DNA from: Kribbella amoyensis
GTDB taxonomy: Bacteria; Actinomycetota; Actinomycetes; Propionibacteriales; Kribbellaceae
NCBI RefSeq assembly: GCF_007828865.1
Contig: NZ_VIVK01000004.1
Span: forward strand, 62,001 to 126,000
DNA length: 64,000 nucleotides
Direction of reading: 5' to 3'
Shown: piece by piece, positions 1 through 64,000 of the stretch
Layout of the letters: each line of letters begins with the position of its first letter
How positions within the stretch are numbered: position 1 is the first letter of the stretch
Made by a program: the position numbers and the translations under genes
The notes under the pieces: generated by a model
Seen by the model: the letters and a program-made list of their open reading frames with translations, nothing else
Told to the model about the DNA's origin: nothing
Databases searched by the model: none

Positions 1-49
1 GACGGTGCCGGGCGTCGGAGAACGCCGAGCTGAAGCGGGCGATATCCAT
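1..49 (-). CDS. N-terminal fragment of a small protein paralogous to the gene at 1205-1624
   Basis: Only the first 16 codons lie in the window; the gene runs off the left edge. It begins with ATG at 49, preceded by a clear GGAGG ribosome site. The visible peptide MDIARFSSAFSDARHR parallels MDIVQFNSLYSDARLRQ of the protein at 1205-1624, with M, D, I, F, S, S, D, A and R conserved. Upstream DNA is also shared with that gene, so this is probably a duplicated gene with its control region. Function is unknown. Confidence 0.6.
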   Translation of the reverse strand, partial: MDIARFSSAFSDARHR

Positions 50-78
50 TCGAGCCTCCTCGACTGATGTGACTGACG

Positions 79-123
79 GTCACGATAGCGATTGGGGCGG
101 TGGGTCGTCGGGACTTATCCACA
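79..123 (-). promoter_or_regulatory. Shared upstream element, copy 1 (possible promoter plus DnaA-box-like site)
   Basis: A 19-base block (79-97) is almost identical to one in front of the paralogous gene at 1205-1624. On the minus strand it contains the -10-like TATCGT (82-87). A perfect TTATCCACA nonamer, the DnaA-box consensus, lies at 115-123. The distance between the two elements is 27 bases, the same as in copy 2. No good -35 hexamer is visible. Confidence 0.45.
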
Positions 124-150
124 GGCCCGGTTGGCGGAATCCGCGGGCGG

Positions 151-1188
151 TCAGTCCCGTTCGCGTTCGGTGGTCGGGCCGCGGTGGTTGCTGCCGGCGC
201 CTTTCTGGCCCTGGCCGAGCGACGGTGCCTTTCGGGTCGCGCCGGCGGCGGGGGAGAGACCGGTGAGGAAGCGCATCTCCGGCGCGGTGGATGTTCCGGC
301 GTTCGCCGCCGCCTCCGGTATGGCTTTCGGTGCTTCGTTCTGTGCGGGTGGTTGGGCTGCCTGTACTGCGAACTGGTTCGGGGACTCGGCCGGGAAGGGC
401 TGGGTTTGGCCGGGGGAGTAGTGGTGGCGGATCTGGTCGACCTTGGCGTCGAGGTGCTGGCGGACTTCGCCTGCGAGGGAGTGGCCGGCGTCGGCTGGGC
501 GGTGATGAATGGTCGGCCAGTAGGCGTGGGTCATCGTGGAGATGAGTGCAGCGCGGACGGCTTGTTGGTCCTCGGGGCGGGCGGGGACGATGTCGTGGAG
601 GCGGTTCTTGACGACGGCGTCGGCGAACTGGTCGAAGTGCATGGCACCGGGACCACGGACGGCCTCGGCAAGGAGGGCCTTTGAGGTCTTGCGCGGCCCA
701 GAGACCTGGTCGAGGAGGTCGTCTGTAGCTGTGAAGGCGCCTGGGTACTGCGGTTCGGTCAGGACCAGGCCTGGGTAGCCGGCGCCCTCGGTGAAGACGT
801 CGAAGTCGGCGAAGGTGCGTACCTCGGCGACACCTTCCATCAGACCGAGCGAGTGTGGCGACCGAACCGCGTTCGGCTCGTTCGGTGCATCGGTCGGCAT
901 GCCCCCGTGGGTCGCTTCATGAAGCACGGTGGCCAGTGCCTGTGCCTGCCCACGCCGCTCCGTCAGGGAGACAGCGCCGGTGAGATGGCGCAGGACGCGC
1001 TCGGTGGAGAGGCTGATGGCGCCCGACGCGGGATCGAAGCCGCCGAGCGTGTCCTCGGGAGTGGCGTACAGATCGCCGTTCCAGCGGTCGATCCCGGTAG
1101 GACGGACACGTTGTGCTGCTCGATACAGACGGACGAACTCTTGGTAAAGCGTCGACTCACGCGGTACCAGGTAGGTCCCGCCAGTCAT
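151..1188 (-). CDS. Putative zinc metallopeptidase-like (zincin) protein of unknown role
   Basis: The 345-residue protein has no signal peptide. Residues 90-94 form HEATH, a match to the HExxH zinc site. LMEGVAEVRT follows near 116-125 and could supply a third Glu ligand (E118 or E122), as in gluzincins. Residues after about 243 are rich in Pro, Ala and Gln and look disordered. It starts 16 bases after the stop of the upstream gene (1205-1624), so the two probably form an operon. I do not recognise the family. The zincin call rests on the motif alone. Confidence 0.5.
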   Translation of the reverse strand: MTGGTYLVPRESTLYQEFVRLYRAAQRVRPTGIDRWNGDLYATPEDTLGGFDPASGAISLSTERVLRHLTGAVSLTERRGQAQALATVLHEATHGGMPTDAPNEPNAVRSPHSLGLMEGVAEVRTFADFDVFTEGAGYPGLVLTEPQYPGAFTATDDLLDQVSGPRKTSKALLAEAVRGPGAMHFDQFADAVVKNRLHDIVPARPEDQQAVRAALISTMTHAYWPTIHHRPADAGHSLAGEVRQHLDAKVDQIRHHYSPGQTQPFPAESPNQFAVQAAQPPAQNEAPKAIPEAAANAGTSTAPEMRFLTGLSPAAGATRKAPSLGQGQKGAGSNHRGPTTERERD

Positions 1189-1204
1189 TCGTCAGCCGAA
1201 TCCA

Positions 1205-1624
1205 TCAGTGTTGCTCGCTCGGCCAGTTCGGATTACGCAGGGCCCTCTCGATGTGCTCGAGCGACCTGGTCATGGCGCGGATGTCGGGCCCTTCGTCGTC
1301 CGAGGCCCGGTCGGCGATGGCCCAGATGCGGCGGCGTGCTTCCTCGAGTGCGGCGATCTGCTCGTCCACGGATCCCTCGATGGGGTACGCCGCGGCGCTG
1401 ACCCGGCCCGCCTCTTCGTAGAGGGCGCTCCGTTCGGGCGCGATCGGCAGCGGTTCGGCCAAGCGCTCGATCATGCGCAGGGCCCAGGAACGTTCCTCGG
1501 CATCGGTCTCGTCGGCGATCAGCTCACGCAGTTCCGCCTGAACGGTGGTGACGTCGACCCCAGGGTCCCTGCGTTGGCGGAGACGGGCATCTGAGTACAG
1601 CGAGTTGAACTGGACGATGTCCAT
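1205..1624 (-). CDS. Small helical protein, unknown function, first gene of a two-gene operon
   Basis: ATG at 1624 is chosen because GGAGG sits 5-6 bases before it. The frame stays open upstream of this but lacks a ribosome site there. The 139-residue product is acidic and predicted helical, with repeated Glu/Arg/Ala stretches, no membrane segment and no signal peptide. Its N-terminus matches the truncated gene at 1-49. It probably works with the zincin-like protein encoded downstream. Function is unknown. Confidence 0.55.
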   Translation of the reverse strand: MDIVQFNSLYSDARLRQRRDPGVDVTTVQAELRELIADETDAEERSWALRMIERLAEPLPIAPERSALYEEAGRVSAAAYPIEGSVDEQIAALEEARRRIWAIADRASDDEGPDIRAMTRSLEHIERALRNPNWPSEQH

Positions 1625-1655
1625 GCCGGCCTCCGGGGTTGCTGGGTAACTAACC

Positions 1656-1700
1656 GTCACGATAGCGATCGGGGCTGCGGGGTGTCGGTGGTTATCCACA
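1656..1700 (-). promoter_or_regulatory. Shared upstream element, copy 2
   Basis: This is the second copy of the block described at 79-123. TATCGT on the minus strand lies at 1659-1664 and TTATCCACA at 1692-1700, again 27 bases apart. The conserved spacing in front of two paralogues supports a functional site. It may be a promoter with a regulator or DnaA site just upstream. Confidence 0.45.
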
Positions 1701-1803
1701 GGAGGCGGGCGGGTGGGGGCGGTCCGGGTGGCCGGTAGACTCTCGGAGTTGCCTTGGGATTCGGGTGACGATCTGTTTAACCCAGAGAAACGGACTGTTC
1801 CTC

Positions 1804-3369
1804 GTGTTCGACACGCTTTCCGATCGGCTTTCCGCTGCTTTCAAGAACTTGCGGGGGAAGGGCAAGCTGACCGACGCCGACATCGACGCGACCACCCGGG
1901 AGATCCGGATCGCGTTGCTGGAGGCCGATGTCGCGCTGCCGGTGGTGAAGGAGTTCATCGCGGCGGTGCGGGAACGGGCCACCGGGGCCGAGGTGCGCGG
2001 CGGGCTGAACCCGGCGCAGCAGGTCATCAAGATCGTCAACGAGGAACTGGTCCGCATCCTCGGCGGGGAGACCCGCGAGCTGCGGATGGCCAAGCGGCCG
2101 CCGACCGTGATCATGCTGGCCGGTCTGCAGGGTGCCGGTAAGACCACGCTGGCCGGGAAGCTGGCCAAGTGGCTGAAGGAGGTCAAGCACCAGACGCCGA
2201 TGCTGGTCGCGGCCGACCTCCAGCGCCCGAACGCCGTGACCCAGCTGCAGGTGGTCGGTGAGCGGGCCGGGGTCCCGGTGTACGCGCCGGAGCCGGGCAA
2301 CGGGATCGGTGACCCGGTCGACGTGGCCCGGACCGCGATGGACGAGGCCCGGACCAAGCAGCACAGCGTCGTCATCGTCGACACGGCCGGCCGGCTCGGT
2401 GTCGACGAGGAGCTGATGAAGCAGGCCGCGGACATCCGCGACGCGGTCACTCCGGACGAGATCCTGTTCGTCGTCGACGCGATGATCGGCCAGGACGCGG
2501 TCACCACCGCGCAGGCCTTCCTCGACGGCGTCGGGTTCGACGGCGTGGTGCTGTCCAAGCTCGACGGTGACGCCCGTGGTGGTGCCGCGCTGTCGATCGC
2601 GCAGGTCACCGGCCGCCAGGTGATGTTCGCCTCCAACGGCGAGAAGCTCGAGGACTTCGACGTCTTCCACCCCGACCGGATGGCCTCGCGCATCCTCGGT
2701 ATGGGCGACGTGATGAGCCTGATCGAGCAGGCCGAGCGGACCTTCGACGCCGAGGAGGCGGCGAAGGCGGCCGCGAAGCTGCAGAAGAAGGGTGGCAAGG
2801 AGTTCACCCTGGACGACTTCCTCGCCCAGATGCAGTCGGTCCGCAAGATGGGCCCGCTGACCAAGATCTTCGGGATGCTGCCCGGCGCGGCCCAGTTCAA
2901 GGACCAGCTGGAGAACTTCGACGAGCGCGAGATCGACCGGATCGAGGCCGTCATCCACTCGATGACGCCGGCCGAGCGGGCCGATCCGCACATCATCAAC
3001 GGCTCCCGCCGGGCCCGGATCGCGAAGGGTTCGGGCACCGAGGTCGCCACCGTCAGCGGCCTGGTCGAGCGGTTCTTCGAGGCTCGCAAGATGATGTCCG
3101 CGATGGCCAGCGGCAAGGGAATGCCCGGAATGCCGGGGATGCCTGGCATGCCGGGGACCGGCGGCGGCGCCCGGAAGGCCAAGCAGCAGGCCAAGAAGGG
3201 CAAGGCCAAGCGTGGCTCCGGCAACCCGGCCAAGCGGGCGAACAAGGCCGCGAACCAGCCGAGCGAACCGGCGCCGGGTCAGCTGCCGGCCGCGTTCGGC
3301 GGCGGCCAGAGCGGCGACGACTTCGAGCTGCCGGACGCGCTGAAGAACATGCTCGGCGGCGACAAATAA
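1804..3369 (+). CDS. ffh: Signal recognition particle protein Ffh (SRP54 GTPase)
   Basis: Ffh is the cytosolic SRP GTPase that binds SRP RNA and signal sequences and delivers nascent chains to FtsY and SecYEG. The N domain starts FDTLSDRLSAAFKNLRGKG. The G domain has GLQGAGKTT (P-loop), DTAGR, and SKLDGDARGGAAL in the G4/closing region. The C-terminal M domain ends in a Met/Gly/Pro repeat (MPGMPGMPGMPG) and a Lys-rich tail. GTG at 1804 gives the normal family N-terminus and 521 residues. An open frame extends 13 codons upstream but adds atypical residues. Confidence 0.95.
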   Translation: MFDTLSDRLSAAFKNLRGKGKLTDADIDATTREIRIALLEADVALPVVKEFIAAVRERATGAEVRGGLNPAQQVIKIVNEELVRILGGETRELRMAKRPPTVIMLAGLQGAGKTTLAGKLAKWLKEVKHQTPMLVAADLQRPNAVTQLQVVGERAGVPVYAPEPGNGIGDPVDVARTAMDEARTKQHSVVIVDTAGRLGVDEELMKQAADIRDAVTPDEILFVVDAMIGQDAVTTAQAFLDGVGFDGVVLSKLDGDARGGAALSIAQVTGRQVMFASNGEKLEDFDVFHPDRMASRILGMGDVMSLIEQAERTFDAEEAAKAAAKLQKKGGKEFTLDDFLAQMQSVRKMGPLTKIFGMLPGAAQFKDQLENFDEREIDRIEAVIHSMTPAERADPHIINGSRRARIAKGSGTEVATVSGLVERFFEARKMMSAMASGKGMPGMPGMPGMPGTGGGARKAKQQAKKGKAKRGSGNPAKRANKAANQPSEPAPGQLPAAFGGGQSGDDFELPDALKNMLGGDK

Positions 3370-3429
3370 CATCCGGAAGTCCCCGGCGCAAGGGTCGTTG
3401 GCCCTTTCCGGACAGCCACTCCGGATCGG

Positions 3430-3457
3430 TTGCCGGGTTCCCGTCCCGCGTTAAGGT
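3430..3457 (+). promoter_or_regulatory. Candidate sigma-70-type promoter for the first transglycosylase gene
   Basis: TTGCCG (3430-3435) and TAAGGT (3452-3457) are 16 bases apart and fit an actinobacterial housekeeping promoter. They lie about 55 bases before the ATG at 3512. The rest of the ffh downstream gap (3370-3429) shows only a weak AAGGG/CCCTT inverted repeat. Confidence 0.45.
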
Positions 3458-3511
3458 AGTGCCTACGCCCGGAGCAACTTGGTACTGCGGAAACGTCGAG
3501 GGACGGTTCGG

Positions 3512-4939
3512 ATGAGGCAGCAGTTCAGAGACCTGGAGACGTGGCGGGGGAAGCTGACCGCGACGTGGATCATCCTGGCTCCGCCTGCCGCGATGGTGGC
3601 CGTGTTCGCCATCGGCGGCGTCCCGTCGAACAGTTTCGTGGTGGACGCGCACGCGCTCGGCCAGCCCCGGCACGACTCCGTCTTCGACAGCCTGGTCGAG
3701 GACGTACCGACCGAGCCGGGCGTCGACGGCAGTGTGGCGACCGAGAAGCGGTCCTCGATCGAGGTCCCGGTGACCGGCACGATCGACAACAAGCAGCAGC
3801 CCGTCATCGGCCCGATCGGCTCGGCCGCCGGCATCCCCGGGACCGTGCTCGCGGCGTACCAGAAGGCCGCCAACGACCTGGCCGCGGCGAACCCGGGCTG
3901 CCACATCACCTGGCCGTTGCTGGCCGGGATCGGCAAGGTCGAGTCCGCGCACGCCAGCGGCGGCCGCGTCGACGCCGCCGGCAACACCCGCGGCCAGATC
4001 CTCGGTCCGGTCCTCGACGGTGGGCCCGGGATGGCCGCGATCAGCGACACCGACCGCGGCCAGTACGACGGGAACACCAGCTGGGACCGCGCGGTCGGCC
4101 CGATGCAGTTCATCCCCGGCACCTGGAAGGTGTTCGGCGCGGACGGCAACGGCGACGGCCAGGAGAACCCGCACAACGTGTTCGACGCGGCCCGGGCGGC
4201 GGGGGACTACCTCTGCTCCGGCGGGGCGAACCTGAGCGATCCGCAGGGCCTGGTCCAGGCGGTACTGCGCTACAACCACTCGATGGACTACGTGTCCACG
4301 GTGCTGCGCTGGATGCAGGCGTACAGCAAGTCCACGGTCACCACCCCGGACGGCGACGGCGTGATCGACCCGCCGGCCGGCGACCTGGGCAACGTGGAGA
4401 AGGACGACGACCCGCGCCAGATCCCGGTCGGCGACGAGACCACCCCGCGGCCGGGCGCCACCACGACCAGTACGCCGGCGAGCACCCGCCCGGCCCAGCC
4501 GGTGAAGCCGACCCAGCCGGGCGCGACGACGCCCGCGACCCCGGCGAGCCCGGCCTCCCCGAAGCCGACGCCGAACCTGCCGACCACCAGCAAGCCGACC
4601 TCGCGCCCGCCGTGGACGACCCCGCCGAAGCCGTCCACCAAGCCGACGCCGACGCTGACCTCGCCTACGCCGGACCCGACGAACTCGCCGGACACCCCGA
4701 CGCCGACGCCCGACCCCACCACAAGCACCCCGCCGACCACGACGACGCCGCCCACCACGCCGCCGACCTCGCCGGACAGCCCGAGCTGTACGCCGACGCC
4801 GACCGCGACGCCCTCGCCGACCCCGACGGAAACGCCCACGGCGGACCCGACGTGTACGCCGGCCGACGGTGGTACGAACGGCAGCGAGGCGACCGGCGGC
4901 GAGTCCGCCCCGGCCGAAGCACAGGCGAGCGGCAACTGA
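3512..4939 (+). CDS. Secreted or membrane-anchored lytic transglycosylase (MltB/SLT-like) with Pro/Thr-rich tail
   Basis: The 475-residue product should cleave peptidoglycan glycan strands outside the membrane. Residues about 14-36 form a hydrophobic signal/anchor. The catalytic region contains LAGIGKVESAHASGG, where the Glu of KVES is the expected acid, and AVGPMQFIPGTW, typical of the MltB-like SLT fold. DGNGDG follows and could bind calcium. The last 170 or so residues are a low-complexity Pro/Thr/Ser stretch, probably a wall-spanning linker. ATG at 3512 has GAGGGA upstream and precedes the hydrophobic segment. A close paralogue lies directly downstream. Confidence 0.8.
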   Translation: MRQQFRDLETWRGKLTATWIILAPPAAMVAVFAIGGVPSNSFVVDAHALGQPRHDSVFDSLVEDVPTEPGVDGSVATEKRSSIEVPVTGTIDNKQQPVIGPIGSAAGIPGTVLAAYQKAANDLAAANPGCHITWPLLAGIGKVESAHASGGRVDAAGNTRGQILGPVLDGGPGMAAISDTDRGQYDGNTSWDRAVGPMQFIPGTWKVFGADGNGDGQENPHNVFDAARAAGDYLCSGGANLSDPQGLVQAVLRYNHSMDYVSTVLRWMQAYSKSTVTTPDGDGVIDPPAGDLGNVEKDDDPRQIPVGDETTPRPGATTTSTPASTRPAQPVKPTQPGATTPATPASPASPKPTPNLPTTSKPTSRPPWTTPPKPSTKPTPTLTSPTPDPTNSPDTPTPTPDPTTSTPPTTTTPPTTPPTSPDSPSCTPTPTATPSPTPTETPTADPTCTPADGGTNGSEATGGESAPAEAQASGN

Positions 4940-5110
4940 CCGCCTCGGCGACGACCAGCTTGCAGTCGGCAAGGGGAGCAGAGGCCGGTACCGCGATCCG
5001 GCGGGCCGGGGCGATCCCGCGCGGGTAGTTGCCCACGGCGTGTTCGGTGGTCCGGCAGCGGGCCACGCACACGTTTGTGGAAGGCTGCTTACGAAGGTGT
5101 TACCGCCTCA

Positions 5111-5141
5111 GGTAACTTTCCGTCGCACTTCGGTAACTTTC
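5111..5141 (+). promoter_or_regulatory. Direct repeat, 21-base spacing, upstream of the second transglycosylase
   Basis: GGTAACTTTC occurs at 5111-5120 and again at 5132-5141, so the copies start 21 bases apart, about two helical turns. They lie 25-56 bases before the ATG at 5167. This is a plausible binding site for a tandem-binding regulator or part of a promoter. The remainder of the 4940-5166 gap shows nothing I can name. Confidence 0.35.
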
Positions 5142-5166
5142 TGGCGCGTCGGTCGTTGAGGGGACT

Positions 5167-6420
5167 ATGCGCCTAACCCGTAGTGGAAACCGTCGGGTCA
5201 AAATCATCATCGCTTCACTGTGCACGGCCCCTCTCCTGGTAGGGGCCATCGTGACGGTCGCCTCGGGCGGAGCCGGTGCCTCCGGCCAGCTCGCGGCGGA
5301 CAGCCCGGTCGCCCCATCGCCTGGGGCCGGGCTGAACAGCGGAGAGTTCGACGAACTGACCATGATCGTCCCGCAGCGTCCCGGAGTGGACGGCCGGGTC
5401 GGATCCGACAAACCTGCCCGCGCCGACGTCCCCGTGCAGGGGGCGACCGACGGAAGCTCCGTCATCCGGCCGGGCCGACCAGGAGCCGTGAACGGCATTC
5501 CGCGGGGCGTCTTCCCCGCGTACCGCCGGGCCACCGCGAACCTCGCCGTGGTCCGGCCCAACTGTGGTCTCACCTGGCCGTTGCTCGCCGGCATCGGCAA
5601 GGTGGAGTCGAACCACGCCAGCGGTGGCCGGGTCGACGTCGCCGGGACCACCCGCGGCAAGCTGCTCGGCCCTGTGCTCAGCGGCAAGGGCGGGCTCGGC
5701 AAGGTGGCCGACACCGACAAGGGCAAGTACGACGCGGACCTCGCCTGGGACCGTGCCGTCGGCCCGATGCAGATCATCCCCGGGGTCTGGACCGAGTTCG
5801 GGGCCGATGGCAACGGTGACGGCTTCCGCAACCCGAACAACGTCTACGACGCGGTCACCACGGTCGCGGTCTACCTGTGCTCCGAGGGCGACGACCTGAA
5901 GCGCCCGCGGGACCTGGTCACCGCCCTGCTGCGGTATCAGCACTCCAAGGACTTCGTCGCGACCGTGCTGCGCTGGATGCGCGTCTACAGCAAGGGCGCG
6001 GTGCTGGTGCCGAACGCGAAGGGCAACCTGTCGTCCGCGAAGCCGACCGGCAACGCGGAGCGCAAGGTCGACCCGCGGGACGTCCCGGACGTGTCGGACG
6101 ACGCGCGCAAGACGCCGACGCCGACTCCCACCCCGTCCACCCGTCCGACCACCCCGTCGCCGGTCGACGAGACCCCGACGCGTCCGACCCGGCCCACCAG
6201 GCCGCCGACGGACACCCCGCCGACCGACACGCCGCCGACGGACACGCCGAAGCCGACGCCGACTCCCAAGCCGACGCCGACTCCGACGCCTACGCCGACC
6301 CCCACGCCGACGCCGACGGACACCCCGACGGGGACGCCGACGGACACGCCGACCCAGTCGCCGTGTGCCGCCGAGACGAACCCCACGCCCTGCACCCAGG
6401 GCAGCGGCTCGCACGGCTGA
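5167..6420 (+). CDS. Second secreted lytic transglycosylase (MltB/SLT-like) with Thr-Pro repeat tail
   Basis: This 417-residue protein is a paralogue of the product at 3512-4939. Residues 12-35 form a signal/anchor helix. The catalytic region has LAGIGKVESNHASGG and AVGPMQIIPGVW, with the same DGNGDG loop. The C-terminus has TPTP and TDTPP repeats and ends CTQGSGSHG. ATG at 5167 is preceded by GAGGGG. It should act on peptidoglycan during growth or division. It shares no promoter with its paralogue, since 227 bases separate them and the repeats at 5111-5141 are unique to this gene. Confidence 0.8.
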   Translation: MRLTRSGNRRVKIIIASLCTAPLLVGAIVTVASGGAGASGQLAADSPVAPSPGAGLNSGEFDELTMIVPQRPGVDGRVGSDKPARADVPVQGATDGSSVIRPGRPGAVNGIPRGVFPAYRRATANLAVVRPNCGLTWPLLAGIGKVESNHASGGRVDVAGTTRGKLLGPVLSGKGGLGKVADTDKGKYDADLAWDRAVGPMQIIPGVWTEFGADGNGDGFRNPNNVYDAVTTVAVYLCSEGDDLKRPRDLVTALLRYQHSKDFVATVLRWMRVYSKGAVLVPNAKGNLSSAKPTGNAERKVDPRDVPDVSDDARKTPTPTPTPSTRPTTPSPVDETPTRPTRPTRPPTDTPPTDTPPTDTPKPTPTPKPTPTPTPTPTPTPTPTDTPTGTPTDTPTQSPCAAETNPTPCTQGSGSHG

Positions 6421-6432
6421 CGCGATCCCGGT

Positions 6433-6438
6433 TACGGT
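6433..6438 (+). promoter_or_regulatory. Leaderless-type -10 hexamer TACGGT
   Basis: TACGGT ends 6 bases before the ATG at 6445, and no Shine-Dalgarno sequence is present. In actinobacteria this layout is typical of genes whose transcript starts at the A of the start codon. It suggests the amidohydrolase gene has its own promoter despite lying 24 bases after the transglycosylase stop. Confidence 0.4.
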
Positions 6439-6444
6439 CACGGT

Positions 6445-7539
6445 ATGACCGCAACCGGGGTACTCAGGCTCGTCGGCACGGTGCTGCCGGCCGGCGAGCA
6501 GCAGGAGATCCACCTCAGCGGCGGACTGGTCGTCGACCGGTCCGCCGCTGCCGACGTCCAGACCGTGAGCAGCGGCGGCTGGATCGTTCCCGGCCTGGTC
6601 GACGCGCACTGCCACATCGGCCTCGACCAGCACGGCGCGGTCGACGTGGAGACCCAGGAGCAGCAGGCGATCGCCGACCGGGACGCGGGCGCGTTGCTGG
6701 TCCGCGACGCCGGGTCGGCCGCGGACACCCGCTGGATCGACGACCGCGAGGACCTGCCCAAGATCATCCGGGCCGGCCGGCACATCGCCCGGTCCAAGCG
6801 GTACATCCGCAACTACGGCTGGGAGATCGAGCCCGAGGAGCTGGTCGCGTACGTCGAGCAGGAGGCCCGCCGCGGTGACGGCTGGGTCAAGCTGGTCGGC
6901 GACTGGATCGACCGCGACGCCGGCGACCTGACTCCGTGCTGGCCGGCCGAAGCCCTCGAGGCCGCGATCACCCGCGCGCACGAGCTCGGCGCGAAGGTCA
7001 CCGCGCACGTCTTCGGCGAACACGCGCTACCGGATCTGCTGGCCGCCGGCATCGACTGCCTCGAACACGGCACCGGCCTGCTGCCCGAGATGGTCGACGA
7101 CCTGGCCACCCGTGGCGTCGCGGTCGTCCCGACGATCGTCCAGCTGGAGAACTTCCCCACGTACGCCGACCAGGCGCAGGCGAAGTTCCCGCAGTACGCC
7201 GCCCACATGCGCGATCTCTTCGCCCGGCGGCACGAGCGGCTGCGGTCGGCGGTCGAGGCCGGCGTGCCCGTGTTCGCCGGGACCGACGCGGGCGGAGTCC
7301 TCGGGCACGGCCTGGTCGCCGCGGAGATCCAGGCGCTCACCGAGATCGGCATGTCGGGGGAGCAGGCCCTGGCCGCCGGATCGTGGGCGGCCCGCGAATG
7401 GCTGGGGGTACCCGGCGAGCTGCTCCCCGGTGCACCGGCCGACCTGGTCGTGTACGACGAGGACCCGCGCGCGAACCCCGCGATCCTCACCCATCCCCGG
7501 CTGATCGTGCTCCGCGGCAAGGTGGTCAAGGGCGGCTGA
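6445..7539 (+). CDS. Metal-dependent amidohydrolase (imidazolonepropionase/prolidase-like)
   Basis: The 364-residue cytosolic protein has the amidohydrolase TIM-barrel signatures in order: GLVDAHCHIG (HxH), VKLVGD (candidate bridging Lys), TAHVFGEHA, CLEHGTG, and FAGTDAGG with the catalytic Asp. The C-terminus returns to the composite beta domain with GAPADLVVYDEDP. The substrate cannot be read from the sequence; related enzymes hydrolyse cyclic amides, N-acyl amino acids or Pro dipeptides. The start is ATG at 6445. Confidence 0.8.
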   Translation: MTATGVLRLVGTVLPAGEQQEIHLSGGLVVDRSAAADVQTVSSGGWIVPGLVDAHCHIGLDQHGAVDVETQEQQAIADRDAGALLVRDAGSAADTRWIDDREDLPKIIRAGRHIARSKRYIRNYGWEIEPEELVAYVEQEARRGDGWVKLVGDWIDRDAGDLTPCWPAEALEAAITRAHELGAKVTAHVFGEHALPDLLAAGIDCLEHGTGLLPEMVDDLATRGVAVVPTIVQLENFPTYADQAQAKFPQYAAHMRDLFARRHERLRSAVEAGVPVFAGTDAGGVLGHGLVAAEIQALTEIGMSGEQALAAGSWAAREWLGVPGELLPGAPADLVVYDEDPRANPAILTHPRLIVLRGKVVKGG

Positions 7540-7589
7540 CCCTGGACAGTGGCAGCATCGGCCCCGCGTGACCGGCCGAGTTCGCCCGG

Positions 7590-7644
7590 TGACGGGAAAA
7601 AGTTCACCTAAGCACTGGATTGACGGGAAGAATTTGGCTTAGCG
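7590..7644 (+). repeat. Imperfect direct repeat upstream of the amidase gene
   Basis: TGACGGGAA begins two similar 24-base segments at 7590-7613 and 7621-7644, 31 bases (three helical turns) apart. Each ends near an (A/C)CTAAGC or GCTTAGC motif. They lie 83-137 bases before the ATG at 7727. The second copy is preceded by T, giving a TTGACG -35-like hexamer at 7620-7625. Possible operator pair. Confidence 0.35.
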
Positions 7645-7726
7645 TGAGGCGCACCCACCGACGCCCCTCGGTGGGACGTCCGGACGCCGGAGGCGCGTGC
7701 GGGCGTCACAGCGGAAGGAACCGCCC

Positions 7727-9100
7727 ATGGGTAACACCGCCCGAGTACCCAGACTGACCGCCGTGCTGGCCACCGTGGCCGCCGGCGCGCTCGCCCTCGG
7801 CACCCTGCCGAGCAACGCCGCCCAACCACCCGAACCGACCGGATCCGCGAACCTCGCCGAGGCGTTCCGGACCGCGGCCGACCGCTACGACGTCCCCCGG
7901 GAGCTGCTGGTCGGCATCGGGTACGCCGAGTCCCACCTGGACGGCCACGACGGAAAACCGAGCCAGGCCAACGGGTACGGCGTGATGCACCTGGCCAGCA
8001 ACCCGAGCAACAAGACGATGTCGGAGGCCGCCGAGCTCACCGGGCTCGGGGTCGAGACGCTCGCCAAGGACCCCGGCGCCAACGTCCTCGGTGCCGCGGC
8101 CGTGCTGGACGCGTACGCCGACAAGGCCGGCCTGGCCGGGTCCGCGCGCGACGATCTCGGCAAGTGGTACCCCGTGGTCGCGCAGTACTCGCACTCCGCC
8201 GACGGCCCGACCGCGCGGCTCTACACCGACGAGGTGTTCCGCATCATCGGGACCGGCGTCGGCGCGGCCGGCGTCTCCACCGCGCCGAAGAAGGTGACCC
8301 CGGACCGCGGCAAGTACGCGAAGGTGGCCCCGCTCGGCACCCGCACGCCGTCCTCGGTCGCGGCGGTGGACTACCCGGGCGCGATCTGGAACTCGGCCAG
8401 CACCAGCAACTACCGGGCCGGCCGGACCAGCTCGATCACGCACATCGTCATCCACGTGACCCAGGGCTCGTACGCGGGCACGATCAGCTGGTTCAAGAAC
8501 CCGTCGGCCCAGGTCAGCGCGCATTACGTGGTCCGCTCGAACGACGGCCAGATCACCCAGATGGTGGCCGAGAAGGACACCGCCTGGCACGCCCGGGACG
8601 CGAACCCGTACTCGGTCGGGATCGAGCACGAGGGCTGGGTCGACCAACCGTCCTGGTTCACCGACGCGATGTACCGGGCGTCGGCCGCGCTGACCCGCAA
8701 CATCGCCGAACGCCGCGGTATCCCGATGGACCGCAACCACATCAAGGGCCACTCGGAGATGCCCGGCAACGACCACACCGACCCGGGTCCGAACTGGAAC
8801 TGGGACTACTACCTGGAGCTGGTCAACGGCGGCGACCCTAATCCGCCGGAGTACAACTTCACCACCTACGGCAGCGGCGTCCGGGTCCGGTCGGCGCCGA
8901 GCCTGACCGCGTCCGTCGTCACCACGCTGCCCGGTCCGACGCAGGTCTTCGTGGTCTGCCAGAAGCAGGGTGACCCGGTCACCGCCGAGGGCACCACGAA
9001 CAACTGGTGGGCCAAACTGCGGGACCAGAACGGCTTCATGAGCAACATCTACATCGACCACCCGGCCGCCCAGCTCCCGGACGTCCCGGTCTGCACCTGA
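7727..9100 (+). CDS. Secreted N-acetylmuramoyl-L-alanine amidase with N-terminal lysozyme-like and C-terminal SH3-like domains
   Basis: The 457-residue exported enzyme should cut the bond between muramic acid and the stem peptide. Signal peptide is residues 1-32. Residues 42-175 resemble an SLT/lysozyme-like fold (LLVGIGYAESHLDG, with Glu68 possibly catalytic). Residues 233-365 are an Amidase_2 zinc domain with H243 (IVIHVTQG), E300, H342 (IKGHSEMPG) and D352. Residues 382-457 are an SH3-like domain with two Cys. That last domain is nearly the same as the C-terminus of the M23 peptidase at 12471-13259. GGAAGGAA precedes the ATG at 7727; earlier in-frame codons lack a ribosome site. Confidence 0.85.
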   Translation: MGNTARVPRLTAVLATVAAGALALGTLPSNAAQPPEPTGSANLAEAFRTAADRYDVPRELLVGIGYAESHLDGHDGKPSQANGYGVMHLASNPSNKTMSEAAELTGLGVETLAKDPGANVLGAAAVLDAYADKAGLAGSARDDLGKWYPVVAQYSHSADGPTARLYTDEVFRIIGTGVGAAGVSTAPKKVTPDRGKYAKVAPLGTRTPSSVAAVDYPGAIWNSASTSNYRAGRTSSITHIVIHVTQGSYAGTISWFKNPSAQVSAHYVVRSNDGQITQMVAEKDTAWHARDANPYSVGIEHEGWVDQPSWFTDAMYRASAALTRNIAERRGIPMDRNHIKGHSEMPGNDHTDPGPNWNWDYYLELVNGGDPNPPEYNFTTYGSGVRVRSAPSLTASVVTTLPGPTQVFVVCQKQGDPVTAEGTTNNWWAKLRDQNGFMSNIYIDHPAAQLPDVPVCT

Positions 9101-9106
9101 TCAACC

Positions 9107-9145
9107 CCGGTCTCGGGGTCCCGTCGCGGTGCACCCCGAGACCGG
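9107..9145 (+). terminator. Stem-loop terminator after the amidase gene
   Basis: A perfect 13-base stem (9107-9119 with 9133-9145) and a 13-base loop start 6 bases after the stop codon. There is no T-run, which is usual for actinobacterial terminators. The rest of the gap to 9315 holds a small GCTGT/ACAGC hairpin (near 9249-9262) and a TTGACG at 9270-9275 that may be a -35 element. Confidence 0.7.
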
Positions 9146-9315
9146 CCTCAAACCCGCCGGCGCCGGACCAGCCAGCGGCCGAACGTGAGCAGCTTGTAGA
9201 TCGTCAGATCGGTAAAATCCTGCCGGAGCCCGGGAAAGGGTAGAGCCTGCTGTAGCGACAGCGGCGGGCTTGACGGCCGAGGATCGATGCTGACGACAAC
9301 GAAAGGCGCACGTCG

Positions 9316-10551
9316 ATGCTTGCGAAGATCCTGGCCCGCGGCTGGCCGTCCTGCCGGTACCTCCTGCTCCGTTACCTGGTGGGCATCGTGACGATCGCCG
9401 CGACCCCGATCGGCCTGTTGCTCAGCTGGGCCGTCCCCGGGATCACGGCCGGTCTGGTCCGCGTGGCCGACGCCGAGCGCGCCCGCGCCACCCGGTACCT
9501 CGGTCTGCCGGCGGATCCGCCGCTGCCGGGTGCCGCGAAGCGCCGGCCGGGCGACGTGGTCACGCTGCTGAAGGATCGCGCGTTCCGCCGGAGTCTGCGC
9601 CTGGTCCCGCTGTCACTGCTCGGGATCCCCGCGCTCTTCCTCGCGGTGGTCAGCCTCGCCGCGGCTCCCAGTGGTCTGCTCGGCATGCTGCTGTGGAGGG
9701 TGGACCCAGGGGAGTTCACACTGCTCGGTCTCCCGGTCGACAGCTGGCTGGACGCGTTGCTGCTGCGGCCGGCGCAGATCGTCGTCGGGCTGGCCTGCCT
9801 GCGGTGGGTGGCGCCCGCGGCCGCGTCCGCTCACGCCAAGCTGACCAGGACCGTGCTCTCCCCGAGCAGCGCCGAAGCAGAAGCGGCGTTGCTGTCCCAG
9901 CGCGTGGAGGAGCTGACCCGGAGCCGCGCCGGCGCCGTCGACTCACACGGCGCTGAGCTACGCCGGATCGAGCGCGACCTGCACGACGGTACGCAGGCCC
10001 AGCTGGTCTCGCTGACGATGCGGATCGGTGTGGCGAAGCAGCTGATGGCCGAGGATCCGGAGCGAGCCGCCAAGCTGCTCGACGACGCCCGCGACGGTGC
10101 GGAGCAGGCGATGACCGAGCTGCGCGGCGTACTGCGGACCATGTACCCGCCGATCCTCGCGGACCGTGGACTCGCGGGCGCTGTGTCGGCCCTGTGCGCG
10201 CGGGTCCCGATCCCGGTCGACCTGCGGATCGGTGAGCTCGGCGACGTCCCCGCGGCGGTGGAGGCGGCGGCGTATTTCGTGGTCGCCGAGTCGCTGACCA
10301 ACATCACCAAGCACTCCGCGGCCGGTACTGCCGAGGTCCGGCTGGAGCGACGCGGCCCCGAGTTGTACCTCGCCGTCAGCGACGACGGCATCGGCGGTGC
10401 CCGGGTCGGCGATCGGGGCGACCTGCTCGGCCGGGGAAGCGGGTTGCATGGCATGGTGCACCGGGTGGAGGCGATCGACGGGCACCTGGAACTGACCAGC
10501 CCGATCGGCGGACCGACGACGGTCGAGGTGATCATGCCGTGCGGGTCGTGA
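9316..10551 (+). CDS. Two-component sensor histidine kinase, NarL/DesK-type (HisKA_3)
   Basis: The 411-residue membrane kinase has hydrophobic segments near residues 14-45, 95-120 and 140-165 that probably form the sensor domain. The dimerisation helix has RRIERDLHDGTQAQLVSL, where the His of LHDG is phosphorylated. The ATPase part has ESLTNITKHS (N box) and VSDDGIGGA (G box). The product should phosphorylate the regulator encoded immediately after, whose start overlaps this gene by 13 bases. The signal sensed cannot be inferred. Position between cell-wall enzyme genes hints at an envelope signal, but this is only context. Confidence 0.85.
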   Translation: MLAKILARGWPSCRYLLLRYLVGIVTIAATPIGLLLSWAVPGITAGLVRVADAERARATRYLGLPADPPLPGAAKRRPGDVVTLLKDRAFRRSLRLVPLSLLGIPALFLAVVSLAAAPSGLLGMLLWRVDPGEFTLLGLPVDSWLDALLLRPAQIVVGLACLRWVAPAAASAHAKLTRTVLSPSSAEAEAALLSQRVEELTRSRAGAVDSHGAELRRIERDLHDGTQAQLVSLTMRIGVAKQLMAEDPERAAKLLDDARDGAEQAMTELRGVLRTMYPPILADRGLAGAVSALCARVPIPVDLRIGELGDVPAAVEAAAYFVVAESLTNITKHSAAGTAEVRLERRGPELYLAVSDDGIGGARVGDRGDLLGRGSGLHGMVHRVEAIDGHLELTSPIGGPTTVEVIMPCGS

Positions 10552-11183
10552 TCCTCGAGGACAACCCGATCCTCGCCGAGGGGCTCGGCCTGCTGCTCGG
10601 TAACTCCGGCTTCACGGTCGCCGCCGTCGCCGGGGACGCGGCCGAGTTCGCGGCCGCCGTGTCGGCCGAGCCGCCGGACATCGCGGTGGTCGACGTCCGG
10701 CTGCCGCCCACCTTCACCGACGAGGGCCTGCGGGCCGCGATCGAGGCGCGCACCCGGCATCCTGGGCTGCCGGTGCTGGTCTTCTCGCAGTACGTCGAGG
10801 ACGTGTACGCGGCCGAGTTGCTCGCCGCGGGGAGCGAGGGTGTCGGCTATCTGCTGAAGGACCGGGTCTCGCGGGTGGACGAGTTCCTCGAGGCGGTCCG
10901 CCGGGTCGCGGCCGGCGGGACCGTGCTCGATCCCGAGGTGGTCAGCCAGTTGATGGTCCGCAAGAGCGATCCGCTGATCCGGTTGACTCCGCGCGAACGG
11001 GAGGTGCTCGCGTTGATGGCCGAAGGGCTGGGCAACGCCGAGATCGCCCGGCGGCTGGTGGTCAGCGAGGGCGCGGTGCACAAGCATGTCGGCAACGTGT
11101 TCCTCAAACTGGACCTGCCGACCAGCGACTCCACCCACCGCCGCGTCCTCGCAGTCCTGGCCCACCTGGGTGTGACCAGCTAA
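10539..11183 (+). CDS. NarL/FixJ-family response regulator
   Basis: The 214-residue protein has an N-terminal receiver (RVVILEDNPILAEGL, acidic pocket E7/D8; phospho-acceptor Asp in VVDVRLP; LLKD near the end) and a C-terminal LuxR-type HTH (LTPREREVLALMAEGLGNAEIA). It starts with GTG at 10539 inside the kinase gene, so the two are translationally coupled. It probably controls nearby or distant promoters after phosphorylation by the kinase. No operator for it can be assigned here. Confidence 0.88.
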   Translation: MRVVILEDNPILAEGLGLLLGNSGFTVAAVAGDAAEFAAAVSAEPPDIAVVDVRLPPTFTDEGLRAAIEARTRHPGLPVLVFSQYVEDVYAAELLAAGSEGVGYLLKDRVSRVDEFLEAVRRVAAGGTVLDPEVVSQLMVRKSDPLIRLTPREREVLALMAEGLGNAEIARRLVVSEGAVHKHVGNVFLKLDLPTSDSTHRRVLAVLAHLGVTS

Positions 11184-11194
11184 CTGCCGAACTC

Positions 11195-11242
11195 TTGACG
11201 TGCTGTGCCGGATCCAGCACGCTGTGTCGCGAGAGCGCTCTC
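11195..11242 (+). promoter_or_regulatory. Promoter with downstream 12-base LacI-type palindrome
   Basis: TTGACG (11195-11200) and CACGCT (11218-11223) are 17 bases apart. The perfect palindrome GAGAGCGCTCTC follows at 11231-11242, 32 bases before the protease ATG. The central AGCGCT core is the hallmark of LacI-family operators such as CebR sites in actinomycetes. A repressor binding here would block early elongation or initiation. Confidence 0.5.
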
Positions 11243-11274
11243 ACGTCCTGTCCGCCCCCAGGTGAGGAGAGTCC

Positions 11275-12408
11275 ATGAAAGTCCTACTGACCACGGTCCT
11301 GGTCGCGAGTACGCTCGCCGTCCCGGCTCAGGCCGGCGCGGTCCCGACCGGCTCCGACCAGCCGCTCGCGGTCCCGCGCCAGGCCACGGCGATGCAGCAC
11401 GACCTCGGCCTGACCGAGCAGCAGGCCAAGGACCGGCTGCGGGCCGAGTCGACCGCGACCAAGCTCGTCCCCGCGGCCCGGCGTGCGGCCGGGTCGTCGT
11501 TCGGCGGAGTCTGGTACGACGCCGCGCGGGAGAAGCTCGTCGTCGGCGTGACCACCCCGGCCGCGGCCGACGCTGTCCGGGCCACCGGTGCCGAGGCGTC
11601 CGTCGTACCGGTCGCCGCGGCCGTGCTGGAGAAGCGGAAGGCGGCCGTCGACAAGCTCGCCGGGAAGGCAGTACCGGACGCCGTCAGCGGATGGGCCGCG
11701 GATCCGCGGTCCGGCCAGGTCGTGGTGACCGTCCAGCAGGGCCGGCGCTCGGCCGAGGTCGATGCCTTCGTCAACAAAGTGGCCGCGGCCGGTGGCGTGA
11801 CGGTCCGGGAGGTCGTGGCCCAGGCGCCGCGGACGTTCGCGGCCGGCACCGTCGGCGGCGACCCGTACTACACCGGCAACGTGCGCTGCTCGATCGGCTT
11901 CTCGGTGCACGGCGGATTCGTCACGGCCGGGCACTGTTCGGGCGCCGGCGCGTCGGTCCGGGGCTGGGACGGGTCGGCGATGGGGACGTTCCGCGGCTCG
12001 TCGTTCCCGGGCAACGACTACGCCTGGGTCCAGATCGGCAGCGGCTGGTGGACCGTGCCGGTGGTCCTTGGCTGGGGGCAGGTCAGCGACCAGCTCGTCC
12101 GCGGTTCGTGGGAGGCACCGGTCGGTACGTCGGTCTGCCGCAGCGGATCCACCACGCACTGGCACTGCGGCACGATCCTGGCCAAGAACGAGACCGTGAA
12201 CTACGGCAACGGCCAGCTGTTCTACGGAGCCACCAAGACCAGCGTGTGCGCCGAGGGCGGCGACTCCGGTGGCTCGTTCATCACCGGTGACCAGGCCCAG
12301 GGGGTGACCTCCGGGGGCTGGGGCAACTGCAGCAGCGGTGGCGAGACCTGGTTCCAGCCGGTGAACGAGATCCTGTCCGCCTACGGGCTCACGTTGCACA
12401 CGGCCTGA
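11275..12408 (+). CDS. Secreted chymotrypsin-like serine protease with prodomain (streptogrisin/alpha-lytic type, S1)
   Basis: The 377-residue preproprotein is exported (signal peptide about 1-20). Residues 21-188 form a prodomain of the alpha-lytic protease type that chaperones folding. The mature protease begins near 190. The catalytic triad is His220 (FVTAGHC), Asp248 (GNDYAWV) and Ser331 (EGGDSGGS). Cys pairs 205/221 and 288/298 match disulfides of the family. It degrades extracellular protein. GAGGAGAG precedes the ATG. A LacI-type palindrome upstream suggests nutrient-linked control. Confidence 0.9.
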   Translation: MKVLLTTVLVASTLAVPAQAGAVPTGSDQPLAVPRQATAMQHDLGLTEQQAKDRLRAESTATKLVPAARRAAGSSFGGVWYDAAREKLVVGVTTPAAADAVRATGAEASVVPVAAAVLEKRKAAVDKLAGKAVPDAVSGWAADPRSGQVVVTVQQGRRSAEVDAFVNKVAAAGGVTVREVVAQAPRTFAAGTVGGDPYYTGNVRCSIGFSVHGGFVTAGHCSGAGASVRGWDGSAMGTFRGSSFPGNDYAWVQIGSGWWTVPVVLGWGQVSDQLVRGSWEAPVGTSVCRSGSTTHWHCGTILAKNETVNYGNGQLFYGATKTSVCAEGGDSGGSFITGDQAQGVTSGGWGNCSSGGETWFQPVNEILSAYGLTLHTA

Positions 12409-12413
12409 ACGGA

Positions 12414-12453
12414 CCCGGGGCCACCGTCCCTGTCACAGGATGGTGGCCCCGGG
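12414..12453. terminator. Bidirectional terminator between convergent protease and M23 genes
   Basis: A perfect 12-base stem (12414-12425 with 12442-12453) contains a nested CCTGT/ACAGG inner hairpin. It sits 5 bases after the protease stop and 17 bases beyond the end of the oppositely oriented M23 peptidase gene, so it can serve both. Confidence 0.8.
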
Positions 12454-12470
12454 CAACGAAGCTGAGCAGG

Positions 12471-13259
12471 TCAGCAGATGGGTACGCCGGGTAGCTGGGC
12501 GGCCGGATGGTTGATGTAGATGTTGGTGATGAAGCCGTTCTGGTCGCGCAGCTTGGACCACCAGTTGTTGGTGTAGCCCTCGGCGGTGACGGTGTCGCCC
12601 TGCTTCTGGCAGAGCACGAACACCTGGGTCGGCCCGGCCAGGGTGCCGACCACCGGCGAGCTCAGGTACGCGTCGGCGCGGACCCGGATCCCGGAGCCCC
12701 AGGTCATGAACGGGGTGCCCCCGCCGCCTCCGCAGCCGTTGTCGCTGGTCAGGTACTTCTGGTTGTACGAGCCCGGGTACGGAGCCAGCGAGGCACCGTT
12801 GATCCTGATGGTCTGGCCGACCCCGTTGTAGAGCTGCTCGTAGTGGATGTGCGGACCGGACGAGTTGCCGGTGCTTCCGGTGGTACCGATCTGCTGGCCC
12901 TGGGCGACCTGGGCGCCGTTCGGCACGGAGTACGTGCCGAGGTGGAAGTAGTAGGTCTTCCAGCCGCCACCGTGCTCGATGGCGATGTAGTTGCCGGCGC
13001 CGCTCGGTTGGGAGAACCGGTACGCGGTTCCGGCGGCCGAGGCGAGCACCGGGGTGCCGTTGGTGGCGCCGCCGTCGGAGCGGACGAAGTCGAGAGCCTG
13101 CCGGACCTCGGCCGAGTGGTGGCTGTAGGTCCAGCGCTGACCACACGGGAACGGGGCCTTGAAGTTGGGCGCGGCCAGCGCCTCCGTCGGTACCGCCACG
13201 AGCAGGGCGGTACCGACGAGGAGCGAGGCCAGAACAGCGAGGAATCGTCTGAGCGGCAT
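12471..13259 (-). CDS. Secreted M23 (lysostaphin-type) metallopeptidase with SH3-like C-terminus
   Basis: The 262-residue exported protein should hydrolyse peptidoglycan cross-bridges or related peptides. Signal peptide is about 1-29 (LRRFLAVLASLLVGTALL). The M23 domain has YSHHSAEVRQALDF (first His and Asp zinc ligands), a central Gly-rich beta sheet, and GPHIHYEQ (HxH). The last 75 residues, from GSGIRVRADAY to the C-terminus, nearly copy the C-terminal domain of the amidase at 7727-9100. ATG at 13259 has AGGAG upstream; a longer open frame exists but lacks a ribosome site. Confidence 0.87.
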   Translation of the reverse strand: MPLRRFLAVLASLLVGTALLVAVPTEALAAPNFKAPFPCGQRWTYSHHSAEVRQALDFVRSDGGATNGTPVLASAAGTAYRFSQPSGAGNYIAIEHGGGWKTYYFHLGTYSVPNGAQVAQGQQIGTTGSTGNSSGPHIHYEQLYNGVGQTIRINGASLAPYPGSYNQKYLTSDNGCGGGGGTPFMTWGSGIRVRADAYLSSPVVGTLAGPTQVFVLCQKQGDTVTAEGYTNNWWSKLRDQNGFITNIYINHPAAQLPGVPIC

Positions 13260-13337
13260 GCGATCTCCTGAGCGACCGGTCACGGGCGGTGATGTCCGTG
13301 ACGCCTGGAGTGATGCGCTCAAGCTAGCGCACCACTT

Positions 13338-13351
13338 GTCACCCCGGTGAC
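13338..13351. promoter_or_regulatory. 14-base perfect palindrome upstream of the M23 gene
   Basis: GTCACCCCGGTGAC is perfectly palindromic and lies 79 bases before the M23 start, between that gene and the end of the flotillin gene. The stem is too short for a convincing terminator, so an operator is more likely. Function is not established. Confidence 0.35.
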
Positions 13352-13373
13352 TCTTTAACTTCCGGTCGAAAGG

Positions 13374-14726
13374 TCAGGCCGACTCGTCGTGCACCGGCTC
13401 CAGCGTGGCGTGCTGGCCGTTCTCCTTGCTGCTGAGCGAATCGATCAGCTGCTTGGCCAGGGCGAATCCGGACCCGCCCATCGTGATCGTCTTGACCAGG
13501 GTGTCCTCGATGCCCTGGGCACCGTTCAGGACCACCATGTTGCCGACCTTCTCGAACGAGCCGGCCGCGGCGGCGACGATCTCCGGGTATGCCTCGGCGA
13601 GCTGCTGGGCGACGACGGCGTCGGTGTTGGTGGCCAGCGCCTCGGCGCGCGCCTTGATACCGGCGGCCTCGGCCATCGCCTTCGCCTGCACCGCGGCGGC
13701 CTCCGCCTTACCGGTCAGCTCGGTCGCCTTCGCCTGCGCCTCACCGCGCAGCGCGACCTCGCGGGCCTGCGCCTCGGCGCTGGCGATCTGCGCGTCGCGG
13801 GCGGCCGTCGCCAGGGTGCGCTGCTTGTACGCCTCGGCGTCGGCCGGCTTCAGCACGCTCGACTCCAGCTGCTTCTCGGCCAGCGACGCGTTCAGCTTCG
13901 CGGTCTCGGTCTCGGCGACCACGACCTCCTGCCGGGCCAGCGCCTCGGCCAGCGGGCCGGACTGGGACGCCTTCGACTTCGCCTGGTCCACCTCGGCCTG
14001 GTAACCGGCCTGGGCGATCGAGCTCTGCCGGACCGCGGCCGCCTTGGCCGCCGCGGCGACCTGCTCGCGCTCGGTCGCCTCCCGGTCCCGCTCTGCCTGG
14101 GCGATCCGGGCCGCGGCCTCGACGGCGGCGGCCTGCGGGCGGCCCAGGTTGCGGATGTAGCCGGACTCGTCGTCGATCTCCTGGATCTGCAGCGAGTCGA
14201 CCACCAGGCCGAGCTTCTCCATGTCGCCGGCCAGCGAGCCGCGGATGTTGGTGGTCAGCGTTTCCCGGTCGTGCAGCATCTCCTCGACCGTGGTGGAGCC
14301 GACGATCGCGCGCAGGTGACCCGCGAACAGCTCGTGGATGGTGCCCATCACCTGCTCGTCGCTCTGCTCCAGGAACCGCCGCGCGGCGTTCGCGATCGAG
14401 CCGTAGTCGTCGCCGACCTTGTACGCGGTGACGCCCTTGATGTGCAGCGGGATGCCCTGGCTGGACACGCAGGTGACCGTCAGCGGGGTGGCCCGGATGT
14501 CCAGCGGCAGCCGGCGCACGGTCTGGAAGCCGGGCAGCACCGCGGTGCCGCGGCCGACGACGATCTTGAAGCCGAGCGTGTCGTTCACCTGATCGGTGTT
14601 CGAATGGGCGCCGAGGCCCGAGATGATCAGCGCCTCGTTCGGTTCGGCGACGCGCCAGACCATCCGGAACAGGATCAGCAGGACCACCAGCGCGACGGCG
14701 CCGGCGATCAGGTACGTCCAGAGCAT
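13374..14726 (-). CDS. Flotillin-like SPFH/band-7 membrane scaffold protein
   Basis: The 450-residue protein begins with one transmembrane helix (residues 4-22), then an SPFH domain (about 25-200). A long Ala/Glu/Gln-rich coiled coil follows (210-400) with AEAxAKA-type repeats, then a short tail. Bacterial flotillins assemble in functional membrane microdomains and organise other membrane proteins. The upstream gene encodes an NfeD-like OB-fold protein, the usual flotillin partner, 34 bases away. The unit is divergent from the EACC1-caspase pair. Confidence 0.85.
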   Translation of the reverse strand: MLWTYLIAGAVALVVLLILFRMVWRVAEPNEALIISGLGAHSNTDQVNDTLGFKIVVGRGTAVLPGFQTVRRLPLDIRATPLTVTCVSSQGIPLHIKGVTAYKVGDDYGSIANAARRFLEQSDEQVMGTIHELFAGHLRAIVGSTTVEEMLHDRETLTTNIRGSLAGDMEKLGLVVDSLQIQEIDDESGYIRNLGRPQAAAVEAAARIAQAERDREATEREQVAAAAKAAAVRQSSIAQAGYQAEVDQAKSKASQSGPLAEALARQEVVVAETETAKLNASLAEKQLESSVLKPADAEAYKQRTLATAARDAQIASAEAQAREVALRGEAQAKATELTGKAEAAAVQAKAMAEAAGIKARAEALATNTDAVVAQQLAEAYPEIVAAAAGSFEKVGNMVVLNGAQGIEDTLVKTITMGGSGFALAKQLIDSLSSKENGQHATLEPVHDESA

Positions 14727-14760
14727 TGCCCCTCCAGGACTGCGTGGATCGATCGGTGGA

Positions 14761-14955
14761 TCAGAAGGCGCGGGCGACGTAGACCGTGCGGGGCGGGTCG
14801 AACTCGACCACCACCACCGGCGTCCCGACCTCGATCACCTCGTCGGCCGCGGGGTAAGCGTAGAAGGCCTCGGTGGCACCACGAACCGGCAGCATCACCT
14901 CACCGACGATCCCGGGTGCGATCCGGCCGATCACCCGCCCCCTCCTGCCCACCAT
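14761..14955 (-). CDS. Short NfeD-like OB-fold protein
   Basis: The 64-residue protein (MVGRRGRVIGRIAPGIVGEV to TVYVARAF) matches the soluble C-terminal OB-fold of NfeD-family proteins: an opening strand with a GxV turn, then GTPVVVVE and a final RTVYV strand. It lacks the membrane part. ATG at 14955 has GGAGGGG just upstream. It is the first gene of an operon with the flotillin. Family knowledge says NfeD proteins pair with SPFH proteins in membrane organisation. Confidence 0.65.
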   Translation of the reverse strand: MVGRRGRVIGRIAPGIVGEVMLPVRGATEAFYAYPAADEVIEVGTPVVVVEFDPPRTVYVARAF

Positions 14956-15094
14956 GACGACCCCTCCGACGCAGTACCGGCTGTTCCCGTTCCCGCACCC
15001 TATCTTCCGCCTGCGGCCGGGCGATGCCTTGTGGTCGGGGCGGGCCGGGCGCATGGTGGAGGCAACGGCGCAAGGCCTGGGGGCGGGAGGGCAG

Positions 15095-15478
15095 ATGGCC
15101 GCTGACGTACGGCTCGGGGTGGTCGAGGAAGGGTCCGACGACGCGCGGCTCGAGGAGCTCGCGCTGCTGCTGCGGCAGGAGTTGCTGGCGCTCGACGTCC
15201 GGTCGGTCGAGCCGTACCGCGAGGGCGAGGCGCCGGACGGTACCCGCGGTGGGCTGGCCGCGATCGCCGGGGTGCTCACCGTCTCCGTACAGCCTGGTCT
15301 GCAGGCGATCGGCGCGGTCGTGGGCGTGGTCCGGGACTGGTTGCGCCGGTCCGGCGGCGGACGGACCGTGAAGCTCACGATCGACGGTGACGTGATCGAG
15401 CTGAGCGGCGCGAGCACCGACGTCCAGCAGCAACTGGTGGACGCCTTCGTCCGCAAGCACGCGGCGGCCGGCCAATGA
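15095..15478 (+). CDS. EACC1-like effector-associated constant component
   Basis: The 127-residue product has an N-terminal alpha/beta part (DDARLEELALLLRQELLALD), a central hydrophobic segment (GVLTVSVQPGLQAIGAVVGV, about 58-77), and RDWLRRSGGGRTVKLTIDGD leading to a strand and terminal helix. This layout (helix, WLR, short strand pair VKLTIDGDVIELSG, then QQQLVDAF) fits the EACC1 family defined by comparative genomics of actinobacterial conflict systems with caspases or trypsins as effectors. GGGAGG lies just before ATG at 15095. The caspase gene follows after 34 bases. EACC1 is thought to be the constant adaptor of such systems. Confidence 0.65.
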   Translation: MAADVRLGVVEEGSDDARLEELALLLRQELLALDVRSVEPYREGEAPDGTRGGLAAIAGVLTVSVQPGLQAIGAVVGVVRDWLRRSGGGRTVKLTIDGDVIELSGASTDVQQQLVDAFVRKHAAAGQ

Positions 15479-15512
15479 CTGCGTTGGGCAGGACCGTGCC
15501 GGGCAGGGACAG

Positions 15513-18473
15513 GTGCGGGCGGTGGACGGATCGCGGGTCGCGCTCGTCGTAGCGAACGACCGGTACGCCGATCCCGGGCTGCGCCGGCTGGTGGCTCCGG
15601 CCCAGGACGCGGCCGCGTTGGCGGAGGTGCTCGCGGACCCGGCCGTCGGCGGCTTCGAGGTGCGGGTGCTGCGCAACGAACCGGCGCAGGAGATCCGGTT
15701 CGCGGTCGAGGACTTCTTCGCGGACCGGGCGCCGGAGGACCTGCTGGTGCTGCACTTCTCCTGCCACGGGCTGAAGAACGCGGCCGGCGAACTGTTCCTC
15801 GCGGTCGCGGACACCAAGCCGACCCGGCTCGCGTCGACCGCCGTGGCCGCGGACTTCGTCAACCGGCAGATGGCGGACAGCCGGGCGCAACGGATCGCCT
15901 TGTTCCTCGACTGTTGCTACGGCGGCGCGTTCCCCCGCGGCATGGTGGTCCGGGCGGCAGGCGAGGCGCAGGTACGGGATGCGTTCGCCGGACAGGACGA
16001 GGTCGGTGGCGGCCGTGGTCGTGTGGTCGTGACGGCGTCGAGCGCGATGGAGTACGCGTTCGAGGGTGAGCAACTCGCGTCGGATTCGGCGGGTTCGCCG
16101 TCGGTGTTCACCAGCGCGGTCGTGGCCGGGCTGGCGTCGGGGGAGGCGGATCGCGACGGTGACGGGTGGATCGGGCTGACCGAGCTGGTCGGGTACGTCG
16201 GGGACCGGGTGCACCTGGTGACGCCGAACCAGCACCCGCAGATGTGGACCTTCGGCTCGTCGGGCGAACTCCTGATCGCCCGCAGCCGGGTCCGCCGGAT
16301 CACCCCGGCACCGCCGGCCCCAGAACTGCTGGAGGCGATGGAGAGCCCGTTGTCCGCGACTCGGTTCGGCGTCGTGGACTTCTTGCGCGAGCGGGTCGGC
16401 GAGGCGGACCTGGCCCAGGCGTTCGGCGCGTGGGAGGCGCTGCACCGGATGACCGAGGACGACAGCCGCAAGGTCTCCGAGACCGCGCGAACCGCCTTGG
16501 CCGAGGCGGTACCCCGGGTCGAGGCCGAGTCGGTCACGCTGACGACGTCGATGCCCGAGGCAACCAGTACCACGGTCCGGCTGGCCGGGCCGCCATTGGC
16601 GCGGACCGCGGTCGCGTCGACGGAGGCCGGCTGGCTCGACGTCGACCAGGACGGCGCCGAGATCCGGCTGACCGCGACGCCGCCGGCCGAGGGGATCCAC
16701 GAGGCTGTCCTCGAGCTCCAGGGGCCGACCGGTGAAAGTACCGTGCTGGTTCATCTCCTGGTCGGGGCGGACGTCGAGTTGCCGGCCACCGGGAGCATGC
16801 CGGAGCCCCAGCCGCTGCCGGAACCGGCGCCGGAGCCGGAACCGCACCCCACGCCCGAGCCTGAACCGCCTGCAGTGGCCACCGCCTCGGTGCGCGAACC
16901 CGCCGTCGTGCCGTGGTGGGTGGTCGGGGTGCTGGCGATCGGGGCTTTCGCGTTGGTGGCGATGAACTGGCCGGGTGCGTTGGAGTCCCGGAAGATCTGG
17001 ACCGACGAGGACCAGACCGGCTGGCGGGTGTTCCGGAGTTGGGACGACGCCCTCGTTCTGGGCTCGTTCGTTGCTCTGGCTGGAGCTCTGGTCGCGCGGT
17101 TCGCCGATCGATGGGCGCCGGTCGCGCTGGGGGTCGTCGCGGGGTGCGCGGTGAGCTTCGTCGAGACGGGCGTGCTGATCCTTCTCGCTCGGTTGTCCGG
17201 CGAGGAGTTCGGGGTCTGGGTCGCGGTGACCGTCGTGGCCGCCGGGATGGCCACCTTGATCGCGGTGCGCTACAGACCGATCCGCTGGGCGTTCTGGCCG
17301 GTCGGAGCCGCTGCCGCCGGGCTGGTAGTTGCCGGGGGCATCGTCCAGCTGGTCGGTGCCGGTCTGCGGCATGACGACGGCATCGCCTTCCTCACCGTCT
17401 CGCCACTGGTCGCGCTCGACCCCGTCGTCGGTGTCGCGCTCGCCTGGCTCGCGGTGGCGGCGACCGATCGGCGCTCGCGAACCTGGCTGAGCGCTGCCGC
17501 CGCGACGTACGCGATCCTCGCTGCGTACTCGGCGCTCGCCGCGCTCCACGATGGTGCGCCCGCGGTGTTCCTTGCCTCGCTGGGCGGGACCGTACTGATC
17601 GTGGTCGGCCTCGCGCTCTCGGCCCGCCGTCCCTTGGCCGCTGGGGAGCCGATCACCCGGCCGACCGCGGCGACCCTGTGGTTGCGGCAGAACCCGACCG
17701 TCATCGTGGTCGCGGGACTTCTCTTCGCAGTCCTGCTCGTGTTCTTCAACCTCGCGGCCGTCGATCGCGGGCTGCGCCTTTGGTACAACACCAGCTACGG
17801 CTCGCCCGACGTGTCGCGGCACCTCACCGACGGCATCCTGACGACTGCGGTGCTGATGTTGATCGGGGCCGTACTCGCCGGGTTCCGCGGTCGCCTGGGC
17901 CGGTACGGCATGGGCGCGGCCGCTGGATCCGCGGCGCTGTTCGCGACGGGCGGCGTGGTGGTCCTCGGTGGGCGGATCTGGTACGACGACAACTTGTACG
18001 TCTGGTCCGCGTCGCTGGTGATCGCGGCCGTCCTCCTGGCAGTCGTCCTCTTCGGCACGGCGGCCACGGAGTACCGGCGTCCGGCGACGGCGTCGACTGT
18101 CGTCCTCGGTGCTGGCCTTGCGCTTCTCCTGGTGTTCCAGCTGATCCCTGATCAGAGCGGCCCGTCCGCGGCGACGTACACGCATGGCCTGTCGCTCCTG
18201 CTCCCGGTCACGGCCACCGGTCTCGTCCTGCTCGCCTCGCTCACCGCCAACCCGGTCGCCGTCGGCGCGGCCGTGTCGTACCTCGTCCTGTTCTGCGCGG
18301 CCGGGGTGTACCCGATCAGCATCAACAACGCGCCCGTGTACTTCGGCGCGATGATCGCGGGTCACCTTGTCCTGCTGCTCGCCCTGTATCTGGGGCTGCG
18401 CCTGCCCACCCCGGCAAGCCCTTCCGGCGTCAACCTCGCGGTGCCACACTCCGACCATGGGGGAGTTGGATGA
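15513..18473 (+). CDS. Caspase-like (peptidase C14) protease fused to a polytopic membrane region
   Basis: The 986-residue product has a caspase-like domain at about 8-250. It starts RVALVVANDRYADPGLRRL. The catalytic His is H85 (HFSCHGLKN) and the Cys is C135 (LFLDCCYGGAF, aligned to the DSCHSG of metacaspases). DRDGDGWIGLTELVGYV at 213-229 is often seen near the end of bacterial caspase domains. A helical segment (270-333), a beta-rich Ig-like part (340-420) and a Pro/Glu linker (428-455) follow. From about 465 there are at least ten hydrophobic helices. GTG at 15513 is the first plausible start. It is probably an effector protease triggered at the membrane; activity is inferred. Confidence 0.8.
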   Translation: MRAVDGSRVALVVANDRYADPGLRRLVAPAQDAAALAEVLADPAVGGFEVRVLRNEPAQEIRFAVEDFFADRAPEDLLVLHFSCHGLKNAAGELFLAVADTKPTRLASTAVAADFVNRQMADSRAQRIALFLDCCYGGAFPRGMVVRAAGEAQVRDAFAGQDEVGGGRGRVVVTASSAMEYAFEGEQLASDSAGSPSVFTSAVVAGLASGEADRDGDGWIGLTELVGYVGDRVHLVTPNQHPQMWTFGSSGELLIARSRVRRITPAPPAPELLEAMESPLSATRFGVVDFLRERVGEADLAQAFGAWEALHRMTEDDSRKVSETARTALAEAVPRVEAESVTLTTSMPEATSTTVRLAGPPLARTAVASTEAGWLDVDQDGAEIRLTATPPAEGIHEAVLELQGPTGESTVLVHLLVGADVELPATGSMPEPQPLPEPAPEPEPHPTPEPEPPAVATASVREPAVVPWWVVGVLAIGAFALVAMNWPGALESRKIWTDEDQTGWRVFRSWDDALVLGSFVALAGALVARFADRWAPVALGVVAGCAVSFVETGVLILLARLSGEEFGVWVAVTVVAAGMATLIAVRYRPIRWAFWPVGAAAAGLVVAGGIVQLVGAGLRHDDGIAFLTVSPLVALDPVVGVALAWLAVAATDRRSRTWLSAAAATYAILAAYSALAALHDGAPAVFLASLGGTVLIVVGLALSARRPLAAGEPITRPTAATLWLRQNPTVIVVAGLLFAVLLVFFNLAAVDRGLRLWYNTSYGSPDVSRHLTDGILTTAVLMLIGAVLAGFRGRLGRYGMGAAAGSAALFATGGVVVLGGRIWYDDNLYVWSASLVIAAVLLAVVLFGTAATEYRRPATASTVVLGAGLALLLVFQLIPDQSGPSAATYTHGLSLLLPVTATGLVLLASLTANPVAVGAAVSYLVLFCAAGVYPISINNAPVYFGAMIAGHLVLLLALYLGLRLPTPASPSGVNLAVPHSDHGGVG
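18445..18450 (+). promoter_or_regulatory. Leaderless-type -10 hexamer CACACT
   Basis: CACACT ends 6 bases before the ATG at 18457 within the caspase coding region. The same hexamer and spacing occur before miaA (58397-58402). No ribosome site is present. This suggests independent leaderless expression of the downstream gene. Confidence 0.3.
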
Positions 18474-19119
18474 GCTGATCCGTACGGAGCGGCTGGCGCT
18501 GGTGGAGTTCCTGACCACGCTGGAGCCGGGGGAGTGGGCGACGCCGTCGCTGTGTGGTGAGTGGACCGTCCAGGAGGTCGCGGCTCACCTGGCGTGGGCG
18601 CCCGTGCTCCCGCTTGCGGAGACAGCGGGCGCGCTGGTCCGATCCGGCTTCCGGATGAACAAGGCGAGCGCCGAACTGGCGAAGCGCTGGGCATTGCGGG
18701 GTACGGACCCGATCATCGAGCAGCTGCGGTCCAACGCCGACCGCAACCCCAAGCCACCCGGCGTACCGGCGCCCGCCGCTCTGGTCGACGCGGTGGTGCA
18801 CCAGATCGACATCCGGCACCCGCTCGGCAAGCCCCGGGCCATCCCGGTGGCCGCGTTCCGGGACGTGGCCGACTTCTCGCTGTCGCTGCGCTGGCCGCTG
18901 AACCTGTCGGTCGGCGGCAGTGCCCGCAAGCGCGTGGCCGGGGTCCGGCTGGTTGCCATCGGCTACGACTGGTCGCACGGCGACGGTCCGGAGGCGCACC
19001 TGGCCGCCGAGGGCGCGCTCCGGTTGCTGAACGGCCGCCCGGTCGACCCCGACGAACTGAACGGCCCGGGCGCCGAGGTGCTGGCCGGCCGGCTCGACCG
19101 CGGACGGTCGCACCCTTGA
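18457..19119 (+). CDS. DinB-like maleylpyruvate isomerase/mycothiol-dependent enzyme family protein
   Basis: The 220-residue cytosolic protein has the actinobacterial TIGR03083-type signature. It opens with an N-terminal four-helix DinB-like bundle (ELIRTERLALVEFLTTL), then SLCGEWTVQEVAAHLAW with the first metal-ligand His. A second His-rich stretch is VVHQIDIRHPLG. The C-terminus carries an SCP2-like region (RLVAIGYDWSHGDGPEAHL). Members bind a divalent metal and in known cases use mycothiol. The substrate is unknown. ATG at 18457 overlaps the caspase gene end by 17 bases. Confidence 0.7.
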   Translation: MGELDELIRTERLALVEFLTTLEPGEWATPSLCGEWTVQEVAAHLAWAPVLPLAETAGALVRSGFRMNKASAELAKRWALRGTDPIIEQLRSNADRNPKPPGVPAPAALVDAVVHQIDIRHPLGKPRAIPVAAFRDVADFSLSLRWPLNLSVGGSARKRVAGVRLVAIGYDWSHGDGPEAHLAAEGALRLLNGRPVDPDELNGPGAEVLAGRLDRGRSHP

Positions 19120-19192
19120 CGAACCACCGCGCGTCGGCGTGATGAGATGGTCGGAGCTGGTGGTGGCCGAATTGGCGGAAGCGGGAGTACAG

Positions 19193-20536
19193 GTGAGACT
19201 GACCATTCTCGGGGGCGGCGGGTTCCGCGTTCCCCTCGTCTACTCCGCCCTGCTGTCCGACCGCGGTGAGGGCCGGATCACCTCGGTGAGGTTGTACGAC
19301 ACGGACCGGACCAGGCTGGCCGCGATCGGGTCCGTCCTTCGCCAGCAGGCGTCCGGGATCGCGGACGCGCCGGTGGTCACCGAGACGACCGACCTGGACG
19401 AGGCGCTGCGAGGTGCGGACTTCGTCTTCTCCGCGATCCGCGTCGGCGGGCTCGAGGGGAGGACGATCGACGAGCGGGTCGCCCTCGATCTCGGCGTCCT
19501 CGGCCAGGAGACGGTCGGCGCCGGCGGGATCGCGTACGGGCTGAGGACGTTGCCGGTGGCACTGGAGATCGCGACCCGGATCGCCGCGCTGGCGCCGGAC
19601 GCGTGGGTGATCAACTTCACCAACCCGGCCGGCATGGTGACCGAGGCGATGATCCCGGCCCTCGGCGACCGCGTGATCGGGATCTGCGACTCCCCGTCCG
19701 GACTCGGCCGGCGGGCCGCGCTGGCGCTCGGGCTGGACGCCTCCAAGGCCTTTTACGACTACGCCGGGCTGAACCACCTCGGCTGGTTGCGCGGTCTGCA
19801 CGCGGGTGGTGTCGATCGCCTGCCCGAGCTGCTCGCGGACCCGGCCGCGCTCGGCGCCTTCGAGGAGGGCCGCCTGTTCGGGGCCGACTGGCTGCGCACG
19901 CTCGGCTCGATCCCGAACGAGTACCTGCACTACTACTACTTCGCGCGCGAGACCCTCGCCGCGGTCCGGTCGGTCGAGACGACTCGCGGCAAGTTCCTGC
20001 TGGAGCAGCAGTCCGCGTTCTACGCCGAGACGGCCGGTCAGCCCGAGAACGCGCTGGCGCTCTGGCAGCGGACCCGGGCCGAGCGCGAGGCGACGTACAT
20101 GGTGGAGAGCCGGGAGATCGCCGACGCGGGGGAGCGGGACGAGCGCGACATGGCCGCCGGTGGGTACGAGCAGGTCGCGTTGTCGTTGATGCGCGCGATC
20201 GCCCACAACGAACGCGCCTCGCTGATCCTCAACGTCCGCAACCGGGGCACGCTGCGGCACCTGGACGACGACGCCGTGGTCGAGGTCCCGTGCACGGTCG
20301 ACGCCAACGGCGCCCGGCCGCTCACGGTGTCCCAGCTGACCGACCACCAGGCCGGGCTGGTGTCCGCCGTGAAGGCGGTCGAGCGCTCGACGATCGAGGC
20401 CGCGGTGACGGGATCCCGGTCGTCCGCGCTCCGGGCGTTCGCGTGGCACCCGCTGATCGACTCGGTGACCACGGCCGGGCGACTCCTGGACGGGTACGTC
20501 GCCCAGTTGCCGACGTTGGCCCCGTTCAGGTCCTGA
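19193..20536 (+). CDS. Glycoside hydrolase family 4 (6-phospho-beta-glucosidase-like)
   Basis: GH4 enzymes hydrolyse (phospho)glycosides through an NAD- and Mn-dependent redox-elimination mechanism in the cytosol. The 447-residue protein has the Rossmann start RLTILGGGGFRVP, then GQETVGAGGIAYGLRTLP, NFTNPAGMVTEA, GICDSPSG (metal-binding Cys) and LNHLGW (metal-binding His). GTG at 19193 is chosen because GGGAG precedes it and it puts the dinucleotide loop at the N-terminus, as in the family. Its 3' end overlaps the convergent DUF2867 gene by 11 bases. Whether the substrate is phosphorylated is not clear. Confidence 0.88.
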   Translation: MRLTILGGGGFRVPLVYSALLSDRGEGRITSVRLYDTDRTRLAAIGSVLRQQASGIADAPVVTETTDLDEALRGADFVFSAIRVGGLEGRTIDERVALDLGVLGQETVGAGGIAYGLRTLPVALEIATRIAALAPDAWVINFTNPAGMVTEAMIPALGDRVIGICDSPSGLGRRAALALGLDASKAFYDYAGLNHLGWLRGLHAGGVDRLPELLADPAALGAFEEGRLFGADWLRTLGSIPNEYLHYYYFARETLAAVRSVETTRGKFLLEQQSAFYAETAGQPENALALWQRTRAEREATYMVESREIADAGERDERDMAAGGYEQVALSLMRAIAHNERASLILNVRNRGTLRHLDDDAVVEVPCTVDANGARPLTVSQLTDHQAGLVSAVKAVERSTIEAAVTGSRSSALRAFAWHPLIDSVTTAGRLLDGYVAQLPTLAPFRS

Positions 20537-21113
20537 CCTGCTCCTTCCACTCCGCCGCGATCCCGCGCATCAACGGCGGGTACACGAGGATGTGCCTAAA
20601 CGGTGCGATCGCGGCCATGTACGCCGTGCCCAGCGGGCCGTTCGGTTTCACCAGCACCGCCATCCGGCCGTGGTACCCGTCGCCGGTCTCGTCGCGGACC
20701 CAGCTGAGGTGCATCACCGCCTGGCACGTCCGGTTGGCCATCTCCGCGGCCCACTCGTCCCCGGTCAGATAGACCGAGGTGAACGGGAGCTTGGCGAACT
20801 TCGGTCCGGATTCGCCGTCGCGGAGATCAGCCGGCAACCGGTCGCGCAGGGTCGGCACGCGGGTACCGACTCCGGCCTCGCTGTCGTCCCAGCCGAACAC
20901 CTCGCCGAGCTTCCAGCGGATCGTGAACAGGGTGCGCGCGATCCAGGACGGGTTGCTCGCGGTGTCCCCGTCGGCGAAGAAGTCCACCAACTGCGGGAAG
21001 TCGCCAGGACCGCCGGGAGTCGGCAGCGCCCACACGTCGTACAGGCGGAAGTCCGGGGTGAGTTCGTGGATGCGCCACGGGCGGTCGGTGTGGGCGGTGT
21101 TCGGGAGCTTCAC
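20526..21113 (-). CDS. DUF2867-family protein
   Basis: The 195-residue protein starts at GTG 21113, whose GTGA overlaps the stop of the TetR gene (translational coupling). It contains RIHELTPDFRLYDVWALP and VYLTGDEWAAEMANRTCQA, and ends with a hydrophobic PFRHILVYPPLMRGIAAEW. The arrangement matches DUF2867 proteins often annotated next to TetR regulators. Function is unknown. It is probably controlled by the adjacent regulator. Confidence 0.65.
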   Translation of the reverse strand: MKLPNTAHTDRPWRIHELTPDFRLYDVWALPTPGGPGDFPQLVDFFADGDTASNPSWIARTLFTIRWKLGEVFGWDDSEAGVGTRVPTLRDRLPADLRDGESGPKFAKLPFTSVYLTGDEWAAEMANRTCQAVMHLSWVRDETGDGYHGRMAVLVKPNGPLGTAYMAAIAPFRHILVYPPLMRGIAAEWKEQVRT

Positions 21114-21754
21114 GGTCGTGCGTCCCTTCCTCGATGGGCTGACGGTTCGGTGGTTTCCGGGAGGCCGAGGACGCCGGCGACGGCGCGAGCGGCGAGCAGT
21201 TCGTCGTACGGCTCCTGGTTCTCGAGCGCGATCACGGTGCCTTCGAGCGCACCGACGAAGCCGAGCGCGACCACCCGGGTCGGGGCGCCGGGCGGGATGC
21301 TGCCGTCGGCGCGTCCCGCGTCGATCAGCTCGACGCAACGGTCCGTGAGCAGGGCGTACGCGCCCTCGACCGCACGTCCGACGGGGTGGTCCTGGCCGGC
21401 GAACTCCACCCGCAGGGCGACGGCGACGCGGGCGATGTCGCGGCGGCAGAAGACGGCGTGACCGCGGGCCAACACGAGCAGTGCGTCGACCGGATCGATT
21501 TCCTTGCTGACCAGCGACCCGACCTCTTGGTCCCAGGTCTTCAGGACCCACTCGAAGACGGCCAGGGTCAGCTCCTGCTTGTCCTTGAACTGGTGGTAAA
21601 GCGCGCCACGGGTGTAGCCCGCCTCCCGGGCCACCTGTTCGAGGGCGAGGTTGCCGTAGCCGACCCGGGACAGTCCGCGGGCGGCCGACTCCAGCAAGGC
21701 GGTTCTGGACCTGGCGCGACGGTCGGCCTGAGTGCTCACGACAGCAACATACAT
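21110..21754 (-). CDS. TetR/AcrR-family transcriptional regulator
   Basis: A TetR-type HTH lies near residues 15-60 (RTALLESAARGLSRVGYGN, then QVAREAGYTRGALYHQFKDK) and is followed by an all-helical ligand/dimerisation domain. ATG 21754 is used here, but GTG 21739 is equally possible because neither has a good ribosome site. A 24-base inverted repeat at 21746-21769 overlaps the start region, consistent with autorepression. The stop codon overlaps the start of the DUF2867 gene, so the two are co-expressed. Confidence 0.82.
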   Translation of the reverse strand: MYVAVVSTQADRRARSRTALLESAARGLSRVGYGNLALEQVAREAGYTRGALYHQFKDKQELTLAVFEWVLKTWDQEVGSLVSKEIDPVDALLVLARGHAVFCRRDIARVAVALRVEFAGQDHPVGRAVEGAYALLTDRCVELIDAGRADGSIPPGAPTRVVALGFVGALEGTVIALENQEPYDELLAARAVAGVLGLPETTEPSAHRGRDARP

Positions 21755-21769
21755 ACATGTCTGTAGGTT
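21746..21769. promoter_or_regulatory. 24-base TetR-type operator overlapping the regulator start
   Basis: The two 12-base halves (21746-21757 and 21758-21769) match in 10 of 12 positions as an inverted repeat with AACxTACA arms. The length and ACATACATACA core resemble AcrR-class operators. Its position over the regulator start fits autoregulation of the TetR-DUF2867 operon. Confidence 0.55.
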
Positions 21770-22001
21770 TTCTATGCGCGGCGGTAGGATCCCGGTCACG
21801 CCGGTCGGTCAGGCGGGCGGCCGCGGTCGAGGCGGATTGGTTGGCGGCGGTGAGATCTGGCACAATGTCAGGCTGAGTCCGACTGGACGGTGTGCAGCCC
21901 TCTAACTCCACCCGCCGGCCGGCCCGTTCGAGCCTCACCCGTTGTCCCCACGACGACGTGCTGCTCACCCACCATGTATTTCCGAGGGAGACCCCACAAA
22001 C

Positions 22002-22487
22002 GTGGCAGTCAAGATCCGTTTGAAGCGCATCGGCAAGAAGCGTGCGCCGCACTACCGCATCGTCGTGATGGACGCCCGCACCAAGCGGGACGGTCGCGCG
22101 ATCGAGGAGATCGGGAAGTACAACCCGAAGGCCGAGCCGTCGTTCATCCACGTCGAGTCGGACCGGGCGCAGTACTGGCTGGGCGTCGGCGCGCAGCCGA
22201 CCGAGGCCGTCGAGGCGATCTTCAAGGCCAGCGGTGACTGGCAGAAGTTCAAGGGCCTGGAGGCCCCGGCGCCGCTGCGGGTCAAGGAGCCGAAGCGGGA
22301 CAAGCAGGAGATCTTCAACGAGGCCCTCGCCGAGGCGCACGGCACCCTGAAGACCGAGGCCGTCACCAAGAAGGCCGCGGCGAAGAAGGCCGACAAGAAG
22401 GACGACGCCGCCGAGGCGCCGAAGGCGGACGAGGCTGCCGCCGAGGCGCCGGCCGCGGACGCGCCGGCCGACGACACCAAGGCCTGA
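22002..22487 (+). CDS. rpsP: 30S ribosomal protein S16
   Basis: S16 is an assembly protein of the 30S subunit. The core, [20 protein letters not shown] through [12 protein letters not shown], covers the first 80 or so residues. The rest is an Ala/Lys/Glu/Asp-rich extension typical of actinobacterial S16, giving 161 residues against about 80-90 in short forms. GTG at 22002 is the family start, with GAGGGAG upstream. The gap from 21770 holds the promoter region; a CACAAT near 21867 may be its -10. First gene of the rpsP-khpA-rimM-trmD block. Confidence 0.95.
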
Positions 22488-22489
22488 CC

Positions 22490-22744
22490 ATGATGGAGAC
22501 CGAGGCGCTCGAGCACCTGGTCCGAGGCATCGTGGACAACCCTGACGACGTCAGCGTCCGGTCCCGCAATCTGCGCCGCGGACGCACGCTCGAGGTGCAC
22601 GTGCACCCCGAGGACATCGGCAAGGTGATCGGCCGCAACGGCCGGACGGCGACCGCGCTCCGTACCGTGGTCGGGGCGCTCAGCTCCGAGTCGTCGGTCC
22701 GGATCGACTTCGTCGACGAGCTCAACCGGCGTCCGCGCCGCTGA
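22490..22744 (+). CDS. khpA: KH-domain RNA-binding protein KhpA
   Basis: The 84-residue protein is a single KH domain. The GxxG loop is seen in KVIGRNGRTATALRTVVG. KhpA proteins bind RNA and pair with KhpB/Jag in Gram-positive bacteria. It starts 2 bases after the rpsP stop and lies between rpsP and rimM, its conserved location in actinobacteria and firmicutes. Confidence 0.9.
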   Translation: MMETEALEHLVRGIVDNPDDVSVRSRNLRRGRTLEVHVHPEDIGKVIGRNGRTATALRTVVGALSSESSVRIDFVDELNRRPRR

Positions 22745-22762
22745 GCGGGCAGTACTTCCGGA

Positions 22763-22788
22763 GGGCCGTACCCACTCGGGTGCGGCCC
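22763..22788 (+). terminator. Stem-loop between khpA and rimM
   Basis: An 11-base stem with one mismatch (22763-22773 with 22778-22788) and an ACTC loop is followed by a T-containing stretch. It may terminate or attenuate transcription, separating rpsP-khpA from rimM-trmD expression. Confidence 0.5.
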
Positions 22789-22871
22789 TTCGGCTTATCT
22801 TCGACCTGGTACACCCCGCGACGGGTGGACACCCGCGGTGGCGGGAAGACGCAGCAGAGAGGGACACAGCG

Positions 22872-23420
22872 GTGCTGGTGACCGTCGGCCGGATCGGCCG
22901 GGCACACGGGATCAAGGGCGAGGTCGGGCTGGACGTCCGCACGGACGAGCCGGACCGGCGGTTCGCCGACGGCGCGACCGTCATCACGGACTCGAAGACG
23001 GTGCGGACCCTCACCGTCGCCTCCAGCCGCTGGCACAGCGGGCGGCTGCTGGTGAAGTTCGCCGAGGTCCCCGACCGCACCGCCGCCGAGCAGCTGCGCA
23101 ACCTGGCACTGCAGGCCGAGATCCCCGACGACGAGCGCCCCGAGGACCCGGAGGAGTACTACGACCGGGAGCTGATCGGGCTCACCGTGCGGACCACCGA
23201 CGGGGCCGAGGCCGGTGAGGTGATCGACGTCGTGCACCTGCCGTCCCAGGACCTGCTGGAGATCCGCCGCCCGGCCGGCAACGCGGTCCTGGTCCCGCTG
23301 GTCGAGGAACTGGTCCCGGAGATCGACCTGGCCGCCGGTCACGTCGTCGTCGCGGACCGCCCGGGCCTGCTCGACCCCGAGGGCGCCGAGGTGACACCGA
23401 CCGAGCCGGACGCCGACTGA
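22872..23420 (+). CDS. rimM: Ribosome maturation factor RimM
   Basis: RimM helps maturation of the 30S head and binds S19. The 182-residue protein has the N-terminal beta barrel ([18 protein letters not shown]) and the C-terminal PRC-barrel beginning [17 protein letters not shown] at 22872 follows GAGGGAC. It overlaps the trmD start by one base (TGATG). Confidence 0.93.
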
Positions 23421-24619
23421 TGCGCCTGGACGTCGTCTCGATCTTCCCCGAGTACCTCGCCGCGCTGGACCTGAGTCTGGTCGGCAAGGCGGCGAAGAGC
23501 GGGCTGCTGGACGTCCGCGTGCACGACCTGCGGGACTGGACCTACGACCGGCACCGGACCGTCGACGACACCCCGTACGGCGGTGGCGCCGGCATGGTGA
23601 TGAAGCCGGAACCGTGGGGCGAGGCGCTCGACGCGGTGGCTCCGCCGGACGGTCCCGCGCAACCTCGATTGATCGTTCCCACTCCCGCCGGCCGCCCGTT
23701 CTCGCAGGAGCTGGCGTACGAGCTCGCGGCCGAGCCGTGGCTCGCGTTCGCGTGCGGGCGGTACGAGGGGATCGACGCGCGGGTGGCGGCGTACGCCGGC
23801 GAGCGGATGCGGGTGGACGAGGTGTCCATCGGCGACTACGTGCTGAACGGTGGCGAGGTCGCCGTCCTGGTCATGGTCGAGGCGGTCGCCCGCTTGCTGC
23901 CCGGCGTGATCGGCAACCCGGAGTCCCTGGCCGAGGAGTCCCATTCCGGCGACGGCCTGCTCGAGTACCCGGTGTACACCAAGCCGGCCACGTGGCGCGG
24001 GCACGACGTACCGGACGTGCTGCTCTCCGGGAACCACGGGGTCATCGCGCAATGGCGTCACGAGCAGTCGCTGCACCGGACCGCGGAGCGTCGGCCCGAC
24101 CTGCTGGCCGCGTGGGGAGATGCCGCGGCTCGCAAGGAGGACGCCGCGTCGTTGGTGGACGTGGTGCCCGCGACCGAGGCGGACGCGGGGGAGATCCACG
24201 CGTTGCAGCTGGCCTCGTTCCTGTCCGAGGCGCAGGCGTACGGCGATCTCGGGATCCCGCCGTTGACCGAGGACGTGCCCGCGAGTGTGGAGCGGATCCG
24301 CGCCGGCGGGGTGTGGAAGGCGGTGGCCGGGACCAGGGTGGTCGGGTCCGTCCAGGTGACCGTGGACGGCGCCGTCGCGCGGATCGGCCGGTTGATGGTG
24401 GCGCCGGACTGGCAGGGGCGTGGTCTGGGGGCCAGGCTGCTCCGGTTCGCCGAACAGACGGCGCCCGCCGGCGTCACCGGGTACGAGCTCTTCACCGGGG
24501 CGCTGAGCGAGCGCAACCTGGGGCTGTACACGAAGGCCGGTTACCGAGAGGTGCGACGCGAGCGCCAGACCGACAAGGTGGAGCTGGTGCTGCTCGCGAA
24601 GCGGCGCCGCCGACGCTGA
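23420..24619 (+). CDS. trmD: tRNA (guanine37-N1)-methyltransferase TrmD fused to a C-terminal GNAT acetyltransferase domain
   Basis: TrmD methylates G37 of tRNAs with SAM and prevents +1 frameshifting. Residues 1-240 are the SPOUT knot domain with [36 protein letters not shown] and [14 protein letters not shown] (D178 likely catalytic). Residues 246-399 form a GNAT domain with [27 protein letters not shown] (acetyl-CoA loop) and [13 protein letters not shown]. The frame is continuous with no stop between the domains. Most TrmD proteins are about 240-270 residues. The acetyltransferase substrate is unknown. Confidence 0.9.
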
Positions 24620-24772
24620 TTTCGTCGCGGCCGGGCGATATGGCAAACTTGATCGCTGTTGCCATTCGGTGCTCCTGCCACAGGGGGTGACCACCGTCCG
24701 GCCGCATCCTTTGACCTCTTCACCGCGAGATTCGTGGGTGACCTGTGGCACGCGCGAGAAAGTGAACACCTG

Positions 24773-25132
24773 ATGAGCAACGTCCTGAACGAGCTCGACA
24801 ACGCGAGCAAGCGCGACGACATCCCGACCTTCCGCCCCGGTGACACCGTCAAGGTGCACGTCAAGGTGGTCGAGGGCAACCGGTCCCGCGTCCAGGTGTT
24901 CCAGGGTGTCGTGATCCGGCGCCAGGGTGGCGGCCTGCAGGAGACCTTCACGGTCCGCAAGGTCAGCTTCGGCGTCGGCGTCGAGCGCACCTTCCCGATC
25001 CACACCCCGATCGTCGAGAAGATCGAGATCGTGACCCGCGGTGACGTCCGCCGCGCCAAGCTGTACTACCTGCGCGAGCTGCGCGGCAAGGCAGCCAAGA
25101 TCAAGGAGAAGCGGGACGTCCCGGCCTCCTGA
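24773..25132 (+). CDS. rplS: 50S ribosomal protein L19
   Basis: The 119-residue protein matches L19 throughout ([54 protein letters not shown]). L19 sits at the interface of 50S and 30S. ATG at 24773 gives the family N-terminus MSNVLNELD. The 153-base gap before it may carry its promoter (a possible TATGGC at 24640-24645). Confidence 0.96.
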
Positions 25133-25159
25133 GCGCCTTCTCAACGACGACGGTCAGGT

Positions 25160-25912
25160 ATGGCGCCGAGTTCTGCGACTCGGGCTCGCCCGGTAGCCAG
25201 GAGGGCACGTCGCAGCGGTCGTACCAAAGGGCGGCACCGCAGGCTCAAGCAGCGTAATCCGCTGGCGAGCCTGCTGATCGAGATGACCACGGTGACAGTG
25301 CTCGCCCTGGTCATCACGGTCGTCCTGCGGCTCTTGGTCGCCGAGGCGTTCTACGTTCCCTCGGAGTCGATGTACGACACCCTGACGACCAACGACCGGA
25401 TCCTGGCCGAGAAGGTCAGCTATCTGCACCGGGACGTCGATCGGGGCGACATCGTCGTCTTCAAGGACCCCGGCCACTGGCTGAACGAGGAACAGCAGAC
25501 CCCCGGCCCGGTCCGCCGGCTGGGGGAGTTCGTCGGCATCCTGCCGCGCAGCGGTGAGGGTCACCTGGTCAAGCGGGTGATCGGGATCGGTGGCGACCGG
25601 GTGATCTGTTGCGACCGCTCCGGGCGCATCATGGTGAACAAGATCCCGCTGGACGAGCAGGAGTACCTGCTGACGGACGCCAAACCGTCGCTCCAGCCGT
25701 TCGACGTCGTGGTTCCGCCCGGCCACCTCTGGGTGATGGGCGACAACCGGGCCGAGTCGGCCGACTCCCGGGCGCACATGGGCGGCCCCGGGGGCGGATT
25801 CGTGCCGGTGGACAACGTCGTTGGCCGGGCCTGTTGCGTAATCTGGCCGTCTGACCGGATGACGATGTTGCGTCCTCCGGAAACTTTCAAGAAGCCGGGG
25901 CTGAAGAAGTGA
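25160..25912 (+). CDS. lepB: Signal peptidase I (first of a tandem pair)
   Basis: The 250-residue membrane protease removes Sec/Tat signal peptides outside the membrane. A basic N-terminus is followed by one transmembrane helix (about 36-60). The nucleophile is Ser70 (FYVPSESMYDTL) and the general base Lys138 (HLVKRVIGIGGD). GDNRAESADSR is box E. It overlaps the second copy by GTGA. Actinobacteria often have several type I signal peptidases in this location between rplS and rnhB. Confidence 0.92.
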   Translation: MAPSSATRARPVARRARRSGRTKGRHRRLKQRNPLASLLIEMTTVTVLALVITVVLRLLVAEAFYVPSESMYDTLTTNDRILAEKVSYLHRDVDRGDIVVFKDPGHWLNEEQQTPGPVRRLGEFVGILPRSGEGHLVKRVIGIGGDRVICCDRSGRIMVNKIPLDEQEYLLTDAKPSLQPFDVVVPPGHLWVMGDNRAESADSRAHMGGPGGGFVPVDNVVGRACCVIWPSDRMTMLRPPETFKKPGLKK

Positions 25913-26676
25913 CTGAGACACCGACAGCGACGAAAGAGAAGTCTTCCCATCGCTCGGGCCTCGCGGCCGCGGCTCGCGAGTTCGTGCTGATCGTGGTCGG
26001 CGCGCTCATCGTCTCGTCGATCCTACGCGCCTTCGTCGGTCAGATGTTCATCATCCCGAGCGAGTCGATGCAGAACACCCTGCTCGTCGGCGACCGGGTC
26101 GTGGTGGAGAAGATCACCGACGTCGAACGGGGCGACGTCATCGTCTTCGAGGACCCGGGCGGCTGGCTCGGGATCGGCGAGAGCGGCCAGAAGCGCGGTT
26201 CGCTCGGCCGGTTCTTCGAGGTCGTCGGCCTGCTGCCCGACTCCAGCCACGGTCACCTGATCAAGCGGCTGATCGGGATGCCGGGCGACAAGGTCGCCTG
26301 CTGCGACGAGAAGGGCCGGCTCACGGTCAACGGCCAGCCCCTGGACGAGACCAGCTACCTGTTCCCGGGCGACGCGCCGTCGGCGATGGAGTTCCAGGTC
26401 GTCGTGCCGGCCGGCAAGGTCTTCGTGATGGGCGACCACCGGTCCGAGTCCGGCGACTCCCGGGTGCACCTGAGCGACGTCGGCCCGGACGGTGGCGATC
26501 CCGGTGACGCGGCCTTCGTCCCGATGGACAAGGTGACCGGGCGCGCGATCCTGGTGGTGTGGCCGGCCAGCAACTTCTCCAAACTGAACGTGCCCGACAC
26601 GTTCAAGTCCGTCCCCGCGGCCGCCTCCCCGCCACCGGCCAAGCCCTCGATCTCCCTGACCCCACCGCCCAAGTAA
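25909..26676 (+). CDS. lepB: Signal peptidase I (second of a tandem pair)
   Basis: The 255-residue paralogue starts at GTG 25909 inside the stop of the first copy. Transmembrane helix is about 24-44. Catalytic residues are Ser53 (IIPSESMQNTL) and Lys119 (HLIKRLIGMPGD), and GDHRSESGDSR is box E. A Pro/Ala-rich C-terminal tail (PAAASPPPAKPSISLTPPPK) is extra. The two copies probably split substrates or growth phases, an inference from duplication only. Confidence 0.92.
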   Translation: MTETPTATKEKSSHRSGLAAAAREFVLIVVGALIVSSILRAFVGQMFIIPSESMQNTLLVGDRVVVEKITDVERGDVIVFEDPGGWLGIGESGQKRGSLGRFFEVVGLLPDSSHGHLIKRLIGMPGDKVACCDEKGRLTVNGQPLDETSYLFPGDAPSAMEFQVVVPAGKVFVMGDHRSESGDSRVHLSDVGPDGGDPGDAAFVPMDKVTGRAILVVWPASNFSKLNVPDTFKSVPAAASPPPAKPSISLTPPPK

Positions 26677-26750
26677 CCGGAGCCTCCGTGCCGCTCACCC
26701 CACCCCAGCACCCGGCGCTCCCCACTCACCTGCACCAGCACGACACCTCC

Positions 26751-26800
26751 CTGGCTCAGGCCTGCCTGGCTCAGGCGAGCCCGGCTGAGGCGTGTCAGGC
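26751..26800 (+). repeat. 15-base tandem repeat before rnhB
   Basis: CTGGCTCAGGC recurs at 26751-26761 and 26766-26776, and a diverged copy (CCGGCTGAGGC) at 26781-26791, period 15. A partial fourth unit may be present. It lies in the short gap between the second lepB and rnhB and contributes bases immediately before the rnhB ribosome site. Confidence 0.6.
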
Positions 26801-26818
26801 GCGGAGGTGGGGGCTGGG

Positions 26819-27517
26819 ATGAGTGCTCTGCCACGGGGCAGCACGATCCGGCGGGACGCCGGACTCTACGGGTACGAGCGGGCGCTGCGGCGGGTCGGCC
26901 TGGATCCGATCGCCGGGGTCGACGAGGCCGGCCGCGGACCGTGTGCGGGCCCGTTGGTCGCCGCCGCGGTGATCCTGCCGGACGGGAAGCGCGGCCAGAT
27001 CCCCGAACTGGCGGATTCGAAGCTGCTCACCGCGAAGGCCCGCGAACGCTGCTACGACGAGATCCGCAAGCGCGCCCTCGCCTGGTCGGTGGTCTCGATC
27101 GAGGCCCCGGAGTGCGACCGACTCGGCATGCACGTCGCCAACGTCGAGGCGCTCCGCCGGGCCCTGTTCCGCCTCGACGTGCGCCCGGAGTACGTGCTGA
27201 CCGACGGGTTCGGGGTGGACGGACTGGGCGTCCCTGGCCTGGCGATCTGGAAAGGTGACCGGGTAGCCGCTTGCATCGCTGCCGCGTCAGTGATCGCCAA
27301 GGTGACCCGGGACCGGATCATGGCGCACTGGGACGAGGTGTACCCGCAGTACGACTTCGCGGTACACAAGGGGTACTGCACGCCTGAACACCAGGCGGCA
27401 CTGGACAAGTACGGCCCGTGTCCGCAACATCGACGGCGATTCGAGAATGTCCGCCGCAGTCTGCGGCCCGATATGGGACACAATGTCACCAGTCCCACCG
27501 GAGTGGAGAGCCGATGA
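26819..27517 (+). CDS. rnhB: Ribonuclease HII
   Basis: RNase HII cleaves RNA in RNA-DNA hybrids and starts ribonucleotide excision. The 232-residue protein has IAGVDEAGRGPCAGPLV (DEAGRG with catalytic Asp and Glu), LADSKLLTAKAR, and IAAASVIAKVTRDR in the usual order. ATG at 26819 is preferred because a GGAGG lies upstream; an in-frame start 27 bases earlier lacks one. The 3' end overlaps the DUF2469 gene (ATGA). Confidence 0.93.
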   Translation: MSALPRGSTIRRDAGLYGYERALRRVGLDPIAGVDEAGRGPCAGPLVAAAVILPDGKRGQIPELADSKLLTAKARERCYDEIRKRALAWSVVSIEAPECDRLGMHVANVEALRRALFRLDVRPEYVLTDGFGVDGLGVPGLAIWKGDRVAACIAAASVIAKVTRDRIMAHWDEVYPQYDFAVHKGYCTPEHQAALDKYGPCPQHRRRFENVRRSLRPDMGHNVTSPTGVESR

Positions 27518-27837
27518 GTGCTGACGACCTCGAGAAGTACGAGACCGATATGGAGCTGCAGCTCTATCGGGAGTACAAGGACGTCGTCGGGATCTTCAAG
27601 TACGTCGTGGAGACCGAACGGCGTTTCTACCTGTGCAACGCCGTGGACCTCAAGGTCCGCACCGAGGGCGGTGACGTGTACTTCGAGGTGACGATGGCCG
27701 ACGCCTGGGTCTGGGACGTGTACCGCTCGGCCCGCTTCGTGAAGAACGCGAAGGTCGTCACGTTCCGCGACGTCAACATCGAAGAACTCGCCAAGTCCGA
27801 CCTGGAAGTCCCCAAGGACTCCGACTTCGGTCGCTGA
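27514..27837 (+). CDS. DUF2469 family protein
   Basis: The 107-residue protein starts MSADDLEKYETDMELQLYRE and ends DLEVPKDSDFGR, a very conserved actinobacterial family with no known function. It always lies after rnhB in this block. ATG at 27514 overlaps the rnhB stop by four bases. Confidence 0.9.
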   Translation: MSADDLEKYETDMELQLYREYKDVVGIFKYVVETERRFYLCNAVDLKVRTEGGDVYFEVTMADAWVWDVYRSARFVKNAKVVTFRDVNIEELAKSDLEVPKDSDFGR

Positions 27838-27874
27838 CCCCGCTGAGCTTGGCGCGGCTTCGGTCCGCGGGGTC
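27836..27874. terminator. Bidirectional terminator between DUF2469 and dprA
   Basis: An 8-base GACCCCGC/GCGGGGTC stem (27836-27843 with 27867-27874) encloses a smaller hairpin around GCGCGGCTTCGGTCCGC. It begins over the DUF2469 stop codon and ends beside the dprA stop at 27876, so it suits both convergent genes. Confidence 0.65.
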
Positions 27875-27875
27875 G

Positions 27876-29348
27876 TCACGGTTGGCCCAGGCTGCGGCGG
27901 TGGGTCGGGGAGAGCCGCCAGCCATGCTCGTCGTGTTCGACGAGGTCGGCCTCGGCGAGGGTTTCGAGGCACTCGTGGACCGTCTCCAGGTCGAGGGCTG
28001 CCGTGGCCGCGATCCGCTCGGGGCGGGCCGGCCGGAGCAGAGGGACCGCGTCGAGGGTCCGGCGTACCTCCAGGTCGAAGCCGTCGGTCGGATTGGCGGG
28101 CGCTTGCGGGTAGCTGGTCAGCTGGTGGCCGATCGGGGCGATCGCTTCCAGGATGTCCGGGACCGACGTGACCAGCAGGCCGTTGCGTTCCCGGACCAGG
28201 ACGTGGACGCCTTCTGACATCCGCGACGTGATGGGCCCGGGGACGGCGAGGACCGCGCGGCCGCACTGCTCGGCCCAGCCGGCCGTGTTGAGAGCGCCGC
28301 TGCGGACCGCCGCCTCGACGACCACCGTGCCGAGGGTGCTCGCGGCGATGAGTCTGTTGCGGGCCAGAAAACGAAGCTTGGTGGGGGAGCAGCCCGGTGG
28401 AAGCTCGCTGACCAGGAGGCCTTCGGCGGCGATGCGGTCGAAGAGGTTGGTGTTGGCCTTCGGGTAGCAGACGTCGACGCCGCACGCGAGGACGGCGAGC
28501 GTGATCCCCGAACCAGCCAGCGCACCGCGGTGCGCGGCCGCGTCGATGCCGTAGGCGCCGCCGGACACGACCGCGACCCCTTTGTCGCTGAGCCCGGCCG
28601 CCAGCTCCGCGGCCGCGTGTTCGCCGTACGACGAGCAGGCGCGGGCGCCGACCAGGGCGACAGACGTCTCCAGGCTTTGGCGGAGGTCGGCCTCGCCGCG
28701 GACCCAGAGGCCGAACGGGACCCCGCCTCGGCGGTTCTGCTGGCCGGCGTGTTCGAGGACCTCGACCTGGGTGGGCCACTCGTCGTCGCCGGGGATCACG
28801 AAGCGGGCGCCTGCGTCGGCGGCGCGTTGGAGATCCCGCTCCGGGTCGGTCTCGGCGAGGCGGCCGGCCCAGCGTTCGAGGCCGGGGGCGCCGGTCTGGA
28901 GCAGCTCCCAGGTCTCCGCCGCGGAGAGACCGACGAATGCTTCGAGGGCAGCCGGGTCGCCGGGCTCGATCACGCGGGACAGCCCGGCCCGCGCGAGCCG
29001 CTCGGCGTCAGCACCCGGTGCCGCAGGCCGGTCGTCGGCGGAGGTAGGTGGCCCGGGCGGGAGGTGCTGCGGGGAGGCAGGACGAACGAGGACAGCGGCC
29101 GGCGGGCGGTCGTCGAGGACGGACGTGGCGATGGGTGAGGCAGGGAGTTCGGGCGCGACGGTTGTCGTGACGTCTGATGGGGCGTCGTCGGTGGCAGCCG
29201 ACCAGGTGTGCTCGCGGGCGGTGGTCGGGGCCGGCGCAGGGTCGAGGGCGGTGGTGGCTCGCGGGTGCGGGTCGAGCGCGGTGGCGGTGGCGGTGTGCAG
29301 GATCGGGTGGGGGCGGTGGGGCCAGGTCGGGAGGCTGTTGGTGGTCAT
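27876..29348 (-). CDS. dprA: DNA processing protein DprA with a long low-complexity N-terminus
   Basis: DprA binds incoming single-stranded DNA and loads RecA in transformation. The Rossmann-like core includes VALVGARACSSYGEHAAAEL, VVSGGAYGIDAAAHRGAL, FLARNRLIAASTLGTVVVEA and GRAVLAVPGPI. A winged-helix end follows (DLETVHECLETLAEADLVEH). The protein is 490 residues because about 110 Pro/Ala/Thr-rich residues precede the SAM-like segment, roughly 100 more than typical. ATG at 29348 overlaps the yifB stop, supporting the long form. It is the last gene of yraN-yifB-dprA. Confidence 0.9.
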   Translation of the reverse strand: MTTNSLPTWPHRPHPILHTATATALDPHPRATTALDPAPAPTTAREHTWSAATDDAPSDVTTTVAPELPASPIATSVLDDRPPAAVLVRPASPQHLPPGPPTSADDRPAAPGADAERLARAGLSRVIEPGDPAALEAFVGLSAAETWELLQTGAPGLERWAGRLAETDPERDLQRAADAGARFVIPGDDEWPTQVEVLEHAGQQNRRGGVPFGLWVRGEADLRQSLETSVALVGARACSSYGEHAAAELAAGLSDKGVAVVSGGAYGIDAAAHRGALAGSGITLAVLACGVDVCYPKANTNLFDRIAAEGLLVSELPPGCSPTKLRFLARNRLIAASTLGTVVVEAAVRSGALNTAGWAEQCGRAVLAVPGPITSRMSEGVHVLVRERNGLLVTSVPDILEAIAPIGHQLTSYPQAPANPTDGFDLEVRRTLDAVPLLRPARPERIAATAALDLETVHECLETLAEADLVEHDEHGWRLSPTHRRSLGQP

Positions 29349-30922
29349 GCTGCGCTTCCTCGGAGGGGGCGGGTGTTGGTCAGGGGCGTGAGAGGGCTGC
29401 CGTTGCGGAGCTGGGTGGCTTCATGGGTGAGGTCTTCGGTCGGCTGGTCCTGGCCGGCCAGATCGGCGAGGGTCCAGGCGACGCGGGCCACGCGGTCGAG
29501 GCCTCGGGCGGTGAGACGGCCCTCGGCGTACTGGGCTTCCAGGAGGGCCTGGCTGGGGGCGTCGAGTGGGTAGTCGCGGCGCAGGATGGGGCCGGGGACC
29601 TGGCTGTTGAGGCGCCACGGGGTGTTGCGGTAGCGGACGGCCTGGCGGTCGCGGGCGAGTTGGACCCGGGCCGCGACCTCGGCGGTGGACTCGGGGCGTT
29701 CGTCGGTGCCGAGGCCGCGGGCCGCTGGGAGGATCTGGCGCTGGATGTCCATCCGGTCCTTGATCGGGCCGCTGATGCGCTGGCGGTACCGGTTCAGGAC
29801 TTGTGGGGTGCAGGTGCAGACGCCGGTCGGGGTGCCGGACTGTCCGCAGGGGCACGGGTTCGCGGCGAGGACCAGGAGGAACCGCGCCGGGAACTTCGCG
29901 ACGGCCTGCGCGCGGTGGACCTCGATGAAGCCGGACTCGAGCGGCTGGCGGAGCGTGTCCAGCGTGAGCGGATGCATCTCGGGCGCCTCGTCGATGAAGA
30001 GGATGCCGCGGTGGGCACAGCTGATCGCGCCCGGCCGAGGCATACCCGAACCGCCGCCGACCAGGCTCGCCAAGGACGCGGTGTGGTGCGGCGCGATGAA
30101 CGGCGGCCGGACGACGAGCTCCGCGTCGCTGGTGAGCAGACCGGCCAGCGAATGCACGGCCGAGACCTCCAGCGATTCGTCGGTGCCGAGATCGGGCATC
30201 AGGCCGGCCAGCCGTTCGGCAAGCATCGTCTTCCCGGAACCAGGTGGTCCGTGCAGGTACAGGTGGTGTCCACCGGCGGCGGACGCCTCGATCGCGCGGC
30301 GGCCCTCGCGTTGGCCGAGGACGTCGTCGAGGTCGACCTCGGGGACACGGGTGAGCGACTCGGACATCAGCCGTGGCTCCGCCCGGGGCGCCAGCTCGTC
30401 GGGGATCTCCTCACCCCGCAGCATCGCGAGGACCTGGCGCAGCGAGCGGACGCCGTACACGTCGATGCCGGGGACCAGGCGGGCCTCACCGGCGTTGAGC
30501 TCGGGGACGACGATCCGGGCGAAACCGGACCGGGCGGCGGCCAGCGTCATCGCCAGCGCGCCGCGGACCTCACGGACCCGGCCGTCGAGTCCGAGCTCGC
30601 CGATCATCGCCACCTGTCGCAGATCCTGGAAGTCGAGGACACCATGGGCCGCGAGCAACGAACAGGCGATGGCGACGTCGTAGTGCGACCCCGTCTTGGG
30701 CAAGGTGGCCGGGCTGAGGCCGATCGTCACCTTGCGGTCGGGGAACCGCTCGCCGCTGTTGACGACGGCGGCGCGGACGCGGTCACGGGCCTCCGTGAGC
30801 GAGGCGTCGGGGAGACCGATCAGCGTGGTCTTCGGCAGGCCCTGCGCGATGTCGGCCTCGACCTCCACCAGGTGACCTTCGAGGCCGACCAGGGCCACCG
30901 ACCAGGCCCGGGCGAGCGACAT
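29345..30922 (-). CDS. YifB/ComM-family Mg-chelatase-like AAA+ ATPase
   Basis: The 525-residue protein has an N-terminal Lon-protease-like fold (VALVGLEGHLVEVEADIAQG), Walker A LHGPPGSGKTMLAERLAG, Walker B GILFIDEAPE, and the C-terminal chelatase-like segment ending in the helical SARGLDRVARVAW-type motif. ComM promotes branch migration during natural transformation. It overlaps both neighbours by 1-4 bases (yraN and dprA), so the three are co-translated. Confidence 0.9.
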   Translation of the reverse strand: MSLARAWSVALVGLEGHLVEVEADIAQGLPKTTLIGLPDASLTEARDRVRAAVVNSGERFPDRKVTIGLSPATLPKTGSHYDVAIACSLLAAHGVLDFQDLRQVAMIGELGLDGRVREVRGALAMTLAAARSGFARIVVPELNAGEARLVPGIDVYGVRSLRQVLAMLRGEEIPDELAPRAEPRLMSESLTRVPEVDLDDVLGQREGRRAIEASAAGGHHLYLHGPPGSGKTMLAERLAGLMPDLGTDESLEVSAVHSLAGLLTSDAELVVRPPFIAPHHTASLASLVGGGSGMPRPGAISCAHRGILFIDEAPEMHPLTLDTLRQPLESGFIEVHRAQAVAKFPARFLLVLAANPCPCGQSGTPTGVCTCTPQVLNRYRQRISGPIKDRMDIQRQILPAARGLGTDERPESTAEVAARVQLARDRQAVRYRNTPWRLNSQVPGPILRRDYPLDAPSQALLEAQYAEGRLTARGLDRVARVAWTLADLAGQDQPTEDLTHEATQLRNGSPLTPLTNTRPLRGSAA

Positions 30923-31278
30923 CAGGCCACGCCCCGGACGTGGTCGACGGTCGCCTTGCCGTCACGGGGGACGAGGATCGCGACCACGTCGATCCGGACG
31001 TGGTCCGGGCGCAGGTCGTGGTCGCGCAGCCAGTGCCCGACGAGCTCGCGGAGCTTGCTGAGCTTGCGATACGTGATCGACTCCAAAGGGCTGCCGTAGC
31101 CGAGACCGCGGCGGGTCTTGACCTCGCAGACCACCAGGGTGTCGCCGTCCCGGGCGACGATGTCGATCTCGCCGGCCGCGCAGCGCCAGTTGCGCTCCAG
31201 GATCGCGAAGCCTGCGTTCGCGAGATGTTCCGCGGCGAGCTGTTCGCCGTACTGCCCGACTGCATCCTTGGTCCGCAT
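30922..31278 (-). CDS. UPF0102/YraN family putative endonuclease
   Basis: The 118-residue protein carries the restriction-endonuclease-like core GEIDIVARDGDTLVVCEVKT (E-D-xEVK pattern) after GQYGEQLAAEHLANAGF. Function is unproven; the fold suggests nuclease activity. It is the first gene of the yraN-yifB-dprA operon, with GGAGG about 9 bases before the ATG at 31278. Confidence 0.88.
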   Translation of the reverse strand: MRTKDAVGQYGEQLAAEHLANAGFAILERNWRCAAGEIDIVARDGDTLVVCEVKTRRGLGYGSPLESITYRKLSKLRELVGHWLRDHDLRPDHVRIDVVAILVPRDGKATVDHVRGVA

Positions 31279-31375
31279 CGATGACCACCTCCGGCTAAGA
31301 ACATGCCGGGATCACGACGGTCTTCGGCGGCCGATCTTCCGCCTGTGGAGAACTTTGTTGCCCTCAACAACAGAA

Positions 31376-31409
31376 CCGCCCGGCCGCGCCAGCTGGCGCT
31401 ACCGGGCGG
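31376..31409 (-). terminator. Terminator of the amino-acid permease gene
   Basis: CCGCCCGG (31376-31383) pairs with CCGGGCGG (31402-31409). Between them is the perfect 14-base palindrome GCGCCAGCTGGCGC (31386-31399), which can fold into an inner arm. On the minus strand it lies 37 bases beyond the permease stop and is followed by a T-rich stretch. The rest of the gap to 31278 is the yraN promoter area with no clear hexamers. Confidence 0.7.
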
Positions 31410-31445
31410 AGGAGAACCGGGGGCGGTCGTCGTCGTGCCGGGAGA

Positions 31446-33062
31446 TCAGTTCCGCATGTGTTTACCGCGGGTTGGTCTTGGTGGAGTGCGGACGGCCCGC
31501 AGTTCGGGGTCGGGCTCGCTGGTACGGACGGCCTGCAGGCCACCGGTCCCGGGATCGGTGTCGCCGACCTCGAAGTCCCAGCTCTCCTCGTTGGCGAGCC
31601 GGCTGTGCCAGCGACCGTAGAGACCGTAGATCGCCAGTCCCAGCAGCATCCAGACACCGAACTTCACCCAGGTGCTCGTCTTCAGGTTGAGCATCAGCCA
31701 CACCGTCGCGGCCAGTGACAGCAGCGGGATCAGCGGCACCATCGGCACCCGGAAGCCACGCTCCAGGTCCGGCTCGGTGCGCCGGAGCCGGAGGACGCCG
31801 ATCGCGCAGAACGCGAAGCAGAACAGGGCACCGATGACGAGCAGCTCCTCCAGGTCCAGCACGCCTGGGTAGAGCGTCAGCGCGACGGCAGCGAGGCCCG
31901 CCGCGGTCGCCGCGCGAGCCGGCGAGGAGTACACCCGGCTGACCCGGCCGAGGCTCTTCGGCAGCAGGCCGTCGCGGCCCATGTTGAACAGGACGCGGCT
32001 CTGCGCGATCAGGACCACCATGATCACGGTCATCAACGCGAGCAGGGCCCCGAGATTAACCACGTCCGCGGCCCAGCCGACGCCGACCGTGTCGAGCGCC
32101 TCCGACACCGGTGCACCACCGCCGAGCTCGGCGTACGGCCGGAGACCGACCAGCACGACGGCCATCGCGACGTACAGGATCGTGACGGCGCCGACGCCGA
32201 GCAGCATGCCCTGCGGGACCGTCTTGCGCGGGTTGCGGGCGTCCTCGGACGCGGTGGCGATCAGGTCGAAACCGATGAAGGCGAAGACGATCGAGCTGGC
32301 GGCGGTGAAGATGCCCATCACCCCGAAGGCGCCGAACGAGGAGTCCAGGATCCAGCCCAGCAACGTCGGGCTGGCGGTCGCGGGCGCGGCCCGGGCCATC
32401 GGGACGAACGGCTCGAAGTTCTCCGGCTTGATGTGCGTCGCGCCGATGATGACGACCAGCACGATCACGGCGACCTTGGCCAGCACGACCACGGTGAGCA
32501 CGCGGGCCGACAACTTGGTGCCGGTGACGATCATCGCGGTCAGCAGCAGCAGGAGCAGCGGGGCGACCAGGTTGACCTTGGCGTCCGGCCCGAAGAACTG
32601 CGCGAGTCCCGCGGGGATGCTGACGCCGAATCCGTTCAGGGTGGCGAGAAAGTACGCCGACCAGACCCGCGCGACGATCGCGGCCGCGGTGACCAGTTCC
32701 AGCACGAGGGCCCAGCCGACCAACCAGGCCCAGGCTTCGCCGAAGGTGACGTAGCTGAACGTGTAGGCGCTGCCCGAGACGGGGATGGTGGAGGACAGTT
32801 CCGCGTAGCAGGCGGCGGCGAGGACGCAGACGATGGCTGCGATGACGAACGAGAGGATCACGGCAGGACCGGCCACGGTGGCGGCCTGCTTGCCGCTCAG
32901 GCTGAAGATGCCGGACCCGATCATCACGCCGAGTCCGAGCACGACGAGGTCGCGCCGTCCGAACAGACGCGGCAGGCGGTGCCGCGCGTCCTCGACTCGA
33001 GTGAACGCCGACTCGACCGGCAGGCGCCGGCCTACGGTCTGTCCGTTCGCTGAGGGGGCCAT
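31446..33062 (-). CDS. APC-family amino-acid permease (cationic amino-acid transporter-like)
   Basis: The 538-residue protein has about 12-14 hydrophobic segments. The first carries the APC motif VMIGSGIFSLSGKQA, and YAELSSTIPVSGSAYTF follows helix 3. The long C-terminal hydrophilic tail ends RPTRGKHMRN. It likely imports amino acids with protons; substrate is not determined. ATG at 33062 is chosen as the family start, with GGAGG upstream on the minus strand. It is divergent from xerC (136-base gap). Confidence 0.85.
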   Translation of the reverse strand: MAPSANGQTVGRRLPVESAFTRVEDARHRLPRLFGRRDLVVLGLGVMIGSGIFSLSGKQAATVAGPAVILSFVIAAIVCVLAAACYAELSSTIPVSGSAYTFSYVTFGEAWAWLVGWALVLELVTAAAIVARVWSAYFLATLNGFGVSIPAGLAQFFGPDAKVNLVAPLLLLLLTAMIVTGTKLSARVLTVVVLAKVAVIVLVVIIGATHIKPENFEPFVPMARAAPATASPTLLGWILDSSFGAFGVMGIFTAASSIVFAFIGFDLIATASEDARNPRKTVPQGMLLGVGAVTILYVAMAVVLVGLRPYAELGGGAPVSEALDTVGVGWAADVVNLGALLALMTVIMVVLIAQSRVLFNMGRDGLLPKSLGRVSRVYSSPARAATAAGLAAVALTLYPGVLDLEELLVIGALFCFAFCAIGVLRLRRTEPDLERGFRVPMVPLIPLLSLAATVWLMLNLKTSTWVKFGVWMLLGLAIYGLYGRWHSRLANEESWDFEVGDTDPGTGGLQAVRTSEPDPELRAVRTPPRPTRGKHMRN

Positions 33063-33198
33063 GGTCAGGGGTGCCTCCGTTGCTACTAGGGCAATCGGGC
33101 CGAACAGTAGTCGACCTGTGGGCTGTGGACCAGACCTCCTCGTCTCGGCCACCGCGCGGTGGCTTGCGGTGCCGGGCCCACTCCCGCATGGTCAGGAC

Positions 33199-34137
33199 AT
33201 GGCCCCGGACGCTGTCAGCCCGAATCCCCACCTGGCGGAGAGTTTCGCTGTGTTACTGGCTGACTACGCAAGGCATCTGACGGCGGAAAGAGACCTCAGC
33301 GAGCATTCGGTGCGAGCGTATCTCGGAGACGTCTCGGATTTACTCGAACATTTGACTCGTCTTGGTCACGATGAGCTGAACAGTCTGGACATCCGCGGGC
33401 TGCGGTCCTGGCTGGCCAAGCAACAAAGCCTCGGCAAGTCCCGCAGCACGATGGCGCGTCGCGCGACGGCCGCCCGGGTCTTCACCGCGTGGGCGCAACG
33501 CACGGGACGGATCGAGACCGACCCCGGCGCGCTGCTCGCCAGCCCGAAACCGCACAAGAGCCTGCCCGGCGTCCTCGGCCAGGTCGACACCCGTGCGGTC
33601 CTCGATGCCGCCGCGGTGGCCGCGGACGACGGAAGCCCGGTCGGCCTGCGCGATCTCGCGATCATGGAACTCCTCTACGCGACCGGCATCCGGGTCGGCG
33701 AACTCTGCGGCCTCGACATCGACGACGTGGACACGTCCCGTCGGGTGGTCCGCGTCTTCGGCAAGGGCCGCAAGGAACGGTCCGTCCCGTACGGCGTGCC
33801 GGCGGGAGCCACCCTGGACACCTGGCTCGCGGTGCGGCCGCGGCTGGTCCGTGAGGGGAGCGGGCCGGCCTTGTTCCTCGGGGCGCGGGGCGGGCGGATC
33901 GATCAGCGGGCGGTGCGTCGCGTCGTCCATGCGCGGATCGAGGCCGTGGACGCGCCGGACCTGTCGCCGCACGGGTTGCGGCATACGGCGGCGACGCATC
34001 TGCTGGAAGGCGGGGCGGATCTGCGCAGTGTGCAGGAACTGCTCGGCCATGCCTCGTTGGCGACGACGCAGATCTACACGCACGTGTCGGGGGATCGGTT
34101 GCGGCGCGCGTACGAGCAGGCGCATCCCCGCGCCTGA
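33199..34137 (+). CDS. xerC: Tyrosine recombinase XerC
   Basis: XerC resolves chromosome dimers at dif with XerD and FtsK. The 312-residue protein has the SAM-like core-binding domain at 1-120 and the catalytic domain after it. Residues R165 (GIRVGELCGL), K189 (FGKGRKER), H258/R261 (SPHGLRHTAATH), H284 (LLGHASLATT) and nucleophile Y293 (QIYTHVS) are all present. AGGA precedes the ATG at 33199. The location upstream of rpsB is its conserved actinobacterial place, so it is not a phage integrase. Confidence 0.92.
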   Translation: MAPDAVSPNPHLAESFAVLLADYARHLTAERDLSEHSVRAYLGDVSDLLEHLTRLGHDELNSLDIRGLRSWLAKQQSLGKSRSTMARRATAARVFTAWAQRTGRIETDPGALLASPKPHKSLPGVLGQVDTRAVLDAAAVAADDGSPVGLRDLAIMELLYATGIRVGELCGLDIDDVDTSRRVVRVFGKGRKERSVPYGVPAGATLDTWLAVRPRLVREGSGPALFLGARGGRIDQRAVRRVVHARIEAVDAPDLSPHGLRHTAATHLLEGGADLRSVQELLGHASLATTQIYTHVSGDRLRRAYEQAHPRA

Positions 34138-34200
34138 AAGCTGCGCGAAGACGCGGGTGGATGCGGGTGGTTGGGCAGCCGATGCGGCAGACTGCGGGGC

Positions 34201-34680
34201 ATGCGGGTTTCGGCTAAGTCTGACTATGCGCTGCGGGCGCTGATCGAGATCACCCAGCGGTGGGTGGCGAACGACCCGGCTGTCGTGTCGGCCGAGGAGC
34301 TGAGCCGGGCGCAGGCGATTCCGCACGGCTTCCTGCAGGGGATCCTGGCCGATCTGCGGCGGGCCGGGATCCTGTCCAGCCAGCGGGGTCAGTCCGGGGG
34401 ATGGCGGCTGGCGGTCGATCCGAACGAGATCTCCGTCGCCGACGTGATGCGGGCCGTCGACGGCCCGATCGTCAGCATCTCGGGCGTTCGGCCGGAGAGC
34501 GTGGACTACAACGAGCGCGCGGTCGTGCTGCAGCGCGTCTGGATCGCGGCGCGGGCGAGTCTGCGGGACGTGTTGGAGCACACGACCCTGACCGACCTTG
34601 CCAAGGGCAAGCTGCCGTCGGTGGTGGAGAAGCGCTCGAAGGACGAGGACGCCTGGCAGGCTCGCGTCCCCGGGAGCTGA
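34201..34680 (+). CDS. Rrf2-family transcriptional regulator lacking cluster cysteines
   Basis: The 159-residue protein has the Rrf2 winged-helix pattern: VSAKSDYALRALIEI, SAEELSRAQAIPHGFLQGIL and SSQRGQSGGWRLA. Fe-S-binding members keep three Cys in the C-terminal half; this protein has no Cys at all, so it is unlikely to bind an iron-sulfur cluster in the usual way. The effector is unknown. It lacks a ribosome site but has CAGACT 7 bases before the ATG. Confidence 0.8.
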   Translation: MRVSAKSDYALRALIEITQRWVANDPAVVSAEELSRAQAIPHGFLQGILADLRRAGILSSQRGQSGGWRLAVDPNEISVADVMRAVDGPIVSISGVRPESVDYNERAVVLQRVWIAARASLRDVLEHTTLTDLAKGKLPSVVEKRSKDEDAWQARVPGS

Positions 34681-34721
34681 CCTTCGCCCGACCGCTGGGT
34701 GTGAAGACAGAAGGGTGGGCA

Positions 34722-35405
34722 TCAGTGCCGCCTGATCATCAGGGCCGTACCGATGGTGAGGATCGCGGCCGCGCCGACGACGACCGCGCCCGGACCGCCA
34801 CCCGCGGTCGGGTTGCCACTTGCTGCAGGCATGACGGCAGGCGGGCCGCCTGCTGAGCTTGCCGGCAGCGGTGCCGTGAGGTGCGGTGGCGGTGGACCAC
34901 TGGGTCTCTGCGGGCCGGTCGTGGTCAGGGGGAGCAGGCGGACCGGGGAATCCGGGAGCAAGGTCAGCGGGTCGAGATAGATCTCTCCTCGGCGTAGACC
35001 CCAATGGAGGCAGGCCGCGGGGGCACAGTGGGAGGCGGCTGCCGAGAGGTGACCGAGGAGCTGGCCCAGCCGGACCTCGGTCCCGACCGCGACGGTGGCG
35101 ATCACCGGTTCGTAGGTCGTACGGAGCGGGCCGGTGGAGACGACGACCACGCCGCGGCCGGCCAGCGGACCGGCGTACGTGACGCGGCCGGCGGTGGCGG
35201 CGCGGACCGGTTGGCCGGGAGTACCGGCCAGGTCGACGCCGCGGTGGCCGGGGAGCCAGGGCTGGGCGGGCAGGTCGAAGGCGTGGACGATGCGGGGTCT
35301 GGGCTGGAGCGGCCAGCCGGCGGGCGTAGGCGCGCCGGCGGCCGGCGTGGGGGAGAACAGCAGCCACACCAGTCCCAGGAGCGCCAGGAATCCTGTCTGC
35401 TTCAT
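34722..35405 (-). CDS. Membrane-tethered M23-like peptidase
   Basis: The 227-residue protein has a signal peptide (1-25), an M23-type domain with HRGVDLAG (HxxxD), YEPVIATVAVGTEVRLGQ and CLHWGLRRG (HxH reduced to a single His), then a Pro-rich linker and a C-terminal transmembrane helix near 205-222. M23 enzymes cut peptidoglycan cross-bridges or act as inactive LytM adaptors. The second motif reads LHW rather than HxH, so activity is uncertain. Confidence 0.75.
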   Translation of the reverse strand: MKQTGFLALLGLVWLLFSPTPAAGAPTPAGWPLQPRPRIVHAFDLPAQPWLPGHRGVDLAGTPGQPVRAATAGRVTYAGPLAGRGVVVVSTGPLRTTYEPVIATVAVGTEVRLGQLLGHLSAAASHCAPAACLHWGLRRGEIYLDPLTLLPDSPVRLLPLTTTGPQRPSGPPPPHLTAPLPASSAGGPPAVMPAASGNPTAGGGPGAVVVGAAAILTIGTALMIRRH

Positions 35406-35517
35406 GCGGGAAAGATGCCGTCGGAACGCCGCGCCGGACCGGACGATCTGCGGCCTGTGGACAACCGGGGAGGCCGGTTCGACCGTCAGGCGCTCTCTCC
35501 CGTAGACTTGCTGTGGC

Positions 35518-35535
35518 GTCCCACCCCGGTGGGAC
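35518..35535 (+). promoter_or_regulatory. Hairpin in the rpsB leader
   Basis: GTCCCACC and GGTGGGAC (35518-35525 with 35528-35535) form a perfect 8-base stem with a two-base centre. A TAGACT -10-like hexamer lies just upstream at 35503-35508 with TTCGAC further back, so this would be at the very start of the transcript, 170 bases before rpsB. It may be part of an autoregulatory leader or a DNA operator. The 35406-35703 gap shows nothing else recognisable. Confidence 0.4.
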
Positions 35536-35703
35536 GACTTCGCACGCCCGCACACACCCGAACCCCATCGGTCCCGGCTCGCCGGGAAGGGATTCGCGCG
35601 GGCGTCAGGCGCGGCGGACCACCCCGGTCCACCGCGGGACAACCGAGCAATGCGCCGGTACGGATCGAGCGATCCGGCCAGGCGCGACAGGAGGAACCAC
35701 CTC

Positions 35704-36699
35704 ATGGCCGTCGTGACCATGAAGCAGCTGCTCGAGAGCGGCGTCCACTTCGGGCACCAGACCCGTCGCTGGAACCCGAAGATGAAGCGATTCATCTTCA
35801 CCGAGCGCAACGGCATCTACATCATCGACCTGCAGCAGTCGCTGTCGTACATCGACCGGGCGTACGAGTTCGTCCGCTCCACGGTCGCGTCCGGCGGGAC
35901 CATCCTGTTCGTCGGGACCAAGAAGCAGGCCCAGGAAGCGATCGCCGAGCAGGCGACCCGGGTCGGCATGCCGTACGTGAACCAGCGCTGGCTGGGCGGC
36001 ATGCTCACCAACTTCCAGACGGTGAACAAGCGGCTCCAGCGGCTCAAGGAGCTCGAGCTCATCGACTTCGACGACGTGGCCGCCTCCGGCGTCACCAAGA
36101 AGGAGCTGCTGCAGAAGCGTCGCGAGCACGACAAGCTGCTCAAGACCCTCGGCGGTATCCGCGACATGGCCCGGGTTCCCTCGGCCGTGTGGATCGTCGA
36201 CACCAAGAAGGAGCACCTCGCCGTCGACGAGGCGCGCAAGCTGAAGCTGCCGATCATCGGCATCCTGGACACCAACTGCGACCCGGACGAGGTCGACTTC
36301 CCGATCCCGGGCAACGACGACGCGATCCGCTCGGTCGGCCTGCTGACCCGCGTGGTCGCCGACGCCGTGGCCGACGGCCTGATGGGCCGCTCGGGTCAGG
36401 GCGCCGCCGCCGCCGGTGAGGAGCTGGGCGCCGAGGAGCCGCTGGCCGCCTGGGAGCGGGAGCTGCTGGAGAGCCAGAACGCCGCCGCTGCCGCTCCGGC
36501 CGCGAAGGCCGACGCCCCGGCTGCCGACGCCGCTCCGGCCGCTGACGCTGCCCCGGCCGCCGAGGCCGAGGCTGCTCCGGCCGCCGACGCCGACGAGGCC
36601 CCGGCGCCGGTCGCCGAGTCCGCCGCGGTCGCCGAGACCATCGCGAAGGCCGACGACACCCCGGTCGAGGGCACCGAGGCCCCGAAGACCGAGGCCTGA
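35704..36699 (+). CDS. rpsB: 30S ribosomal protein S2
   Basis: S2 is needed for 30S assembly and mRNA binding. Core motifs are [53 protein letters not shown] and [17 protein letters not shown]. The 331-residue length includes an 80-residue Ala/Pro/Glu-rich tail beyond the usual 250, common in actinobacteria. ATG at 35704 has AGGAGG upstream. It is followed by tsf in the classic operon. Confidence 0.96.
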
Positions 36700-36810
36700 T
36701 CCGGCCCCACGCCGCCAGGACACGCCGGCCGCCGTACGCGGTGGCCGGCACCGGCCCGGCAGCGGTTCCAACCACCCAGCTGACGCAGCGAGAAGACGAG
36801 AGAACGAGGA

Positions 36811-37629
36811 ATGGCGAACTACACCGCCGCTGACGTGAAGAAGCTCCGCGACGCTACCGGCGCGGGCATGATGGACGCGAAGAAGGCGCTCGAGTCGACC
36901 GACGGCGACTTCGAGAAGGCGATCGAGGAGCTGCGCATCAAGGGCGCGGCCAAGGCCGCCAAGCGTGGCGCCGAGCGCTCCGCCACCAACGGCCTGGTGG
37001 CCGCCGCGGAGAACGCCCTGGTCCAGCTCAACTGCGAGACCGACTTCGTCGCCAAGAACGAGCAGTTCCAGCAGCTCGCCGCCGACATCGTCGCGCACGC
37101 CGCGGCCAGCAAGGTCGGCGACATCGAGGGCCTGCTGGGCGAGAAGCTGGCCGACGGCAAGAGCGTCGCCGAGAACATCGAGGCGCTGGCCGCGGTCATC
37201 GGCGAGAAGCTCGAACTGGCCCAGGTCGCCGTGTTCGACGGCCAGGTGACGGCGTACATGCACAAGCGCGCCGCGGACCTGCCCGCCCAGGTCGGCGTGC
37301 TGGTCGAGTTCGAGGGCGACAACGTGGAGGCCGCCCGCGGCGCCGCGATGCAGGCCGCCGCGATGCGTCCGCTCTACACCACCCGCGACGAGGTCCCGGC
37401 CGAGACGGTCGAGAACGAGAAGCGGATCGCCGAGGCGACCGCTCGCGAGGAGGGCAAGCCGGAGCAGGCGCTGCCGAAGATCGTCGAGGGCCGGGTCAAC
37501 GGCTTCTTCAAGGACGTCGTGCTGCTCGAGCAGCCGTCGGTCCAGGAGAGCAAGAAGACCGTCAAGGCCGTGCTCGACGAGGCCGGCGTGACCGTGAAGC
37601 GGTTCGCCCGGTTCGAGATCGGCGCCTGA
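36811..37629 (+). CDS. tsf: Elongation factor Ts
   Basis: EF-Ts is the nucleotide-exchange factor for EF-Tu. The 272-residue protein has the UBA-like N-terminus ([21 protein letters not shown]), [13 protein letters not shown] (TDFVAKN) and the HIAAxxP-like region as HAAASKV. It follows rpsB after 111 bases and precedes pyrH. Confidence 0.96.
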
Positions 37630-37683
37630 CAGGTCGGTTCGAGCACCGACCGCATCACCCCAACGACCGAGGAGGCCGGAATC

Positions 37684-38442
37684 GTGACGGAAACCCTGAG
37701 TACCGAGACGAGACCGGCCTCTTCGCCGTTCGATCCGGCCTACCACCGGGTGCTGCTGAAGCTGTCGGGTGAGGTGTTCGGCGGCGGCAAGCTGGGCGTC
37801 GACCCCGACGTGGTGAACTCGATCGCCAAGCAGATCGCCGAGGTGGTCCGCGCCGGGGTCCAGGTCGCCGTGGTCGTCGGCGGCGGAAACTTCTTCCGCG
37901 GCGCCGAGCTCCAGCAGCGCGGTATGGAGCGGAACCGCGCCGACTACATGGGCATGCTCGGCACCGTGATGAACTGCCTGGCGCTGCAGGACTTCCTGGA
38001 GAAGCTGGGCGTGGAGACCCGGGTCCAGACCGCCATCACGATGGGCCAGGTCGCCGAGCCGTACATCCCGCGCAAGGCCGACCGGCACCTGGCCAAGGGC
38101 CGCGTGGTGATCTTCGGCGCCGGCTCCGGGATGCCGTACTTCTCCACCGACACCGTGGCCGCGCAGCGCGCGCTGGAGATCGGTGCCGAGGCATTGCTGA
38201 TGGGCAAGCAGGGCGTCGACGGGGTCTACGACTCCGACCCGAAGAAGAACCCGGACGCGGTGAAGTTCGATCAGCTCTCCTACGACGACTTCCTGGCCCG
38301 CGGGCTGCGGGTCGCGGACGCCACCGCGATCAGCCTGGCCCGCGACAACGCGTTGCCGATCGTCATCTTCGGCCTGGCCGAGGGCAACATCGCCCGGGTG
38401 GTCCGGGGCGAGAAGCTCGGGACGGTCGTCGCCCCCGGCTGA
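37684..38442 (+). CDS. pyrH: UMP kinase
   Basis: PyrH phosphorylates UMP to UDP in pyrimidine synthesis. The 252-residue protein has [29 protein letters not shown], and [13 protein letters not shown] in order, as in the amino-acid kinase fold. GTG at 37684 has GAGGAGG about 8 bases before it. Confidence 0.95.
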
Positions 38443-38643
38443 CGAGCCGTCCTCCGGCCGCCGGGCCGGATTCCCCCGCACGGCCACGGAGCCGGACAGC
38501 TGAGCACGGTCGGTGACGGCCGGCCGGTGTCCAGGCACTAGGATCGTGCGAAACGCGGGCTTCGGGCCCGTCGTCTGGTAGACCAGCGTTCGTAGGGTTG
38601 TCAGTGGCCGCATCGACGCGGCCCCGAGGAAGCGAGGAATGTC

Positions 38644-39201
38644 GTGATCGACGAAGCACTCCGCGAAGCCGAGCAGAAGATGGCGAAGGCCGTGGAGGTC
38701 GCCAAGGACGACTTCGCGGCGATCCGCACCGGCCGGGCGCACCCGCAGATGTTCGCGAGCCTCACGGCCGACTACTACGGCACCCCGACGCCGCTGCAGC
38801 AGCTGGCCGGTTTCCAGGTGCCCGAGCCGCGGACCGTGCTCATCTCGCCGTACGACAAGGGCGCGATGGTCGCGATCGAGAAGGCGATCCGCGACTCCGA
38901 CCTGGGGGTGAACCCAGGCAACGACGGCGCGGTGATCCGGGTGGTCATGCCGCAGCTCACCGAGGAGCGGCGCAAGGAGTACATCAAGCTCGCGAAGACC
39001 AAGGCCGAGGAGGCCAAGGTCTCGATGCGCAACATCCGCCGGCACGCGATGGACCAGGTGCACAAGACCGTCAAGGACGGCGATGCGGGCGAGGACGAGG
39101 GCAAGAGTGCTGAGAAGCGCCTCGACGGGTTGACGAAGAAGTACGTCGACTCGATCGACGAGCTGCTCAAGCACAAGGAAGCCGAACTGCTCGAGGTGTG
39201 A
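38644..39201 (+). CDS. frr: Ribosome recycling factor
   Basis: RRF splits post-termination ribosomes with EF-G. The 185-residue protein has [53 protein letters not shown] and [20 protein letters not shown] at 38644 is the start. The 201-base gap from pyrH has a TAGGAT hexamer at 38539-38544 that may be an extra promoter. Its stop overlaps cdsA. Confidence 0.96.
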
Positions 39202-40034
39202 TGGACCTCGACCAGAGCACGCCCGCGCCGAGCCGCGCCGGGCGCAACCTGCCCGCGGCCATCGCGGTCGGAGTCGGTCTCGGTGCGATCATCGTCGGCT
39301 CGCTGTTCTGGCAGAAGGTCCTCTTCGTCTTCGTCGTCCTGGCCACCGTGCTGGTGGCCGTCGACGAGATGATCCGCGCCCTGCGGACCGGGGGCGCGGT
39401 GATCCCGCGGATCCCGTTGCTGGCCGGGACGACGGCGATGCTGCTGGCCGCGTACTTCGGTGGCCCGATGGCGCTGCTGGTCGCGCTGGCGCTCACCGTG
39501 CTGGCCACGATCTTCTGGCGGATGCCGGGGGGTTCGATCGGGTTCGTCCGCGACGTCAGCGCCGGCGCGTTCCTGATCGGGTACGTGCCGATGCTGGCCG
39601 GGTTCGCGATCCTGCTGGTCCAGCCGGACGCCGACGGCCCGCAGCGGGTGGTGACGTTCTTCCTCGTGGTGGTGGCCAGCGACGTCGGTGGGTATGCGGT
39701 CGGCGTCCTGTTCGGCAAGCACCCGATGGCGCCGACGATCAGCCCGAAGAAGTCGTGGGAAGGGTTCACCGGATCCACCCTGGCCTGTATCGGCGCCGGC
39801 ATCGGCTCGGTGGTGTGGCTGCTCGACGGGGACTGGTGGGCCGGCGCGATCGTCGGGGCGGTGGCAGTGGTCACGGCCACGCTCGGCGACCTCGGCGAGT
39901 CGATGATCAAGCGCGATCTGGGCATCAAGGACATGTCGAACCTGCTGCCCGGTCACGGCGGGGTGATGGACCGGCTGGATTCCTTGCTGGCAACGGCTCC
40001 CGCGGTCTGGCTGCTGCTGCACCTCCTGGTCTGA
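39201..40034 (+). CDS. cdsA: Phosphatidate cytidylyltransferase (CDP-diglyceride synthase)
   Basis: CdsA makes CDP-diacylglycerol from phosphatidate and CTP in the membrane. The 277-residue protein has about seven hydrophobic segments and the family signature near the end, SPKKSWEGFTGS with GDLGESMIKRDLGIKDM and LLPGHGGVMDRLDS. ATG 39201 overlaps the frr stop by one base; GTG 39198 is an alternative start. Confidence 0.94.
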   Translation: MDLDQSTPAPSRAGRNLPAAIAVGVGLGAIIVGSLFWQKVLFVFVVLATVLVAVDEMIRALRTGGAVIPRIPLLAGTTAMLLAAYFGGPMALLVALALTVLATIFWRMPGGSIGFVRDVSAGAFLIGYVPMLAGFAILLVQPDADGPQRVVTFFLVVVASDVGGYAVGVLFGKHPMAPTISPKKSWEGFTGSTLACIGAGIGSVVWLLDGDWWAGAIVGAVAVVTATLGDLGESMIKRDLGIKDMSNLLPGHGGVMDRLDSLLATAPAVWLLLHLLV

Positions 40035-40086
40035 CGGCGCCCACAATCGGTTTGACCTGGTCGCCCGGGCGAGGTTGGCTGGCCGC

Positions 40087-40695
40087 ATGACCATCGCTCC
40101 CGACGGCCGCTCCCTGGCCGGCGACGTCGTCCGTCTCGACCGGTTCGTTGCCGACGACATCGAATCCCTGTACGCCGCGATCGCGGACGAGCGCGTCTAC
40201 GCGGGCGGCTTCGGCGGCGGGCCTGCCGCTTTGCCGGCCGACGTGGACCAGATGCGGACCCAGTGGATCGGCGCGACCACCCAACGGACGGCGTACGTGG
40301 TCCGGCTGGCCGGCGACAGCGAACTCGGGGCCGCGGGCACCGTTGTCGGGACTACGAGTCTCGGCGACGTGGATCTGGCCAACGAGAGCGTCCACCTCGG
40401 CTGGACCGGTTACGCGCCCGCCGTCTGGGGGACCGCGGTCAACCCGGCCTGCAAGTACCTGGTGCTGCGGCACGCGTTCGAGGACTGCGGGTTCGAGCGG
40501 GTGAAGATCCAGACCGGCCACGTGAACACGCGGTCCCAGGCCGCGATCGCCAAGCTGGGCGCGACCCGTGAGGGCGTTCTGCGGCACCACAAGAAACAGG
40601 CCGACGGTTCCTGGCGGGACACCGTGGTGTTCTCGATCCTCGCCGACGAGTGGCCGGACGTCAGCAAGCGCCTGCTGGACCGGATCAACCGCTGA
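40087..40695 (+). CDS. GNAT-family N-acetyltransferase (RimJ/RimL-like)
   Basis: The 202-residue protein has VVRLDRFVADDIESLYAAIA, then IWP/SLGDVDLANESVHLGW (strand 4), TAVNPACKYLVLRHAFED and TGHVNTRSQAAIAKLGATRE. This order matches RimJ/RimL-type acetyltransferases that modify small molecules or protein N-termini with acetyl-CoA. The substrate is unknown. It ends 11 bases into the convergent LLM gene. Confidence 0.85.
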   Translation: MTIAPDGRSLAGDVVRLDRFVADDIESLYAAIADERVYAGGFGGGPAALPADVDQMRTQWIGATTQRTAYVVRLAGDSELGAAGTVVGTTSLGDVDLANESVHLGWTGYAPAVWGTAVNPACKYLVLRHAFEDCGFERVKIQTGHVNTRSQAAIAKLGATREGVLRHHKKQADGSWRDTVVFSILADEWPDVSKRLLDRINR

Positions 40696-41707
40696 CGGGT
40701 GACCTCAGTTCGGCGAGCTCGGCCAGCGCCGCGTACGAGGCCAGCAGGTCCGCCCGGTCGTAGGTGTTGGTGGTGACCAGCACCTCGTCCGCCGCGGTCC
40801 GCCGGACGAGTCCACCGAGCGCGTTCTCGACCTCACCCGGTGTTCCGTAGATCTGCCCCTGCAGCGACTGCTCGAAGAAGCCGCGCTCCTTCTCGGTCAG
40901 TTCGAGCCGCAGCACCTCGTCGACGGATCGCAACGGCGGGAAGACGCCACGGGTTCGCGAATGCGCACTCGCCCACGCCTCGGGCAGCAGTAGCCGCCTA
41001 GCCTCGGCCGTCGACGACGCCACGGCCACCGTGGCCGCCAGGACGACGTACGGTCGGTCCGCCCACTCCGAAGGGCGGAACTCCGCGCGGTACCGAGCGA
41101 GCCAGCCGAGCAATTCCGCCTCGCCCCGTGCACCGGCGATCACCAGCGGCAGGCCGAGCGAGGCAGCAAGGAGCGCACCTTCACCGACGGCGAGGACGTA
41201 CGGCGGTACGCGCAGGCCCTCACCTGGTCGGGCGTGGACCTGCGGGTGGTTGGTCTGGGTACCGGTGAAGTACCCGAGCAACTCGCTCACCTGATCGGCG
41301 AAGTCGTCGACGGCATCCTTGTCGACACCGAGGGCGCGGCGGATCCCGTTCGTGAAGCCGACCGAGCGGCCGAGTCCCAGGTCGATGCGATCCGGGAACA
41401 GCGATTCGAGGACGCCGAACTGCTCCGCGACCACGAGCGGCCGGTGGTTCGGCAGCATCACGCCGCCCGTCCCGACCCGGATCCGCGTCGTCGCACCGGC
41501 CACGGCGGCCGCCAGTACCGTCGGCGCGGAACCCACGACGCCCGGGACGCTGTGGTGCTCGGACACCCAGAACCGGTGGTACCCGAGCTCCTCGACCTGT
41601 TGGGCCAGCCGCACCGTCTGGCGCAACGTCTCGGCCTCCGTCTCGCCGACCCGGGTCCGGGATCGATCGAGCACCGACAGCGGGATACCAGCGAGCGGCG
41701 AAGTCAT
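40685..41707 (-). CDS. LLM-class flavin-dependent oxidoreductase (MsnO8-type)
   Basis: The 340-residue protein has the TIM-barrel of luciferase-like monooxygenases: IPLSVLDRSRTRVGETEAET, HRFWVSEHHSVPGVVGSAPT, RIRVGTGGVMLPNHRPLVVA, LGLGRSVG. Members use FMNH2 or F420. The substrate is not known. ATG at 41707 gives the family length. The gap 41708-41945 holds two divergent promoters. Confidence 0.83.
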   Translation of the reverse strand: MTSPLAGIPLSVLDRSRTRVGETEAETLRQTVRLAQQVEELGYHRFWVSEHHSVPGVVGSAPTVLAAAVAGATTRIRVGTGGVMLPNHRPLVVAEQFGVLESLFPDRIDLGLGRSVGFTNGIRRALGVDKDAVDDFADQVSELLGYFTGTQTNHPQVHARPGEGLRVPPYVLAVGEGALLAASLGLPLVIAGARGEAELLGWLARYRAEFRPSEWADRPYVVLAATVAVASSTAEARRLLLPEAWASAHSRTRGVFPPLRSVDEVLRLELTEKERGFFEQSLQGQIYGTPGEVENALGGLVRRTAADEVLVTTNTYDRADLLASYAALAELAELRSPVSG

Positions 41708-41902
41708 GATGCTCAGTGCAACGGCCTGGTGCGAAAGGGCATTCCGCGCCACCCGGATTCCACCAGGATCGAAACCCGGGTGCCGGCTGTGAATCACCGG
41801 CTGACCTGCGCAAAGAGCCTCGGTCAGATGTTTCCGCGTATCGCAGTAACGGGGTCAAAGGTTTACAAAGCCGCGACGACCTGGAACCACTAAGGGTGTT
41901 GC

Positions 41903-41922
41903 GGTGACCACGCCGGGTCACC
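41903..41922 (+). promoter_or_regulatory. Inverted repeat upstream of the C39-like gene
   Basis: GGTGACC (41903-41909) and GGTCACC (41916-41922) form a 7-base inverted repeat with a 6-base centre, 24 bases before the ATG at 41946. A TTTACA (41859-41864) further upstream may be its -35. It could be an operator or a leader hairpin. Confidence 0.35.
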
Positions 41923-41945
41923 CCTCGAGAGGCTGAGGAGCTGAC

Positions 41946-42638
41946 ATGCGTACACATCAGCTGCCGCCCGTGAGGCTCGGGAGGCGCAAGCAGAAGATCA
42001 CGGCCGCACTCGGCGGTCTGGCCCTGACCGGTGGACTGCTGCTACCGGCCGTACCGGTGCAGGCCGCGCCGCCGGCACCGGTGACCGTCGCCGGCAAAGC
42101 GGTACCGGCCGGGGCGTATCGGACGCAGGAGGCGAAGGTCCTCCAGGTCGACTTCCAGTACCAGGAGACCGGGTACTGGTGTGGTCCGGCCGCGACCCGG
42201 ATCGCCTTGTCGGCCCGGATGTCGCCGCCCAGTCAGGCCGCGCTCGCAGGGCAGCTCAACACCGACGAGGACGGGACCGACTGGATCGGCCAGGTCACCG
42301 GAGTGCTGAACAACAACCTCGGCACCGGCTGGTACGAGACCAAGGAGATGCCGAACGACCCGCCCACGCAGGCGCAGCGCGACCTGCTCTGGAACGACAT
42401 CGTGCTCGACATCGACAACAACTACCCGATCGTCGCGAACATCGTCGCGCCGGCGAACAACCACCCGCCGGGTTACCCGAACTACACGATCTACCACTAC
42501 TTCACCGTCATCGGCTACGACGCCGCCGACCGCACCGTCCTGATCGCCGACCCGGCCGGCTTCGCCCCCACCGCGACGTACTGGCTCACCTTCGACCAAC
42601 TCGCCACCCTGATCCCCCCGAAGGGCTATTCCGCCTGA
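41946..42638 (+). CDS. Secreted C39-like (papain-fold) family protein
   Basis: The 230-residue protein has a signal peptide (about 1-39, ending VQAAP). The papain-like fold is shown by YQETGYWCGPAATRIAL (nucleophile Cys), NNYPIVANIVAP, YHYFTVIGYD (His) and IADPAG (Asp). These fit Peptidase_C39_2-like proteins of actinobacteria. It may hydrolyse peptides or be a wall-associated protease; the substrate is unknown. GAGGAG precedes the ATG. Confidence 0.8.
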   Translation: MRTHQLPPVRLGRRKQKITAALGGLALTGGLLLPAVPVQAAPPAPVTVAGKAVPAGAYRTQEAKVLQVDFQYQETGYWCGPAATRIALSARMSPPSQAALAGQLNTDEDGTDWIGQVTGVLNNNLGTGWYETKEMPNDPPTQAQRDLLWNDIVLDIDNNYPIVANIVAPANNHPPGYPNYTIYHYFTVIGYDAADRTVLIADPAGFAPTATYWLTFDQLATLIPPKGYSA

Positions 42639-42745
42639 GACCCGCGCCCGGGGCGGGAGACAGGGACCCCATCCCGGGCGTGGCCGGGCTCACGCTGATG
42701 TGAATTTGTGAAGGAACCCGCTGCCGGGGGACAATCGAGGACGCT

Positions 42746-43867
42746 ATGACTACCTCCCTGCCCCTCGTTTTCGATGAACCGCGTCGTGCCAAGAAGCCGC
42801 CGCGGCACCTGGCCGACCTCAGTGGGGAGGAGCGGAAGGCCGCCGTGGTGGCGCTGGGCGAGCCTGGGTTCCGGGCCAAGCAGCTGTCGAACCACTACTT
42901 CTCGCGGCTCACCGCGGACTCTTCCGAGATGACCGACCTGCCCGCAGCGAGCCGGGACAAGTTGGTGGCCGACCTGATGCCGCCGTTGCTGACTCGGGTG
43001 CGCGATCTGGAGTGCGACAACGGGCAGACCCGGAAGACGCTGTGGAAGCTGCTCGACGGTTCGCTGGTCGAGTCCGTCCTGATGCGGTACCCGGGTCGCG
43101 CCACCATGTGCGTGTCGTCCCAGGCCGGCTGCGGGATGGCGTGCCCGTTCTGCGCGACCGGCCAGGCCGGCCTGACCCGGAACATGACCACCGCGGAGAT
43201 CGTCGAGCAGGTCGTCGACGGTGCGCGGGCGCTGGCGCGCGGGGAGATCGCGGGCGGGCCGGGCCGGGTGAGCAACATCGTGTTCATGGGGATGGGCGAG
43301 CCGATGGCCAACTACAAGGCCGTCATCGGGGCGGTCCGCCGGTTCACCGATCCGTCGCCGGAGGGGCTGGGGATCTCGGCCCGCGGCGTGACCGTGTCCA
43401 CGGTCGGCCTGGTGCCGCGGATCAACCAGCTGGCCGACGAGGGGATCCCGGTGACGCTGGCGCTGTCGCTGCACGCGCCGGACGACGAGCTGCGCGACGA
43501 GCTGGTCCCGATCAACAACCGATGGAAGGTCGACGAGGTCCTCGACGCCGCCTGGGGGTACGCGGAGAAGACCAAGCGGCGCGTCTCGATCGAGTACGCG
43601 ATGATCCGCGACATCAACGACCACGCCTGGCGCGCCGACCTGCTCGCCGAGAAGCTGCGCGCCCGCGGCGACTGGGGCTGGGTGCACGTCAACCTCATCC
43701 CGCTGAACCCGACCCCCGGCTCGAAGTGGACCGCCTCCGACCCGGCCGACGAGCGCGAGTTCGTCCGCCGGCTGCAGGCGGGCGGGGTCTCCACCACGGT
43801 CCGGGACACCCGCGGGCAGGAGATCGACGGCGCCTGTGGTCAGCTCGCGGCGGCGGACCGCGCGTGA
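42746..43867 (+). CDS. rlmN: Dual-specificity 23S rRNA A2503/tRNA A37 C2-methyltransferase
   Basis: RlmN is a radical-SAM enzyme that methylates A2503 and A37. The 373-residue protein has [16 protein letters not shown] with C129, C133 and C136 (CxxxCxxC), VFMGMGEP, and a late Cys in DGACGQL that acts in methyl transfer. The order cdsA-rlmN region is typical. GAGGAC lies 4-9 bases before the ATG, and GACAAT upstream may be its -10. Confidence 0.95.
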
Positions 43868-44103
43868 GCGGGTTCGCGCCGCTGTTCACCAAGGTGAAGT
43901 GGCAGGAGGGCTACCAGATGGCCGACGTGGACGAGTTCGTCGCCCGGCTGGAAGCCACCCTCGAGGGCCGGCCGACGGATCGGCCGGTGACCGCCGAGGA
44001 CGTCCGCAACGTCCAGTTCACCCCGGTGCGCTTCCGCGAGGGGTACTCCGTGGCCGAGGTCGACGCCTTCCTCGAGCAGGCCGAGTCCGCTCTGCGCCGC
44101 TGA
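43864..44103 (+). CDS. Small DivIVA-domain-repeat protein
   Basis: The 79-residue protein starts at GTG 43864, whose GTGA overlaps the rlmN stop. It carries two copies of the short DivIVA-like motif: [20 protein letters not shown] and [20 protein letters not shown]. Such tandem DivI1A motifs occur in actinobacterial proteins linked to DivIVA/Wag31, which marks poles in growth. This gene is easily missed because of its size. Role is inferred from the motif. Confidence 0.75.
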
Positions 44104-44109
44104 TCCGAA

Positions 44110-44814
44110 TCAGCCGAGGGCGCTGAGCAGCTTCGCCAGCTCGGTGGGCCGGGAGATCATCGGCCAGTGCCCGGTGTCGAGCTCGGCCAGCGTCCACTGT
44201 GGCGACTTCAGGTGCGTCAGGACCGTACTGGTCGGGGTCGCGCCGTCGCGGAGGCACTTCAGGTACGTCGTCGGGAGCTCGGTGATCGGGCGCGGGAGCC
44301 GGGCCGGTTCCTGGATCGCGCGGCCGGGGTGTGGCGTGGACAGGTCGACGATCCGGGTGATCATCGGCTCGGTCAGGTCCTGGCCCGCGTAGTCCTCGGC
44401 GGTCAGCGGCGGCCAGTACCCACCGGCGCGGGCGAGCTGGTCGGTCAGCCACGCGCGCCCTTCCTCGGACCAGCCGTCGGCGAACGAGCAGCCGTCGATC
44501 GGGACGTTCGCGTCCACGTAGACCATCCGGCGGAGCCGCTCGCCGATCGCCGCCGCGGCCTGACCGGCCGGGATCCCCGCGTAGCTGTGCCCCGCGAGCA
44601 CGACGTCGTGGAGATCGTTGTCCTCGACGACCGCGACGATGTCGGCGACGTGCTGCGCCTGACCGACCTCCTCCGCCCCTGGCCCGAACCGGTCCGCCAG
44701 CCCCGACAGCGTCACCGCGTACACCCCGTGGCCGTCCGCGCGGAGCAGCCCGGCCACCTCGTCCCACGCCCACGCACCCAGCCAAGCCCCGGGCACCAGT
44801 ACGAAATTCGCCAT
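44110..44814 (-). CDS. Alpha/beta hydrolase (salicylate esterase-like)
   Basis: The 234-residue cytosolic protein has VLVPGAWLGAWAWDEVAGLL, VVLAGHSYAGIPAGQAAAAI (nucleophile Ser in GHSYAG), and AELDTGHWPMISRP near the C-terminus with the catalytic His. It resembles MenH/SABP2-like esterases. The substrate is not known. It has no ribosome site but a TAGCCT hexamer 7 bases before the ATG. Confidence 0.83.
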   Translation of the reverse strand: MANFVLVPGAWLGAWAWDEVAGLLRADGHGVYAVTLSGLADRFGPGAEEVGQAQHVADIVAVVEDNDLHDVVLAGHSYAGIPAGQAAAAIGERLRRMVYVDANVPIDGCSFADGWSEEGRAWLTDQLARAGGYWPPLTAEDYAGQDLTEPMITRIVDLSTPHPGRAIQEPARLPRPITELPTTYLKCLRDGATPTSTVLTHLKSPQWTLAELDTGHWPMISRPTELAKLLSALG

Positions 44815-44821
44815 GCGGGCG

Positions 44822-44827
44822 AGGCTA
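44822..44827 (-). promoter_or_regulatory. Leaderless-type -10 hexamer TAGCCT
   Basis: On the minus strand TAGCCT ends 7 bases before the hydrolase ATG at 44814 and no Shine-Dalgarno sequence is present. This is the same layout seen for the genes at 6445, 18457, 34201, 53166 and 58409. Confidence 0.4.
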
Positions 44828-44880
44828 GATCAGCCCGCCGACAGTTTTCGTGCCGTTCTCCGATCGGCAGACTGGCCAGC

Positions 44881-45381
44881 ATGCGTATCGAAGTCAGGCG
44901 GTTCGAACAGCGCGACCGCGAGGCCGTTCTCGCCCTGGCGCCGAGGCTGGCGGAGGGCGTCGCGGCCTGGCGGCGGCCCGCGGCGGTCCGGGCGGCCGTC
45001 CTCGGCTGGGTCACGGACGCGCTGACCCGGGCCCACGATCCCGGCCGGTTCGTGTTCGTCGCCGAGGTCCGGGGCGAGGTGGCCGGGTTCGTCGCGGGGG
45101 AGGAGCGTGACCACTGGTCCGGCGACATCGACCTGTACGTCGGGGAGCTGGCGGTGGCGGCGCGGCGGGAGGGCAAGGGGGTCGGCAAGGCGCTGATGAA
45201 GGCGGTCACCCAGCACGCGCGGCAGATCGGCGTCGCGAACGTGACGCTCGAGACCGGAGCCGCCAACCGCGGTGCCCGGAAGTTCTACAAGGCGCTCGGC
45301 TTCGAGCCCGAAGACGTCCGGCTGACCAAGACCCTGGCAGACCGGCCGAGGCCCGCGAAAGGCGCGAACTCACGGCAATGA
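44881..45381 (+). CDS. GNAT-family N-acetyltransferase
   Basis: The 166-residue protein starts RIEVRRFEQRDREAVLALAP and has the acetyl-CoA loop REGKGVGKALMKAVTQHA, then NVTLETGAANRGARKFYKAL. Acceptor substrate unknown. The N-terminal half is Arg/Ala-rich. It starts 66 bases from the divergent hydrolase gene. Confidence 0.85.
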   Translation: MRIEVRRFEQRDREAVLALAPRLAEGVAAWRRPAAVRAAVLGWVTDALTRAHDPGRFVFVAEVRGEVAGFVAGEERDHWSGDIDLYVGELAVAARREGKGVGKALMKAVTQHARQIGVANVTLETGAANRGARKFYKALGFEPEDVRLTKTLADRPRPAKGANSRQ

Positions 45382-45393
45382 CATGATCGACCG

Positions 45394-46245
45394 GTGAAGA
45401 TCCTCTCGATCCAGTCCGCGGTGGCCTACGGGCACGTGGGCAACTCGGCGGCGGTGTTCCCCCTGCAGCGCATCGGCGTCGAGGTGCTGCCGGTCTACAC
45501 GGTCAACTTCTCCAACCACACCGGGTACGGCGCCTGGCGCGGACCGATGATCAGCCCGGACGACGTCCGTGAGGTGCTGCAGGGGATCGAGGACCGCGGG
45601 GTGCTCCCGCAGATCGACGTGGTGCTCTCGGGCTACCAGGGCGGCGAGGGGATCGCCGATGTGATCCTGGAGACGGTGAAGCGGGTCAAGGCGGCCAATC
45701 CCGCGGCGGTGTACTCCTGCGACCCGGTGATGGGCAACGCGAAGTCCGGCTGCTTCGTCGCGCCGGCGATCCCGGTGCTGCTGCGGGACCGGGTGGTTCC
45801 GGCCGCCGACCTCATCACGCCCAACCAGTTCGAGCTGGGCTTCCTGACCGGTACCGAGCCCGACACGCTCGAGTCGACGCTGGCCTCGGTGGAGCTGGTG
45901 CGCGCGACCGGACCGCGGACGGTGCTCGTGACGAGCGTCGAGCGGCCCGACCGCGAGGACGGCACGATCGAGATGCTGGCCGTCGGCGACAGCGGGGCGT
46001 GGCTCGTGCGGACGCCGTACATCCCGATGAAGGCGAACGGCTCGGGCGACGTCACGGCCGCGCTCTTCACCGCGCACTACCGACGGACCGGCGACCTCGC
46101 GGAGGCGCTCGCACGGACGACCTCGAGCGTCTTCGACCTGCTCACCAGCACCCACGAGTCGGGCGAGCGCGAGCTCCAGCTGGTCGAGGCACAGGAGGCG
46201 TACGCCAACCCCCGGATGCAGTTCACCCCCGAACGCGTCGCCTAG
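45394..46245 (+). CDS. pdxY: Pyridoxal kinase
   Basis: The enzyme phosphorylates pyridoxal with ATP for PLP salvage. The 283-residue ribokinase-fold protein begins KILSIQSAVAYGHVGNSAAV (substrate loop), contains YSCDPVMGNAKSGCFV, LITPNQFELGFLTG and the anion-hole/base motif KANGSGDVTAALF. GTG at 45394 starts 12 bases after the GNAT stop. Its stop codon shares bases with the stop of the convergent LOG-family gene. Confidence 0.9.
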   Translation: MKILSIQSAVAYGHVGNSAAVFPLQRIGVEVLPVYTVNFSNHTGYGAWRGPMISPDDVREVLQGIEDRGVLPQIDVVLSGYQGGEGIADVILETVKRVKAANPAAVYSCDPVMGNAKSGCFVAPAIPVLLRDRVVPAADLITPNQFELGFLTGTEPDTLESTLASVELVRATGPRTVLVTSVERPDREDGTIEMLAVGDSGAWLVRTPYIPMKANGSGDVTAALFTAHYRRTGDLAEALARTTSSVFDLLTSTHESGERELQLVEAQEAYANPRMQFTPERVA

Positions 46246-47342
46246 GTCGTACTCACCAGCTGAGCCGCTTCGGCGATGGAGTCGACCAGGTGGACGGAGG
46301 GCTCCATCGCGCGGCCGGCGGCGAGGCCTCGCAGTAGCGGCCAGACCGGCAGGCGGGTGGTCCAGTGCTCCACGCCGACCAGGACCATCGGGATCTGGGT
46401 GGCCGGGTCGCCGTAGTAGTTCGGCGTGACGGCCTGGAAGATCTCCTGGACCGTACCGGCCGCGCCGGGCAGGTAGATGATGCCGCCGCGGGCGTGGTTG
46501 AGCAGGACGTCCTCGCGCTGGGCGTTGGAGAAGTACTTCGCGATCGCGCTCGCGAACACGTTCGGCGGCTCGTGGCCGTAGAACCAGGTCGGCACCGACA
46601 CGCCGCCGTCCCCGGGGAACGCCTGCCGCACCTTCATCCCCGCCGAGGCCCAGGCGCCGATCGACGGCCGGAACGACGGCACCTCGGCCAGGATCGACAG
46701 CGCCACCTCGACCTCGGCGTCGTCGTACTTCGCGAGCAGGGAGCCCAGGTTCGCCGCCTCCATCGCACCGGGACCGCCACCGGTGGCCACGGTGAGCCCC
46801 GAACGGGCCAGGGTCCGGCCGAGCTCGACGGCGGCGCGGTACGTCGCCTCGCCGCGTTCGATCCCGTGACCGCCCATCACGCCGACCCACGGCCGGTCGT
46901 CGGGGAGCTCGGCGAGCGCGTCGGCGACCGCGTGATCGTGCAACGCGGCGGCGAGGGTACGGCCGGTGTCACCGCGGACGTCGTGCTGCCGTGACCACGC
47001 GTAGATCCGGGCGTCCGGCGTCGACTCGTACCCGGCCGGCAGCCCGTCGTACAGCTCGTCCGCGTCGTACAGGGCGCCGCGGTACGGGTCGAAGGGGAGC
47101 TCGGGGATCGTTGGGAAGATCAGGCCGCCGCCGTCCCGGATCCAGCTCTCCGCCTCCTCGGCCAGCGCGCAGCCGAGGAACAGCGAGCCCATCGGCGCCA
47201 GCCGCAGCAGCTCCGCGGTCCGGCCGGTCAGGTCGACGGACTGGACCCGCCACCCCGCCATCGACGTCGCGCCGGCCGCCAGGATCCGGTCGAACTGCTC
47301 CAACGACTCGAGGTCGACGTGCGGGATGCTCGGCAGAGTCAC
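46242..47342 (-). CDS. LOG/TIGR00730-family Rossmann-fold protein (cytokinin riboside 5'-monophosphate phosphoribohydrolase-like)
   Basis: The 366-residue protein carries GVMGGHGIERGE, TVATGGGPGAMEAANLG (the PGGxGTxxE-family nucleotide loop precursor), IIYLPGAAGTVQEIFQAV and LVGVEHW. It has an extra N-terminal domain of about 150 residues (SLEQFDRILAAGATSMAGWR) before the LOG core, making it longer than the 190-residue family type. GTG 47342 is the probable start, with earlier GTG codons possible. It probably acts on nucleotides. Confidence 0.75.
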   Translation of the reverse strand: MTLPSIPHVDLESLEQFDRILAAGATSMAGWRVQSVDLTGRTAELLRLAPMGSLFLGCALAEEAESWIRDGGGLIFPTIPELPFDPYRGALYDADELYDGLPAGYESTPDARIYAWSRQHDVRGDTGRTLAAALHDHAVADALAELPDDRPWVGVMGGHGIERGEATYRAAVELGRTLARSGLTVATGGGPGAMEAANLGSLLAKYDDAEVEVALSILAEVPSFRPSIGAWASAGMKVRQAFPGDGGVSVPTWFYGHEPPNVFASAIAKYFSNAQREDVLLNHARGGIIYLPGAAGTVQEIFQAVTPNYYGDPATQIPMVLVGVEHWTTRLPVWPLLRGLAAGRAMEPSVHLVDSIAEAAQLVSTT

Positions 47343-47419
47343 GGGCAGCACCCTAACGGTCACCCCGGTCAGGCCGGGCGCCCCTGTCAGCCGGGCCCGA
47401 CATGAGGTATTGCTAGGGC

Positions 47420-48709
47420 ATGACACATGCGGAGCTGTGGGAGCGTCACCAGGCGGTCATGCCCGAGTGGCTGGCCCTGTACTACGAGGAGCCGATCGAG
47501 ATCGTCAGCGGGTCCGGCCGCCGGGTCACCGACGGTGAGGGCAACAGCTACCTCGACTTCTTCGCCGGCATCCTCACCAACGCGATCGGCTACGACATCG
47601 CCGAGATCGCCGAGGCGGTCCGCGAGCAGCTCGCCAGCGGTGTCGTGCACACCTCGACGGTGTACCTGATCCGCCGCCAGATCGAGCTGGCCGAGAAGAT
47701 CGCGGAGCTGTCCGGGATCCCGTCCGCGAAGGTCTTCTTCACCAACTCCGGCACCGAGGCGAACGAGGCGGCCCTGCTGTTCGCCACCCAGAACCGCCGG
47801 TCGAACCAGGTCCTCGCGATGCGCAACTCGTACCACGGCCGCAGCTTCGGCACGATCGCGATCACCGGGCACCGCGGCTGGTCGGCGAGCAGCCTGACCC
47901 CGGTCAACGTGCAGTACGTGCAGGGCGCGTACCGCTACCGCAGCCCGTTCCGCGACCTGCCGGACGCGGAGTACATCAAGGTCTGCGTGGACGATCTGCG
48001 TCAGGTCATCGACACCACCACGTCCGGTGACGTGGCCTGCCTGATCGCGGAGCCGATCCAGGGTGTCGGCGGGTTCTCCTCCGGGCCGGACGGGTTGTAC
48101 GCCGCGTTCAAGGAGGTGCTGGACGAGTACGGGATCCTCTTCATCTCCGACGAGGTGCAGACCGGCTGGGGCCGGACCGGCGAGCACTTCTGGGGGATCC
48201 AGGCGCACGGGGTCGTGCCGGACGCGATGACGTTCGCGAAGGGCCTCGGCAACGGGTTCGCGATCGGCGGCGTGGTCGCGTCCGCGGACCTGATGGACAG
48301 CCTGAGCGCGAACTCGCTGTCCACCTTCGGCGGCAACCCGCTCTCGACCACGGCGGCCAAGGCGACCATCGAGTACCTGCTGGACAACGACCTGCAGGCG
48401 AACGCGGTCAAGCGCGGCGCCCAGCTCGCCGACGGGCTGCGCGGGATCTCCGACGAGTTCCCCGAGCTCGGCGACGTCCGCGGCAAGGGCCTGATGCTGG
48501 CCGCCGAGATCATCAAGCCGGAGGACCGTACCCCCGACCCGGCCACCACGGCCAAGCTCCAGCAGGAGACCAAGAACCGCGGCCTGTTGATCGGCAAGGG
48601 CGGCCTGCACGGCAACGTCCTCCGGATGGCCCCACCGATGACCCTGACCGAGGAAGAAGCCACCGAGGCCCTCGACATCATCCGGGACTCCTTCGACACC
48701 CTGCGCTGA
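47420..48709 (+). CDS. Class III aminotransferase (4-aminobutyrate/alanine-glyoxylate type)
   Basis: The 429-residue PLP enzyme has FFTNSGTEANEAALLFA (cofactor phosphate-binding), SYHGRSFGTIAITG, LFISDEVQTGWGRTGEHFW and the Schiff-base Lys in TFAKGLGNGFAIG. GNPLSTTAAKATIEY follows. The sequence resembles AGXT2-type and 4-aminobutyrate aminotransferases; which donor it uses cannot be told. The start lies 6-12 bases downstream of TATTGC without a ribosome site. Confidence 0.85.
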   Translation: MTHAELWERHQAVMPEWLALYYEEPIEIVSGSGRRVTDGEGNSYLDFFAGILTNAIGYDIAEIAEAVREQLASGVVHTSTVYLIRRQIELAEKIAELSGIPSAKVFFTNSGTEANEAALLFATQNRRSNQVLAMRNSYHGRSFGTIAITGHRGWSASSLTPVNVQYVQGAYRYRSPFRDLPDAEYIKVCVDDLRQVIDTTTSGDVACLIAEPIQGVGGFSSGPDGLYAAFKEVLDEYGILFISDEVQTGWGRTGEHFWGIQAHGVVPDAMTFAKGLGNGFAIGGVVASADLMDSLSANSLSTFGGNPLSTTAAKATIEYLLDNDLQANAVKRGAQLADGLRGISDEFPELGDVRGKGLMLAAEIIKPEDRTPDPATTAKLQQETKNRGLLIGKGGLHGNVLRMAPPMTLTEEEATEALDIIRDSFDTLR

Positions 48710-48712
48710 CAG

Positions 48713-48757
48713 AACGGCCCTTGGTCACCCCTGGTTCCAAGGTGGCCAAGGGCCGTT
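48713..48757. terminator. Bidirectional terminator after the aminotransferase gene
   Basis: A perfect 12-base stem (48713-48724 with 48746-48757) is followed by TCTC. Internal CACC/GGTG can extend the fold. It separates the aminotransferase from the convergent small secreted protein gene (stop at 48765). Confidence 0.8.
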
Positions 48758-48764
48758 TCTCAGC

Positions 48765-49181
48765 TCAGCCGGTACACCCGGTACACGGAAGATAACCGAG
48801 ATCCTCTTCGTACACGTTCTTCCAGTTTCCGTAGGTGTAGGTGATCTTCGCGTACGTGTAGTTGCCACGCTTGTCGTTCGGCTTGGGCATGCTCGGTGCC
48901 TTGGTCCGAATGGTATGCGTCCCGCTCTTCACAGTGCCTTGGGAATAGACCCACCATTCACCGTTGACGTAGACATCCATCCGCCAGTTGGCGTTGACCG
49001 TGGCGCAGTCGCCCGTCACTGTGACCGTGCCGCTGCGTCCGGCCGTTGACGTGCTCCATGTAGCACCCGTCGACCCGCAGAAGTCCCATCCCTGGGTCGC
49101 GGCGGAGGCGATGCCGGGGCCGATCGCCAGCATCGACAGACCGGTCAGCGTGGTGATGATCGTTCGCTCAGTCCTGCGCAT
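48765..49181 (-). CDS. Small secreted protein of unknown function
   Basis: The 138-residue protein has a signal peptide (about 1-28, ending IASAATQ) and a Trp/Tyr/Thr-rich mature part with four Cys, two near residues 35 and 59 and two in the C-terminal PCTGCTG. It looks like a compact beta-rich domain. GGAGG lies about 9-10 bases before the ATG at 49181. It follows the gene at 49202-49633 after 20 bases, so both form one operon. No family recognised. Confidence 0.65.
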   Translation of the reverse strand: MRRTERTIITTLTGLSMLAIGPGIASAATQGWDFCGSTGATWSTSTAGRSGTVTVTGDCATVNANWRMDVYVNGEWWVYSQGTVKSGTHTIRTKAPSMPKPNDKRGNYTYAKITYTYGNWKNVYEEDLGYLPCTGCTG

Positions 49182-49201
49182 GTGTTCCCACCTCCGGTTG
49201 A

Positions 49202-49633
49202 TCAGGGCGCGGCCGTGTTGAAGCAGGAGTTCCGCTTCTCCTCGTCGATCTGGGTCTTGTCGAAGTAGTACAGCTCCGACCTCGCCGAGACGCACGCGGA
49301 CTTCTTCGCACCGGCCGGCGTGGCGGGGACGATCGTGGTCTTGCTGTACGAGCCGGTGACGTACCCGGTGTTCTCGAAGACGAAGTCCTTGGTGTGCGGC
49401 CGGTCGTAGATGATCAGGTTGTAGCGCTTGAAGTAGTTCGCCGGCGAGCACGTCATCGACGTCTCGACGACCCACCAGCCGCCGGTCTGGTCGTTGTCGA
49501 AGGTGTAGCTGATCGAGATCGGGTTGCATTGTGCCGTCGCCGACTCGGGCACCGCCGCGGCCGATCCGCCGGACGCGGCGAGTACTGCGAGGGCGAGCGC
49601 GGCCGTGGCCGGGAATGCTCGGTTGACACCCAT
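49202..49633 (-). CDS. Small secreted protein of unknown function (first gene of the pair)
   Basis: The 143-residue protein has an N-terminal signal peptide (RAFPATAALALAVLAASGGS) and a beta-rich mature part with four Cys (about 36, 62, 114 and 137) and several Tyr/Phe. AGGAC precedes the ATG at 49633. Length and layout resemble the product of the downstream gene, but sequence likeness is weak. The 158 bases before it (49634-49791) hold no obvious operator. Confidence 0.6.
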   Translation of the reverse strand: MGVNRAFPATAALALAVLAASGGSAAAVPESATAQCNPISISYTFDNDQTGGWWVVETSMTCSPANYFKRYNLIIYDRPHTKDFVFENTGYVTGSYSKTTIVPATPAGAKKSACVSARSELYYFDKTQIDEEKRNSCFNTAAP

Positions 49634-49790
49634 CCTGAGGTCCTCTCACTGGGGATTCAGCTGATCCGGCCGGGATCGTCAGTCTTGCCTTGGGCAACTG
49701 AATTTGTCCACGCGGACAGAGGCCTTTGCAGGAAGTGGCAGAAGCGCTCCGGTGGCTGTGACGGGAATGCAACAAGGTCGACAGGAAACA

Positions 49791-49821
49791 GAGAAGGCCC
49801 GGGAAATTCCCGGGCCTTCTC
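49791..49821 (-). terminator. Terminator of the glutamate-type ABC operon
   Basis: A 15-base perfect inverted repeat (49791-49805 with 49807-49821) with a single central base. The fold would need a few pairs opened for the loop. It lies 15 bases beyond the end of the last permease gene on the minus strand and is a strong terminator. Confidence 0.8.
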
Positions 49822-49835
49822 GGTGACTGCTGGTA

Positions 49836-50750
49836 CTAGCGTGGCACGCCGCCGACCGAGTCGGGGTCGGCCGCCTGGGCCGCGGTGGCGGCCGCGGCCT
49901 GGTCGAGCTGGTCCGGGGCGATGGGGCCGCCGGCGGAGCGGCCGCGACGGCGCATCCGGCCTTCGACGAACTGGGCCAGCAGGCTGACGAAGTAGTTCAC
50001 GATGACGAAGATCGCGCCGACGACGATCAGGGCCGGCAGCAGGTTCGACTTGTAGTTGCCGATCTGCTCCGCCTTCCGGAGCAGTTCCTCGTAGGTGATG
50101 ATGTAGCCGAGCGCGGTGTCCTTGAGCACCACGACGAGCTGGCCGACGATGGCCGGCAGCATCGCGGTGATGGCCTGGGGCAACAGCACCAGCCGCATCG
50201 TCTTGCCCTCGGTGAGACCGATCGCCAGCGCCGCCTCGTTCTGGCCCTTGGGCAGCGAGTGCACGCCGGAGCGGACCAACTCGGCCACGACCGACCCGTT
50301 GTACAGGGTCAGGCCGGTGACGACGGCGGCCAGCGCCAGCCGGTCCGGCGGGAAGACCTCGTAGAACGCGTACAGCGCGTAGGTGAACAGCATCATCAGC
50401 AGCACCGGGACGGCGCGGAAGAACTCCACGATCACGCCGCTGGGCCACCGGATCCAGGTCTGCCGGGACAGCCGGCCGACCCCGAGCAGGACGCCGATCG
50501 TCAGCGCGAGCACGACCGAGATCGCGGCCGCGACGAGGGTGCCGATCAGGCCCGGGATCAGGTACTCGGTCCAGATCTCGCCGGTGAGGAACGGCTCCCA
50601 CTTGGCCTTGGTCAGCTGGCCCTTCTCCTCGAGCTTGCTGATCACGAACCACAGGCCGAGCAGGACCACCACGATGCTGGCGGCACCGATGACGGCGTAC
50701 AGCCGCTTGGTCTTCGGTCCGGGGGCGTCGAACAGAACGCTGGAGCTCAT
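49836..50750 (-). CDS. gluD: Glutamate-type ABC transporter permease (GluD-like)
   Basis: The 304-residue membrane protein has five to six hydrophobic segments and the HisMQ-type EAA loop VHSLPKGQNEAALAIGLTEG with G at the expected spot. A 45-residue polar/Ala-rich tail follows the last helix. It overlaps the previous permease by ATGA. The pair form the membrane channel for the binding protein encoded upstream. Confidence 0.85.
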   Translation of the reverse strand: MSSSVLFDAPGPKTKRLYAVIGAASIVVVLLGLWFVISKLEEKGQLTKAKWEPFLTGEIWTEYLIPGLIGTLVAAAISVVLALTIGVLLGVGRLSRQTWIRWPSGVIVEFFRAVPVLLMMLFTYALYAFYEVFPPDRLALAAVVTGLTLYNGSVVAELVRSGVHSLPKGQNEAALAIGLTEGKTMRLVLLPQAITAMLPAIVGQLVVVLKDTALGYIITYEELLRKAEQIGNYKSNLLPALIVVGAIFVIVNYFVSLLAQFVEGRMRRRGRSAGGPIAPDQLDQAAAATAAQAADPDSVGGVPR

Positions 50751-51436
50751 CGCTTCACCGCCAGGCGCTTGGACATCGAGGTGAACAGGATCCCGACCGG
50801 GAGGGTGAGGATCACGAAGCCGACGGCGAAGATGCCGAACACCACGAAGAGCTGGTCCGGCCGGTTCTCCATCATCACCTTCATCACCGCGGAGGCCTCG
50901 GTGACACCGATCACCGAAGCGACGGTGGAGTTCTTGGTCAGCGCGATGAGGACGTTGCCGAGCGGGGCGATGGCGCCGCGGAACGCCTGCGGCAGGACCA
51001 CGAACCGCAAGGTCTTCAGGAACGGCAGGCCGATCGCCCGGGCCGCCTCCGCCTGGCCCAGCGGGACCGTGTTCACGCCGCTGCGGATCGCCTCGGCGAC
51101 GAAGGCCGCGTGGTACACCGACAGGCCGAGGATGGCGAGCCGGAAGTTGTTGTCGTTGATGAAGGTGTTGGAGTCCTTGTTCGCCAGGGCGAGTCCGAGC
51201 TGCAGGAACAGGCCGAGGTTGCAGAACACGATCACCAGCGTCAGCGGCGTGTTACGCACGATGTTCACGTACAGGGTGCCGAGGACCTGCAGCACCCGCA
51301 CGGGGGACACCCGCATGACGGCGACGACCGTCCCGATGAGCAGCGCGCACAGGGCGGACAGCACGGTCAGGTAGATCGTCGTCTTGAAAGCTCCGAGACC
51401 GTCGTACTCGGAGAAGAACTCGGAGATCACGTCCAT
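50747..51436 (-). CDS. gluC: Glutamate-type ABC transporter permease (GluC-like)
   Basis: The 229-residue protein has the HisMQ-family fold with about five membrane segments and EAA motif AIRSGVNTVPLGQAEAARAI. Starts with ATG at 51436. Together with the next gene it forms the heterodimeric channel of a polar amino-acid importer. Confidence 0.85.
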   Translation of the reverse strand: MDVISEFFSEYDGLGAFKTTIYLTVLSALCALLIGTVVAVMRVSPVRVLQVLGTLYVNIVRNTPLTLVIVFCNLGLFLQLGLALANKDSNTFINDNNFRLAILGLSVYHAAFVAEAIRSGVNTVPLGQAEAARAIGLPFLKTLRFVVLPQAFRGAIAPLGNVLIALTKNSTVASVIGVTEASAVMKVMMENRPDQLFVVFGIFAVGFVILTLPVGILFTSMSKRLAVKR

Positions 51437-51515
51437 GGTTCTCCTGCAGGGGACGAAAGAGGGGACTCATGCGTGTGGGGAGGGACCGGCGAAGGGTCCC
51501 TCCCCACCGGTCAGG

Positions 51516-52355
51516 TCAGGCGCAGGCGTCGAAGGACTTCGGCGGGTTCGTCGCCGCGTCCAGCTTCAGGCCCGACGGGCCGACGTTCTTGTCGACCGCC
51601 TTCTGCCACTCGCCGGAGTCGACCATCTTCTTCAGCGCGTCGTTGACCTTGGTGCAGGTCTCGGTGTCGCCCTTCTTCAGGCCGACGCCGTAGCGCTCCT
51701 CGGAGAAGGTCTTGCCGACCACCTTGAACTTGCCCTGGTTGGCGGCCTGCGAGGCGTAACCGGCCAGGATCGTGTTGTCCGTGGTCAGCGCGTCGATCGC
51801 GCCGGCGCCGAGGGCCTCGACGCACTTGGAGTAGGTGTCGTACTCCTGCAGCTGCACGGTGTTGGCGAACTTGTCCTTGACCTTCTGGGCCGAGGTCGAG
51901 CCGGTCACCGAGCACAGCTTCTTGCCGTTCAGGGCGTCCGGGCCGGTGATGTCGCTGTCGGCGCGGACCAGCAGGTCCTGGCCGGCCACCAGGTACGGGC
52001 CGGCGAAGGAGACCTTCTCCTTGCGGGCGTCGGTGATCGAGTAGGTCGCGAAGATCATCTTGACCTGGCCGTTCGACAGCAGCGTCTCCCGCTGGGCCGA
52101 CGGCGCTTCCTTGAACTCGATGTTGTCGTCGGAGTAGCCGAGCTCCTTGGCGACGTACTTGGCGACGTCGACGTCGAGGCCGGTGTAGTTCGACCCTTCC
52201 TTCAGGCCGAGGCCCGGCTGGTCGAACTTGATGCCGATGGTGACCTTGTCGCCACCGCCGCCGGAGCCTCCGTCGCCGGAGTCGTCACCACAGGCCGCCA
52301 GGCCGGTGGCGGCCAGGGCCGCGATGCCGAAGGCAGCGATGATCCGCTGTCGCAT
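51516..52355 (-). CDS. gluB: Glutamate-type ABC transporter substrate-binding lipoprotein
   Basis: The 279-residue protein has a lipobox LAAC (Cys22 lipidated) after a signal peptide, then a Gly/Asp/Ser linker and the SBP_bac_3 fold: GLKEGSNYTGLDVDVAKYVA, FKEAPSAQRETLLSNGQVKM, IFATYSITDARKEKVSFAGP, and KLCSVTGSTSAQKVK. It captures the amino acid outside the membrane. Order gluA-gluB-gluC-gluD is as in corynebacteria. Confidence 0.9.
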   Translation of the reverse strand: MRQRIIAAFGIAALAATGLAACGDDSGDGGSGGGGDKVTIGIKFDQPGLGLKEGSNYTGLDVDVAKYVAKELGYSDDNIEFKEAPSAQRETLLSNGQVKMIFATYSITDARKEKVSFAGPYLVAGQDLLVRADSDITGPDALNGKKLCSVTGSTSAQKVKDKFANTVQLQEYDTYSKCVEALGAGAIDALTTDNTILAGYASQAANQGKFKVVGKTFSEERYGVGLKKGDTETCTKVNDALKKMVDSGEWQKAVDKNVGPSGLKLDAATNPPKSFDACA

Positions 52356-52404
52356 GGTTGGTTTCCTCCAGTGTTTCGGTACTGCGCTGGGAACGCGGGG
52401 ACGG

Positions 52405-53166
52405 TCAGTGGGTGAGGATCTTCGAGAGGAAGTCCTGGGCCCGCTTGGTCTGCGGGTCGGTGAAGAACTGCTCCGGCTCGGCCTGCTCGACGATCTGGCC
52501 GTCGGCCATGAACACCACCCGGTTCGCGGCCTTACGGGCGAAGCCCATCTCGTGGGTGACGACGACCATCGTCATGTCCTGGCGGGCCAGGCCGACCATC
52601 ACGTCGAGGACCTCGTTGATCATCTCCGGGTCCAGCGCCGAGGTCGGCTCGTCGAAGAGCATCACCTTCGGGTCCATCGCGAGCGCGCGGGCGATCGCCA
52701 CCCGCTGCTGCTGGCCGCCGGACAGCTGGGCCGGGTACTTCTCCGCCTGCACGGCGACGCCGACGCGGTCGAGCAGGGCGCGGGCCTTCTTCTCGGCCTC
52801 CGCCTTCGACTCGCCCCGGACCTTCATCGGCCCGAGCGTGACGTTCTGCAGGATCGTCTTGTGCGCGAACAGGTTGAACGACTGGAACACCATGCCCACG
52901 TCGGCGCGCAGCCGAGCCAGCGCCCGGCCTTCGCTCGGGAGCGGCTGGCCGTCCAGGCTGATGTCACCGGAGTCGATCGGCTCCAGCCGGTTGATCGCCC
53001 GGCACAGCGTCGACTTGCCGGACCCCGACGGCCCGATCACGACCACGACCTCGCCCTTTTGGATGGACAGGTTGATGTCCTTCAGGACGTGCAGCTCACC
53101 GAAGTGTTTGTTGACGTCGGTCAGCGTCACCAGACCAGTTTTCGTCAAGGTGCCGGAATCGCTCAT
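52405..53166 (-). CDS. gluA: Glutamate-type ABC transporter ATP-binding protein
   Basis: The 253-residue ATPase has Walker A VIGPSGSGKSTLCRAI, Q-loop FQSFNLFAHKT, signature SGGQQQRVAIARALAM, Walker B VMLFDEPTSALDPE and the H-loop VVVTHEMGFA. It powers the transporter. It is the first gene of gluABCD and appears to have a leaderless transcript (see 53173-53178). Confidence 0.93.
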   Translation of the reverse strand: MSDSGTLTKTGLVTLTDVNKHFGELHVLKDINLSIQKGEVVVVIGPSGSGKSTLCRAINRLEPIDSGDISLDGQPLPSEGRALARLRADVGMVFQSFNLFAHKTILQNVTLGPMKVRGESKAEAEKKARALLDRVGVAVQAEKYPAQLSGGQQQRVAIARALAMDPKVMLFDEPTSALDPEMINEVLDVMVGLARQDMTMVVVTHEMGFARKAANRVVFMADGQIVEQAEPEQFFTDPQTKRAQDFLSKILTH

Positions 53167-53172
53167 GGCGTG

Positions 53173-53178
53173 AACCTA
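53173..53178 (-). promoter_or_regulatory. Leaderless-type -10 hexamer TAGGTT for gluA
   Basis: TAGGTT on the minus strand ends 6 bases before the gluA ATG (53166), with no ribosome site. This fits initiation at or near the A of ATG. Confidence 0.45.
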
Positions 53179-53243
53179 GCGGAGCGGGGGGTTGGCCTGC
53201 ACGGCCCCCCGGTTCCACGGTGGTAACGATCTGCAATCCGACG

Positions 53244-53277
53244 GAGCAGGCTGTGACGAATCGGTCACAGCCTGCTC
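53244..53277 (-). terminator. Terminator of the amidohydrolase gene
   Basis: A perfect 14-base stem (53244-53257 with 53264-53277) with loop GAATCG lies 12 bases beyond the amidohydrolase stop on the minus strand. It insulates the gluABCD operon, whose promoter is just downstream. Confidence 0.85.
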
Positions 53278-53288
53278 AGCGGTTGTCC

Positions 53289-54833
53289 TCAGTGTTCGCG
53301 ACGCTGCGTTCCGCAGCAGCCACCCGCGGCCAGGGCCGCTGCCGGAGCCGGGTCCTTCACGGCGGATTCGACGTCGGCGAGCAGTTGCCGGCGCGCCGCG
53401 GGCGAGATCACCCGGCCGCGGGTGATGACGCTATGAATTCGCCGGGTGTTGCGGATATCGGTCAGTGGGTCCGCGTCCAGGACGACCAGGTCGGCGATCT
53501 TGCGGGGTTCGACCGAGCCGAGGTCGGTCCCGAGACCGAGGAACCGGGCCGGTTCCACCGTCGCGGCGTACAGGGCCTGGCGCGGGGTGGCGCCGGCTCC
53601 GACGAGGAGTTCCAGCTCGTCGTGCAGGGCGAACCCGGGCACGGAGTACGGCGTCCCCGTGTCCGTGCCGGCCAGGACGGGGACGTCGTGGGCGAACAGC
53701 TCGCGGGTGAACCGTTGCCGCCAGTCCCACATCTGCCGCTGCCGCGCGACCTCCTCGGCCGGACGGTTCGGCTTGTACAGGTACTCCATCGCGTAGTCGA
53801 AGCTGAAGCGGGAGTCCTCGCTCAGGTACTTGCCGAGTTCGGGATCGAAGGTGACGTGGTCCGGCATGTCGAGAGCCCGGTGCATCGTCAGCGTCGGCGT
53901 GACCCGGGTGCGGTTGCGGCGGAGCGTGCCGAACACCTCGGCGGCGCGGGACCGGCTGTACGTGGTGGCCGCGAGCCATTCGATCGGGTGCATCTGGCGG
54001 AACCAGCTGTTGTAGTCCCCGGTCGACACCTTGATCGCCAGCTGCATCCGGCGGACCTCGGCCTCGCGCGTCGACACGGACAGACTCAGCGCGTGCAGGT
54101 GCTCGAGGCTGCGTTGTCCGGCGGCGCTGACCTGCTGGATCGGTACCGCGTCCGGCCCGTGCCCGTGGACGGTCAGTCCGAGCCGCCGTGCCTCGTCCAC
54201 GATCGCCCGGTACGCCGCGGCGCCGAGCCGCGAGTACACCTTGACGAAGTCGGCGCCCTCCGCCTTTACCGCGCGGACGGCGGCCCGCGCGCCCGCCTCG
54301 TCGGCGACGACCTTGACGGTGAGCAGGTTCGGGTCCCACAGGGTCGGGTCGCCGTCGATGATCTGCGAGCCGACGACCATCCGCGGACCGAGCAGGGTGC
54401 CCGCAGCGATCCGGTCCCGCCAGTCGTACACGAGGGGGTTGCCGGCCATCTCCCGGACGGTGGTGAGGCCGTTGGCGAGGTAGAGCGGCGGGGAGACGCG
54501 GTCGTCGCCGAGGCTGTGGACGTGCATGTCGGCGAGGCCGGGGATGACGTACTTGCCCCGGAGGTCGATCGCGGTGGCGCCGCGGGGGACGGGAAGACCA
54601 CGGCCGACGGCGAGGATGCGTTCGCCGCTGATCAGTACGGTCTGCCGCTTCTTGCGGTGGCCGGTGGCGACGTCGATCACGGTGACGTCGGTGAGCGCGG
54701 TGATCCGCGGTGCGGCCGTGGTCGCGAGCGGCTGGGCCAGCGCGGTGGAAGCGGAGGCGAAGGAGCCACCGGCCACGACAGCGGCGGCCCCGGCGGCGGA
54801 ACGGGCGAGGAACTGACGGCGAGAACTGTTCAT
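53289..54833 (-). CDS. Tat-exported amidohydrolase (imidazolonepropionase/prolidase-like)
   Basis: The 514-residue protein begins with a Tat signal, NSSRRQFLARSAAGAAAVVA, so it is exported folded. The amidohydrolase core has IPGLADMHVH (HxH), FVKVYSRLG (bridging Lys), LTVHGHGP and RSLEHLHAL (His ligands), and LAGTDTGTPYS (catalytic Asp). The C-terminus ends in GGCCGTQRREH, a Cys pair of unknown role. Substrate unknown. Compare the cytosolic amidohydrolase at 6445, which shares the same class. It is divergent from miaB, 101 bases away. Confidence 0.8.
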   Translation of the reverse strand: MNSSRRQFLARSAAGAAAVVAGGSFASASTALAQPLATTAAPRITALTDVTVIDVATGHRKKRQTVLISGERILAVGRGLPVPRGATAIDLRGKYVIPGLADMHVHSLGDDRVSPPLYLANGLTTVREMAGNPLVYDWRDRIAAGTLLGPRMVVGSQIIDGDPTLWDPNLLTVKVVADEAGARAAVRAVKAEGADFVKVYSRLGAAAYRAIVDEARRLGLTVHGHGPDAVPIQQVSAAGQRSLEHLHALSLSVSTREAEVRRMQLAIKVSTGDYNSWFRQMHPIEWLAATTYSRSRAAEVFGTLRRNRTRVTPTLTMHRALDMPDHVTFDPELGKYLSEDSRFSFDYAMEYLYKPNRPAEEVARQRQMWDWRQRFTRELFAHDVPVLAGTDTGTPYSVPGFALHDELELLVGAGATPRQALYAATVEPARFLGLGTDLGSVEPRKIADLVVLDADPLTDIRNTRRIHSVITRGRVISPAARRQLLADVESAVKDPAPAAALAAGGCCGTQRREH

Positions 54834-54934
54834 GCCCCTAACTATTCTTTCCCGCCGCCGCCCAGGCAGGGGTACCAGGGAGCCAAACCCAGGTAGGGCT
54901 ATGTCCACCAAGGCACGTACTCTAGGTGGCTGTC

Positions 54935-56410
54935 ATGCGTACTTATGAGGTCCGCACCTACGGGTGCCAGATGAACGTGCACGACTCCGAGCGCCTGCGG
55001 GGGCTGCTGGAGGACGCCGGGTACGTCCGCGCGCCCGAGGGCGACCAGGCCGACGTGGTCGTCTTCAACACCTGCGCGGTCCGCGAGAACGCCGACAACA
55101 AGTTGTACGGCAACCTCGGGCACCTGGCGCCGGTGAAGGCGAAGAAGCCGGGCATGCAGATCGCCGTCGGCGGCTGCCTGGCGCAGAAGGACAAGGCCGG
55201 CATCACGAAGAAGGCGCCCTGGGTGGACGTCGTCTTCGGTACCCACAACATCGGCTCGCTGCCGGTGCTGCTGGAGCGGGCCCGGGTCCAGGAGGAGTCG
55301 CAGGTCGAGATCCTCGAGTCGCTCGACGTCTTCCCGTCCACGCTGCCGACCCGCCGCGAGTCGGCGTACTCCGCGTGGGTGTCGGTCAGCGTCGGCTGCA
55401 ACAACACCTGCACCTTCTGCATCGTGCCCGCGCTGCGCGGCCGGGAGAAGGACCGCCGGCCGGGCGACGTGCTCGCCGAGGTCGAGGCGCTGGTCGCCGA
55501 GGGCGTGCTCGAGGTGACCCTGCTCGGCCAGAACGTGAACTCCTACGGCGTCGAGTTCGGCGACCGGTACGCGTTCTCGAAGCTGCTCCGCGCCTGCGGC
55601 ACGATCGACGGCCTGGAGCGGGTCCGGTTCACCTCGCCGCATCCGCGCGACTTCACCGCCGACGTGATCGAGGCGATGGCCGAGACGCCGAACGTGATGC
55701 CGTCGCTGCACATGCCGCTGCAGTCCGGCTCCGACGCGGTGCTCAAGGCGATGCGCCGCTCGTACCGCCGGGACCGGTACCTGAAGATCATCGAAGACGT
55801 CCGGGCCGCGATGCCGGATGCCGCGATCACGACGGACATCATCGTCGGCTTCCCCGGCGAGACCGAGGAGGACTTCCAGGGCACGCTCGACGTGGTCCGG
55901 CAGGCCAGGTTCTCGGGGGCGTTCACGTTCCAGTACTCCAAGCGCCCCGGGACTCCGGCCGAGGTGATGGAGGACCAGGTCCCGCGCGACGTCGTCCAGG
56001 ACCGGTACGAGCGGCTGGTCGCGGTGCAGGACGACATGGCCTGGGCGGAGAACAAGCTCGTCGTCGGCCGATCGCTGGAGGTCCTCGTCGCCGAGGGGGA
56101 GGGGCGCAAGGACGCCACCACCCACCGGCTGTCGGGGCGGGCCCGGGACAACCGGCTGGTCCACTTCGCGCTGCCCGAGGGCGTGGACGCGCCGCGACCG
56201 GGAGATCTGGCGACGGTCGAGGTCACGTACGCGGCGCCGCATCACCTGGTCGCGGACAAGTTCGGCGCGGTCCGCCGGACCCGTGCGGGCGATGCGTGGG
56301 AGGCGGCCCAGGGTGCGCCGGCCGCGTCGGCGCCGGGTGTGATGCTCGGGATGCCGACGCTCGGGGCCAAGCCGATGGAGCCCGCGACCGGTGGCTGCCA
56401 GGCCGGCTGA
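54935..56410 (+). CDS. miaB: tRNA-2-methylthio-N6-dimethylallyladenosine synthase MiaB
   Basis: MiaB adds 2-methylthio to i6A37 of tRNA, the product of MiaA encoded further on. The 491-residue protein has an N-terminal Fe-S site (Cys11 in YGCQMN, Cys47 in NTCAVREN, Cys81 in VGGCLAQ) and the radical-SAM site CNNTCTFC (C155, C159, C162). A TRAM domain follows near 380-440, then an Ala/Gly-rich tail. ATG at 54935 has AGGTGG upstream; GTG 54926 is also possible. Confidence 0.95.
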
Positions 56411-57089
56411 TCCGTATCCCGTGAACCTGCCGCCCGGTGCCGAGCCGTTCGCCTTCGGACGAGACGCGGACGTGTACGCCCTGCCGGACGGGCGCGTTCT
56501 GCGTCGGTACCGGAACGGTCATCCGGTCCGCGACGAGGCCGAGTACATGCGGCACGTGGCGAAGTACGACTACCCGGTGCCGGCCGTGTACGAGGTCGAC
56601 GGCGCCGACATGGTGCTCGAACGGCTGACCGGGCCCACGCTCGGTGAAGCGGCGACCGCCGGTGAGCTCAGTCCGACCGAGTTGGGCGAGCTGCACGCCG
56701 ACCTGCATCGCCGGCTCCAGGAGATTCCGGCGCCGAGTGGTGCGGACGGGCTGGTCGTGGTGCACGGCGACCTCCATCCGCTCAACGTGATCCTGACCGC
56801 GGACGGCCCGAAGGTCATCGACTGGCGCAACGCCGAAGAGGGCCCGGCGACCTTCGACGTGGCGATGACGGCGATCATCTTCGCCCAGGTGGCCCTGGAT
56901 CCCTCCTTCGCCGAGCTGTCGGACCACCTCCGCGAAGCTCTGGCCGCCTACCTCGCGAACACGATCGACCCGAGCCCGTCGCTCCCCGCGGCTCTCGATG
57001 CCCGAAGCAACAACGTGACGCTCACCCCCGACGAGCTCGCGCTGCTCCCCGCACAGGAGGAGCTCATCCGCTCCCACCTCACGCGCTGA
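56391..57089 (+). CDS. Aminoglycoside phosphotransferase-like (APH/choline kinase fold) protein
   Basis: The 232-residue protein has a kinase fold with the nucleotide-positioning [20 protein letters not shown], the catalytic loop [14 protein letters not shown] (Asp of HGD) and the metal site [17 protein letters not shown]. Substrate unknown; many such proteins are not antibiotic-modifying. GTG 56391, inside the end of miaB, has GGAG upstream. GTG 56421 would avoid the overlap. Confidence 0.75.
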
Positions 57090-57110
57090 GGGATCGGTGA
57101 TCCGGCCGGC

Positions 57111-57560
57111 TCAGAAACCCTCCGCGATCACCGCGGGGAGCTCGCCGTCGCGGACTCCGGCCAGTACCCGCGCCTCGTGCGGGACGACTGGGTCGGGCAG
57201 CTTGTCCAGGGAGTACCAGTCGAGGCCGGCCGCCTTGTCCGGCTCGACGATGCGTGGCTCGCCGGTCCAGCGGGAGGTGGTGAAGAAGAAGTCGACGCGC
57301 TCGTCGATCGGCAGGCCGGTGCCGCCGGTGCGGTGCATCGCGGTGAGGGGGACCAGGTCGGCCGGGTCGATCTCCACCCCGACCTCCTCGCGGACCTCGC
57401 GGCGGGCCGCCTCCAGTACCGATTCGCCGCGCTCGACGTGACCGGCCGGGACGGCCCAGTACCCGTCCATGTAGCCGGTGTTGGCCCGGAGCAACATCAG
57501 CACCTCGTCACCGCGCCGCAGCACCACGTACGCCGCCGGTATCACCTGGAATCCGTCCAT
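57111..57560 (-). CDS. Nudix hydrolase
   Basis: The 149-residue protein has a complete Nudix box, GHVERGESVLEAARREVREE then VGVE, matching GX5EX7REUXEEXGU. It should hydrolyse a nucleoside diphosphate linked to another group. Which one is unclear. The N-terminal FQVIPAAYVVLRRGDEVLML strand is typical. It converges with the phosphotransferase gene. Confidence 0.88.
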   Translation of the reverse strand: MDGFQVIPAAYVVLRRGDEVLMLLRANTGYMDGYWAVPAGHVERGESVLEAARREVREEVGVEIDPADLVPLTAMHRTGGTGLPIDERVDFFFTTSRWTGEPRIVEPDKAAGLDWYSLDKLPDPVVPHEARVLAGVRDGELPAVIAEGF

Positions 57561-57604
57561 GCCGAAACCCTAGTGCCCCGCACGGACGCCCCCGGACACT
57601 GCGA

Positions 57605-57640
57605 AGGGCCGGTGGGAAGCGGTGTGCTTCCCCCGGCCCT
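57605..57640 (-). terminator. Terminator of the antitoxin-like gene
   Basis: Two stacked stems (AGGGCCGG with CCGGCCCT at 57605-57612/57633-57640, and GGGAAGC with GCTTCCC at 57614-57620/57626-57632) with one unpaired base and a GGTGT loop. It lies about 23 bases beyond the stop on the minus strand. Confidence 0.75.
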
Positions 57641-57663
57641 CCGGGTGCTGCGGGTGGGGCGGC

Positions 57664-57906
57664 TCAGGCGGGCTTGGGCCCGTTGTTGATGTCGTCGTCC
57701 TGGCCGTCCAGACCGTCGAGCTTGTCCTTGGCGACGCCGACACCCTTGTCGATCTTGTCGCCGTACTTGCCGCCGGTCTTCTCGTCAACGAAGTCGCCGG
57801 CCTTGTCGAGTCCCTCGCCGACCTTGTCGCCGTGCTGGTCGACCACGTCGGCCGCCTTGTCCTTGAGGTCCTCGGCCTTGCCCTTGAACTTGTCGAAGAT
57901 GCCCAT
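57664..57906 (-). CDS. MT0933/Rv0909-like antitoxin-family protein
   Basis: The 80-residue acidic and Lys-rich protein reads MGIFDKFKGKAEDLKDKAAD, then KAGDFVDEKTGGKYGDKIDK. This matches the actinobacterial antitoxin family (MT0933, Rv0909), whose partner in M. tuberculosis is the START-domain toxin Rv0910. No such toxin lies next to it here. It may act alone or its partner is elsewhere. ATG at 57906 has GGGAGC upstream. Function is inferred from the family name only. Confidence 0.65.
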   Translation of the reverse strand: MGIFDKFKGKAEDLKDKAADVVDQHGDKVGEGLDKAGDFVDEKTGGKYGDKIDKGVGVAKDKLDGLDGQDDDINNGPKPA

Positions 57907-57998
57907 CTCGGGGGCTCCCATTCCTAGCGTAGTGAACTGCTTACAGACAGCTAGCGGTGATGATTCCACCTACTGGGCCCGAGGTGTGGGACGTTGTT

Positions 57999-58223
57999 TC
58001 AGTTTCCGCCGCCGGTGCCGCCCTCGACGTCACCGCCGCTTTCCACGTCGCCACCGCTCTCGACGTCCCCACCACTGTCGCTGCCGTTCCCCGGCGCCTC
58101 GACGTCGCCGCCGCTCGCCTTCAGCTCGACGTCGCCGCCGCTGCGCTTGGCCGCGTCCGCGGTCTCCTCCAGGTTCAGCGCTTCCTTGGCCGCGTCGGCC
58201 TCTTCCTCGAACTGATTCGTCAC
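57999..58223 (-). CDS. Acidic micro-protein with five SGGDVE repeats
   Basis: The 74-residue protein starts at GTG 58223 with GGAGG 7 bases upstream, so translation is supported. The N-terminus TNQFEEEADAAKEALNLEET is helical. From residue 28 come five copies of SGGDVE with short spacers (L, A, S, S, G) and the end is GGTGGGN. No family recognised. The Gly/Asp repeats may bind calcium or be disordered. Confidence 0.55.
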   Translation of the reverse strand: MTNQFEEEADAAKEALNLEETADAAKRSGGDVELKASGGDVEAPGNGSDSGGDVESGGDVESGGDVEGGTGGGN

Positions 58224-58396
58224 GCGGTGACCTCCGAGTGTGTGCTGGCGATCTTGGTCGGCCCCCCGAATCGCCGCCAGTTGCGGTCCGGAACCGTCCC
58301 TTGTTTTCTAGCCAACAACAGGGTCACCAACAACCCCGGCCGGTCCGTCTTGTCCCAGACTTCACGCCGGTCCGCCACCTGGTGGCCGCACACTGT

Positions 58397-58402
58397 CACA
58401 CT
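58397..58402 (+). promoter_or_regulatory. Leaderless-type -10 hexamer CACACT for miaA
   Basis: CACACT ends 6 bases before the miaA ATG at 58409 and no Shine-Dalgarno sequence is present. The same hexamer and spacing precede the gene at 18457. The rest of the gap from 58224 shows nothing else. Confidence 0.35.
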
Positions 58403-58408
58403 GGACCG

Positions 58409-59380
58409 ATGGCCGTACCACCCGTTGTCGCCGTCGTCGGCCCCACCGCCGCCGGCAAGTCCGACCTGTCAGTTGCCCTTTGCAAGCACCTCGGCGGCGA
58501 GGTGGTGAACGCCGACGCGATGCAGGTCTATCGCGGGATGGACATCGGCACGGCCAAGATCACCGAGGCCGAGCGCCAGGGCGTACGGCACCACCTGCTC
58601 GACATCCTCGACGTGACCGCGACCGCCACGGTGGCCGAGTTCCAGCGGTTTGCCCGGGCGGCCATCGACGACTGCCTGCGCCGTCAGGTGGTTCCGGTGC
58701 TGGCCGGCGGCTCGGCCCTGTACGTCCGCGCGATCCTGGACGACTTCGCTTTCCCCGGCACCGACGCCGCCGTCCGCGAGCGACTCGAGGCCGAGTTGGA
58801 GGCGGAAGGGTCGGGCGTCCTGCACGGGCGGCTGGCCGAGGTCGATCCGGCCGCGGCCGCGCAGATCCTGCCGAGCAACGGCCGCCGGATCGTCCGCGCG
58901 CTGGAGGTCGTCGAGATCACCGGCGGCCCGTACGTCGCGACGTTGCCGGAGCACACCTACGTGTACGACGGCGCGGTCCAGATCGGTCTGGACGTCCCGC
59001 GGCCCGAGTTGGACGAGCGGATCGGCCGGCGGGTGGACCGGATGTTCGAGCAGGGCTTCGTCGACGAGGTCCGCGAACTGCTCGGGCACGGGCTGCTGGC
59101 GGGCCGGACTGCGAATCGCGCGCTGGGGTACCCCCAGGTCGTGGCGCTGCTGAGCGGTGAGATCTCCGAGGCCGAAGCACGGGAACGGACCGCCCAGGCG
59201 ACGCGGCGGTTCGCCCGCCGGCAGGACTCGTGGTTCCGCAAGGATCCCCGGATCACCTGGTTGCGCTACGACGATCCCGATCTTCTCGACCAGGCGCTGG
59301 CCGTGGTCCGAGGCAACCGAACGGCCGCCCCTGGCGTAGTCGGGATGGAAGGCACGGGGGCTGTCGATGCGAGGGGGTGA
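58409..59380 (+). CDS. miaA: tRNA dimethylallyltransferase MiaA
   Basis: MiaA transfers an isopentenyl group to A37 of tRNA. The 323-residue protein has VVAVVGPTAAGKSDLSVALC (P-loop), VVNADAMQVYRGMDIGTAK, VLAGGSALYVRAIL and LPSNGRRIVRALEV. An RRFARRQDSWFRKDPRI segment ends the core. The last 20 residues are a Gly/Ala extension. ATG at 58409 gives the family start. The 3' end overlaps the sigma factor gene by 14 bases. In many genomes miaB and miaA lie close together, as here. Confidence 0.94.
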   Translation: MAVPPVVAVVGPTAAGKSDLSVALCKHLGGEVVNADAMQVYRGMDIGTAKITEAERQGVRHHLLDILDVTATATVAEFQRFARAAIDDCLRRQVVPVLAGGSALYVRAILDDFAFPGTDAAVRERLEAELEAEGSGVLHGRLAEVDPAAAAQILPSNGRRIVRALEVVEITGGPYVATLPEHTYVYDGAVQIGLDVPRPELDERIGRRVDRMFEQGFVDEVRELLGHGLLAGRTANRALGYPQVVALLSGEISEAEARERTAQATRRFARRQDSWFRKDPRITWLRYDDPDLLDQALAVVRGNRTAAPGVVGMEGTGAVDARG

Positions 59381-59885
59381 CCGTGAGGCCGAGTTCCGTG
59401 AGTACCTGCTCGCGGACCGCAGCAGACTGATGAGAACGGCGATGTTGCTCACCGCGGGGGATGTGCACACCGCCGAGGATCTGGTCCAGACCGCCTGCAC
59501 CCGGGTGTACGTGCACTGGCACCGGATCCGGCACGAGGGCGCCGGACCTTATGCGCACCGCATCCTGGTCAACGCCTTCCTGGACGAGCGCCGCCGGGCC
59601 GGCCGCCACCCCGAGGTGGTGACCGGGGAGGTGCTCGAGCCGCGCCGGCACGACGAGGCCGACCCGGCGGACCTGCTCGCCGTCCGCCGGGCGTTGCTCG
59701 ACCTGGCGCCGCGGCAACGTGCCGTCCTCGTGCTGCGGTACTTCCAGGATCTCGACGTGGCCACCTGCGCGCGGATCCTGGACTGCACCGAGGGCACCGT
59801 GAAGAGCCAGACCGCGAAAGCGCTGAAGAGACTGAAGGATCTGATGGCCGACACGGCTGACGATCCGGCGACCGGGAGTAGTTGA
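59367..59885 (+). CDS. SigE-family ECF RNA polymerase sigma factor
   Basis: The 172-residue protein has a sigma-70 region 2 (LMRTAMLLTAGDVHTAEDLVQTACTRVY in pieces near 20-48) and region 4 (LDLAPRQRAVLVLRYFQDL with ILDCTEGTVKSQTAKAL). It matches the actinobacterial SigE-type ECF family. ATG at 59367 lies inside miaA, so it can be co-expressed. Its neighbour (59887) encodes a likely partner. Confidence 0.88.
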   Translation: MRGGDREAEFREYLLADRSRLMRTAMLLTAGDVHTAEDLVQTACTRVYVHWHRIRHEGAGPYAHRILVNAFLDERRRAGRHPEVVTGEVLEPRRHDEADPADLLAVRRALLDLAPRQRAVLVLRYFQDLDVATCARILDCTEGTVKSQTAKALKRLKDLMADTADDPATGSS

Positions 59886-59886
59886 A

Positions 59887-60570
59887 GTGGACGACGTGAA
59901 GAGGCTGCTGGAGCAGTTCGCCGACCAGTCGGTCGACGGCCTGCCACCGGCGGACGTGGACGCGGACGTGGCGCGCGGGCGCCGCGCGCTGCGCCGGATC
60001 AAGGCGCGCCGCCGGACCACCGGCGTACTGTGCATCGCCGCGGCGACGACCGCGGTCCTCGTGGCCGGCAACCAGGCGAAGTGGTGGGACGGTGGCGAGG
60101 CGGAGGTCGCCACCGACCAGGCACCGCCGCCGGCCACCTCGGCCCCGCAGCCGGGCGAGGCCAAGCCCGCGCAGACCCCGGCGACGATGTCCATGTACTC
60201 CGACCAGGTGCTGCGGCTGACCGCGAACAGGCAGGCGTGGAGCGGGGTCAGCTGCACCCTCACTCCGCAGGGCTGGACCGCTGAGCCCACCGGTGACCGC
60301 GTGGTCCTGAATCCGCCGAGTGTGCGGACGTCCGACACCGACACTGCCGCGCAGGTGGAGTTGTCCCGGTCCGACCAGCCGCAGAGCCTGAGCGGGATCC
60401 GCGTGACCGAGCAGGACGGCAAGGTGTTCCACGTCGGCAGCTCCGGCGGCCGCGAGATCGGCCAGGTGAAGCTGGGCGAGCGCTGGCTGGTCGCGAAGCT
60501 CCCGGTCGAGCACCAGGACTGGACCGACGACCTGGTCCGCCGCTTCCTCGACTCCTGCACCCTGTCCTGA
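59887..60570 (+). CDS. Putative membrane anti-sigma or sigma-associated protein
   Basis: The 227-residue protein has an N-terminal cytosolic part (MDDVKRLLEQFADQSVDGLP), one transmembrane helix (about 44-62, TTGVLCIAAATTAVLVAG) and a Pro/Ala-rich then beta-like extracytoplasmic domain. It starts 1 base after the sigma factor stop. This layout is common for anti-sigma or sigma-associated proteins next to ECF genes. It lacks a zinc-finger HxxxCxxC motif, so the anti-sigma role is inferred. Confidence 0.6.
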   Translation: MDDVKRLLEQFADQSVDGLPPADVDADVARGRRALRRIKARRRTTGVLCIAAATTAVLVAGNQAKWWDGGEAEVATDQAPPPATSAPQPGEAKPAQTPATMSMYSDQVLRLTANRQAWSGVSCTLTPQGWTAEPTGDRVVLNPPSVRTSDTDTAAQVELSRSDQPQSLSGIRVTEQDGKVFHVGSSGGREIGQVKLGERWLVAKLPVEHQDWTDDLVRRFLDSCTLS

Positions 60571-60667
60571 GCAACGACGCGCTCTGCTGACGCGCGCCGA
60601 GTGGCGCGGATCTCCGCGAGCCGGTAGGCAAGGCTTGTCCCTGAACGCCGACCCGCGGAGGACCCCT

Positions 60668-62500
60668 GTGACACCGAAGAAGCTGGTCGCTTCCCTCACC
60701 TTGGGAGCGCTCGTCCTGTCCGGCCTGACCGCCGGAGGAACGCAGGCGCAGGCCGCCCGCGCCCCGCAACCACCGGTGAAGAACGCCACCGCCATCGGCT
60801 TCGGCGGCGCCGTCGCGTCGGTCGACCCCGAAGCCACCAACGCCGGACTGGGTGTACTGCGCCGCGGCGGCAACGCGGTCGACGCGGCTGTCGCGACCGC
60901 GGCCGCGCTGGGCGTCACCGAGCCGTACTCCGCGGGCATCGGCGGTGGCGGGTACTTCGTCTACTACGACGCCAAGCAGCGCAAGGTGTTCACGATCGAC
61001 GGCCGCGAGACCGCACCGGCGGAGATGCCGACCGACGCGTTCATCGACGAGGCGACCGGCAAGCCGTACAACTTCTTCCCCGAGCTCGTCACCTCCGGCG
61101 TCTCGGTCGGTGTGCCCGGCACGCTGGCGACCTGGGACAAGGCGTTGCGGTCGTGGGGCTCGCTGTCACTGAAGAAGGCGCTGCGGCCGGCCACCGACCT
61201 GGCCGAGCGCGGTTTCGTCGTCGACCAGACCTTCCGCAGCCAGACCCTGGACAACAAGGCCCGCTTCTCGGCGGTCGTGCCGACGGCCAAGCTCTTCCTG
61301 CCGAACGGCGACGCCCCGCAGGTCGGGTCCGTGTTCAAGAACCCGGAGCTCGCCGCGACCTACGACCTGATCGGCAAGAAGGGGCTGTCCGCCTTCTACG
61401 GTGGGGATCTCGCCGCCGAGATGGCGGCCGCGGTGACCAGCCCGCCGAAGACGCCGGGCACCACGTTGCCGGTGATGCCGGGCCACCTGACCACGGGTGA
61501 CCTGGCCAAGTACAAGGTGGTCGAGCAGGCGCCGACCAAGGTCCGGTACGACGGGCTCGACGTGTACGGGATGGCGCCGTCGTCGTCCGGCGGGACCACG
61601 GTGGGCGAGGCGCTGAACATCCTCGCGCCGCAGCAGTTGGCGAAGCAGTCGACGCCGCAGGCGCTGCACACGTACCTCGAGGCGTCCGCGTTGTCGTTCG
61701 CCGACCGGGGCGCGTACGTCGGCGACCCGGCGTACGTCGACGTACCGACCAAGGAGCTGCTGTCGAAGGGCTTCGGGGCCGAGCGGTCCTGCCAGATCGA
61801 CCCGAAGACGGCGGCCGTGAAGCCGGTCAAGGCGGGATCGCCGGACGGTTCGTACTCGCCGTGCACGCCGGGTGTCGCGACCACCGAGCGCCCGGACACC
61901 GAAGGGTTGTCGACCACGCATCTTGTCGCCGCCGACAGGTGGGGCAACGTGGTGTCGTACACGCTGACGATCGAGCAGACCGGTGGTAGCGGGATCACGG
62001 TACCGGGCCGGGGCTTCCTGCTGAACAACGAGCTGACCGACTTCTCCGCGGTGTACGACGAGGCCGACCCGAACCGGATCGAGCCGGGCAAGCGGCCGCG
62101 GTCCTCGATGTCGCCGACGATCGTGCTGCGGGACGGCAAGCCGTTCCTCGCGCTGGGTTCGCCGGGTGGGTCGACCATCATCACCACGGTGCTGCAGACC
62201 CTGACGAACCGGCTCGACCGCGGCATGACGTTGCCGGAGGCGGTCGCCGCACCGCGAGCCTCGCAGCGCAACACCGCCAACGTCACCGCCGAACCGGCCT
62301 TCATCGACGCGTACGACGCCTCGCTCAAGCCGTACGGGCACAAGCTGGTTCTCGCCGGTGACGCCCTCACCTCGGCGGCCGAGATCGGCGCGGTCGCAGC
62401 CCTCGAGGTCCTCCCAGGCGGCGGCTACCTCGCCGCGGCAGAGCCCAAACGCCGCGGCGGTGGATCGGCCGGCACCCTCCACCAACTCTGGCCCCGCTGA
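60668..62500 (+). CDS. ggt: Gamma-glutamyltransferase (secreted)
   Basis: GGT hydrolyses or transfers gamma-glutamyl groups of glutathione-like compounds outside the cell. The 610-residue preproprotein has a signal peptide (1-30), a large subunit with GVTEPYSAGIGGGGYFVYY, and the autoprocessing site GLSTTHLVAADRWGNVVSYT with nucleophile Thr416. GSPGGSTIITTVLQ near 500 is the family SGGS-like oxyanion loop. Actinobacteria make mycothiol rather than glutathione, so the natural substrate is unclear. GTG at 60668 has GGAGG 6 bases before. Confidence 0.92.
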   Translation: MTPKKLVASLTLGALVLSGLTAGGTQAQAARAPQPPVKNATAIGFGGAVASVDPEATNAGLGVLRRGGNAVDAAVATAAALGVTEPYSAGIGGGGYFVYYDAKQRKVFTIDGRETAPAEMPTDAFIDEATGKPYNFFPELVTSGVSVGVPGTLATWDKALRSWGSLSLKKALRPATDLAERGFVVDQTFRSQTLDNKARFSAVVPTAKLFLPNGDAPQVGSVFKNPELAATYDLIGKKGLSAFYGGDLAAEMAAAVTSPPKTPGTTLPVMPGHLTTGDLAKYKVVEQAPTKVRYDGLDVYGMAPSSSGGTTVGEALNILAPQQLAKQSTPQALHTYLEASALSFADRGAYVGDPAYVDVPTKELLSKGFGAERSCQIDPKTAAVKPVKAGSPDGSYSPCTPGVATTERPDTEGLSTTHLVAADRWGNVVSYTLTIEQTGGSGITVPGRGFLLNNELTDFSAVYDEADPNRIEPGKRPRSSMSPTIVLRDGKPFLALGSPGGSTIITTVLQTLTNRLDRGMTLPEAVAAPRASQRNTANVTAEPAFIDAYDASLKPYGHKLVLAGDALTSAAEIGAVAALEVLPGGGYLAAAEPKRRGGGSAGTLHQLWPR

Positions 62501-62515
62501 CCCCAACCCGAATCG

Positions 62516-62543
62516 CCCCCGCCACCCTTGCAGGTGGCGGGGG
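62516..62543. terminator. Bidirectional terminator between ggt and the M20 peptidase gene
   Basis: A perfect 11-base stem (62516-62526 with 62533-62543) with loop CTTGCA sits 16 bases past the ggt stop. The convergent peptidase gene ends at 62627, so the hairpin can serve both. Confidence 0.8.
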
Positions 62544-62626
62544 AGGACGGCCGGCTGCAGCCGGGCTGGTGGCTGGGGGACGCCCGTAGTAGACCTCTCG
62601 CCACCGTCAGGTGTGGCGCTGGGCTG

Positions 62627-63754
62627 TCAGAGCTCGGTGATGACGGCGGCGACCAGGGCGGCGCGGTTGGGCAGGTCGGCGCCTTGGATCTGTTCGTGGG
62701 ACGCGTGGGCGCCTTGGCCGATCGGGCCGAAGCCGTCGAGGCTGGGGATGCCGAGGGAGCCGGTCAGGTTCGTGTCCGCCGCGCCGGCCGCGGCCCGTCC
62801 CCCTACTTCCTGACCGACCGTACGGCCCGCCGCGGCGACCTTCGCGAGGAGTTCTTCGACCGCCGCCGAGGGCTGCCAGGCCGGCCGGCTGGAAATCACC
62901 GAAACCTTGACGCGAGCGCCGTCCCGGATCGGTTGGAGTGCGCGCACCGCGTCGAGCACGGCGCGCTCGGTGTCCGGATCGACGAAGCGGAAGCCGAGCT
63001 CGGCGACCGCGCTCCCCGCGACCACGTTGGTCCTGCCCCCGCCCGACACGGTGCCCACGTTGCACAACACCTGCTCGTACGTCGCGACCAGCGCGCGCAC
63101 CGCCGTCAGTTGATCGATCAGTTCGTCGATCGCGGAGACTCCTGATCCCGGATCCAGCGCGGCGTGCGCCTCGCGGCCGGTGATCTCGATCCGGACCCGG
63201 CTACTGCCACGGCGGGACGTCTTCAGCTTGCCGCTCGGGTGCGGCGGCTCCAGCCCGAACGCGGCCAGCACCCCGGCCGACTGCTCGGCGACCAGCTCAC
63301 GGGCGGACGGCGACCCGACCTCCTCGTCCGCGGTGACCACGACCCGTACCGGCCGGTGGTCGGCGTCCGCGACGAGCGCGAGCGCGGTCTCCAGGACCAC
63401 CAGCCCGCCCTTCATGTCGAACACCCCAGGCCCGTGGACGATCCCGTCCTGCTCGCGCCACGGCATCGGCCCGTCCACGTGGCCGAGCGGCCAGACGGTG
63501 TCGTGATGCCCGAGGAACAACACCGGCGGCTCGTCGGCGCGCGGGCCACGGCCGGGGAAGTCCGCGACCACGTGGTCACCCGTTGCCGAGGGCACCCGTC
63601 GGGCCGTGCCGCCGAGCTCGGTGTACCGCGCGACGAGGCGATCGGCGAACGCGTTCAGCGCGTCGGCTTCCCCCGTCGGTGTCTCGTGCTCGACGTACTC
63701 GCGCAACCGCGCCAGCATCCGCCCGACCTCACCCTGATTCCCCTCGGTGCTCAT
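62627..63754 (-). CDS. M20-family metallopeptidase (carboxypeptidase G2/ArgE-like)
   Basis: The 375-residue protein has FLGHHDTVWPLGHVDGP (His and Asp ligands), GPGVFDMKGGLVVLETAL, VVTADEEVGSPSAREL (Glu-Glu) and GREAHAALDPGSG. This fits glutamate carboxypeptidase-like M20 dinuclear zinc enzymes. Natural substrate unknown. ATG at 63754 is the family start. It is divergent from the truncated gene at 63899. Confidence 0.85.
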   Translation of the reverse strand: MSTEGNQGEVGRMLARLREYVEHETPTGEADALNAFADRLVARYTELGGTARRVPSATGDHVVADFPGRGPRADEPPVLFLGHHDTVWPLGHVDGPMPWREQDGIVHGPGVFDMKGGLVVLETALALVADADHRPVRVVVTADEEVGSPSARELVAEQSAGVLAAFGLEPPHPSGKLKTSRRGSSRVRIEITGREAHAALDPGSGVSAIDELIDQLTAVRALVATYEQVLCNVGTVSGGGRTNVVAGSAVAELGFRFVDPDTERAVLDAVRALQPIRDGARVKVSVISSRPAWQPSAAVEELLAKVAAAGRTVGQEVGGRAAAGAADTNLTGSLGIPSLDGFGPIGQGAHASHEQIQGADLPNRAALVAAVITEL

Positions 63755-63862
63755 GGATAGTGAACGTATCATCACGAACCACGTCCCGTCTCCCGCCGGG
63801 TTTCGCCTGTTGGACAGTCGTTGACCACAGCCGTCCAGTGGGGTTTTACTCGGGACGGCAAC

Positions 63863-63881
63863 AAGATCCGTTACGTATCTT
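63863..63881. promoter_or_regulatory. Imperfect palindrome in the divergent gap
   Basis: AAGATCCGT and ACGTATCTT (8 of 9 arms paired) flank one central base, within a 19-base site. It lies 17 bases before the ATG at 63899, between two divergent genes, so it may be an operator for one or both. Confidence 0.35.
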
Positions 63882-63898
63882 TGCAATCCAGGAGACCG

Positions 63899-64000
63899 AT
63901 GACAGGGCAGCCCCGCGCGGACGGATTCCGGACCGTCACGCTCACCACGCCGGCGCAGTACGCGGAGGCCGCCGCGCTCTACCGTGCTGTCTTCGGCTAC
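63899..64000 (+). CDS. Truncated gene, N-terminus of a possible GNAT acetyltransferase
   Basis: Only 34 codons are in the window. The peptide opens MTGQPRADGFRTVTLTT and continues AQYAEAAALYRAVFGY, which resembles the first strand and helix of COG3375-type GNAT acetyltransferases. AGGAG lies 5 bases before the ATG. Too short for a firm call. Confidence 0.4.
   Translation, partial: MTGQPRADGFRTVTLTTPAQYAEAAALYRAVFGY

Follow-up and report, generated by a model that had tools for sequence, protein, structure and literature searches.

A lineage-conserved fusion of the tRNA methyltransferase TrmD to a GNAT domain in Kribbella and related actinobacteria

The trmD locus of the soil actinobacterium Kribbella amoyensis encodes a protein in which an N-terminal TrmD domain is followed, after a short linker, by a C-terminal GNAT domain. 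TrmD, a tRNA m1G37 methyltransferase of the SPOUT family, is usually a single-domain protein and has been studied as an antibacterial target. We analyzed the fusion gene within a 64,000-nucleotide stretch of the genome (contig NZ_VIVK01000004.1, positions 62,001 to 126,000), referred to here as the window, and collect the features of the locus in window coordinates (Table 1). The gene order is the usual one and is common to ordinary trmD genes, with rimM upstream and rplS downstream, and the start codon of the fusion gene overlaps the rimM stop codon (TGATG). An earlier note on this DNA had described an unbroken frame running through a full TrmD and a full GNAT domain. That description proved accurate: its coordinates are exact and both domains score above the cut-offs of their profiles.

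Table 1. Genes and domains at the trmD locus of the window.
Feature	Position	Strand	Basis or remark
84-aa ORF between rpsP and rimM, probably a KH RNA-binding gene	22490..22744	+	by eye, from sequence and gene order
rimM	22872..23420	+	PF01782 and PF24986; overlaps trmD start
trmD-GNAT fusion gene, 399 aa, ATG to TGA	23420..24619	+	single frame without stop
TrmD domain, aa 1-229	23420..24106	+	NF000648 match; sole PF01746 match in genome
Linker, aa 230-246	24107..24157	+	begins directly after RRPDLL, end of TrmD fold
GNAT domain, aa 247-395	24158..24604	+	Pfam, structure models, residue conservation; QGRGLG aa 332-337, Asn366, Tyr370
rplS (ribosomal protein L19), next gene after trmD-GNAT	24773..25132	+	PF01245 (query from 24776); start ATG 24773 read from sequence

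The interval between the fusion gene and rplS contains a conserved leader-like element (window 24674-24759) of the form CCTGCCACAGGGGG...GACCTGTGGCAC-CGCGAG, with an 8-bp perfect complement. A loose pattern of this element matched 59 of 73 loci and 0 of 1291 random control segments, a strict pattern matched 48 of the 73, and a narrower pattern with a shorter gap matched 4 of 244 loci. Rfam gave no match in window 22000-25200, and the fold of the element is no more stable than that of its shuffles (z +0.32). The element may be an L19 autoregulatory leader. The available portion of PMC7247131 names L19 leaders in Firmicutes and Flavobacteria and none in actinobacteria.

The N-terminal half of the fusion protein matches TrmD along its entire length. 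NCBIfam NF000648 aligns to aa 1-229 over model positions 1-221 of 221 (305.7 bits; cut-off 220), TIGR00088 scores 243.9 bits (cut-off 195), PF01746 covers aa 22-226 (213.2 bits; cut-off 27.3), and the TrmD structures 6w14, 7rey and 6nvr align as whole domains over aa 1-229 at 296-302 bits. Because the genome holds no second PF01746 match, this half presumably does TrmD's job, m1G37 methylation, and would be the cell's only tRNA m1G37 methyltransferase. The protein carries Glu173 (in EESH, aa 172-175, window 23933-23944) where the five closest TrmDs in the PDB have Asp, and we take the catalytic acidic residue of TrmD to be Asp169 of the E. coli enzyme, within EDSF. A catalytic change peculiar to fused TrmDs was considered and rejected, since Glu occupies the catalytic site in 61 of 61 fused TrmDs and also in 25 of 28 single TrmDs of the sampled set. 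Glu at TrmD position 169 gives activity equal to that of Asp, according to the available portion of PMC8643618.

The C-terminal half is recognized as a GNAT domain by PF13508 at aa 297-377 (43.6 bits; cut-off 27) and by PF00583 and PF13673, which are also above cut-off; the three Pfam models together cover aa 294-390. AlphaFold prediction of this domain alone gave a mean pLDDT of 96.3, and in the single-chain model of the whole protein, block means for aa 251-390 are 91-97. In the same model the mean pLDDT of aa 231-240, within the linker, is 55, parts of TrmD fall to 37-49, and the pTM is 0.46. The low confidence of the linker and the low pTM are consistent with two domains on a loose tether.

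GNAT enzymes share a Q/R-x-x-G-x-G/A acetyl-CoA loop and a catalytic-type Tyr. The window protein has both, in the form of Q332-G-R-G-L-G337 and Tyr370, and the GxG/A loop and Tyr370 are jointly retained in 90 of 95 TrmD-fused GNAT copies. The five exceptions concern the loop in L043 and L176 and the Tyr in L074, L075 and L129, the last two being one genome. Two fusions of group f36, L074 and L075, have lost Tyr370 together with the TG/Asn signature but retain the acetyl-CoA loop. In L073, TG and Asn are missing and the Tyr is retained. Given the loss of Tyr370 in two f36 genomes (L074 and L075/L129), the GNAT domain there may not be an enzyme.

RimI can be rejected as an identity for the domain, since TIGR01575 scores 22.5 bits on the whole protein and 24.4 on the GNAT alone against a cut-off of 86.4. 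Another gene of the same genome is the stronger RimI candidate, at 84.8 bits, just below that cut-off. The 50 matches listed from a fold search with the GNAT domain have Z 18.3-21.1, and nearly all of them are named as acetyltransferases or GNATs. The N-terminal acetyltransferases RimI and Ard1/NAA share the fold (Z 18-20) and tie in Z with small-molecule GNATs, which makes fold comparison uninformative about substrate. By E-value, the best Foldseek match is SbzI (8zt3/8zt4), a GNAT N-acyltransferase of altemicidin biosynthesis, at 24-27% identity; many other GNATs tie with SbzI in Z. Its acyl donor is a carrier protein, according to the available portion of PMC6331615.

In the sampled set, single-domain actinobacterial TrmDs have a short tail beyond RRPDLL, where the fusion instead has its GNAT domain. 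A second enzyme domain at the TrmD C-terminus is likewise found in the TrmD-Tm1570 fusion of Calditerrivibrio nitroreducens (PF01746-PF09936), as described in the available portion of PMC11187310, though its partner is a second knotted SPOUT methyltransferase whereas the Kribbella partner is a GNAT. A Pfam search of the window protein up to E 0.1 did not list PF09936, nor did it list PF03358 (FMN_red).

The earlier note had proposed a search for the same fusion in related genomes. All 38 Kribbella genomes, the window's own and G074 among them, carry a stop-free fused frame, as do some further genera; across the 37 other Kribbella genomes the fusion proteins are 77-89% identical to the window protein. 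On these grounds we reject an assembly error, and also the sequencing error joining two genes that the note had named as a possible refutation. An AAGGAGG Shine-Dalgarno-like site precedes TTG245/GTG246 within the linker (window 24134-24157) and could provide an internal start. Such a site occurs in only 1 of 30 same-genus genes checked, that of the window, so separate translation of the GNAT domain is not a conserved feature.

In the order as a whole, Kribbella included, at least 97 of 196 sampled genomes have a single match reaching residue 376 or beyond, a lower bound since matches weaker than E 7.5e-103 were left out, except for G073 and G192. The window's family accounts for 38 of these, from all 38 of its sampled genomes; g6 (a Nocardioides-type genus) contributes 45 of 46, g12 5 of 5, g17 1 of 2, g2 4 of 7, and g16 and g19 2 of 2 each. 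One g6 genome counted as fused, G075, has a TGA within its match, and G073 of g2 is a further case, with a two-piece match extending to residue 351. All 8 genomes of f4 are unfused, as are the listed matches of g3 and g15, and G117, G192, G045 and G161 have a TrmD without GNAT despite relatives with the fusion. The class sample (296 genomes) contains the fusion in 5 of 5 f36 genomes; in the phylum sample (296 genomes), 3 among the matches listed, from f1 and f36, extend through the GNAT. Named records with the fusion include Ornithinimicrobium, Phycicoccus, Marmoricola, an Intrasporangium bin and a Dermatophilaceae bin. The group labels probably correspond to Propionibacteriaceae (f2), Streptosporangiaceae (f20), Streptomyces (f22), and Dermatophilaceae and kin (f36). 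Among the matches listed in the order, class and phylum samples, most TrmDs are single-domain, in agreement with the earlier note. The TrmD-GNAT fusion is thus real and lineage-conserved.

The GNAT domain is under purifying selection within the genus. Across 435 pairs of 30 Kribbella genes, the median dN/dS (Nei-Gojobori) is 0.26 for the GNAT and 0.084 for TrmD, and the GNAT value is below 0.5 in 434 of the 435 pairs, with a maximum of 0.53. Outside the genus, the values of 0.70 for the GNAT and 0.40 for TrmD (465 pairs) are saturated and support nothing.

The GNAT belongs to a subfamily that also occurs with another partner or alone. Of 160 subfamily copies, which include a few repeats of the same genome trimmed differently (L075/L129, L062/L184 and L064/L215), 95 are joined to TrmD, 13 to an FMN reductase (PF03358), and 52 to neither, a class defined by these two partners only as having no TrmD and no FMN reductase in frame upstream. 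The best 80 of 278 named loci by GNAT profile divide into 40 TrmD-fused, 5 FMN-reductase-fused and 35 with neither in frame. The N-terminal FMN-reductase domain was identified by Pfam in 7 scanned proteins (L093, L094, L095, L099, L100, L101 and L104), by eye in L103 and L105, and by tblastn in the rest. Fusions of this kind, with the GNAT at the C-terminus, occur in Kribbella itself and in f4. One such plasmid gene (record NZ_CP108139) has the product name bifunctional NAD(P)H-dependent oxidoreductase/GNAT; proteins of this kind, including Kribbella L093, L094 and L095, carry a GNAT of the same subfamily that is 46-48% identical to the window GNAT, on an N-terminal part that is an FMN reductase and not a TrmD. 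More distant GNAT relatives, all below 60% identity, are found in 24 plasmid-collection records (9 Rhodococcus, one 11.85-Mb Nonomuraea record); among phages, 1 of 50,697 records contains a relative, at 44% identity.

Ten residues of the GNAT (D255, E258, R306, R324, P329, D330, T359, G360, S363 and Y370 in the numbering of the window protein) are each 85-100% conserved in all three partner classes. We read this as one ancestral active site retained whatever the partner. The occurrence of the same residues in all three settings makes a TrmD-specific substrate less likely, and at the level of sequence it argues for one partner-independent chemistry and against an acetylase specific to tRNA or L19.

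Some stand-alone relatives have neighbors suggestive of translation. Of the 12 f20 genomes that match at E 1e-20, 11 (L120, L121, L122, L125, L126, L130 and L223-L227) have a stand-alone GNAT flanked by rpsA (ribosomal protein S1) and coaE (dephospho-CoA kinase). In the twelfth (L131/L234), coaE is close by and an rpsA-like end lies about 3.5 kb away, a form shared by a Nonomuraea gerenzanensis record. These rpsA/coaE-neighbor copies are members of the GNAT group nearer to Kribbella. Neither rpsA nor coaE is found at 45 of 52 stand-alone loci of one set or at 12 more of another, and two f22 stand-alone copies lie downstream of a glycerophosphodiester phosphodiesterase gene, with an ORF of about 170 aa between. 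The tie of rpsA/coaE neighborhoods to translation thus holds in one family, f20.

Phylogenetic analyses bear on how often the two domains were joined. In a GNAT tree of 130 of the 160 rows, TrmD-fused copies fall in two groups: a 41-row set (SH-aLRT 98) that places Kribbella and some f2 fused copies with stand-alone GNATs, and an 89-row set (SH-aLRT 98) that places Nocardioides, f36 and other f2 fused copies on the side of the FMN-reductase fusions. Forcing the fused GNATs into a single clade costs 20.4 log-likelihood units and is not rejected (p-AU 0.234; 98 of 130 rows). In a quick TrmD tree of 67 rows (all 89 less 22 of the 30 same-genus ones), a single clade of fused genes is rejected (p-AU 3.7e-70), a result compatible either with several gains or with a gain accompanied by losses and transfer. 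The simplest reading is that GNAT was joined to TrmD two or more times; the alternative is one joining followed by losses and transfers. In both tree groups the GNAT is attached to TrmD at the same point, and two joinings there, if such they were, could point to some connection with the substrate or location of TrmD.

The earlier note had also suggested that the GNAT might be a merged operon neighbor. As a source of the domain this found no support, because tblastn and a fused-GNAT profile identified no GNAT near trmD in any of 28 unfused loci, each spanning about 6 kb; the outcome that it implied, an independent enzyme joined to TrmD, is the best-fitting of the note's three ideas. In L044 the next gene encodes an ammonium transporter, and the translation of L087, read by eye, shows the same.

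We conclude that this is a genuine bifunctional protein, a single chain that most likely combines two enzymes working independently. The explanation that we lean towards, and consider reasonably probable, combines the cell's sole TrmD with an independently working N-acetyltransferase whose kind of substrate would be shared with its stand-alone and FMN-reductase-fused relatives, the two being joined mainly for co-expression. The TrmD half would be tethered by a short, probably flexible linker to a GNAT that uses acetyl-CoA and belongs to a subfamily widespread in actinobacteria, and this GNAT would act on its own on a small amine or peptide. The join would mainly couple GNAT expression to the ribosomal operon and leave TrmD's job unchanged. 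Activity of both halves, a partner-independent substrate and co-expression as the benefit are the parts of this explanation that we infer.

It is possible, though less likely, that the GNAT acetylates a component of translation such as tRNA or L19, as the earlier note had envisaged. In this rather unlikely reading, TrmD would bring the GNAT to tRNA or the ribosome, where it would acetylate a tRNA base, aminoacyl-tRNA, L19, S1 or a ribosomal N-terminus. Such a role would suit a gene that sits between rimM and rplS and the appearance of TrmD-fused GNATs in two tree groups, but the family residues are the same when the GNAT is alone or on an FMN reductase, and some lineages have a TrmD lacking the GNAT or a GNAT lacking Tyr370. 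The f20 copies between rpsA and coaE would also suit it, yet most stand-alone loci lack both neighbors. The fold matches include RimI (2cnm, Z 19.9) and Ard1 (4pv6, Z 20.3), which tie with many other GNATs, while the RimI profile score is far under its cut-off and the genome has its better RimI candidate elsewhere. We regard as quite improbable the further proposal that an action of the GNAT on the translation apparatus is the reason for two or more joinings to TrmD at one and the same point. The protein would then write both m1G37 and an acetyl mark, the latter on tRNA or on the ribosome, and the rpsA-side stand-alone copies would do the same in trans.

It is also distinctly unlikely that the GNAT is now a structural or regulatory domain, sensing acetyl-CoA to tune TrmD or acting as a stabilizing extension, with no acetyltransferase activity. 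Its faster evolution relative to TrmD and the f36 copies that have lost Tyr370 and retained the acetyl-CoA loop would be expected of such a domain, but nearly all fused copies keep both loop and Tyr, and their residues match those of free-standing copies. A passenger without function, joined in frame by chance and simply tolerated, might explain why many close relatives have a TrmD without GNAT and why constraint is weaker than on TrmD; the low median dN/dS and conserved motif across the whole genus, together with retention in several families, make it very improbable. Least credible of all, despite the Shine-Dalgarno-like site in the window's gene, is an assembly or sequencing error or the production of two proteins from one frame by internal initiation, given a fused frame throughout the genus and an internal start in a single gene.

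Searches of open-licence PMC papers turned up no publication on a TrmD-GNAT fusion, and the available portions of PMC12255305, PMC11187310, PMC1829167, PMC1282579 and PMC4033218 do not mention one. A lineage whose only TrmD bears a conserved second enzyme offers a natural test of a link between acetylation and tRNA methylation. If the substrate of the GNAT is a tRNA or a ribosomal protein, actinobacteria would have a modification that is new; with a free metabolite as substrate, the fusion would clearly exemplify a promiscuous module that has settled on a core gene of translation.
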